From positions 1 to 33,132 of the IMG/VR virus record IMGVR_UViG_3300036766_000213: a stretch of 33,132 bases of DNA. One strand, written 5' to 3'. This document shows positions 1 through 33,132 of this stretch, in pieces (position 1 is the stretch's first letter; each line of letters begins with the position of its first letter). This DNA is from a virus. Below the pieces are notes generated by a model. It had not been told where the DNA came from. It was given only the letters and a program-made list of their open reading frames with translations, and did no database searches. The position numbers and the translations under genes are program-made.

Positions 1-39
1 TGCTCTTGACAGTCATACTAGACACCTCGAAATGAGAAA

Positions 40-195
40 ATGCGAGCGAAGAAAACCGGGACCAAAGCTTCTGCACAAGCTAAAGAATCTATGTCTAAAG
101 CTCGCCAAGGAAAACCCAAGACAGGAAAAGCCTTGGAGGCCGTTCGGAGAAATGTCGCAAAAGCTCGAAAGGTTTGGCATGGACATAAGCCCTAG
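40..195 (+). CDS. Small basic protein, possibly NUMOD3-like fragment
   Basis: A 51-aa plus-strand ORF, rich in Lys, Ala and Arg, that runs convergently into the glycosyltransferase gene and overlaps its stop by 4 nt. Residues about 12-45 contain SMSKARQGKPKTGK, which resembles the short basic helical repeats (NUMOD3 type) found in HNH and GIY-YIG homing endonucleases, but only one or two units are present and there is no nuclease core. The start is ATG at 40, after in-frame stops at 7 and 19; only a weak GAG lies upstream. A TTGACA hexamer lies at 6-11 but has no convincing -10 partner. Base composition here is visibly more AT-rich than in the neighbouring genes. An alternative 59-aa ORF in another frame (32-211) overlaps it, so the coding call is tentative. 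Confidence 0.35.
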   Translation: MRAKKTGTKASAQAKESMSKARQGKPKTGKALEAVRRNVAKARKVWHGHKP

Positions 196-1007
196 AACAC
201 TGTTCCGCTAAGTACGTCAAGGTGCCCGACTTTTACCCGGAGGTCGACTGCCAGCCGCTTACCCGCCTTCTTTGCCCGCTCGCAGAATGCTAGGTCTTGG
301 GTAAACACCTTAGTCCCAACCCCCTCAACCCAATCTGCCGCCGTCACGAACCATGGCGCAGCGATCTGCCGGAACAACTCCATCCGGTACAGCGAGCACC
401 CACACGCGATCCCGTTCACTTCCATGATCGTGCCCTTGGTCAGAGCCTCGCGCACGTCACGGGGACGGAAGTCGAGTACACCCGTCCGTGCAAACTCTTC
501 TGGGTCTCCGTATGCCATGGGCATGTTCAAGTCGCCCTTGGTGAAGTAGATCCCTGACACGGCGTCGTACTTGCCCCACTCGATAGACTCTAGGAGGCGG
601 ATGTGGGCATCGGGGCATGGGAGGTTGTCGTCCTCCAGTGTCAACACGTACTTCCACTGAGACAGGTTTGGGTCAGCTAGGACTTGTGCCAGGACTGAGT
701 TATACGCTTGGCCGACCTCGTGGCCTGCAGCGAAGAACACGGCACGCTTCTGGTTCATCGGTGCCACCAGACCCTGCCACGCTTGCACCACCCGCCAGTT
801 GATCTCCCCTCGCGTGGGGATGATGATGACTGTGGAGTTGTCGAGGTAGGTGGACCCCATGACGGTCTCGACGCGGTCGAACCCGAGGCCGGACAGTGCA
901 GATGTGGCGGTGTCGAGAGGGACCATGCCCTGATGAGGATGCAGGCCCGCTCGGGGGCTGCGCTGCGCTTTCAACTTCACTTTCAGCTTCGCCTTCGCCT
1001 TCGCCAT
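192..1007 (-). CDS. GT-A-type glycosyltransferase (family 2-like)
   Basis: Predicted 271-aa nucleotide-sugar-dependent glycosyltransferase. Residues about 58-66 (STVIIIPTR) look like the first beta strand of a GT-A fold. LEDDN at 124-128 is the DxD-like metal and nucleotide-sugar site. FTQDLAFCERAKKAG at 235-249, followed by VGHLD at 260-264, fits the C-terminal acceptor-side motif and metal-binding His of this fold. Residues 1-14 are an alternating Lys/Ala/Leu/Val arm encoded by a hexanucleotide array. It is the last minus-strand gene, 128 bp downstream of the fibre gene, with only a G-rich stretch (GGGGGT) upstream of its ATG. Phage enzymes of this type usually glycosylate virion proteins, phage DNA or host surface glycans; which applies here cannot be told. 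Fold assignment is fairly sure, substrate unknown. Confidence 0.8.
   Translation of the reverse strand: MAKAKAKLKVKLKAQRSPRAGLHPHQGMVPLDTATSALSGLGFDRVETVMGSTYLDNSTVIIIPTRGEINWRVVQAWQGLVAPMNQKRAVFFAAGHEVGQAYNSVLAQVLADPNLSQWKYVLTLEDDNLPCPDAHIRLLESIEWGKYDAVSGIYFTKGDLNMPMAYGDPEEFARTGVLDFRPRDVREALTKGTIMEVNGIACGCSLYRMELFRQIAAPWFVTAADWVEGVGTKVFTQDLAFCERAKKAGKRLAVDLRVKVGHLDVLSGTVF
966..1005. repeat. Hexanucleotide array in glycosyltransferase 5' end
   Basis: Imperfect 6-bp repeats of the CTTCGC type on the plus strand, read on the minus strand as GCGAAG, giving the AK/LK dipeptide arm of the glycosyltransferase. Confidence 0.7.
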
Positions 1008-1035
1008 GTGTATAGACCCCCGTCAGTCGAATCAA

Positions 1036-1067
1036 ACTCCGACTCAGATACCAACTCCAACCCCGAG
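1036..1067. repeat. Hexanucleotide array in non-coding leader
   Basis: Five imperfect 6-bp units (ACTCCG, ACTCAG, ATACCA, ACTCCA, ACCCCG) in the spacer upstream of the glycosyltransferase start. They show that such arrays also occur outside genes in this DNA. Confidence 0.6.
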
Positions 1068-1076
1068 TAGCTTAGC

Positions 1077-1097
1077 AGACACATACCCACTGTGTCT
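1077..1097. other. Hairpin between fibre and glycosyltransferase genes
   Basis: AGACACA and TGTGTCT form a 7-bp stem around a 7-nt loop in the 128-bp spacer. No T-run follows on either strand, so it is not a standard intrinsic terminator. It could be an attenuator or processing site, or chance. Confidence 0.35.
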
Positions 1098-1135
1098 AGT
1101 AGGAGTCTGTGCTTGGTCGGGCTGGTCTCGTTGGT

Positions 1136-3040
1136 CTAGGCATTACGGAACAGCATATGGAAGTTCGCTCGCGCTGCCGGGGTGCCTGACTGCGAGATAT
1201 GGCTCACCTGGAGAGTCTGAGACGTAGCCGAGATCGTGGTTGTGTACAGCCCCTGCCACACGATGTTCAGCGAGGTGTTGGCAGTGGACCCGATCTCGTG
1301 GAACCCGGACGCGGTGTAGTCAGAGGCGAGCAGGATCGAGATGGTGGCTGGCGACGCGGTCGTGGACAGCCCAATGCTGGACGTGTTCGCGGTAGACAGT
1401 TGGAACCCAGCCCAGTAGTAGCCTGGGGTGAGAGCCGTAGCCAGGGCAAACGATGCGAACTTAGCTCCGGTGAGCGAGGACCAGTTAGAGGTATCGGACG
1501 CGTGAGAATGTGTCGTGGTGCCCGACACGCCAACAATGGGACCGATAGTCGAGGCGCTGCGCGTGTAGAGAACGAGTAGGGATGAGATAACCAGAGCGCC
1601 CGTGTTTGTCGTAGCCGAGGACGAGATCGAAATGAGGATCGGGATGTCGACCCGTGTAAACGTCATAGGCACGGGCACAAAGAACATCTGGATCGAAGCC
1701 GAGGCCAGGGTCATGGCTGACGAGGTCATGGCTCCGGTTGGGCGATAGTAATAGCTGGAGATGTACGGTGGAGCATAGGACGCGGTAACAGTCTGTCCGT
1801 TCAACCCGAAGCTGATCGAGTTGGAGTTGGACCAGATCACCTCGCCGCTGGTCACACGAGTTGTCCCTGCTGACACAGACTGGATCGCATTGGCTGACAC
1901 TTGGATCGAACCACCAGAGTAGCCGACTGTCACGATGCCCAGCCCGTTGAACGATAGAGTGCGTGCGTCGAGTGTGGTGCTGGAGTTCTGCGTTGTGTTA
2001 CCCAAGCCGTAGAGCCCAACTGTCTGTGCGCTCTGCGCCGATGCACTCGCGGTGATTGTCGACCCGTCAATCCCGAAGCTGATGTTGTTGGAATTGCTGA
2101 ACACGATGGACGACAGACTGGTCTGGGTGGTGCCAGCGCTAACTACGATACCCGTGATGCCGCCACCGCCAGCAGGGACACTGATGATGACTTCACCGCC
2201 AGAGTACCCAACCGACGCCACGCCGACGCCACGGAAGGTGAGAGACCGCGCATCGACCGTGCCCGATGACACCGACGATGTGGTGTTGCTTGACATGTAG
2301 AGACCGAGGGTTTGATTGGTCTGGGTTGGTACGGTGTATGAGGCCGTGATCCGTGACGACCCGCTCATGCCAAACGAGATACCGTTGCTGTCAGAGAAGA
2401 TCAATGTCCCTGTGGATACAGACTGCGTACCTGCGCTCAAACCAAACGGAGTCTCAGCTACAGGGCTGGCGATACTGCCTGTGACTGTTGACCCGTCAAG
2501 TCCGAAGCTGACTCCGTTCGCGTTGCTGAACACCACAGCCGTCAGGTTGTTGGATGTCGTACCCGCCGAGATGTTGGCAGCAGAGATGAGACCAGCCGTG
2601 GACGGAACTGTGTAGGACGCAGTGATGCGGCTCGACCCGGACATCCCAAAGCTGATCCCGTTGGAGTCGGAGAACACCATCGTCCCGGTGCTGACAGACT
2701 GTGTCCCTGCAGAGATGCCGAACGGAGTCTCTGGCGGCACGCTCGGGACGGTATAGCTCCCGGTCATGGTCACGCCATCCAGCCCAAAGCTCAACCCGTT
2801 ACTGTTACTGAACACGACCTCGCCAGCAGTTGCGCGGGTTGTCCCTGCAGAGATGGACTGAATGCCAGCCGTGATCGCGTTGTGTGAGGCCGTGATCCGC
2901 GACGACCCGGACATCCCGAACGTGATGCCATTGGAGTTGGAGAATACGACGGTCCCGGTAGACACGGATTGTGTCCCGGCCGAGAGCCCACCAAGACCCT
3001 CCAGCACACTGAGCCCACTCCCTGCGTATCCTTGTGCCAT
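1136..3040 (-). CDS. Repeat-built tail fibre/appendage protein
   Basis: 634-aa Ser/Thr/Gly-rich protein with no cysteine. After a short N-terminal segment it has seven copies of a module of about 40 aa starting SAGTQSVSTGT and containing VFSNSNGISFG, in two alternating subtypes: FGMSGSSRITASY and FGLDGSTVTGS. Two copies of a second module (GLY...DARxLxFxGxGxxxVGYSGG) are interleaved. Residues from about 430 are a non-repetitive, probably globular C-terminal domain, the likely receptor- or glycan-contacting end. Beta-strand repeats of this kind are typical of trimeric phage fibres. It lies 2 nt after the 108-aa gene and is the last structural gene before the glycosyltransferase. The repeats are conserved as protein but differ at synonymous positions, so the duplication is not recent. 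The role is inferred from repeats and position. Confidence 0.7.
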   Translation of the reverse strand: MAQGYAGSGLSVLEGLGGLSAGTQSVSTGTVVFSNSNGITFGMSGSSRITASHNAITAGIQSISAGTTRATAGEVVFSNSNGLSFGLDGVTMTGSYTVPSVPPETPFGISAGTQSVSTGTMVFSDSNGISFGMSGSSRITASYTVPSTAGLISAANISAGTTSNNLTAVVFSNANGVSFGLDGSTVTGSIASPVAETPFGLSAGTQSVSTGTLIFSDSNGISFGMSGSSRITASYTVPTQTNQTLGLYMSSNTTSSVSSGTVDARSLTFRGVGVASVGYSGGEVIISVPAGGGGITGIVVSAGTTQTSLSSIVFSNSNNISFGIDGSTITASASAQSAQTVGLYGLGNTTQNSSTTLDARTLSFNGLGIVTVGYSGGSIQVSANAIQSVSAGTTRVTSGEVIWSNSNSISFGLNGQTVTASYAPPYISSYYYRPTGAMTSSAMTLASASIQMFFVPVPMTFTRVDIPILISISSSATTNTGALVISSLLVLYTRSASTIGPIVGVSGTTTHSHASDTSNWSSLTGAKFASFALATALTPGYYWAGFQLSTANTSSIGLSTTASPATISILLASDYTASGFHEIGSTANTSLNIVWQGLYTTTISATSQTLQVSHISQSGTPAARANFHMLFRNA

Positions 3041-3042
3041 AG

Positions 3043-3369
3043 CTATGTCACCGCCACGCCGAAAGCGTTGATGGAGACGTTCCCGTTTCCCGCATAGGCC
3101 CGGAGCACGTCAGTTGTCGCCAAGGTAAGCCCGATGGTGGCGATGAAAGAGTCGTTGGCGGGGAGCGGGAGGTCGTAATAGAGATACTGCTTGGGCGCAT
3201 CTGCAGCACCAGCAGCGGCAATAGACAGACGGACTGTGGTCGTGGTCCCGCCACGATTGCAGAACACCACACTGCTCAAGGTCGCGATAGTCGCGGCTGG
3301 GACCGTGTACACGTCGGTTAAGGTTGTTGCCGCGAGAGCCGCTTGAGCAACGATTGCTGCGTCTGCCAT
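3043..3369 (-). CDS. Small structural protein, tail appendage region
   Basis: 108-aa protein rich in Ala, Thr and Val with alternating beta-type pattern. SVVFCNRGGTTTTVRLSIA at about 52-70 and the Ala-rich start resemble small beta-sandwich virion proteins that sit next to fibre genes in many uncultured phages. No enzyme motif is visible. The start is ATG four bases after the stop of the 81-aa gene, and the stop is two bases before the fibre gene, so it is co-translated with both. A fibre-associated or decoration role is the best guess, by position only. Confidence 0.6.
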   Translation of the reverse strand: MADAAIVAQAALAATTLTDVYTVPAATIATLSSVVFCNRGGTTTTVRLSIAAAGAADAPKQYLYYDLPLPANDSFIATIGLTLATTDVLRAYAGNGNVSINAFGVAVT

Positions 3370-3373
3370 TGGT

Positions 3374-3619
3374 CTAGGCCCCCATCACTGCGAACAGTCT
3401 GGACCACCCTGCTGTACTGCTGCCCCCACCGCCCGAGCCCTTTTCTTCCCAAGTTGTGGACGAGGTCGCAACGTAGAGCTTACCTGCGTTGGCCCCAGCA
3501 TCTGTGGTGAGGTAGAACGACCCAATGGTCAAGTCCGATGCTGGACGATCCGCGAGCAGCCCAGCATAGACATAGACATAGGGCGCAACCGGGACCGCGA
3601 ATAGTCTACGACTGAGCAT
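3374..3619 (-). CDS. Small tail-region protein of unknown function
   Basis: 81-aa protein whose middle part (GSFYLTTDAGANAGKLYVATSSTTWEE, given here only as key residues FYLTTD and GKLYVATS) has the pattern often seen in short beta-hairpin segments of phage tail-fibre-associated proteins. A Gly/Ser linker follows and then a short C-terminal stretch WSRLFAVMGA. Its start overlaps the 3' end of the 74-aa gene by 14 nt in another frame. It may be a small fibre-attachment or connector protein; no function can be assigned from the sequence. Confidence 0.55.
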   Translation of the reverse strand: MLSRRLFAVPVAPYVYVYAGLLADRPASDLTIGSFYLTTDAGANAGKLYVATSSTTWEEKGSGGGGSSTAGWSRLFAVMGA

Positions 3620-3830
3620 GGGGCACGGAGCCGGTGTCCATCATGGTTGTAAAAACCCCCCTCTTGCCACGCACCAGCAACAAGGCTGGACGGGGAGAAC
3701 ACCCCTGCTGCTCTGGTCTGCGTGGAGGAGAAGGACGCATCGCGATACGCGACGTGGCAGAGGAGGTAATGAAGTGTACCATGCGAGCGTGTGCGTAGGG
3801 CGTCATGCGCCCCGGAGTGGTCGGAGCCAT
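3606..3830 (-). CDS. 74-aa basic protein coupled to both neighbours
   Basis: The ATG at 3830 overlaps the TGA stop of the 512-aa gene by one base (TGATG), the classic termination-reinitiation arrangement, and its 3' end overlaps the next gene by 14 nt. The product is Pro/Arg-rich and basic with no recognised domain. The reading frame stays open far upstream inside the 512-aa gene, but only this start fits the gene order. The tight junctions argue that it is real, since otherwise a 210-bp hole would be left in a unit with no comparable holes; the unusual composition argues for caution. Confidence 0.5.
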   Translation of the reverse strand: MAPTTPGRMTPYAHARMVHFITSSATSRIAMRPSPPRRPEQQGCSPRPALLLVRGKRGVFTTMMDTGSVPHAQS

Positions 3831-5368
3831 CAGTAGACTACCTCGACTGGGATAGACAAGACAGCACGAGTCGGGACCGTGGTGCCAGGGACCGACACCA
3901 CCTTGGCGCGGTACACACTCCACCCACGAACACGATAGGTCTCTGGGCGAGCAACCGAGTCCACAATCACGGCCCCGGCGACAGTGAGGTAGGGGCGCCG
4001 GTCGACAGTGCCCGAGGACGGGAAGATGGACGTGGCCGTGGTCCCGTCCCAGAGTTGAACATCGAACTTGGTCCCGCCTGTGCCGGTGCCAACCGAATCG
4101 AGAGCGGTCGCGATGGGAGCAGGGAATCGGATATACCCATCGCAAGAGTTGGCGTAGATCGCATAGGCGTACTGGTTCGCGGCGAGGGTAGTGTCGAAGT
4201 AGAAGTCGAGCGAGTACACACGAGGACCGAGATAGGCACGTAGGTCACGAGACGCGGTCACGACCCCGCCCGCCGTGGTCGCTTCAAAGATTGCGATAGC
4301 ACGGTCAGATGGCTTGGTCCCGTCTGTAGTCACATCAAACGAGCCAGCCCCGTTCCGCCACACGATGTTGGTTGCCGCGTCGGTCAAGGTGACACTGGAC
4401 ACGGTCTCATCGTGAACAAAATAGTTGTCGATCATCGACTTGCCAGGGTGGATCGTAGCGATGAGTGAGGAGAAGGAATACGTGTGGAAGCCGTAGAGCA
4501 TGGTGGTTTGGTAAATGTCTCCAGTCGTGATGACGAGACCGAACTTGACCTCGACATAGCACAGGAGACGTTCGCCGGTGGGGACAGCGGGACGGGAGGC
4601 AGGATCGAGAGGGGTGGTGCCCTTGACGGACTTGGTCTTGGTGATGGCTCCGGCAGCACCGATGCTGAATGTCTCCCAGTAGGATTGGCCAGCGGCAAGG
4701 GCAGCGGCAGCGGAGTCAAGGTTGGTGGAGATTTCCTGGTGGGCGAGGACCGCGTAGGGGACACCTTCATGGACCCCTACCACATCGGTCAGGTTGATGT
4801 AGGCGTCAGGGGTGCCGGTTGCTGTGGCGACTCCACCAGAGTAGATATCAGTCATGCCCCCGTCACCAGTCCCGGTCAAGATGCCGTTGCCTGACGATTC
4901 GTAGTGGCCGAGTTCCAGCGCGAACGCAGCCGACGCGTACCGCACCACGATCTTGAGTTCGACAGCGGACGCGCCCACACCGGCTTGCAGCAGAACCGAG
5001 ATGAACAGCTTGCGAGCGGTGCCGTACGGGATGGGTAGCGTGCTCAGCCAACGCCCCTTGCCGACTGGAGTCAGGACTGTGGTCTGGTCCTCGATGGTGG
5101 TCAAGCCAGCAACCCCTGCTGCACGGATCTGCACCATGCGCCCCGCAGCGACCGGGTTGTCAGCCGTGAACGATGTATCCCCAGGGAATCGGGCCAGGAC
5201 CGATATGTAGACACTGGTCATCGGGTCGACTGTCGCGCCCGCTTGCGCGTTCCAGAGGTGGAGTTCGGTTTCCGCAGTGGGCGTGCCTGGGATCAGGTTC
5301 CCGAAGTTGATCGTCGGGGCCGGGGTCACATCATCGTCAGCGAAGAAAGCTGGGATTGGGAGGGCCAT
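3830..5368 (-). CDS. Large tail-tip/appendage structural protein
   Basis: 512-aa protein, beta-rich with few charged clusters and only two cysteines. It starts MALPIPAFFADDD, and FGNLIPGTPTAETELHLWN (about 22-40) looks like the docking segment of an appendage protein that opens with a beta-sandwich domain. The remainder is a series of Thr/Val/Tyr-rich strands ending PVEVVY. No enzymatic motif is visible. It sits after the 426-aa gene with 33 bp between, containing a 10-bp perfect palindrome AGGTATACCT (5376-5385); an AAAGG lies rather far from the ATG. Position between hub and fibre genes suggests a baseplate or fibre-attachment protein. I do not recognise the family. Confidence 0.6.
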   Translation of the reverse strand: MALPIPAFFADDDVTPAPTINFGNLIPGTPTAETELHLWNAQAGATVDPMTSVYISVLARFPGDTSFTADNPVAAGRMVQIRAAGVAGLTTIEDQTTVLTPVGKGRWLSTLPIPYGTARKLFISVLLQAGVGASAVELKIVVRYASAAFALELGHYESSGNGILTGTGDGGMTDIYSGGVATATGTPDAYINLTDVVGVHEGVPYAVLAHQEISTNLDSAAAALAAGQSYWETFSIGAAGAITKTKSVKGTTPLDPASRPAVPTGERLLCYVEVKFGLVITTGDIYQTTMLYGFHTYSFSSLIATIHPGKSMIDNYFVHDETVSSVTLTDAATNIVWRNGAGSFDVTTDGTKPSDRAIAIFEATTAGGVVTASRDLRAYLGPRVYSLDFYFDTTLAANQYAYAIYANSCDGYIRFPAPIATALDSVGTGTGGTKFDVQLWDGTTATSIFPSSGTVDRRPYLTVAGAVIVDSVARPETYRVRGWSVYRAKVVSVPGTTVPTRAVLSIPVEVVY

Positions 5369-5401
5369 GAGGAGTAGGTATACCTTTCTCTGCGGACGGT
5401 G

Positions 5402-6682
5402 CTAAGCAGGGATGAGGAACATACAGTTGGGCAAAGCCACAAGTGTTGGGTGGCGAGCTATGTCTGCGATGTCGATGACGGTATCTGGAGTGCCGCCGAA
5501 GGTCGAGAAGATGCCCCGCGCAATCCCGTCGGCCGAGGAGTACACCATCGCCTCGGTTGCGTTGGTGTCGATAGAGTTCCCGCCCCACACGACGGATGCC
5601 CAAGGAGCCGTACTCGTTGGAGTGATGGTGTCGGCCATAGCTCTAGGGCCTAGATTGAAAGAGCCGCCAGAGTAGGCCAGTCCCCAAGCGAATTGCTCAT
5701 ACAGATTTTCGTCCGTGTCGTCGGCCCTTGTCACGACTCCAGCAAAAGTCAGGTCCACAAACAAACCCCATGTCCCATCCGGGTTTTTGTCAGAGAACTC
5801 TACGAATCCGACCACAGCCGTAGGTGTTATACGGAAGCCTCGTACCGTGTCTGCCCACTTGCCAAACTGCGGGCTAAAGTCATCCGTGCTGTCATAGTCT
5901 TGCGTAGCGACGACCGCAGTTCCAGTGCCATCCGTTCGACACTTCTTCAATCGGATTGTCACAGTTTGATGATCGACGTGATAGGCCAGTCCTGGTGGGC
6001 CAAGTTCTAACCAATAGAGCCACCCCCCGGAGTACCCTACGCCCAGACCTACCCACCCACCAGCCGTGAGCCCTGTGAAGGTATTGGAACTGACTGCCGA
6101 GGGGTCGAGTACAGTGATGGTCCCGTCGCCGTTCCAGTAGGCGAGTGACCCGTCACCGACCGCTGCAAATGAGTCGGTAGGAATGTAGCAGAACCGTTCT
6201 ACAGTAAATGTGGGCGACGTGATTGCCACCGCCCGATCTTCGACCCAACCTCCTAGCGAGTCGTACACACTGGCTATGACCGTCCCGTTGCCAACATCGA
6301 AGAATGCGTGGTAGGCCGGGACGCCAGTGTCGCGAGTAGGAGTAGGGAAGTCGTACCGCCCTGGTGACACAGTGTAACTCGACGCGCCACCCGATGCAGG
6401 AGGGGAGTCAGAGATCACGACCTCGCCCGGATGCCCGGTATTACTCGCCACAATGACTCGTGACCCTGGGTAGAATGTCCGGCGCCCGTTGACCCCGACT
6501 CGATACTCCGTGTCCCCGCCCACATTCTTCACGACAATCGTGTTCAGCCCCTCGTGCCGCACCACGACTACTTCACGAATGTCTGCTTCCCGCTCGCGAC
6601 GAGTGTTGAGCAGGGACCGCATGTCGCGGCGGCCTACATCGCGTAGGGCAGCGGAGTGGGAGCCGGTGTGGGAGTCAGACAT
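5402..6682 (-). CDS. Tail-tip protein, beta-rich, unknown family
   Basis: 426-aa protein. The first 50 residues are charged and helical. Residues about 35-90 hold a small barrel-like segment (NTIVVKNVGGDTEYRVGV followed by YPGSRVIVASN) of a kind seen in baseplate proteins. From about 110 on there are Gly/Trp/Tyr-rich beta segments such as GGWVGLGVGYSGGWLYWLE that could form a propeller or stacked sheet. It has a strong AGGAGG eight bases before the ATG. Directly downstream of the hub gene, it is probably part of the tail tip or the base of an appendage. No catalytic residues are apparent. Confidence 0.6.
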   Translation of the reverse strand: MSDSHTGSHSAALRDVGRRDMRSLLNTRREREADIREVVVVRHEGLNTIVVKNVGGDTEYRVGVNGRRTFYPGSRVIVASNTGHPGEVVISDSPPASGGASSYTVSPGRYDFPTPTRDTGVPAYHAFFDVGNGTVIASVYDSLGGWVEDRAVAITSPTFTVERFCYIPTDSFAAVGDGSLAYWNGDGTITVLDPSAVSSNTFTGLTAGGWVGLGVGYSGGWLYWLELGPPGLAYHVDHQTVTIRLKKCRTDGTGTAVVATQDYDSTDDFSPQFGKWADTVRGFRITPTAVVGFVEFSDKNPDGTWGLFVDLTFAGVVTRADDTDENLYEQFAWGLAYSGGSFNLGPRAMADTITPTSTAPWASVVWGGNSIDTNATEAMVYSSADGIARGIFSTFGGTPDTVIDIADIARHPTLVALPNCMFLIPA

Positions 6683-6713
6683 GGGGGATGCCTCCTGGGG
6701 CTGGGGCTGGGTC

Positions 6714-9242
6714 TCAGAATCGCAACACGGGGTACTGTCGACATTCTACAGTGGTCAGGACTGGTTGCCCAGCGCCGCCAGACCATTGCAGATCACGGAT
6801 AGACACGTCGTGGTCGAGCCCGGCAGCTTGGACCCGGAGATGAATGGATGGGATGGTCGCGAGCAGGAAGTTGGCCCCGGTCACGAACTTGACGATCATG
6901 CTCGCGCCCTCAAGCAATGCGAGTTTGGCTGCAGCCAGAGCCTCGACATCGTTTTCAATATACGGCAAGTTGATGGTGATGTCCTTGCGACGGTACCGGG
7001 CTTCAAGATCCGTCGCGACGACGGTAACGTGGATCGTGGACGTGTCTCCGCGTACCGCCTCGACCTTCTGCCCGAGTTCCGCAGACGTGCCATAGAGCGA
7101 GGGTGCGTTCTCGTCTACAGGGAGGCGCTCCATCGCGGGTGGTGCGCCATCCTTGGTCTCAGTCGTGCTTGATGACGGTTGCCCGTTGTACGTGTTGTTC
7201 ACAAATTGAAACACGGTGTGACCATTCTTGCCGTCGTTCTTTTGGTACTCGACTGTCTCAATCCCACTCAGGTCGTAAATCTCGGTCTGGTCCGTGGAGT
7301 AGATTCCGCCCGCATACCAATACTTGGCTCCCGGTCGCGCATAGTATGACCGCGTCAAGGTCTCGCGCCGCTTCTCAAACGATATCTCTCCGTCGTCCTC
7401 GACAAATGGTTCGACGGTCTCGATGACAGTGACGGTCTCGCGCAGACGTTCATAGGCCCCGAGATCACTGTTGATGCCTTCCCCCGTGCCCAGCGCGTAG
7501 CGGCCATTGGCATAGGGTGTCGCGTCGATGGCTGTCCCCGAGGTGACGGTTTTGAGAGACGACTTGGGCGCGTACATTGTCTGGGTGCGCACAACAGAGC
7601 CGAGGCGGATACCGTCGCGAGGGGAGCCGGGTATGTGGTCTAGGTCAACGGTCAGTTTGGCTACAGCATTGTACAGTTCCTCACTGACACCCACATACCC
7701 TAGTCCAGACGGGATGTCCGCGTAGCCGGGGCGGTTGTACACATTCCACGTCTCGGCGACAGATGTCAGTATGAAACTCTGCGCTAGGTTCAGGCGAGCT
7801 TGGGCACCGTCTAGCAACCCCGGCGCCGCGTCGTCTCCGAGGTAGGCAGACTCCAGCGCGGTGCGGATGCTCGCTCCGAACACAATGGTTCCTGTCGCGG
7901 GAGTCGCTGGTGCCCCTTCGACAGTGAACGTAAATGTGGTGCCACTCGCTATACCGATGACAAACGACCCGTTGTACTCAGGTTGGATCGCGCCGCTGAT
8001 ATCCGCCACGTCGCCATCAGCAAGGGCAGTAGTAGACGCAACTGTCGCTGTGGCAATCGACCCAGACCGAGTGATGGATGTGATCGAGATAGGCGACAGG
8101 GCCGTGTACAGGTATCGCGCAGCCAATTCGTTGTACCACTCGTATGTCTCCACACGTTGGTACAGCAACACACCACAGCGATAGATTCGATACACGATGA
8201 CCTGCTTCTCAATCCGCTCGATGATGGACTGAGTAGGGACAGTCAATGGGTCGAGTGTCGCGTCCACATGTTGTACCTGAGTCTGATACACCGGAGCAAA
8301 TACCCGCTTGATCGTGGTGATGAGTACCGGGGGCGAGGTCAGTCCACACGCATCTTGTAACTCTTGCTTGCTACCTGTGATCGTGACTCGTGTTGGGGGA
8401 TCGTGGGGCGGCGATATCGTCACAGTTGCAACGGCCAAGATGTCCTGCTCGGTCAGTGTGTACAGGGTCGAGTCAGGGTCCGGTGGGCCGATTGCGGGGT
8501 TGACGACCCACCCAGTCGTATCCCAGTTGAGTTTCCGCCCCTCGCTGTCCCATACCTCTTGAGTCTTGTCCAACGGGTTGACATCGACAAGCTGGAGTTC
8601 CTTGTAGCATGTGTTCATCGGGTGGAGCTTGAACTGGGACTCTCCGACAGAGGTCAAGAGCCGTTGCCCAATCTGGTCACGACGGAGCCCGTGGCCAGGG
8701 CCTAGTACCAGTGACCCGATCCGTCCATCGTACCGCCCACCACGGTCTACCCCGCTGAATGTCTGGATGTAGCCAGACGGGCTGACATTGATTGTGCCTG
8801 GGTCATCGACAATCCCACCAGTGATAAGCGGGGTGAGGTGGACACCAGTACTGGTACGCAGAACCCCGTACACGGTCACTGTGCCAAGCCCGATGGGCGA
8901 TCCTAGTGTGTTGAACACGTTGCCGAACACCCCACTCGGTGTCCGCAGGGCACAGGTAAAGGCCCAGTTCTGCAACAACTGGTCAATGGACCGGTGTACA
9001 GTCCACGACTGCACAAGATCGGTAATCAGGACAAGTCGGCCCGCGACGTAGATCCCGATACCAGGGCGCTGTACCACACCCGCTCGTGGTCGTGCTCCAA
9101 GTTCGATGGTCACGTCCAGAGCGAATTCGCCAAACGCTGCAGACTCCTCGGGTGATCCAGGGCCGAGCAAATACGCGACTCCAGACGCGACTGCGCCCTC
9201 CGCAGTCGATGTCAGTAGGGCCTGGTGGTATAACTCAGGCAT
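6714..9242 (-). CDS. Tail hub/tip protein with inserted mobile domain
   Basis: 842-aa protein placed after tape measure and distal-tail genes, where siphovirus hub (Tal-like) proteins are found. The N-terminal 120 residues and the region 170-380 are beta-rich with conserved-looking features (FSGVDRGGRYDGRIG at about 162-176, QTQVQHVDATLDP at 320-332). Residues 385-456 are a copy of the shared TR...YNG...PATPATG domain, interrupting an otherwise continuous helical/beta region. The C-terminus (VQAAGLDHDVSIRDLQWSG) looks like the terminal hub domain. It overlaps the preceding 208-aa gene by 8 nt. No peptidase or lysozyme motif is visible. The hub call rests on size, order and neighbours. Confidence 0.65.
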   Translation of the reverse strand: MPELYHQALLTSTAEGAVASGVAYLLGPGSPEESAAFGEFALDVTIELGARPRAGVVQRPGIGIYVAGRLVLITDLVQSWTVHRSIDQLLQNWAFTCALRTPSGVFGNVFNTLGSPIGLGTVTVYGVLRTSTGVHLTPLITGGIVDDPGTINVSPSGYIQTFSGVDRGGRYDGRIGSLVLGPGHGLRRDQIGQRLLTSVGESQFKLHPMNTCYKELQLVDVNPLDKTQEVWDSEGRKLNWDTTGWVVNPAIGPPDPDSTLYTLTEQDILAVATVTISPPHDPPTRVTITGSKQELQDACGLTSPPVLITTIKRVFAPVYQTQVQHVDATLDPLTVPTQSIIERIEKQVIVYRIYRCGVLLYQRVETYEWYNELAARYLYTALSPISITSITRSGSIATATVASTTALADGDVADISGAIQPEYNGSFVIGIASGTTFTFTVEGAPATPATGTIVFGASIRTALESAYLGDDAAPGLLDGAQARLNLAQSFILTSVAETWNVYNRPGYADIPSGLGYVGVSEELYNAVAKLTVDLDHIPGSPRDGIRLGSVVRTQTMYAPKSSLKTVTSGTAIDATPYANGRYALGTGEGINSDLGAYERLRETVTVIETVEPFVEDDGEISFEKRRETLTRSYYARPGAKYWYAGGIYSTDQTEIYDLSGIETVEYQKNDGKNGHTVFQFVNNTYNGQPSSSTTETKDGAPPAMERLPVDENAPSLYGTSAELGQKVEAVRGDTSTIHVTVVATDLEARYRRKDITINLPYIENDVEALAAAKLALLEGASMIVKFVTGANFLLATIPSIHLRVQAAGLDHDVSIRDLQWSGGAGQPVLTTVECRQYPVLRF
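7875..8090 (-). repeat. Shared inserted domain, copy in tail hub
   Basis: Encodes residues 385-456 of the hub protein. Signature: SITSITRSGSIATATVA, then GDVADISGA, YNGSF, TTFTFTV, PATPATGTI. Related copies lie in the tail tube, capsid and exported fibre genes, and nucleotide identity between them is low. Confidence 0.8.
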
Positions 9243-9861
9243 CGAATACTCCTGAGATGATCTCGTCCAGTCGGCAGGTGATCTCTAGACGGTTGAACGA
9301 CTCGTAGGTGTGCTTGAGGGATGCCACGAGGACACGATGGAGTGGCGTGTAGAACACAGTGATCTCACCAGTGTTGTTGGCCGTGACCGTCTGTACCGCC
9401 ACGTCCGCAGCAGATGGCGTGTCGACACCGTCAAGCAGGATACGCACGGGGTAGAGCCCTACGGTAATACCTGTCACGACATCGTTCGCGATGGGACGGC
9501 TCAGAGTGTAGGTCGAGCCCGATGTGGCGAGGAAGGTGTCACAGACACGGAACCCGGCACAGAAGTCGACCGGGGTGCCTCGCGACTTGGCGGCGAGGAT
9601 GCGCTCATAGTCGGCTTGGACACCAACGGTCCAGTGCAGATCGAACGGGTAGGCTTGCTGGAGGGACGGCGCCTTAGACCCGGTGTACAGGAGTTGGATG
9701 ATGGAGCCACCGGCTAGGTTGGGCAGGACAATCGCGTTGTTGGCAGGTTCCCAAGCGACAGGGGCTGCGGTCGCGGAATCGAAATACGAACCATCGAACC
9801 ACGGGCGGTCGACAGGGTTCTGATACTGCGGGTCAAAATAACCAACTCCAAGTTCGCTCAT
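9235..9861 (-). CDS. Distal tail-like protein
   Basis: 208-aa protein between the Gly/Pro-rich protein and the hub. It opens YFDPQYQNPVDRPWFDGSYFDS and contains a beta-rich core (QQAYPFDLHWTVGVQADYERILA, key residues FDLHW and YERI) and a C-terminal FNRLEITCRLDEI. This order (tape measure, small proteins, distal tail protein, hub) matches the Dit-Tal region of siphoviruses, so a distal tail or minor tail role is inferred. The ATG overlaps the preceding stop by 4 nt (ATGA) and the 3' end overlaps the hub by 8 nt, implying coupled translation. No recognised catalytic site. Confidence 0.55.
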   Translation of the reverse strand: MSELGVGYFDPQYQNPVDRPWFDGSYFDSATAAPVAWEPANNAIVLPNLAGGSIIQLLYTGSKAPSLQQAYPFDLHWTVGVQADYERILAAKSRGTPVDFCAGFRVCDTFLATSGSTYTLSRPIANDVVTGITVGLYPVRILLDGVDTPSAADVAVQTVTANNTGEITVFYTPLHRVLVASLKHTYESFNRLEITCRLDEIISGVFDA

Positions 9862-10688
9862 CCGGTCGCCCCTGTACGCAGTGCAAGTCCAAGGTCTACA
9901 CCGTTGACTTTAGCCGCCATGACGTTGATACCGTTGTTGATGGACTTGAGCAGAGCCAACGACAGTGAGGAGTCCGTGGCAAGAGACTGGAGATTCTGGT
10001 TGTTGAGCCCACTCCCGCTACCTCCACCACTACCACCGTTGGGCGGTGGAGGAGCAGGAGCAGGCAGCGGCACTCCGTTGAACCCTGCGTTGTTTGGACG
10101 GCCTACAGGAGTGAACCCACCTAGTCCGCCGGGTCCGCCCACGGTAGCCCCAGCGTCGCCACCAATAGCCCCGTGGTTCAGGCCGCTGAACTTGTGTACG
10201 GCTCCGGTCTTGACCGCCCACAGGATGGCCCCGTCCAGTCCGACGATCTGGTAGTCATCACGGAACCCTTGGACTCGACCAGGGATGAACACGCCATGGA
10301 GGAACACCCCGATGATGTTTTCAAATGGGCCGGTGTGTTGTGGGGGACCGCCGATAGCACCAGGAGGGGCATAGGCGATGCCGTCACTGAACGCGGACTG
10401 TAGAGTAAGCGTCCCACCGCCTGTGCGAGACCCTGCGGAAGGTGTTCCTCGATTGATGAAGTTATGGCCTTCGACTCCGGCATCGTTGCCCAACTGATCG
10501 CGTTGCGGGTTAGACGGATCAACACGAGGGTCATAAAAACTGGTACTAGCCGCTGTCGCGGCTGTAGTGGTAGCCCCTGCACTCACAGCCTGCGCGACCG
10601 CGTTGTACGCCCCAGCGACTTTGTTCAGCCCAGCCGCTAGACGGTGCGCGGCATCGGCCTCGGTTTGCAGTAGGGTCTTTTCAGCCAT
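9858..10688 (-). CDS. Gly/Pro-rich tail-tip protein
   Basis: 276 aa when started at the ATG at 10688, which has AGGTGA about five bases upstream; a GTG nine bases earlier is less likely. The N-terminal 50 residues are an Ala-rich helix (LLQTEADAAHRLAAGLNKVAGAY). The middle (about 125-175) is a small hydrophobic domain (FLHGVFIPGRVQGFRDDYQIVGLDGA, key residues FLHGVF and YQIVG). Residues about 205-245 are a flexible Gly/Pro/Asn linker, followed by a C-terminal helix (LALLKSINNGINVMAAKVNGVDLG). It overlaps the upstream gene by 8 nt. It looks like a tail-tip linker or chaperone, but I do not recognise the family. Confidence 0.55.
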   Translation of the reverse strand: MAEKTLLQTEADAAHRLAAGLNKVAGAYNAVAQAVSAGATTTAATAASTSFYDPRVDPSNPQRDQLGNDAGVEGHNFINRGTPSAGSRTGGGTLTLQSAFSDGIAYAPPGAIGGPPQHTGPFENIIGVFLHGVFIPGRVQGFRDDYQIVGLDGAILWAVKTGAVHKFSGLNHGAIGGDAGATVGGPGGLGGFTPVGRPNNAGFNGVPLPAPAPPPPNGGSGGGSGSGLNNQNLQSLATDSSLSLALLKSINNGINVMAAKVNGVDLGLALRTGATG

Positions 10689-11067
10689 GATCTTCACCTG
10701 TCGGGTTTGTCGGGTCTATCGGTCCTGTTGCGGGGTTCGCATCTGTACCTGTGTACTGACCCCCTGGTGTGATTTGGTTGTTGATCGCCCACGGAGGTAG
10801 ACCACCGGTCCATACCTTCTGTACTCGCCTACCCCCCGATTTGGCTGCAGCACTGTGCGCCTCTTGTGCCGCGTTCTTTGCCCGAGCCGCCTTGATCGCG
10901 TCTTGGACTCTATCGTAGAGACGCTGAGCTTGGGCCATGAGTTCGTCTACAAAGTCCGCAAGGCTTAGTTCCGGGTGCGGGCCGGGGATAGCCACAGTAT
11001 CCGACGACGACGCCTCTCGGTCAAAGTCAGACGGGAGTCCACCTGCCTGATTGGTATTGATCGGCAC
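10681..11067 (-). CDS. Small protein after tape measure
   Basis: 128-aa protein with a GTG start preceded by GGAGGG ten bases upstream. A central amphipathic helix (about 35-72, LADFVDELMAQAQRLYDRVQD) is flanked by disordered Pro/Gly/Thr-rich ends. The start follows the tape-measure stop by 4 bp, and the 3' end overlaps the next gene by 8 nt. Function unknown; position suggests tail tip assembly. Confidence 0.55.
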   Translation of the reverse strand: MPINTNQAGGLPSDFDREASSSDTVAIPGPHPELSLADFVDELMAQAQRLYDRVQDAIKAARAKNAAQEAHSAAAKSGGRRVQKVWTGGLPPWAINNQITPGGQYTGTDANPATGPIDPTNPTGEDHG

Positions 11068-11071
11068 GGGT

Positions 11072-13681
11072 CTATAGCCCTCCAGCCCCAGCCAGCAGAC
11101 TGCGCAATACCACTAGCGAGTCATTGGTCTTGTCCACAATCGCTTTCATTTCGCTGAAAGACGTGACCGCGAGCTTGATCGACGCAACACCTTTCTCGCC
11201 AATCGCCTCCATATTGTCTCTGAGTTCAACCACATCCCCAACGAGCTTCTTGCGCCCACCCTTCTTGTCTGCATCGTCAAACACTTCGTTGAAGTTGACC
11301 GCCTCCCCCTTCGCATCGGCGAGCGCGGTCTTGAGTTTGGTCGTGTCGATGCCTGCCTGGTCAAGTTGGTTCGTCACGTCCTTGAACGCGTTCGCGATGG
11401 AGTCAACACTAGCTGTACCTTCGGTGCCGAGTTGCTGAGCGCGGTTCAACGCATCACGTAGCAAGTCACGTTGACCTTGGGTGAGGTCCGCGAGCTTCGG
11501 CCCGATAGAGCCCAGCAGATCATTCAGCGCGGCATTCAGGTCGCGTGTGCTGACAACGGCCTTGTCTGTAGCACCTTTGTACTTGCTGCCAAACTCGTCA
11601 ATCTTGTCTGTCAGGTCTCCGATCAGTTGGTCTAGTTCCGAAATCCGGTTCAGATCCTCGACACTCTGTACCGACTGACCTTCCAGCTTCTTCTTCTCTT
11701 CTAGGAGTTTGGCTAGTTCCTCGCGGTCCTTGTTCTTGTCCCCGCCTCCTGCCTTGTCTAGCGCCTTGACCAAGTTGGCGATCTCATCGACAGTCGACTG
11801 TACCGCCGCGTTGGTTTTCTTTGCCGCCGCGACTGCGCTGTCCGACGTGACTCCCCACGCCTTCGCTACCAGTTGCAGATTCGCCGGGGCTTTCTGCCCG
11901 ATGACTTCATACCGGTCTAGCTGGTCATTGAGTTCGGCCTTGATCTTGTCGGACTGTTCGACGGTGGCGGTGCCGGACTTGGCAACCTCCTGGGCGTAGT
12001 CAATGAGCGCGGTTGTGGTGTCTGCGAGATCCTTTTGCGACCCGCGCACAGAGTCACGGATCGCCTGTTCTTTGGCTTTGGCGGCAGCCGCAACACGAGC
12101 GGCTTCGGACTCAGCCGCCTGAGCTACCTTGTCCGCCTCCTCCTGCGCGGCAAACGCAACCTTGACAGCTTTCTCCTCAGCAGCCCTGATTGCGTCCTTT
12201 GCTTTATCGTCTTGAGCAGTCCAGACCGCGATGATGCGCTGAACCTCAGCTTCGGTACGTACTGCCTCGTCAACTGCAGCAGCAGCCACGAGGTCGGCTT
12301 TGTGCTGCGCTGCACGGGCTACCCTATCTGCTTCTTCCTCTTGAGCAGCAGCTACCTCAGCAGCGCTAGTCAAGAGGTCAATATTGGCTTGGGCAATCTT
12401 CTCTGTAGCCTTTTCCGCAGCGTCGACTCGGCGCTCGGTCAGCTTTTCGATTTCAGCGGCGGCTAGGCTCTGGGCTTTTGCCGATGCGATTGCCGCCTTG
12501 TCCCCTTCGCGTGCAGCTTCTGCAACGCTACGTAAAGCGTCTACTGTCTTGTACAGCGCTGCTGGGATCTCTATGCCATTCTTCTTGAGGGTTTTCTCGT
12601 CCTCAAGCAACTTCTCCCGGATCGCGTGGCGCTCGACATCTGTAGCGCCAGCCTTCGCGAGAATGGTTTTAGCTAACTCAAGATTGACGGATACATTCGC
12701 GTTGGCTACTGCAGCAGCGGCTTGAGCAGCGTCTGTGAGACTGTTAAGAGCAACCCGCTGCTGCAACTGCCGCTCGGTTATTGAACTAGCATCGACTCCC
12801 CAAGCTTGGTAGAGGACACGTAGTCGTGCTATCCCGGCTGACAGTGCATTGAGAGTAACAATGGCAGGATTGAAACGTGAGAGTAGTTTAACTGGGTCAT
12901 CATTAAGATTCTCTAGAGCATCGTGTAGAGCAAGGGTCTGTTCTGCTGTGTCCCCTTGCGTAGACCCAAAAGCTAGCAGGGCAGTCCCTGCCGTCTTTAC
13001 ACTCTTCTCAATAGCGAGCAAACTCTCATGCAGTGCCGCCAAGATCGCAATACGAATACCAATCCGTTCTGCCATCTTCTCAATATCAATGTGAGCCTTC
13101 TGCGCACCCTGACTCACATTCAGCAGTGCCTGCGCCGCCTTCGCGCCTACCACCCCTACCTGCTGGAGTGGAGGTTGCGCTGCCAGAGCCTGCTTGCCCA
13201 GGTTCGCAAAGTTCTGCCCCGCGCCGCCAGCCGCCTGCCCTGCCTGCGGCAGGACTTGAGCCGCACCCTGAGCGCCAATACCAACTTTGGTGACGGCTTG
13301 TGCGGCCTGTACAGCAGCTTGGTCCACCTGAGTAATGGCGGGGACTGCGACCTTGGCGGCCTCTGCAACTTGGGCCAAGGCAGCGCGGGCCTCAGCAAAC
13401 TGCTTAACCATCGCCCCGCCACCTAGACCAGCCTTCTGCGCGACCTGTGCTCCTCGGGCACCGCCTAGAGCAGCCTCTAGCTGCTCAATAAGCAGCAACA
13501 ACTTCTGTACCTCGGTCTCGGCAGCCTTGGCACTCTCTTCAATCCCCTGACCCGCATCCCGCGACGCAGCCAACACCGTCGCCGCATTCTTGACGTTGAC
13601 GATCTGCTTCTGGAGGTCGTTCAGACCCCCCTTGGCCGAATCCGCGTCGAGTTGTACTCGGATTTTGACTTCGTCAGCCAT
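11072..13681 (-). CDS. Tape measure protein
   Basis: 869-aa, Ala/Lys/Glu-rich, almost wholly helical protein that spans the tail lumen and sets tail length. It starts with the common pattern VKIRVQLDADSAKGGLNDLQKQI. Residues about 120-215 are a Gly/Ala-rich weakly hydrophobic region. Long heptad stretches follow (about 330-560, repeated AAQEEADKVAQAAESEAARVA-type segments). LLEEKKKLEGQSVQSVEDL near 680 continues the coiled coil. No lysozyme or peptidase domain was seen. The start has AGGAG nine bases upstream. It lies only 109 bp from the tail tube gene, leaving no room for the usual pair of frameshifted tail assembly chaperones. Confidence 0.9.
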   Translation of the reverse strand: MADEVKIRVQLDADSAKGGLNDLQKQIVNVKNAATVLAASRDAGQGIEESAKAAETEVQKLLLLIEQLEAALGGARGAQVAQKAGLGGGAMVKQFAEARAALAQVAEAAKVAVPAITQVDQAAVQAAQAVTKVGIGAQGAAQVLPQAGQAAGGAGQNFANLGKQALAAQPPLQQVGVVGAKAAQALLNVSQGAQKAHIDIEKMAERIGIRIAILAALHESLLAIEKSVKTAGTALLAFGSTQGDTAEQTLALHDALENLNDDPVKLLSRFNPAIVTLNALSAGIARLRVLYQAWGVDASSITERQLQQRVALNSLTDAAQAAAAVANANVSVNLELAKTILAKAGATDVERHAIREKLLEDEKTLKKNGIEIPAALYKTVDALRSVAEAAREGDKAAIASAKAQSLAAAEIEKLTERRVDAAEKATEKIAQANIDLLTSAAEVAAAQEEEADRVARAAQHKADLVAAAAVDEAVRTEAEVQRIIAVWTAQDDKAKDAIRAAEEKAVKVAFAAQEEADKVAQAAESEAARVAAAAKAKEQAIRDSVRGSQKDLADTTTALIDYAQEVAKSGTATVEQSDKIKAELNDQLDRYEVIGQKAPANLQLVAKAWGVTSDSAVAAAKKTNAAVQSTVDEIANLVKALDKAGGGDKNKDREELAKLLEEKKKLEGQSVQSVEDLNRISELDQLIGDLTDKIDEFGSKYKGATDKAVVSTRDLNAALNDLLGSIGPKLADLTQGQRDLLRDALNRAQQLGTEGTASVDSIANAFKDVTNQLDQAGIDTTKLKTALADAKGEAVNFNEVFDDADKKGGRKKLVGDVVELRDNMEAIGEKGVASIKLAVTSFSEMKAIVDKTNDSLVVLRSLLAGAGGL

Positions 13682-13790
13682 TAGAGGGGACTCCTAAAGA
13701 GGAGAGCGGAGAGCAGGGAGCCGAGAAGGTATTGCAACTGGGGACTGGACAGTACTCGCGGCCCAGCCCCCAGGATATTCGGTACTCAGG

Positions 13791-15374
13791 CTAGCTCGTC
13801 GCCATGATCGACGACGTAATATCGTTGCGAATCTCTGCGGTCCAGGCATCCGACCAGGTGTCACCATCATAGGTGTACGCGCTGTCCGGCACACCAGCGA
13901 CCCCGGTCAGGGCTTCCTTGCGGTCCTTGCCCCCCGCTGCGGGGCTGAACGCGTTGCCTTCAAACGTGACAGCCGGGAGCACGAACCGGGTACGGAAGTC
14001 CTTACCAGAAATCCCGATCTCGGTATCGAGCGGCGCTTCGATCACGACCGGCAGAACGGTCCCGAGCAAGAGCGCGTTCTGCAGATCGCGGTCCTGGATC
14101 TCGCGAGTCGGCTTGATGGTCGCGGACACCTGACCGCTGATTCGTGACGTGGCCGACTGCCGACCGTAGGTGTTCTCGATGCGCGAGACACCATCGGTAG
14201 CGAGTTCCAAGCTCCAACCCTGCTCAGTGATCTCGTTGTCGTTCAGGATGAACGTGACGTTGACCGAGGAGCAAGGCCGCTGGACACCGAGAGATGCAGA
14301 CCAGGAGGCGATCTTGCTCAGGATCTGCCACACGTCGTTGGCAGAGGCTGTGTAGCCAGTCGGCCAGTACGCTCGGATCTGCTCGGCCACGACACCGATG
14401 CGCCGGTCTACCTCGTCCACGAGTTCGTTGTAGACCCGGCTGTGGTAGCCCGCGACGAACACGTCAGAGGTGGCGCCGAAGGAGGCAGCGGTCCCGATTT
14501 TGCCGCGCATGAGACCCGCACTGATGTACTTGATGAAGATGTCGCGGTCCACACCGTCAGCAGCGAGGTTGCCTTCCCAGAACTTGGTCAGGACGGGTTT
14601 GGTCGAGCCGCTACCGGCCGTCTGGGTGACTGCGCCATGGAGAGTGAACTCACCGACTGCAAGAGCGATGGCAAGGTCGAAGTTCTGGTTGGGCTGGGCG
14701 CCGAACGTCATGGACTTGACCGCGCAGTCGTGGAAGCGGAACGGGATACCTTGGTCGTAGTCCTCACAGATCGACAAGCGCGGGGACGCGGAGGTGGTCT
14801 GAGAGGCGCCGAACAGCCACCGGTTGTAACCGTAGATGGAGTAGACCGGGGTGCCTGTGGCGGGGGTAGCTGGGGTGTTGGCTACCGTGTAGGTGAAGGT
14901 CGTGCCGGTCGCGACCGTGATCGTGAACCGGCCATTGTAGTCTGTCTGCGTTGCCCCGGTGATCCAGAGTTCGTCACCGGAAGTCAGAGCAGCAGTAGAT
15001 GCGACGGTCGCGGTAGCTGTGGCACCCGATCGCGTGATGGAGGTGATGGTGATGGTTCCGCTGACCGTGTACTTGCGAGCCAGATTGGCCAGCGACAAGA
15101 GCCCCATCGGATCGCTCAGATCCCAGTCACCCATGTCTTGGGTACTGTCCGGCGCCGTGATCTTCCCCAGCATGCGCTTCAACACGTCGATGCTGGAGTT
15201 GAGCGTGCGCTGGGCATAGGTCGTCGGGTTGATGCTCAGAGGGCCGAGGTTCGACCGGTAGTCGTGGTACAGGCTCATGTCGATCACGGGCACACCGACA
15301 GTCGGCTGTGGCGCGACACGACGCTTGGTGACGATGGGATCGCCAATGGCTGAGTTGTAAAATGGCTGTGTCAC
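13791..15374 (-). CDS. Major tail tube protein with inserted domain
   Basis: 527-aa protein directly upstream of the tape measure gene. Two tube-like beta-sandwich halves can be made out: residues about 195-260 (ICEDYDQGIPFRFHDCAVKSMTFGA, with later FDLAIALAVGEFTLHG) and about 380-490 (VTFILNDNEITEQGWSLEL, SATIKPTREIQDRDLQNALL, FVLPAVTFEGNAFSP). Such pseudo-duplicated tubes occur in several siphovirus groups. Residues 107-178 are a copy of the shared TR...YNG...PATPATG domain, which would project from the tube. The start is preceded by AGGAG. The size is well above the roughly 150-250 aa of simple tube proteins, explained by duplication plus insertion. A tail sheath is less likely, as no separate tube gene is seen. 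Confidence 0.7.
   Translation of the reverse strand: MTQPFYNSAIGDPIVTKRRVAPQPTVGVPVIDMSLYHDYRSNLGPLSINPTTYAQRTLNSSIDVLKRMLGKITAPDSTQDMGDWDLSDPMGLLSLANLARKYTVSGTITITSITRSGATATATVASTAALTSGDELWITGATQTDYNGRFTITVATGTTFTYTVANTPATPATGTPVYSIYGYNRWLFGASQTTSASPRLSICEDYDQGIPFRFHDCAVKSMTFGAQPNQNFDLAIALAVGEFTLHGAVTQTAGSGSTKPVLTKFWEGNLAADGVDRDIFIKYISAGLMRGKIGTAASFGATSDVFVAGYHSRVYNELVDEVDRRIGVVAEQIRAYWPTGYTASANDVWQILSKIASWSASLGVQRPCSSVNVTFILNDNEITEQGWSLELATDGVSRIENTYGRQSATSRISGQVSATIKPTREIQDRDLQNALLLGTVLPVVIEAPLDTEIGISGKDFRTRFVLPAVTFEGNAFSPAAGGKDRKEALTGVAGVPDSAYTYDGDTWSDAWTAEIRNDITSSIMATS
14841..15056 (-). repeat. Shared inserted domain, copy in tail tube
   Basis: Encodes residues 107-178 of the tail tube protein: TITITSITRSGATATATVA, GDELWITGA, YNGRFTITVATGTTFTYTV, PATPATGT. 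It is the copy closest in protein sequence to that of the hub. Confidence 0.8.
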
Positions 15375-15444
15375 GGTGTGTCTCCTGTGTCGAGTGCGTG
15401 TGCGTGTGTGAGCATGAACATGTTGACAATGTAGCTATTCTAAC

Positions 15445-15861
15445 TCACTTCTTGGACTTGGCGTCGGGGGAGGCCGAGGTGGCCGGGGTGGCCGGGGAGG
15501 GAGAGAGGGTGTCCTCGGCAACCTTCACCGCCGCGTCGTGAGCGGCAACGGCCTTGGCTGCAGCGGTGGCTGCAGCAGTCGTGTCAGCAGCCGTGCGAGC
15601 CGCCCACTCGGCGCGTTCGGTAGCTGCCGGGGACGGAGTCAGCTTGTAGCCGTCCTGCTCAAGAAGCAGGGCTCGGGCATGAGTCAGTTGCGCGGTGTGG
15701 CTCAGAGTCGCAGTGAGTTCGCTGATCTGACCGTTGACACGGACATGACCACCGCACTGAAAGGTCTTGCCGATCTCAGCACAGTGAATGGTCCCACCGC
15801 GTGTGTCGAACAGGCGCTGGGTTGCGGTGACGGTATAGGTACTGACTTGAGTCTGGTCCAT
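15445..15861 (-). CDS. Small protein before tail tube, Ala-rich C-terminus
   Basis: 138-aa protein. The first 60 residues form a compact beta-like region (TYTVTATQRLFDTRGGTIH, FQCGGHVRVNGQISEL) and two Cys. Residues 80-115 are an Ala-rich helix, and the C-terminus is Ser/Pro/Lys-rich and disordered. AGGGAG lies 11 bases before the ATG. It sits between the tail-terminator-like gene and the tail tube. Function unknown; it might be a tube-associated or decoration protein. The 70-bp spacer after it carries GT-rich microrepeats. Confidence 0.55.
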   Translation of the reverse strand: MDQTQVSTYTVTATQRLFDTRGGTIHCAEIGKTFQCGGHVRVNGQISELTATLSHTAQLTHARALLLEQDGYKLTPSPAATERAEWAARTAADTTAAATAAAKAVAAHDAAVKVAEDTLSPSPATPATSASPDAKSKK

Positions 15862-15896
15862 GGTAGATGGTCTCCCTCGGGTCGGTAGTCGGTTAG

Positions 15897-16493
15897 CTAT
15901 GGACTAGCTAGCGTCACGTTCTCGTTCTTCTGTGTGCTCGCGAGATCGTACATTGTAAAGATCCACGGCACACGGGTATTCCAGATCGCTCGACCGGTCT
16001 TTTCGTCAGGCTCAACAAACGCCGAGATGTTGCCGGGCCGTGAGTAATGTGCGATGCCAAATGGCTGACCACCTGCAATCCGCACCTTGAACACACCTTG
16101 TGAATGCAGGTACTGCTGGAACCAGCCAATCAAGGTGTGGATCGTAGGGTAGCCATAGGGGACCGTTGTACATTCAAGCGCGTTCTCGGCGATGCACATG
16201 TCGATGACGGTCTCGGACTTGGCAACGTCACCGGGGCCATAGTCGATGCGGGTCGTGCCAGGGTTGATCTTGAGCGTCGGGAAGTCTCTCCAGTCAAATA
16301 TCGGGAAGCGCTCGTAGTAGTCGATGCGCTTGCTGAATATGGATGTGAGGAAAGACTCGGCACGGAAGCGCCGAACGAGTTCGTGACAGAGGAGGTCAAC
16401 AGGACCGCGCAAGTCACCCATCGTGAAGTCAGGAATGGGGTCTGCGGTCGCGGTCGCAGGGTCAAGCCCGAGGTTGCGGAGTTCTTTCCACAT
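15897..16493 (-). CDS. Putative tail terminator/head-tail joining protein
   Basis: 198-aa protein located between the tail-completion protein and the tail tube, the usual slot of the tail terminator. It has an N-terminal helical region (VDLLCHELVRRFRAESFL, about 33-50), then YYERFPIFDWRDFPTLKINPG (key residues FP and LKINP), a pattern resembling the start of terminator domains, and a C-terminal beta part. The start is 6 bp after the upstream stop. No sequence motif proves the role; the call is from order and general shape. Confidence 0.5.
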   Translation of the reverse strand: MWKELRNLGLDPATATADPIPDFTMGDLRGPVDLLCHELVRRFRAESFLTSIFSKRIDYYERFPIFDWRDFPTLKINPGTTRIDYGPGDVAKSETVIDMCIAENALECTTVPYGYPTIHTLIGWFQQYLHSQGVFKVRIAGGQPFGIAHYSRPGNISAFVEPDEKTGRAIWNTRVPWIFTMYDLASTQKNENVTLASP

Positions 16494-16499
16494 AGCGTC

Positions 16500-17102
16500 T
16501 CAGGACACCCCTTGAGAGTTGGACTCACCAGTGACAATCGAGTGTTCTAGCATGTGGATCATACGATCTACGACTTCGGTGCCTATGCCAACACGTCGAG
16601 GAGCGATGGTCAGACCCGCGAGTAGTCGACGCGCAGACAGCCACACGTTGTAGGTCAGCCCGAGGAAGAGTTGCATGCTGAGACGCCCACCGCGAGCGGT
16701 GCGGTTACGGGCGCGGACAACTGTGGGACCGTACGACTGGAACACGCCAGCGCGGGGGTTGATGTCCGCGTCAACACCGATGCTGACCGAGGTGGGTGTG
16801 ATGGATTCGGTAGACCCGGCGCCGACACCGGTCCAATCAGCGCGTAGACCACCAGACTTGTTGAGTGGGGGGCTACCACCTTCGTAGGAGCCAAATGGCC
16901 GTGCGCCGCCCCAAGATCGGTCGCCCCCGAGGCCGAATTCGACACCGCGCTGGAAGGCGTCATCGGCAGAGCCGGGGCCATGGCGCAGGATGCGCACGGC
17001 AGCAGAGCCTGCGTCGCCAGCAAATGGGTTAGCGATGCGTTCGCCCATCTGACGTAGATGGTCAGACAGGCTGGCCGAGTCAACAGTGATGTTTACACGC
17101 AT
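16500..17102 (-). CDS. Tail completion protein (gp10/Mu gpG-like)
   Basis: 200-aa protein. PPLNKSGGLRADW at about 79-91 followed by SITPTSVSIGVD and FQSYG at about 121-125 is the pattern of the HK97 gp10 / Mu gpG tail-completion family (small residue turn, L..s, then strand and 'a.iHqfG'-like segment). The C-terminus is a helix (EVVDRMIHMLEHSIV). It lies next to the connector gene, as in HK97-like phages. It probably seals the tail end and helps join it to the head. The ATG has no strong ribosome site. Confidence 0.55.
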   Translation of the reverse strand: MRVNITVDSASLSDHLRQMGERIANPFAGDAGSAAVRILRHGPGSADDAFQRGVEFGLGGDRSWGGARPFGSYEGGSPPLNKSGGLRADWTGVGAGSTESITPTSVSIGVDADINPRAGVFQSYGPTVVRARNRTARGGRLSMQLFLGLTYNVWLSARRLLAGLTIAPRRVGIGTEVVDRMIHMLEHSIVTGESNSQGVS

Positions 17103-17132
17103 GGGGGCGTAGGCATAGGCCGAGTCTACGGT

Positions 17133-17819
17133 TCACTCAACAACAGGGACTACGACCACTTCGCGCATGTTGCCGTTCGCCCCTACAAGTGCGGGGATAC
17201 GCCACAGAGCGATTGTCCCTGCGACAGTCTTGGGGACTTTGGTGGGGCCGTTGATCTCCCCTTGGTGCGCGTCGGACAAGAGTGGGTTGGTCGCTGCTGT
17301 CGCCATGACGCGCGACCGGAACCACGAGCCGACCCATTCGATGACTGCTGCACGGATGTCACTGGGGCAGTCTGTGGTGCCGTTCCCAAATCCTCGTGTG
17401 TAGGTTGCGCGGATGTTGTTGTAGCCTGGAGGCCAGCCACGAGACGCGCCCGATCCAACCAGACTGTCGTCCGCAGCGGAGAGTTCTGCAGCAGAGGACA
17501 CTAGCTCCGGGAAGATAGTAACTTGCCGCCCTACACGCTCATAGCTGCCCGACGTGAAGTCAATCCAGTCAAGCGAGCCAGCAATGCGGTACGACATGGT
17601 GAGGGCAGTTGTTGGAGACACATCGTAACTGAGCCAGAGAGTACGACGCCCAGCCCCGGACATGGTCTCGTAGACCTGTTGCGCCGCCCCGAAGTACCGA
17701 TTCGTCTCGCGTTCGATAGCCGCGACGACTTGAGTCTCCATGGCTGTCAGGACGGTATCTTGGTCCGTATCGCCATCGGGAAGATTCAGGTGGAGTTTGA
17801 GGGTCGCAAGAGTAATCAT
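17133..17819 (-). CDS. Head-tail connector (gp6/gp15-like adaptor)
   Basis: 228-aa protein. It begins MITLATLKLHLNLPDGDTDQDTVL, the typical opening of the HK97 gp6-type connector (helix, LxL, acidic turn, long helix with 'ieaet.r.f'). The helix VVAAIERETNRYF lies at about 32-44, the beta core IRATYTRGFG at about 140-149 and then CPSDIRAAVIEWVGSWF. Such proteins form the ring below the portal. Its place two genes after the capsid supports this. The product is longer than the roughly 100-aa minimal family members, more like gp15-type adaptors. Confidence 0.7.
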   Translation of the reverse strand: MITLATLKLHLNLPDGDTDQDTVLTAMETQVVAAIERETNRYFGAAQQVYETMSGAGRRTLWLSYDVSPTTALTMSYRIAGSLDWIDFTSGSYERVGRQVTIFPELVSSAAELSAADDSLVGSGASRGWPPGYNNIRATYTRGFGNGTTDCPSDIRAAVIEWVGSWFRSRVMATAATNPLLSDAHQGEINGPTKVPKTVAGTIALWRIPALVGANGNMREVVVVPVVE

Positions 17820-17833
17820 GGTCGGGGGTCAGT

Positions 17834-17847
17834 GGTCCGTGGTCCGT
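17834..17847. repeat. 7-bp tandem pair in spacer
   Basis: Two exact copies of GGTCCGT in the 30-bp spacer before the connector gene. One of several heptanucleotide repeats in spacers of this window. Confidence 0.5.
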
Positions 17848-17849
17848 AT

Positions 17850-18323
17850 TCACTTCTTCGACTTATGGACAGCCTTCTTCGTAGCAGGCGCAGGCACAGG
17901 CGATGGCTCTGGCTCCGACTCTGGCTCCGACTCTGGCTCCGGCTCCGACTCCGACTCCGGGGCCACACTCGCAGCCTTCACAGCCTTCACAGCCTCTGCA
18001 GCCTCTGCAGTCGCCGCCGCTACCCGTTCTGCTTGGCCACTATTCGCCATGGACAACGCTTCCGCTTCCGTGGCCATGAACACATCGCCACGCATAAGGA
18101 ACCCCGCATTCATCCCTGGGCCAAACATGCGCTTGATCTTGACCCGCATCTTCACGCTACGCACGTCTGCCACGATTTCACCATTCTCGATCCTCATAGA
18201 CACCCCCTGTTCGTCAGCCAGACCAATGTACTCGGACTTCAAACGACGGTCAGGGGGAGGGATATCAGCACGGGAGATGTGGATACCGGATTCATCATTC
18301 GGTATAGCGACTGTGTCTCCCAT
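17850..18323 (-). CDS. Small protein with Glu-Ser/Glu-Pro repeat tail
   Basis: 157-aa protein between capsid and connector genes. Residues 1-85 form a folded-looking part (MRIENGEIVADVRSVKMRV, then IKRMFGPGMNAGFLMRGD). Residues about 85-120 are an Ala-rich helix, about 122-145 an acidic repeat of Glu-Ser and Glu-Pro dipeptides, and the end is Lys-rich (TKKAVHKSKK). The repeat is encoded by a 6-bp array at 17885-17960. No known domain recognised. Position suggests a head-associated or connector-region protein; the acidic repeat might make a flexible spacer. Confidence 0.55.
   Translation of the reverse strand: MGDTVAIPNDESGIHISRADIPPPDRRLKSEYIGLADEQGVSMRIENGEIVADVRSVKMRVKIKRMFGPGMNAGFLMRGDVFMATEAEALSMANSGQAERVAAATAEAAEAVKAVKAASVAPESESEPEPESEPESEPEPSPVPAPATKKAVHKSKK
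17885..17960. repeat. Hexanucleotide array (Glu-Ser/Glu-Pro coding)
   Basis: About twelve imperfect 6-bp units, mainly TCTGGC, TCCGAC and TCCGGC on the plus strand. Read on the minus strand in the GAG-TCG frame it gives ESEPEP-type peptide; a near-identical array at 29999-30076 is read in another frame. Confidence 0.85.
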
Positions 18324-18343
18324 TGGCTGTGTACCCTCCCCCT

Positions 18344-18376
18344 GACTGTGGACTGACTATGGACTATGGACTATGA
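18344..18376. repeat. 7-bp tandem repeat before capsid-downstream gene
   Basis: Imperfect repeats of TGGACTA in the 61-bp spacer between the capsid stop and the 157-aa gene. Confidence 0.5.
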
Positions 18377-18384
18377 GCTATCGA

Positions 18385-19959
18385 CTACGGGCTCGGGGCC
18401 GTGTCGAGGTCGATCACGACGAACGCGTTGGGCAAGTACCACTCTGCGTTCATGCGCTCTTCGGCCAAGATGGTCACGAGGTTGCTGGTGAAGTCCGACG
18501 CGTGCTGGTCGGCCAGACGGATGTTGGCGGCCTGACGGTCGCGGATCGCGCACGCCATGGCAAAGTTGCCAACGACCGCATCACCAGCCTGCATGCCGTT
18601 GCTGACGACCAACGGGATGCGCCAGATACGGATGCCGTCGCCACCACCGGGCTGCGGGGTCGCAGCGAGGATGTACTCGCCGGTGGACGCCTTGGTGGTC
18701 TCGATGTCCTCCCAGTCGTTCGGGTTGATGATGGCCGCGTCAGCTTCCGGGGCCTCAACCACCTGGGTCAGAGTCATCGCACGACGGATCGCGTCGAGCT
18801 TGGTGTCGGAGACCGGGCCACTGGACCAAGCGTAGGACTGGGTGCCGGAGAGGGTCATCAGACCTTGGATCTGCGGCGTGGTGCCCGTCGCGTAGAGCAG
18901 GGCCTCGTCCTCTCTGCGCTTCAAGCCGTAGGTCAGATCGCCGTCGATCTGGTTACGGAGGGAACCGAGGTCATCGAGGACTTGGCGACTCGCCTTGATG
19001 AAGTGCGCGATCACCTGGACAGGCGCGATGACTTCCTCGTAGTACAGCTTGGCTTCGGGCTTGGCATCGCCCTCAGCAACGAAGTCAGCAGCACCGTAGT
19101 TGTTGAGGCGCCGCATGACCAAGGTGCCCGACGCGGATCCGTTGGACTGGTCAGCGATGGTGTAGGTGAACACGGTGGTCGAGGTGACAGTGATCTGCTT
19201 ACGACCGTTGAAGGCCGCGACCGACGCCCCAGCGATCAGGACGTAGTCACCGGTCTTGAAGCCATGTGCGGCGGCTGCGGTCACAGTCGCCGTGGTGGTG
19301 GCAGTGGTGATGGACGTGACCGAGGACGCAGTCGCGGGGCTGAACCCGTACTTGCGGAGATACGCCGTGGACGGGGCCGAAGTCCCGATGACGGGCATCA
19401 GGTCACGCATGCGAAGGGCGCGGCCAGGGAGCGGGACGATGGACGGACGCCAGTCGGGACGGATGAAGTTCAGGGTCTCAGTCGTGACCAAGGACTTCTG
19501 ACCGAGGGCCTGGAGAAATGCCTTCTCTTGGAGACTTGGGCCATGGAACGACTTGGCCGAGACACCGGGGAGCCCGGAGACCGTGTTGCGCGAGAGCGTG
19601 CCCATGAACAGGTCACGGTTCTCAGCGACGACCTCGCAGAACTTCTCGCCGAGAGACTTGGCAGCTTCCTTCTCCTCGTCGGAGGCAGGGCCACCAAACC
19701 CGAGACCGCCACGCTGGGCCTTGAGTTCGTACTCGTCCAAGCGCTCGGTGAGCTTGGCGATCATCGCCTGACCGTCGATCAGGGCCTGCTGGCGATTGGC
19801 TTCGGCAGCTTCAAGGGCTTTGGCAGTCTTTTCCGTCGACACGCCATTGGCCTTGATCTCGGCCTGCTGGGCATCCAAGAGAGACTTGATCTCCTTGGCA
19901 CTGCCGTTGACTGCCTCAGAGAGTTCCTGAAGCACCTTCATTTCTGGGGTGGGTTCCAT
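18385..19959 (-). CDS. HK97-fold major capsid protein with E-loop insertion
   Basis: 524-aa capsid precursor. Residues 1-80 are a coiled-coil delta/scaffold domain, probably removed by the adjacent protease. The HK97 core begins about residue 120-160. RDLMPVIGTSAPSTAYLRKYGF (about 185-206) is the start of the E-loop, and ADFVAEGDAKPE (291-302) with VQVIAHFIKASRQVLDD (314-330) matches the HK97 stretch ADVVAEKALKPE...IAHWVQASRQVMDD. Between them, at about 212-284, sits a foreign domain with TATVTAAAAHGF, GDYVLIAGA, FNGRKQITVTSTTVFTYTI. The C-terminal P and A domain segments (ADAAIINPNDWEDIE; IRDRQAANIRLADQH) are present. Strong AAGGAG seven bases before the ATG. Whether Lys/Asn crosslinks form cannot be told. 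Confidence 0.93.
   Translation of the reverse strand: MEPTPEMKVLQELSEAVNGSAKEIKSLLDAQQAEIKANGVSTEKTAKALEAAEANRQQALIDGQAMIAKLTERLDEYELKAQRGGLGFGGPASDEEKEAAKSLGEKFCEVVAENRDLFMGTLSRNTVSGLPGVSAKSFHGPSLQEKAFLQALGQKSLVTTETLNFIRPDWRPSIVPLPGRALRMRDLMPVIGTSAPSTAYLRKYGFSPATASSVTSITTATTTATVTAAAAHGFKTGDYVLIAGASVAAFNGRKQITVTSTTVFTYTIADQSNGSASGTLVMRRLNNYGAADFVAEGDAKPEAKLYYEEVIAPVQVIAHFIKASRQVLDDLGSLRNQIDGDLTYGLKRREDEALLYATGTTPQIQGLMTLSGTQSYAWSSGPVSDTKLDAIRRAMTLTQVVEAPEADAAIINPNDWEDIETTKASTGEYILAATPQPGGGDGIRIWRIPLVVSNGMQAGDAVVGNFAMACAIRDRQAANIRLADQHASDFTSNLVTILAEERMNAEWYLPNAFVVIDLDTAPSP
19108..19326 (-). repeat. Shared inserted domain, copy in capsid E-loop
   Basis: Encodes residues about 212-284 of the capsid protein. 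It has the HGFKTGDYV, FNGRKQITV and FTYTI pattern but ends SASGTL instead of PATPATG, making it the most divergent copy. Confidence 0.75.
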
Positions 19960-20023
19960 GGTACGACTCCTTGTTGAGTACAGCGTTGGCTACTACCTGC
20001 GCCCTCTGTTGCCCTTCGTCGAG

Positions 20024-20851
20024 TTACCGTGCAGCGATGTTTCCGAATGTACGGACCGCTTGCTGCAGTCCGCGCATGGCCGACTCCCGCAACAGAGGGG
20101 CAATGACCGAGTCCACGTCCAGAGACTTGACAGCAGCGGATAGGTTCGCTGCACTCGTCTGGATGGTGCGCTGTGAACTGGTACTAGCCGACTCAAGGAG
20201 TGTAGATGGGTCAATGTTCTGGTCGCGTAGAGACTTCATGTTGTCCATGCTCGCCATGATCGAATCGTAGGCGGTGTTCAGCATGGTGAGTTCTGAGGGA
20301 GTGAGACGATCCTTCGCTTGGAGCCCGCGCAGGTACGACGACAACACGTCGATGTAGTCGTAGATCGAGTAGTAGCTGCAGTCACCGACTGTCTTGACGC
20401 CGAGTACCATCGCTTCGGGGTTACACGCGAGATCGGGGTCGACTGGGCCAAACTCAAACAGCTTGACCTCGCGCAGGTTACGTGTCCCGTCGTCGGAGAA
20501 GTCAACCTTGCCTTTGACCGTCGCGTACTTGAACGAGTAGGTGTTGAGGCTGGTGTCGCGCATGAGTTCCAGCTTCTCATCGCCAAGTGGAGTCTTGCTC
20601 ACACGCGCCACGGTCAACAGGCCCTTGGTGTCCTCCACCGCGTGAATGGGCTTGCCGATGAGATCCTGGTGGTTGTACTTATACGCGCACTTGCCCTCGG
20701 ACATCGGGCCGCGCTGCAGAGTCATCTTGAACGCGCCTGGGTGGACAATGTCGTCGATACGATCCTTGACACCGAACACGGAAGCGTAGGCAGTGACCTC
20801 TCGCTTGTCGGGGTTCACCTGGGTCTCAACTGTGATGGATTTAGTCAGCAC
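20024..20851 (-). CDS. Prohead maturation protease (HK97 type)
   Basis: 275-aa serine protease that cleaves the capsid delta domain during head maturation. Residues 16-60 follow the family pattern (REVTAYASVFGVKDRIDDIVHPGAF, key DRIDDIV and HPGAF; then YNHQ with the catalytic His at 61). GKPIHAVEDTKGLLTVARV (66-84) is the family core, and LNTYSFKYA places the catalytic Ser at 106. REVKLFEFGPVDPDLACNPEA closes the domain at about 147. The last 110 residues are a helical tail that could be a scaffold-like segment, longer than in HK97 gp4. GTG start with GGAGG nine bases upstream. It sits between portal and capsid genes as usual. Confidence 0.92.
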   Translation of the reverse strand: MLTKSITVETQVNPDKREVTAYASVFGVKDRIDDIVHPGAFKMTLQRGPMSEGKCAYKYNHQDLIGKPIHAVEDTKGLLTVARVSKTPLGDEKLELMRDTSLNTYSFKYATVKGKVDFSDDGTRNLREVKLFEFGPVDPDLACNPEAMVLGVKTVGDCSYYSIYDYIDVLSSYLRGLQAKDRLTPSELTMLNTAYDSIMASMDNMKSLRDQNIDPSTLLESASTSSQRTIQTSAANLSAAVKSLDVDSVIAPLLRESAMRGLQQAVRTFGNIAAR

Positions 20852-20910
20852 GGTGGGTGACCTCCAGCAAGGACATGGTCAGGGTCAGACTAGGATCAAG
20901 GGCGGGTCTA

Positions 20911-20922
20911 GTACACATGTAC
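20911..20922. other. Inverted repeat upstream of protease
   Basis: GTACA-CA-TGTAC in the 84-bp spacer between portal stop and protease start. It could be a regulatory or processing site; no promoter hexamers are convincing nearby. Confidence 0.35.
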
Positions 20923-20935
20923 ATAGAGTACCACA

Positions 20936-22366
20936 TTACACGCTAGGGGTTGTGGTAGTAGGTGTAGCGGCTACCTGTTGTAGTAACAAGGCTGTAGCGA
21001 TGAGAGCACTGTCGACGGACTTTCCCGACTGGTTCGGGTTGGCTGTCGAGGGTGAGTTGGGCGTGCCGAGAGGGGCCGGGTCGCCACCAGCAGGCATGCC
21101 ACCGACGCCAGTCTCCCCACCCGCTGCGTTACCGGCTGTGGTTGGGGTCGCCGCATCAGCAGAGCTTCCATCTGGTGCCACTCCCCCCTTGACTGGCGGG
21201 TAGCTCACATCGTCATTGAGGTACTTGGGCAGGCCAACCTTGGTGCGCTCGTTGGCGACTGTGCCGGGGACACCGGTCTGGACCAGGGTGCGGAAGTCCG
21301 CGACGGCACGAGTGAACTGGACCTTGAGGGCCTTGACCTCGGACAAGTCGTAGGTGACACGGAGGGTAGACGACTCCTCGCGAGAGATCAGCCCGAGGTT
21401 GAGCGCGTCTCGGATCACACCGAGTTGCGGGATCACACCGGCTTCCCACATGTACTCGATGGAGGCAGACAGGTTGGAATAGGTCGCGGAGGTTGGGTCA
21501 AAGATGGACGGGAGGACATCGAACGGGGCGCATATCTCACGCACGTTCCATTCGCGGCTCGCAAGATAGTCGAGTTCCTGTGGTGTGAGTGCGAGGCGCA
21601 GGAAGTGTGTACCGTTGGGCAAGACCAGTGGCTTGCCCTTGAGGTCTTGACTCCAGCGCACGTCGAGAGCCTCCTGGGTCTCGATCAGTTGCTGTGGGGT
21701 CTTGATGTTCTGGTCTGTGATGACCGCAGGGGGCATGTTGTTGTTGTTGGCCAAGCTGCGATTGGCCCGGACCATCGCCACGTCGGCATCGACCGTGTAG
21801 GCGAGAGACTGTAGCGGGGACATGCCCCAGTACGGGTTGAGCGGGTTCGGGCGCTGCGCATGGATGACCATGTCCACAGGGATGTCTTTTGTCCCTTGCT
21901 TCTCTTGGATGCGGAAGTATCCTACTTGGTTGCCAGACTCGTCCACGATGTTCTCAGCGCGGACGGGGTTGAGCGGCCAGAGTTCACGATACCGCCCACC
22001 GGCGCGGAGTTTCTTGAACAGAGCATTGCCGCCAGTGTCGAGGTGCATGGACTGGAAGTGCATCAGGTAGTTCGATGACATCTGCTCGTTGGGGCGGCTC
22101 AGCAGGAGTTCTAGGGAGTGGCCGTAGTCCCGCTCCCACTTGTGCGCGTTGGCGGCACGGCCTGTGCGGCGCTCCACGATCCAAGGCACGCTAGCTACAC
22201 CTTTGGCTCGCATGTCGATGCAGGAGTAGACCCAGGAGCAGACTTGGAGACCTTGGGTGATAGCGCGTTCACCGTCCCACGGGCCTTTTGGCAAGACCGC
22301 GCCCGGAGCAGTGTACCCGAGCCAATTGGCCGGGGTGGGTCGGGTCTTAGCAAATGGATCGCCCAT
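20936..22366 (-). CDS. Portal protein (HK97 family)
   Basis: 476-aa dodecameric ring protein at the packaging vertex. CSWVYSCIDMRAKGVASVPW (about 43-62) is the characteristic N-terminal segment, IPVDMVIHAQRPNPLNPYWGMSPL (about 161-184) the family core, and FDVLPSIFDPTSATYSNL with EYMWEAGVIP (about 290-325) the clip/stem region. The C-terminal 85 residues are Gly/Pro/Ala-rich and probably disordered. The ATG is preceded by GGAGA. Flanked by the 2-TM protein and the protease in the standard terminase-portal-protease-capsid order. Confidence 0.93.
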   Translation of the reverse strand: MGDPFAKTRPTPANWLGYTAPGAVLPKGPWDGERAITQGLQVCSWVYSCIDMRAKGVASVPWIVERRTGRAANAHKWERDYGHSLELLLSRPNEQMSSNYLMHFQSMHLDTGGNALFKKLRAGGRYRELWPLNPVRAENIVDESGNQVGYFRIQEKQGTKDIPVDMVIHAQRPNPLNPYWGMSPLQSLAYTVDADVAMVRANRSLANNNNMPPAVITDQNIKTPQQLIETQEALDVRWSQDLKGKPLVLPNGTHFLRLALTPQELDYLASREWNVREICAPFDVLPSIFDPTSATYSNLSASIEYMWEAGVIPQLGVIRDALNLGLISREESSTLRVTYDLSEVKALKVQFTRAVADFRTLVQTGVPGTVANERTKVGLPKYLNDDVSYPPVKGGVAPDGSSADAATPTTAGNAAGGETGVGGMPAGGDPAPLGTPNSPSTANPNQSGKSVDSALIATALLLQQVAATPTTTTPSV

Positions 22367-22430
22367 GATGGGTGGTCTCCAGACTGTGGGAAATTGGCAA
22401 TTGGATAGGCACCATGTTACAGGGTTTACC

Positions 22431-22458
22431 GGTCACAGGTCACAGGTCACAGGTCACA
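22431..22458. repeat. 7-bp tandem repeat (GGTCACA)x4
   Basis: Four exact copies of GGTCACA between the portal start and the 2-TM gene; the last copies contain the TGA stop (22454-22456) of the 2-TM gene. This is the most perfect heptamer array in the window. Confidence 0.85.
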
Positions 22459-22687
22459 GGTTCTCGTGTGTGTCGGGGTGCTTGAACCAGTCTGTAGGGG
22501 GGTTGTTAGCGCCCCCCTCTTTGACGATGGTCCACAGAGGGACGATACCTCCAGAGAGCAGGAGACCGAGACCGATCCAGACTGTAGCTAGCCCCCACCA
22601 GATAGCAAGGAGTGGGACCGCGATGAGTAACCAGCCGCCGATGTAGGCAGCGAGGCTGAACTTAGCTTTGGTATTGAGTCGTGACAT
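22454..22687 (-). CDS. Small two-TM membrane protein
   Basis: 77-aa protein when started at the ATG at 22687, which has AGGAGG nine bases upstream; the in-frame ATG 21 bases earlier lies before this ribosome site. Two hydrophobic helices are visible (about 11-31, SLAAYIGGWLLIAVPLLAIWW-like, and about 33-53), with a Lys-rich start and a polar C-terminus. A short hairpin membrane protein beside terminase could be a holin-like or a head-assembly membrane protein, but there is no lysis enzyme next to it. Function unproven. Confidence 0.6.
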   Translation of the reverse strand: MSRLNTKAKFSLAAYIGGWLLIAVPLLAIWWGLATVWIGLGLLLSGGIVPLWTIVKEGGANNPPTDWFKHPDTHENL

Positions 22688-22725
22688 TGGAACATGCCTC
22701 CTGTACATGGTACGAGGTACGAGAT

Positions 22726-24165
22726 TCAGGCTGCTACGCTCGCTGCATTAGCCAGCCTCTTGCGCCGCTCCCCGGCTAAGTCCTTCCACCACTCCAGCCG
22801 CACACCCCCAGCGAGTCGGTTGTACCCACCAGAGATCGCGTCCACATCGTCGTCCATGGTGGGGAATGCTAACAGTCGCAGGATCAGGGCCTCGTTCCAC
22901 GGGCCACGTACCATGCGGAAGTTACCGGCTTCGGCTTGGGACCGCCACGGGGCGGATCGTACACGCTTGTCCCCAGACTCGGAGGCAGAGTAGGTCGCAT
23001 ACTTGGCCATGGCCCGTACAAATGCGGCGACTTGGGCCTTGCCTGCAGCGGCTGGGTCTTGGGCGATACATTGTTCGACTGTGTTGCCATACAGAGCACA
23101 GTCGAGGTCGGCAGCTTCCAGTAGTCTCTGGTCGCGTTCGTGCGTCCCCCACTGACCGGCTGCACAGTGCTCGATGTAGTAGATACCGTCCTTGGTCGAG
23201 AGCCGGATAGACGAGGTGTAGTCGCCACCGTCGGCTGTCGCTGCCAGGTCAGACCAGCGGAGACGGAGGGCATCACGCGGGACCGTGTTCCCTTCCACAA
23301 TCGGGAACCACTCGCGGCGGATCAGCCCGGTATCCTTGACCTTCCAATTGGCGTCGAGTAGGCGGGCGCGGTCAATGGGGGGCATGGCGAGGAGCTTGGC
23401 GCGATAGCTCGGATCAGCCACACACAGAATCGCGTTGTCAGAGAGCTTGGCTGGAATGAACGTGAGCGAAATGGGTTGCACGTCGATCTCGGGCATGCCT
23501 TGGCGGACAACAAACTCATCCATGATCTCTTGTCGCGTGTCAGCCCAGTGTAGTTGGCCGTTCATGCGCACGAACCAACGGATAACACCAGAACGCTCGG
23601 GGATCGGATACCCGGTTGCTTGGTCAATCCACCACGAGATGAGTCCAGCGACAAATGAATCTGGATCGGGGTTGACTGTGGCACGGACGTAGGGGGGGAC
23701 TCCACAGGTAGAACGGTTGCGACTCTGCATGTACCAGAACATCTCTTCCTCGAAATCCTCAAGCTGGTCGAAGCCGATGAGGGGGATCTGGGCACCCTTC
23801 CAGTCGAGTCGGTTCTTGATGTGCTCCATGTGGGAGAACTTGACTTGGGCTCCAGATGGGAATGTCCAGTCAAGGACTTGCTCGCGGGGGGCACCACCGA
23901 CGAGTGAGTAGATATTGAAACTCTCGTCCCACAGTGCGCCAGGGCCTCGGAGTTGAGGAGTCGACCGGCGAAAGATCAGGGCACGGTACTTCGGGTTCTT
24001 GATATGACGTAGGGTTTCAAGGAGGAGCCCAAATGTCTTACCGCCGCCTGCAGCACCACCATAGATCGCAATGTCGGCGGGTGTGGACAGGAACTCTACC
24101 TGTGGGCCTGGTTGCGGAGTCAGGCGGACTTGGGCAGGCTGTGCAACCGTCTCTTTACTCGACAT
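22726..24165 (-). CDS. terL: Terminase large subunit
   Basis: 479-aa packaging motor ATPase and nuclease. Walker A is GGAAGGGKT at 36-44. The Walker B-like strand is LIGFDQLEDF at 129-138, where a Gln follows the Asp in the position usually held by the catalytic Glu; Glu136 is close by. MQSRNRS (146-152) is the coupling-type motif of the family. The C-terminal RNase H-like nuclease starts at LRWSDLAAT (Asp306), with further acidic residues at AQDP (about 368-371) and TMDDDVDAISGG near the end. The start overlaps the upstream gene by 11 nt. Gene order with portal next confirms it. Confidence 0.95.
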   Translation of the reverse strand: MSSKETVAQPAQVRLTPQPGPQVEFLSTPADIAIYGGAAGGGKTFGLLLETLRHIKNPKYRALIFRRSTPQLRGPGALWDESFNIYSLVGGAPREQVLDWTFPSGAQVKFSHMEHIKNRLDWKGAQIPLIGFDQLEDFEEEMFWYMQSRNRSTCGVPPYVRATVNPDPDSFVAGLISWWIDQATGYPIPERSGVIRWFVRMNGQLHWADTRQEIMDEFVVRQGMPEIDVQPISLTFIPAKLSDNAILCVADPSYRAKLLAMPPIDRARLLDANWKVKDTGLIRREWFPIVEGNTVPRDALRLRWSDLAATADGGDYTSSIRLSTKDGIYYIEHCAAGQWGTHERDQRLLEAADLDCALYGNTVEQCIAQDPAAAGKAQVAAFVRAMAKYATYSASESGDKRVRSAPWRSQAEAGNFRMVRGPWNEALILRLLAFPTMDDDVDAISGGYNRLAGGVRLEWWKDLAGERRKRLANAASVAA

Positions 24166-24799
24166 CGAGTAGCTCGCCTTCTTCGGCTGACCCTTGTTCG
24201 TCAGGCGGGACCATGCTGCTCGTCAACAGGGCTACTGTCTCTCGACCATTCGACGGGAGTTCGACAATGGTAAACAGGGCCTCGCCGTCCTGCCCCGTGT
24301 GTTGGACTTCCTGGGCGGGTTTGCCAAATGCTCGATCCAAGATGGAGTTGGCCGCAAACATGCGGTCACTGTCTTTGGCCCCATCGTGGACATTCTCGCC
24401 AAGGCAGGCAGGACAAAACATCCGTGCGGGGCTGCCTGTCTGGAAGAAGAACCTGTGGCCGCAGTCGTCACATACACGCTTGTCGCGGATTTCGACAAAG
24501 GTGAGCAGGGATCGCTTACCTTCGGTCGCGGCGAGACTCTTGAGGAGTTCCGCACGGGCGCGGATGACGCTGACTTTGAGCGAGCGTTGGCCCGCGTTGG
24601 TACGGTCTGGAAGGGAGACAGGTGGAGTAGGGACAAGGGCGGGGACGAGGGCGGGGGCGGGGAGGGGGGCTGTGGCACAAGACACGGCTACAGCCCCAGC
24701 GTTGTCAGAAGCCCCGATGGACGGGGTCTGGGTCCGGGTCTGGCTCCGAGTCCGGGTCCGGGTCGTTGGCTTGTGCTTGGCACTCGACTTGGGAGACAT
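24155..24799 (-). CDS. Zinc-ribbon protein in small-terminase position
   Basis: 214-aa protein directly upstream of TerL and overlapping it by 11 nt. Residues 12-26 are a Thr/Arg/Gln repeat encoded by a 6-bp array, and residues about 42-65 are a Pro/Ala/Val repeat. A helical part (about 70-95) leads into a four-Cys zinc ribbon: C110, C113, C129, C132 (Cx2C-x15-Cx2C). The C-terminal part contains ANSILDRAFGKPAQEV, a pattern seen in phage proteins encoded beside terminases and in some small subunits. It is the best candidate for the DNA-recognition subunit of terminase, though the family is not the classical one and a separate regulatory role is possible. Confidence 0.6.
   Translation of the reverse strand: MSPKSSAKHKPTTRTRTRSQTRTQTPSIGASDNAGAVAVSCATAPLPAPALVPALVPTPPVSLPDRTNAGQRSLKVSVIRARAELLKSLAATEGKRSLLTFVEIRDKRVCDDCGHRFFFQTGSPARMFCPACLGENVHDGAKDSDRMFAANSILDRAFGKPAQEVQHTGQDGEALFTIVELPSNGRETVALLTSSMVPPDEQGSAEEGELLDVE
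24724..24766. repeat. Hexanucleotide array (Thr-Arg/Thr-Gln coding)
   Basis: About seven 6-bp units of the TCCGGG/TCTGGC type, read on the minus strand as ACC-CGG and ACC-CAG codons to give the basic TRTRTRSQTRTQT arm of the zinc-ribbon protein. Confidence 0.8.
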
Positions 24800-24801
24800 G
24801 G

Positions 24802-25161
24802 CTATGGGCGCTCTGTAGACTTTGTGGGTATAGCTGTGGACGACGCCATACGAGAGATACCGAGCCGGTATTCGATGACAGACAGGCGGCGGTCGGTAAT
24901 CGGTGAGCCCTCTGACTTGACTTGCTCAAAATCCCGACGGAGATTGGCAACTTCGGTCTCGACAGCTACTCGATCACGGGCTGCGTCAGCGCTACGGTAG
25001 CGATCCGCTGCGCTCTCGGATACCTTGACCGTCAGCGAGGACAGGCGCTCTGTCATCGTCGCCGCCCACCAGATCCCAGCGCCCGACTGCGCGACGAGAA
25101 ATATCAGGATGGCCGCGTTCAAGTTCACGCTGACGGACTTCTGGGCTTCGACTTGCACCAC
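24802..25161 (-). CDS. Membrane-anchored coiled-coil protein
   Basis: 119-aa protein with a GTG start, GGAG seven bases upstream. A single hydrophobic helix lies at about 12-34 (LNAAILIFLVAQSGAGIWWAA), followed by a helical coiled-coil stretch of about 55 residues (LSSLTVKVSESAADRYRS, VETEVANLRRDFEQV) and a short basic C-terminus. This architecture resembles inner-membrane spanins or small phage membrane anchors. It follows the Cys-rich gene by 4 bp. A role in lysis is a guess only, since no endolysin or outer spanin is visible next to it. Confidence 0.55.
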   Translation of the reverse strand: MVQVEAQKSVSVNLNAAILIFLVAQSGAGIWWAATMTERLSSLTVKVSESAADRYRSADAARDRVAVETEVANLRRDFEQVKSEGSPITDRRLSVIEYRLGISRMASSTAIPTKSTERP

Positions 25162-25165
25162 GGCT

Positions 25166-25366
25166 CTACTCCACGTCCTCTTGATTCGTCATCGCCACGC
25201 CGAGCTTCTTCGTCGCCAGGCGCAGGGCGTCGGCCAGAAGTTCAGCGGCGTGTTCGGCGTGCCGGCGCTCCATTCCGCCCGCCACCATGTGATCCATGAG
25301 CGCGAGCTTTTGCGCTCCGGGCGGGCAGCAGGCACCAAGTAAGCAGCAGATCGGGCCTCCGGGCAT
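25166..25366 (-). CDS. Small Cys-rich N-terminal protein
   Basis: 66-aa protein that begins MPGGPICCLLGACCPP (four cysteines in two CC pairs) and continues as a helix (LMDHMVAGGMERRHAEHAAELLADALRLA-like, about 23-52). The ribosome site AGGAGG is eight bases before the ATG. The CC-x4-CC start could bind metal or be lipidated or membrane-associated. No known domain is recognised. It is likely co-translated with the following membrane protein. Confidence 0.55.
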   Translation of the reverse strand: MPGGPICCLLGACCPPGAQKLALMDHMVAGGMERRHAEHAAELLADALRLATKKLGVAMTNQEDVE

Positions 25367-25379
25367 CGTCGCATCCTCC

Positions 25380-25444
25380 TAGTCAATCGCCACGCGTCAT
25401 CGCTTGGCCCTAGTCAATCGGCACTCGTCACTAGTCACTGGCCC
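25380..25444. repeat. Imperfect tandem duplication in spacer
   Basis: Two units beginning TAGTCAATCG and ending GGCCC (31 and 34 bp; 25380-25410 and 25411-25444), themselves made of related AGTCAAT/AGTCACT heptamers. They fill almost the whole spacer between the Cys-rich gene and the coiled-coil membrane gene. Confidence 0.7.
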
Positions 25445-25938
25445 TAGTTATCTGCAGGTATCTTCTTTCGGTCGCCACCAGCCGTGTAGAGCAGGACACT
25501 GTTGAGCGCCTTATTCTCTTTCAGCAGGGCCTCTAACTTCTCATTCACCCCACGGATATCATTGCTGGTATTCACTTGCCAGACTCGGGCCTCGTCCTTC
25601 CAGTCCTCTAGCGTCTTGAGCCGCATATCCTGCCGGTCGTCGCGAGCCGTGATCGCTGTACGCTCTGTGTCCCACTTACCGTATGAAGCGCCGAAGCCAA
25701 ACACGGCAAGCAGGATCGCGATTGCAGCGGTGATGCTCAGCCCGAGACGGGTTTTTTCATTCAACACGGGTTCTGGCATTGTGGCCCTCGTGGCTGAGCG
25801 GTCAGAGATATCCGCAACGCGTAGACGATCTCCAGATGGAGGATTGTTGATACCCATGCGCCGCCTTACCCTCTCCAGACCTTGTGAAAACGTCTCTGGC
25901 CAATCATTTAGAATGCCCGTGAGCACAGGTCTGGCCAT
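25444..25938 (-). CDS. Membrane/coiled-coil protein with two possible starts
   Basis: 164 aa from the ATG at 25938, or 111 aa from an in-frame ATG at 25779. The upstream start has no clear ribosome site. The internal one follows GAGGG by six bases and would make a protein of the form short tail, TM helix (about 13-34 of the short form, LGLSITAAIAILLAVFGFGA), then a coiled coil of about 70 residues. The extra N-terminal 53 residues look coding (helix GLERVRRRMGI) but lack a domain. The shape is like small holin-associated or spanin-type proteins. Dual starts occur in some holin genes, but which start is used is unknown. Confidence 0.5.
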   Translation of the reverse strand: MARPVLTGILNDWPETFSQGLERVRRRMGINNPPSGDRLRVADISDRSATRATMPEPVLNEKTRLGLSITAAIAILLAVFGFGASYGKWDTERTAITARDDRQDMRLKTLEDWKDEARVWQVNTSNDIRGVNEKLEALLKENKALNSVLLYTAGGDRKKIPADN

Positions 25939-25968
25939 TAGGTAGCAGAATCGCCGACAGAGGTTTTT

Positions 25969-28296
25969 TTAGGTGCATGTCCAGCCTGGTGCGAACGCTG
26001 TACCGCCGCCAACGATGGCTACGGCAAACCAGTTGACGGTTCCGTCAGCGACGAGCGTAACGCTGTCGCCGATGGTAGTGGAGTCGCAATGACCGCCAGC
26101 GGCGGACACCGCCGAGCCGATGCGGATGACGGCGGAACCAGGGGCGGTGATGCGAATGCCATCCGCGTCCGTCACTGTGAACGTGTAGCGCAGGCCGTCA
26201 ACAGCGGTCGGCAACGTGTGGTAGTTCTGCGCGGTTGAGCCGGTGTTGTAATAGAACGTGCCGGACTCGGTGTTGAGGATGACGTTCGGTGAACCGCTAC
26301 CAACGGTTGAGTCCTCGTTCAGCACGCTCGACAAGAGTTTACCCGTAGCCTTCGTGCCGTTGAACGCTCCCTGAAGCTCCAGAACACCAGCCGCACTGCG
26401 ACCAATGGAAACGTCTACATTCCCAGTCGTCGGCGGCCCGCCGCTCGCCCAACCCATCGTCCCGCTTACGCCGGTGACGATGACTTGATACGTTGTATCG
26501 AAGGCGTGCATGTTCGTGCCGACGTAGACGACGTTGGACGGCCCGTCGATCTTGGTGAGCTTGAGGGTGCCGAGCCCGTTGTTATCCGCCGTGGTGTCCA
26601 CCGACACGATCCCGGACGTTCCAGCAGTCAGCCCAGTCGCTGCGGTAAAGTTACCCGCCGCTGACCAAGTGCCCCACTTCACCCCGCCAGCGGTGCTGCC
26701 TGTGTTGAGCGCGGTGCCCGCGCCAGTCGCCACGACGGTGCCGGAAATGGACGAGTTGTTGTATTGGTAGATCGGCGAGTTTGCGACGATTGAACTCGCG
26801 CCACCAGCCGAGGAATTCGTATCCTCGACACCGAAGAACAACTTCCCGGCCAGGATGTTGCCCGTCGCCGGAGTCGCCGGAGTCCCAACGACGGTGTACG
26901 TGTAGACGCAGGGTGCGCCGCAAGAGGAGCGGGTGAATACGAACGTCCCGTTGTACTCTGGCTGATCCGCGCCGGTGATCGTACCCATGAACGTAGCGCC
27001 GCCGAATCCGGGGTTGTTCGTCATCGTCAGGGTCGCTGTCGAGCCGGATCGGGTGATCGAGTCCGGGATCGTCTGGTTTTGGAACATCGCGATGCCGGGG
27101 CGGTAGTCCGCCGAGGCGCCCGCAGGGATGACGAGCGAGCCCTGCGTCGAAGCCGTGGTGGTGCCGTGGACGCCGACGAGCAGCCGCTGCGCCTCGACCT
27201 CGCCCATGCCGGCGTTGGTCGAGCCGACGAGAGATAACCGCCCGTTAGCAGCCGTGCTGCCCTGGAGGGTCGCGGCTTGCAGCGTCCCGAGACCGTTCGA
27301 CGTGCTGCCGGAATCCACCGACAGTGTTCCTGCGCTTGATCGTGTCAGACCGACATCGCTCCAATTGAGAGTCAAGGCGGAATCGAGAGAGAGGGTGTTT
27401 TGGTTGAAGTAATTCTTCCGCGTCGCACCGTTGTAGACTTCGAGTTGCGCTGTTGCGGCGACACCTGATGTCGGCGCCGTCACGCTGCTAGTTGACGAAA
27501 ACGCGTTGGATAGAAGAGTGGCGGCGGTCGTAGTTCCCGGCAGCGTCGGGTTCGTCGGAATCGACAGCGTGACAGCGCCAGTCGCGGCGCTCGCAGTAAT
27601 CTGATTCGCCGTGCCGGTAATCGTTGTCGGCAGCGCGGTGCATGACTCGGTAGCACCCGAAGCGTCCACGCCGAGGGGAAACTGTCCCGCTGTGCAGTTG
27701 GCCCCGTTCGCGGCCAGCGCCGTCGCGGTAGCAACCGGAGTCGAAAGTGAAAGCGTGACCGTATCCGTTGCGCTGTTACCGGTGACGACGATGGGCGATG
27801 TCCCGGTGAGCGTGAGCGTATCCGTCGCGCTGTCCGCTACCGGGCTCGTGCCGCTTGAAGTCGTGATCGTCTCGAAACTGTTGCCACCGCCACCCCCCGC
27901 AACACAACTCGCTGTCCCTGCCGTATCAAAACTGATGATCTCAGTGCCGCTTGCCGGGGTACAGCTATTTGCAAACATAGCAAGGTTGGGGCTGACCACG
28001 GGTAGCTTGATCTGGAACACGGTATCGCCCACGACGATCCGATAGCTCCCTGCAACCGCGTAGAACGCCAACACACCAGAGCCATTGGTAGTGGTGGGGT
28101 TAGCCTCGGGGGTGATGCCTGCGTCGGTATACAGGGTAGCCAACACACCATTGGCAATGGTCACTGTCGCCGTGGCCGACTTGAGGGTCACGCTACCGTG
28201 CTTCATGGTCTGGCTAAACGCGTAGTACGTGGTCGCCAGACCAGGGGTCGACAGTACAAGCCCGCAGACAAGTACCAGCCATGCAATACGCTTCAT
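25969..28296 (-). CDS. Sec-exported fibre-like repeat protein
   Basis: 775-aa protein from the ATG at 28296, chosen because AAGGAG lies about seven bases before it; an in-frame extension upstream exists but lacks a site. Residues 1-21 are a typical Sec signal (MKRIAWLVLVCGLVLS, cleavage after GLA at about 21). Residues 40-100 carry ANGVLATLYTDAGITPEANP and FYAVAGSYRIVVG, a module common at the start of phage fibres. Long Ser/Thr repeats follow, a copy of the shared domain lies at 411-485, and GLGTLQAATL/GLGTLKLTK duplications are present. The mature part has eight Cys in four close pairs (112/131, 201/219, 459/463, 737/774), fitting an oxidising compartment. It is probably an appendage or cell-surface protein. 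Confidence 0.65.
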   Translation of the reverse strand: MKRIAWLVLVCGLVLSTPGLATTYYAFSQTMKHGSVTLKSATATVTIANGVLATLYTDAGITPEANPTTTNGSGVLAFYAVAGSYRIVVGDTVFQIKLPVVSPNLAMFANSCTPASGTEIISFDTAGTASCVAGGGGGNSFETITTSSGTSPVADSATDTLTLTGTSPIVVTGNSATDTVTLSLSTPVATATALAANGANCTAGQFPLGVDASGATESCTALPTTITGTANQITASAATGAVTLSIPTNPTLPGTTTAATLLSNAFSSTSSVTAPTSGVAATAQLEVYNGATRKNYFNQNTLSLDSALTLNWSDVGLTRSSAGTLSVDSGSTSNGLGTLQAATLQGSTAANGRLSLVGSTNAGMGEVEAQRLLVGVHGTTTASTQGSLVIPAGASADYRPGIAMFQNQTIPDSITRSGSTATLTMTNNPGFGGATFMGTITGADQPEYNGTFVFTRSSCGAPCVYTYTVVGTPATPATGNILAGKLFFGVEDTNSSAGGASSIVANSPIYQYNNSSISGTVVATGAGTALNTGSTAGGVKWGTWSAAGNFTAATGLTAGTSGIVSVDTTADNNGLGTLKLTKIDGPSNVVYVGTNMHAFDTTYQVIVTGVSGTMGWASGGPPTTGNVDVSIGRSAAGVLELQGAFNGTKATGKLLSSVLNEDSTVGSGSPNVILNTESGTFYYNTGSTAQNYHTLPTAVDGLRYTFTVTDADGIRITAPGSAVIRIGSAVSAAGGHCDSTTIGDSVTLVADGTVNWFAVAIVGGGTAFAPGWTCT
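26842..27066 (-). repeat. Shared inserted domain, copy in exported fibre
   Basis: Encodes residues 411-485: PDSITRSGSTATLTMT, TGADQPEYNGTFVFTR, an extra SSCGAPC turn, VYTYTV, and PATPATGN. The Cys pair is unique to this copy. Confidence 0.8.
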
Positions 28297-28331
28297 AGAT
28301 AGCTCCTTGTTGCGGTCTAGCAATGGAGATA

Positions 28332-28364
28332 GAGACAGAGCCGTGAGACAGAGCGTGAGTCCGT
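28332..28364. repeat. Short tandem repeat in spacer
   Basis: GAGACAGAGCCGT, GAGACAGAGCGT and GAGTCCGT form a degenerate 12-13 bp repeat between the two signal-peptide genes. Confidence 0.5.
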
Positions 28365-28378
28365 GGGTCGTAGTCAGA

Positions 28379-29032
28379 CTAGTAGTCCGCCCGTGCGATC
28401 CAGTCACAAGTAATCACGCCGCTGACCGCGACCGCACCCGCGCCCGAGGAGGCCGCGTTGGGCATGGCAAGGTTGAGGTAAATCTTGTTGGCAGTCGTGT
28501 GACCGTCGAGAGCAAGGATGGTCCCGTAGCCTTGTAACACACCCGCGCTAGAGGTCAATGTGCCTGCCATGGACGCGATGATGTTGGCCTCGGTAGAGGT
28601 GAGGCTATCGTCCCCATCATCTGTTGCTGACCCAAGACTACCGACCAGAGCCGCAGTGTTGGTGATGTTGGCCGAGGCTTCCAAAGTGGTCAGGTTAGCC
28701 GTACACCCGAGGATCTGGGTGATGCCTTCCGGGAAGGTATAGATCAACTGTCCACCGGACCCACCGTCTGTGGTGTGGTCAGCGGTCGTGACCGAGAGCG
28801 AGGCCAGAGTGAACTTGGTGTGATGAATCGGCATGGCGCCGGACTCCACCACGGTTACTGCACTGCCGGTCTTGGCACCGTTGGCCGAGGACGAGTAGAC
28901 GAATGCGTCTTTGATGAGTTGGTCCGATAGGAACCGGTTCTGCGCGTGGACAGGAGCAGGGAGCACGGTGAGCAGGGTGAATGCGACGAGCAGGGTCAGA
29001 GCGATGGCTACGAGCTTACTGGTCAGGCGCAT
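28379..29032 (-). CDS. Sec-exported small virion-like protein
   Basis: 217-aa protein with a clear Sec signal peptide: MRLTSKLVAIALTLLVAF, cleavage after VHA at residue 30. The mature part (QLIYTFPEGITQILGC, STEANIIASMAG, ANKIYLNLAMPN, then GVITCDW) follows the pattern of beta-rich phage proteins that are usually cytoplasmic virion components, but here it is preceded by an export signal. It has exactly two Cys (110 and 209), as would fit a disulfide. AAGGGAG lies eight bases before the ATG. It is the first gene of the minus unit after the HU-like gene. Function unknown; a surface or particle-associated role is inferred. Confidence 0.65.
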   Translation of the reverse strand: MRLTSKLVAIALTLLVAFTLLTVLPAPVHAQNRFLSDQLIKDAFVYSSSANGAKTGSAVTVVESGAMPIHHTKFTLASLSVTTADHTTDGGSGGQLIYTFPEGITQILGCTANLTTLEASANITNTAALVGSLGSATDDGDDSLTSTEANIIASMAGTLTSSAGVLQGYGTILALDGHTTANKIYLNLAMPNAASSGAGAVAVSGVITCDWIARADY

Positions 29033-29296
29033 GGCGGTGTCTCCCTTGACAGTGTTAACAGTAGGACGGTGTAAAGCAGACTAGAGTCGAGTGGGGTATG
29101 TAGGGTGTGAACATCACGGGGCAAATAGTAACACATGAACAAGGTGTGTGTAGGCTATGTGGGGTTGGCCCGAGTAAGGGGCCGCTACAGGTGGTACGTG
29201 GCAGGTTAGAACGAGATAGCTAGAGTTGAGCGTCCCTTGAGCGTCCCTTGAGCGTCCCTTGAGCGTCCCTTGAGCACCATCTCCATCATTCCCACA
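29033..29296. other. 264-bp spacer between HU-like and exported genes
   Basis: No convincing gene. It contains an 11-bp tandem array (29226-29275), a GGCCC-7-GGGCC hairpin at 29167-29183 without T-run, and TGTTAACA (palindrome) near 29053. No clear minus-strand sigma-70 promoter could be picked. Confidence 0.5.
29226..29275. repeat. 11-bp tandem repeat (TTGAGCGTCCC)
   Basis: Four exact copies of TTGAGCGTCCC followed by a partial TTGAGC. The unit is not a multiple of three and would shift frame each copy, so it is not protein-driven. Confidence 0.9.
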
Positions 29297-30265
29297 CTAT
29301 CTCGGCCCTGACAACATCGGTTTCATCCGCCGAATCTTCGCGATCCACGCTTTGCGCCGTCGATACTCTGGAGAATCAGTAAATGTCTGACCGTCGTCCA
29401 GCCCACAGCGTTCCTGGTTGCGCTCCCAGGCCCTTTTCTCGGCAGCCATGATCTCGCGTGTGTGGGCGCGAAGCCACGCTATTCCCACCTTGTCCTTGTG
29501 CTGGAGCTTGGCCAGCAGCTTCGGAGACGATGCCCTGGTCGGCGTGCTATCGAGATGCCGCGACAGGGTGGAGCCAAACCGGTACGCGATATATCGGTAG
29601 CCATAGAGTTCCCTCGGCGGGCGATACAACACCGTCAAGTACGCGGGAGTGTAGACCTTCATGTTCAGGTGCACATTCCAGTTCCACCGTCCCCAGTGCC
29701 AATGCGGGTGGAGAATGCCGAACCCCTGAATCTCGATGCGCCGCCCAGCGCCAAGGGCCGCAGTCAGACGCGCAACAATCGTAGCAATAGCTATGCGGGC
29801 CATGTCGTCGGGCAGCCCACACGCATCGCGGAGCCGCGCCCGCAGATATGTCTCGGTGCGCTTGCCGAGCGGACTCGTGAACATGTACCGATCAGCGCGG
29901 CGCCCCTCCAAGGCCGCATCAATTGCCAAGTCGTCCATGGTGTCTGAGTTGTCGAATGCGGTCCATGGGGTGCCATCGACATCATGTGTGAGACTGGGAC
30001 TCCGACTCTGGCTATGACTCTGGCTCCGGCTATGACTCTGGCTATGACTCTGGCTCCGGCTCCGGCTCCGGCTCTTTTGGCTGGTCAACACCTCCACCAT
30101 CGCCTGCACCTTAGCGCGGTCCACAGCGGGTCTAGAGCTACGTGGCTTAGGCCCGGATCTCGGACGGATAAGCGGTATCTGACCCACCCAACCAAAATCA
30201 GTTACGCGGTCGGCTGACAGTTGGGCAGTCATGCGGTGAGTGGAGTAGCTAGGGGTGGTGGGCAT
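29297..30265 (-). CDS. HU/IHF-like protein with SR-type linker and Trp/His arm
   Basis: 322 aa from the ATG at 30265; an ATG at 30232 and a GTG at 30313 also fit, none with a good ribosome site. Residues 65-89 are a Ser-Arg/Ser-Gln/Ser-His repeat. Residues about 129-219 align to HU/IHF with the same spacing: helix pair (YLRARLRDACGLPDD, IATIVARLTAALGAG), RRIEIQGFGIL, then a 35-residue arm and LTVLYRPPREL. The arm is HPHWHWGRWNWNVHLN, so the RNPxTG tip with its DNA-intercalating Pro is replaced by WNV. A basic C-terminal extension of about 100 residues follows, of a kind not found in ordinary HU. It is encoded beside the putative origin. Likely DNA-bending or nucleoid/replication factor. Confidence 0.7.
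   Translation of the reverse strand: MPTTPSYSTHRMTAQLSADRVTDFGWVGQIPLIRPRSGPKPRSSRPAVDRAKVQAMVEVLTSQKSRSRSRSQSHSQSHSRSQSHSQSRSPSLTHDVDGTPWTAFDNSDTMDDLAIDAALEGRRADRYMFTSPLGKRTETYLRARLRDACGLPDDMARIAIATIVARLTAALGAGRRIEIQGFGILHPHWHWGRWNWNVHLNMKVYTPAYLTVLYRPPRELYGYRYIAYRFGSTLSRHLDSTPTRASSPKLLAKLQHKDKVGIAWLRAHTREIMAAEKRAWERNQERCGLDDGQTFTDSPEYRRRKAWIAKIRRMKPMLSGPR
29999..30076. repeat. Hexanucleotide array (Ser-Arg/Gln/His coding)
   Basis: About thirteen 6-bp units (TCTGGC, TATGAC, TCCGGC). Read on the minus strand in the AGC-CGG frame they give the SR/SQ/SH repeat of the HU-like protein, whereas the similar array at 17885-17960 is read one base over. Confidence 0.9.
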
Positions 30266-30271
30266 AGTGGT

Positions 30272-30306
30272 GGGTAGCGGGTAATGGGTAGTAGGTAGTG
30301 GGTATG
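30272..30306. repeat. 7-bp tandem repeat in HU-like gene leader
   Basis: Five units GGGTAGC, GGGTAAT, GGGTAGT, AGGTAGT, GGGTATG (plus strand), lying just upstream of the chosen HU-like start. Translating this region in frame yields the PLPTTH-type peptide, which argues against the upstream start. Confidence 0.8.
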
Positions 30307-30394
30307 GTATCACACTGTGGGGTATTTTGTATTTGGATTTTTTTCGCGGCAGCTGCTACCCATTCCAGTCGCCGATCCAAAATCCTGAACGCGG

Positions 30395-30531
30395 TTTTCC
30401 ACAGCTTTTCCACAGGCCACGCACAGAGTTTTCCACAGCTTTTCCGCAGTTGCGGATATCTTGTGGAAAAGTCCAGAGTTTTCCACAGAGTTTTCCACAG
30501 CTTTTCCACACTGTGGAAATCCTGCGGAAAA
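30395..30531. other. Putative replication origin: DnaA-box-like iterons
   Basis: Ten 9-bp sites. Plus-orientation TTTTCCACA at 30395, 30406, 30429, 30479, 30491 and 30502; TTTTCCGCA at 30440. Minus-orientation TTTTCCACA at 30462-30470, ATTTCCACA at 30512-30520 and TTTTCCGCA at 30523-30531. Neighbours are mostly 10-12 bp apart, one helical turn. The sites fit the relaxed DnaA consensus TTWTNCACA. AT-rich stretches lie on both sides (about 30307-30350 and 30541-30610, the latter with GATATATC), suitable for unwinding. They sit between divergent gene units with no gene in 30307-30699. A phage-encoded iteron-binding initiator is an alternative reader. Confidence 0.7.
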
Positions 30532-30650
30532 GCCCGCAAATCGAATATGCATAGAAGGCTATGGCACGAGGATTGATAGACTGGTATATCTATGGTATGC
30601 GATATATCGGTGATATGCAAGCCTAGTGCCAACTATTTTTGCGCGGGCTA

Positions 30651-30678
30651 TTGACAAAGGCAATGTATCAGATACAGT
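30651..30678 (+). promoter_or_regulatory. Rightward promoter P1 with TATC-A-GATA palindrome
   Basis: TTGACA at 30651-30656, 16-bp spacing, TACAGT at 30673-30678. GTATC-A-GATAC (30665-30675) is a perfect 11-bp hyphenated palindrome overlapping the -10, a likely operator. AAGGAG follows at 30686-30691, before the ATG at 30700. Confidence 0.6.
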
Positions 30679-30699
30679 AGCGCCCAAGGAGATTTCCCA

Positions 30700-31005
30700 A
30701 TGACCTATCTCGACGCGCTACCCTACGCCGCCGCAGTGACTCCCACCCTCGGCACCATGATTAACTCCGAGCCAGAACGTGCCGCCATGCGCAGTCAAAT
30801 CGACTGCATACATACCCTGTTGACACCGTTTGACCGTGCGCGGCCTTGCGCATGGGAATCGCTTACTGCCGGCGCAGCGCTGCTAGCGTGGGATCGTATG
30901 GTCAGGCTGTCGCGCCTGTCGCGCACTGATCCCACGATGCGTACCAGTTTAGAGTACGGTCGCGCCATGCTGGTATGTGACGAGCTTGGGATGCCGATGC
31001 CGTAG
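30700..31005 (+). CDS. First gene of rightward operon, unknown function
   Basis: 101-aa protein preceded by AAGGAG eight bases before its ATG and by promoter P1. It is mostly helical (EPERAAMRSQIDCIHTLL; AGAALLAWDRMVRLSRLS) with no recognised domain or DNA-binding motif. As the first product after the origin and an operator-like site it could be an early regulator or replication accessory, but nothing in the sequence shows this. Base composition matches the neighbouring structural genes. Confidence 0.6.
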   Translation: MTYLDALPYAAAVTPTLGTMINSEPERAAMRSQIDCIHTLLTPFDRARPCAWESLTAGAALLAWDRMVRLSRLSRTDPTMRTSLEYGRAMLVCDELGMPMP

Positions 31006-31009
31006 GGTG

Positions 31010-31039
31010 TTGACATCGTAATGATGTATCAGATAGGGT
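31010..31039 (+). promoter_or_regulatory. Rightward promoter P2 with same operator half-sites
   Basis: TTGACA at 31010-31015 and weak TAGGGT at 31034-31039 (18-bp spacing). GTATCAGATAG at 31026-31036 is one base off the P1 palindrome. The shared ATGTATCAGATA suggests a common regulator. Confidence 0.5.
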
Positions 31040-31098
31040 AGCAGCAGCTAGCAGCCAATACCGGCCCGCTAGGTAGCAGGAACAGAAAGGCTAGAACC

Positions 31099-31308
31099 AT
31101 GATCAGTTTTCAGCCGCCGTCGCCCTCGCCAGTCAATCACAATCGCCACATGGTGCAATCCGCTGCGCCAATGTCGCCAGCCCTGCCAGTGCGACCCTAC
31201 ACGGAATCGACCAAGGGCTGCACAGCGCAAGATCGGGCCGCGCTAATCCGAGCCGAGTATCTGGCGCGGGTCGCGGGGCGGGTCGCGGCGCGGGGGCTGG
31301 CATCGTGA
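31099..31308 (+). CDS. Small early protein, Pro-rich start
   Basis: 69-aa protein with AAAGG eight bases before the ATG. The first 35 residues are Pro/Ser-rich and disordered; the C-terminal 35 form a basic Ala/Arg helix (DRAALIRAEYLARVAGRVAAR). It could be a small nucleic-acid- or protein-binding factor; no family recognised. Its TGA stop overlaps the GTG start of the next gene (GTGA). Confidence 0.5.
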   Translation: MISFQPPSPSPVNHNRHMVQSAAPMSPALPVRPYTESTKGCTAQDRAALIRAEYLARVAGRVAARGLAS

Positions 31309-31574
31309 GCAAGCGCCATCGGGACGCATTGGTGATTTGGGAGAGCGGCGCAGTCAACGTGCGAGCTATCGCGACGGCCATTGCCGCAGCTTGTGCAGAG
31401 GTGAGGGCAGAGCAAAAAGACCGTCCAGAGGACGATGCTGCCGTGCGCCTAATGACCGCGCAATTGGCGAGCTTGTGCCGTGTCGATTCCTCTGGCGATT
31501 TGCTCGGGGATGCAATGACTGTAGAACGCGCTCTAGTCATTTGCCGCAGCTGGGCAGGCAAGGCGACATCGTGA
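31305..31574 (+). CDS. Small early protein, helical
   Basis: 89-aa protein from a GTG that overlaps the previous stop by 4 nt. Two helical stretches (VRAIATAIAAACAEVRAEQ and DAAVRLMTAQLASLCRV) with a few Cys (two or more, not in a zinc pattern). Function unknown. Coupled by GTGA to the next gene as well. Confidence 0.5.
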   Translation: MSKRHRDALVIWESGAVNVRAIATAIAAACAEVRAEQKDRPEDDAAVRLMTAQLASLCRVDSSGDLLGDAMTVERALVICRSWAGKATS

Positions 31575-31885
31575 GACACACCCGCGCATGGTGCGACGCG
31601 TCCGGCTTGTACATTGGATTCCCGCGACGTTGCCGCAGGGCTGTAGTCAATCGCGATTTTGGTGCTACAGCGTGGCGCATCTATCAGCGAGAGTGTGCCA
31701 AGCACGGCGGGGCGCTCGACTGGCCCACGTTCGCCTATCTCCGGCCTGTGCTCGCACAAGTTTGCCGCCGTCTCTGGTACAGGTACAGCCCAGAGAGTGT
31801 GCCAATGATCGCGCGGAGTGTACCAGCCCCGCCACCGTATGTGATGAACAGCCATTACTACGGACAGACAAACAGGGAGAGCTAA
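31571..31885 (+). CDS. Small early protein, GTGA-coupled
   Basis: 104-aa protein whose GTG at 31571 overlaps the previous TGA. Starting further upstream in this frame would produce an Arg/Cys-rich shadow of the previous gene, so the GTG is preferred. The product is basic, rich in Arg, Tyr and Trp (FGATAWRIYQRECAKHGG, RPVLAQVCRRLWYRYSPE) and ends in a Pro/Tyr-rich tail. No known domain. Confidence 0.55.
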   Translation: MRHTRAWCDASGLYIGFPRRCRRAVVNRDFGATAWRIYQRECAKHGGALDWPTFAYLRPVLAQVCRRLWYRYSPESVPMIARSVPAPPPYVMNSHYYGQTNRES

Positions 31886-31889
31886 GACC

Positions 31890-32330
31890 ATGCAAGTATG
31901 GGGCGCTACAGCAACACAGTTAGCAGATGCAGCATATCGGTGCGGGTTGGTACTCTCCGGCCCGCATGGCGGAGGTCAGCCCCGAGCGCAGGGGCGCAGT
32001 CTGATATGTCGGCTGAAACTCGGACCCGTGACAGGCGTGACAGGCTCTCGACCGTACCAGCGGCGCAGTCTAGACAATCGCCAGCAGGTCGCGGTGGTCT
32101 GCTGGCACGGCCACCGGGATTGGATGCGGGAGGTATACCGCGTTGCGCCAGATGCGAGGATCAAGACGGCCCTCGCGGACTATCGCGGCGCGGTGGATTT
32201 TGAGGCGCGGTACAGGTCAACACAAGATGCATACGGCGACGTGTGGTGTGAGTGTGGCCAAATGACGAAGCGGGGTTGGATAGTGGGGCATGGTGACAGC
32301 GCCCGACACCGTGGTGGGTGTGCCAAATGA
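31890..32330 (+). CDS. Early protein with possible C-terminal zinc site
   Basis: 146-aa protein; GGGAG lies upstream of the ATG, 4 bp after the previous stop. The central part (VAVVCWHGHRDWMREVYRV, TALADYRGAVDFEARYR) looks globular. The C-terminal WCECGQMTKRGWIVGHGD followed by ARHRGGCAK has Cys-x-Cys, two His and a last Cys and may bind zinc. It ends in ATGA overlap with the next gene, whose N-terminus (MTRGGWRV) resembles this one's internal MTKRGWIV, marking a local duplication. Confidence 0.55.
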   Translation: MQVWGATATQLADAAYRCGLVLSGPHGGGQPRAQGRSLICRLKLGPVTGVTGSRPYQRRSLDNRQQVAVVCWHGHRDWMREVYRVAPDARIKTALADYRGAVDFEARYRSTQDAYGDVWCECGQMTKRGWIVGHGDSARHRGGCAK

Positions 32331-32662
32331 CGCGTGGAGGTTGGAGAGTCACATACGACACCGTAACGGCAGAGTCTGCGGAGTCTGGGGAGTTTGCGGA
32401 AAGCGGATGGGCATCGGCGGGCGGATGGAAGTCTCCTGCCGATGACAGGGCCGCCGCAGAAGAACGGCATACGCTTCGCGAAGCAATTTCCATCGCAGGT
32501 GGTGGCCTGTATGACGCTGGACGTTGGTTCGCATCTCGTGACAGCGAAATAGATTATGGCACTGGCGACGAAACGACATATTCAATTCATCCGCCGACTA
32601 CTATCACTGCGGCGAGCTATCGCCGAGTAGCACGGCTCGTATGTGGTGGGTGGGCCAAATGA
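32327..32662 (+). CDS. Early protein of unknown function
   Basis: 111-aa protein from the ATG at 32327 that overlaps the preceding TGA; an upstream GTG nine bases before is less likely. The middle is Ala/Glu/Ser-rich with AAEERHTLREAISIAGGGLYDAG and then DSEIDYGTGDETTYSIHP. A DxxTG...E..SxH-type segment of this shape recurs, as far as I recall, in small conserved phage proteins of unknown role. It ends ...GGWAK, like the previous gene's ...GGCAK. ATGA overlap with the next gene. Confidence 0.55.
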   Translation: MTRGGWRVTYDTVTAESAESGEFAESGWASAGGWKSPADDRAAAEERHTLREAISIAGGGLYDAGRWFASRDSEIDYGTGDETTYSIHPPTTITAASYRRVARLVCGGWAK

Positions 32663-32757
32663 CTCCGCACGATGACGGACAGCCGGTTTTTGTCATCTCC
32701 AGGCCACGGATAGCAGCGACAGTGACAGTGACAGCGGGCGGCCGCAATGGATCATGA
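32659..32757 (+). CDS. Very short ORF linking two early genes
   Basis: 32-aa ORF with the same ATGA overlap and the same GGCCAAATGAC junction as its predecessor. The product (MTPHDDGQPVFVISRPR, then a Thr/Val stretch) has no recognised feature. It runs into the start of the next gene by 11 nt. It may be a coupled leader peptide or simply a remnant. Confidence 0.35.
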   Translation: MTPHDDGQPVFVISRPRIAATVTVTAGGRNGS

Positions 32758-32983
32758 GGAGGAGCTGGAGGCAATGGCCCGCTTCGCTGATTGGGATGTT
32801 GACATCCTACGCCGTGCCTTCTGCGATCCTTCAAAGCCTGTCGATCTTGCACAAGCGTACCAGACTGCAGGCGATTATTTTGGGTGGGAAAATCTCGACA
32901 GCTGTCCACTGACATTCGAGGATGCATGGACACTCCGCGAATTTATCGCCCGTCATATTGGGCTGGAGGCATCCGGTATATGA
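32747..32983 (+). CDS. Small acidic early protein
   Basis: 78-aa acidic, helical protein (DHEEELEAMARFADWD, VDLAQAYQTAGDYFGWENLD, EDAWTLREFIARHIG). The ATG lies just upstream of GAGGAGGAG, which is within the gene. Patterns of W/F and acids could suggest a small antirestriction- or inhibitor-type protein, but no specific family is recognised. ATGA overlap with the next gene. Confidence 0.5.
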   Translation: MDHEEELEAMARFADWDVDILRRAFCDPSKPVDLAQAYQTAGDYFGWENLDSCPLTFEDAWTLREFIARHIGLEASGI

Positions 32984-33132
32984 CAGATGCGCAGATTTGC
33001 CACGTAGTCGAACACGGCCCAGAGTACGGCGCCAGATTGACAGGCGAGGATAGCGGGCCGGTCGATTTGGACTGGCTCGACACGTGGGGCAATGGCGACG
33101 ATGACAGGGACAGCGACAACGACAACGACAGC
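32980..33132 (+). CDS. Partial early gene, Asp/Asn/Ser repeat at window edge
   Basis: At least 51 residues, open at the window end, starting at an ATG that overlaps the previous TGA. It begins MTDAQICHVVEHGPEYG and reaches DWLDTWGNGDDDRDSDNDNDS, an acidic repeat from a 6-bp array (33097-33132). The rest of the gene lies outside the window, so its function cannot be judged. Confidence 0.5.
   Translation, partial: MTDAQICHVVEHGPEYGARLTGEDSGPVDLDWLDTWGNGDDDRDSDNDNDS
33097..33132. repeat. Hexanucleotide array at right edge (Asp-Ser/Asp-Asn)
   Basis: Six units of GACGAT, GACAGG, GACAGC, GACAAC type, continuing past the window end. Confidence 0.75.

What the first reader, a model, noticed from the sequence alone, without database searches (positions are those of the whole stretch)
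29297..30265. HU/IHF-like protein with Trp/His arm lacking the intercalating proline
The domain matches HU length for length, including the 35-residue arm, but the arm tip RNPxTG is replaced by WNVHLN in a WHWGRWNWN context. The Trp could intercalate or stack in place of Pro, giving another bend or specificity. It is fused to an SR-type low-complexity linker and a basic C-terminal extension and is encoded directly beside the putative origin. Such a fusion is not one I know.
Basis: partly seen in the sequence, partly recalled or inferred. Interest (0 to 1): 0.78.

Follow-up and report, generated by a model that had tools for sequence, protein, structure and literature searches.

The report
Phage HU-like protein, proline-free arm
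A phage genome fragment from an environmental sequence collection encodes a divergent relative of the bacterial DNA-bending protein HU/IHF whose DNA-gripping arm lost its usual proline and most positive charges and gained tryptophans and histidines; it is an unusual version of a common protein, and whether it still bends DNA is untested.

Summary
The minus-strand ORF at 29297-30265 contains an HU/IHF-fold domain. A profile built from 50 viral HUs aligns without a gap over 78 positions at 25.4 bits, against 3.5 bits for the best of 2000 shuffles. AlphaFold2 on an alignment gives an HU model (pLDDT 88.9), and the best PDB matches are all HU/IHF. The match is remote: about 25-31% identity, below Pfam's cut-off, and no close homologue was found.

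The arm has HU length, but its tip RNPxTG reads WNVHLN. Pro63 became Val, Arg61 became Trp, and Arg53/55 became His. It carries 3 Lys/Arg where other viral arms carry 4-11, and 4 Trp where they carry at most 1.

The residue at the intercalation position is Val, not Trp. Two other phage HUs lack the proline and keep Asn followed by Leu or Ile, so proline loss is rare but not unique. Tailed HUs are known. The neighbouring TTTTCCACA array looks like DnaA boxes (pairs 2-3 bp apart), but a link to this protein is adjacency only.

Best reading: a phage-encoded, strongly diverged HU-superfamily DNA-architectural protein. It is a new variant of a known kind.

The parts
29297..30265 (-). ORF of the HU-like protein, 322 aa from ATG 30265 (352-codon open frame; GTG 30313 and ATG 30100 are alternative starts; ATG 30100 gives 267 aa and has an AAGG 8 bases upstream)
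29987..30076 (-). SR/SQ/SH dipeptide low-complexity run (residues 64-93), encoded by period-6/12/18/30 DNA repeats
29591..29866 (-). HU/IHF-fold domain (alpha1, alpha2, beta arm, alpha3)
29624..29716 (-). beta-arm segment ILHPHWHWGRWNWNVHLNMKVYTPAYLTVLY: 4 Trp, 4 His, only 2 Lys/Arg in these 31 residues
29663..29680 (-). arm tip WNVHLN, aligned with RNPxTG; Val at the intercalating-proline position, Asn kept
29300..29569 (-). basic C-terminal extension (90 aa, net +11), no family match
30395..30531 (.). array of nine DnaA-box-like 9-mers (seven-to-two on plus and minus strands; TTTTCCACA or TTTTCCGCA), three same-strand gaps of 2 bp and one of 3 bp
   Evidence: 14 matches with up to 1 mismatch in the window, expected 3.7, 0 of 100 shuffles reach it
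30530..30709 (.). AT-richer stretch (60-base windows at 40-47% GC, genome about 59%) beside the array; ends at the start of the plus-strand genes

Best explanation
The gene encodes a strongly diverged, phage-borne member of the HU/IHF (DNABII) superfamily. SHOWN: a domain with HU topology, kept hydrophobic core and kept G-F-G hinge; an arm of HU length with tip W61-N62-V63-H64 instead of R-N-P-K and few basic residues; flanking SR-rich and basic tails. INFERRED: it dimerises like HU, the two arms embrace DNA, and Val63 (with Trp61 beside it) acts as the hydrophobic wedge in place of proline, as the aliphatic Leu or Ile would in two other proline-free phage HUs. The lost arm charge is made up by the basic C-terminal extension and the Arg/His-rich linker, so binding would be mostly non-sequence-specific and bending weaker than or different from HU. 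It would serve as the phage's own DNA-architectural protein, possibly at the DnaA-box-like array next to its gene (this last step is speculative, about 0.2).
For: Gapless viral-HU profile match, 25.4 bits against 3.5 for shuffles. AlphaFold2 model pLDDT 88.9 with helices 13-24 and 28-47, arm strands and C-terminal helix. HU/IHF among the top PDB and viral structure matches, Z about 10. Hydrophobic and glycine positions kept column by column. Two further phage HUs without the proline, L028 (N-L) and Bacteroides phage BS-TP4 (N-I), are clear family members: PF00216 62.7 bits for L028, phrog_379 'DNA binding protein' for both. Tails are basic, and an extended C-terminal tail is needed for nucleoid binding in HupB (PMC5676037). 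Proline intercalation is what normally fixes the two kinks (PMC8421141).
Against: DNA binding is untested, and the arm has 3 Lys/Arg against 4-11 in 85 viral arms, so it may not bind DNA through the arms at all. No close homologue exists in any collection searched, so selection on the arm cannot be measured. The confident model depends on an HU-only alignment. Profile scores stay below Pfam and NCBIfam cut-offs.
Confidence: 0.6

Rival explanations
1. The HU domain is kept only as a dimerisation scaffold. The arm, with four Trp, four His and little charge, has become a protein-protein (or ligand) contact surface, and nucleic-acid contact, if any, is made by the basic tails.
For: Loss of basic residues at positions 53, 55, 61 and 64, three Trp on variable arm positions, 4 Trp against at most 1 in other viral arms. 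Pfam holds HU branches named for CCDC81-type proteins (models listed), and from my own knowledge some of these branches are thought to act outside DNA binding.
Against: Arg58 and Asn62 are retained, the tip still carries an aliphatic residue, arm length is exactly conserved, and the whole protein is strongly basic.
Confidence: 0.22
2. A decaying gene: the arm drifted (perhaps helped by hexanucleotide-repeat slippage, which is common in this genome) and the protein no longer works.
For: Codon score of the ORF is lower than that of the structural genes. Period-6 repeats in this and other genes. No homologue to show constraint.
Against: Frame open for 352 codons with no stop. GC by codon position in the HU part is 0.59/0.51/0.75, as in the other genes. 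Hydrophobic core kept while mainly surface positions changed, and arm length unchanged. No other reading frame gives an RNPxTG arm.
Confidence: 0.1
3. Not HU at all: a chance resemblance of a helical-plus-GFG segment.
For: Single-sequence AlphaFold2 and its fold search give nothing; Pfam score below its cut-off.
Against: 25.4 bits against 3.5 for the best of 2000 shuffles, gapless over 78 columns; hits in Pfam, NCBIfam IHF-beta and PDB IHF-beta.
Confidence: 0.05

Closest known systems
HU/IHF (DNABII) proteins, e.g. IHF-beta (PDB 8flj, 1ihf) and HU (4qjn, 1p71)
   Same: Fold, GFG hinge, arm length, Asn before the tip residue, aligned gapless across helix 2 and arm
   Different: Pro63 replaced by Val, Arg61 by Trp, Arg53/55 by His, arm charge much reduced, about 25-31% identity, long tails on both sides
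Phage HU family phrog_379, in particular the proline-free members L028 (IMG/VR 3300017605_000962) and Bacteroides phage BS-TP4 gp49 (L296)
   Same: Phage-encoded HU fold; tip N followed by an aliphatic residue (Leu, Ile) instead of Pro
   Different: They are short (91-103 aa), have no Trp/His arm, no tails, and match family models well; the window protein matches no PHROG
HU with low-complexity or basic tails (mycobacterial HupB/MDP1, Bacteroidetes HU_bacL, HU_ins clade; PMC5676037, PMC5683647)
   Same: HU core plus long basic or low-complexity extension
   Different: Known tails are Lys/Ala/Pro (PAKKA) type or Glu/Lys-rich; here an SR/SH/SQ run on the N-terminal side and a 90-aa C-terminal extension
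African swine fever virus pA104R (viral HU/IHF)
   Same: Viral HU; its proline was reported to enter the major groove without inducing a clear bend (PMC7712801), showing that tip chemistry and bending can be uncoupled
   Different: pA104R keeps the proline and a densely basic cradle; arms longer

Membership tests
HU/IHF (DNABII) superfamily | HU fold: two-helix dimer core, long beta-ribbon arm, C-terminal helix | tested here: met
   AlphaFold2 model with alignment pLDDT 88.9, Foldseek and VIA-align matches to HU/IHF at the top; caveat: alignment-guided, single-sequence model uninformative
HU/IHF (DNABII) superfamily | Profile similarity beyond chance with the G-F-G hinge | tested here: met
   25.4 bits against 3.5 for the best of 2000 shuffles; G-F-G present in register
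HU/IHF (DNABII) superfamily | Score above the curated Pfam PF00216 cut-off (22.4 bits); a detection threshold, not a structural feature | tested here: not met
   17.7, 18.7 and 20.6 bits depending on the stretch given
Canonical HU or IHF | Arm-tip proline (RNPxTG) that intercalates | tested here: not met
   Val at that column; 117 of 119 compared HUs have Pro; all 68 bacterial hits keep it, found with patterns that do not include that column
Canonical HU or IHF | Basic arm residues at positions 53, 55, 58, 61 | tested here: not met
   H, H, R, W; 3 Lys/Arg in the 34 arm residues against a range of 4-11
Canonical HU or IHF | Dimerisation, DNA binding and bending | not testable with these tools
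   needs biochemistry
DnaA-dependent origin (30395-30531) | Clustered DnaA boxes, with pairs 2-3 bp apart | tested here: met
   nine boxes matching TTWTNCRCA in 137 bp with gaps of 2 bp (three times) and 3 bp (once); E. coli DnaA prefers pairs 2-3 bp apart (PMC11317965); TTTTCCACA is the box of most cyanobacteria (PMC4674748)
DnaA-dependent origin (30395-30531) | Replication starts there, DnaA binds | not testable with these tools
   no replication gene recognised on this fragment

The most novel reading that the evidence does not exclude
A HU-fold protein in which the cationic, proline-tipped DNA-bending arm has been rebuilt as a Trp/His beta-hairpin with a different job: either a new DNA-recognition mode (aliphatic and aromatic wedge plus pH-sensitive histidines) or a protein-binding hairpin, with DNA affinity moved into SR-type and basic tails, used by a phage at its own origin.
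Probability: 0.25. Interest if true: 0.65.

Novelty: new variant of a known kind. Interest (0 to 1): 0.42.

Why it matters
The intercalating proline and the cationic arms are the textbook features by which HU/IHF kinks DNA. Natural proteins that keep the fold but lack these features (this one, plus two milder phage examples found here) are ready-made tests of which parts of the arm are needed for binding, which for bending, and whether an aliphatic residue can replace the proline.

Tried and rejected
Close homologues by exact 8-mer patterns in 2.9 million virus contigs: none. tblastn against phage and plasmid records: none. Degenerate search for the GFG-x5-W-x-W-x-R-W arm in virus contigs: 31 chance hits, none an HU. 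Relatives of the phage by large terminase: many at 44-51% identity, but they share almost no other gene and no homologue of this protein; two carry ordinary HU genes. HU genes in the 24 virus contigs that share the GTTTTCCACAGCTTTTCC motif: none. Single-sequence structure prediction: uninformative. The Pfam hit to coronavirus nucleocapsid (E 0.0004, below cut-off) is the SR low-complexity run, not homology. Frameshift explanation for the odd arm: no other frame gives an RNPxTG tip. Promoter scan: no convincing promoter for the minus-strand gene. Survey bias: the viral HU set was partly collected with a pattern that contains the proline; the bacterial set was not. A known survey of divergent HU clades (Burroughs, Aravind and colleagues, from memory) could not be read; the DOI tried is not held.

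Full report
The window is a 33,132-base IMG/VR virus record of a tailed phage: large terminase, portal, head protease and major head protein lie on the minus strand at 24165-18385. The finding is the first gene of the minus-strand block; a divergent intergenic region separates it from small plus-strand genes that match no family.

Observation. The ORF translates as described. Residues 137-235 match HU/IHF weakly in single-sequence tests: PF00216 E 0.0005-0.004, under the curated cut-off; PDB IHF-beta E 0.0024; NCBIfam IHF-beta E 0.0007. To get beyond this I collected viral HU genes, reduced them to 50 non-redundant sequences and built a profile. It matches the window protein at 25.4 bits over 78 columns without a gap, against 3.5 bits for the best of 2000 shuffles, and no other window ORF scores. 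AlphaFold2 without an alignment was uninformative (pLDDT 52.6). With the 51-sequence alignment it gives pLDDT 88.9 and the complete HU topology. PDB and viral libraries return HU/IHF proteins at the top (VIA Z about 10). I regard HU-superfamily membership as secure, with the caveat that the model was guided by HU sequences.

The arm. Column by column the core is kept: L36, G39, I42, I44, G46-F47-G48, V69, P81 and L85 are the usual or similar residues. The arm is not. Positions 53, 55, 58 and 61, basic in most HUs, read H, H, R, W; position 63, Pro in 117 of 119, is Val; Asn62 is kept. Over 34 arm residues there are 3 Lys/Arg (85 viral arms: mean 7.7, range 4-11), 4 Trp (at most 1 elsewhere) and 4 His (at most 3 elsewhere). 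All 68 bacterial relatives, collected with patterns that do not include the proline column, keep the proline (the few flagged 'noNP' by my narrow text pattern also carry Pro on inspection). Two other phage proteins lack it: L028 (ANLYYKT) and Bacteroides phage BS-TP4 (RNIYKRT). Both have Asn followed by an aliphatic residue, as here (Asn-Val). This pattern, not a Trp-for-Pro swap, is the simplest reading. In established structural work the arm proline intercalates and stabilises the kinks (PMC8421141), and from general knowledge aliphatic side chains intercalate in other DNA-bending proteins. So Val63 may serve as the wedge, with Trp61 beside it. Trp54, 56 and 59 align with variable positions and may face away from DNA (inference; no coordinates of a DNA complex are available).

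Tails. The SR/SQ/SH run (residues 64-93) is encoded by short-period DNA repeats. Similar period-6/12 repeats encode dipeptide runs in other genes of this phage (17905-17960, 24724-24764), so the run is partly a genome-wide habit and not specific to this protein. The C-terminal 90 residues are basic (net +11) and match nothing. HUs with long tails are well documented. The start codon is uncertain; ATG 30100, just before the SR run, is the only upstream ATG candidate with an AAGG before it.

Neighbouring DNA. 30395-30531 holds nine 9-mers of the form TTTTCC[A/G]CA on both strands, far above chance, with same-strand pair gaps of 2 and 3 bp, the arrangement E. coli DnaA prefers (PMC11317965). TTTTCCACA is the DnaA box of most cyanobacteria (PMC4674748). 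An AT-richer stretch follows. An origin or DnaA-responsive control region is plausible. Unrelated virus contigs carry similar arrays without a recognisable HU gene, so the HU-like protein is not a fixed partner of such arrays.

Conclusion. This is a divergent phage HU-superfamily protein with an exceptional arm: a new variant of a known kind. DNA binding and bending by a Val/Trp tip with help from basic tails is the best-supported mechanism (0.6). A repurposed arm is the main rival (0.22).

Noticed in passing
18385-19959, 13791-15374, 6714-9242, 25969-28407 (minus strand): A similar ~70-aa module (phrog_9998-like, 'ITSITRSGSTATATVAS...YNG.F.I...TFTYTV..TPATPATGT') lies in three proteins by PHROG match, the major head protein among them, and by eye in a fourth (25969-28407).
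   Followed up: no
17905-17960, 24724-24764, 29998-30075: Short-period (6/12/18) DNA repeats encode dipeptide low-complexity runs (SE/PE, RT/QT, SR/SH/SQ) in several genes of the same phage.
   Followed up: partly
29226-29275: Perfect 11-bp tandem repeat TTGAGCGTCCC, 4.5 copies, just downstream of the HU-like gene.
   Followed up: no
30651-30681 and 31011-31042: Two plus-strand promoter-like sites share ATGTATCAGATA, as if under one regulator.
   Followed up: no
L011:8217-8341, L014:5733-5830, L002:1522-1947: Unrelated virus contigs carry arrays of the same TTTTCCACAG-type unit; in L011 the array lies inside an open reading frame.
   Followed up: partly
L303, frame from base 20: A phage of Silvanigrella aquatica encodes two HU domains in one polypeptide, the second with INPKNRE at the tip.
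   Followed up: no
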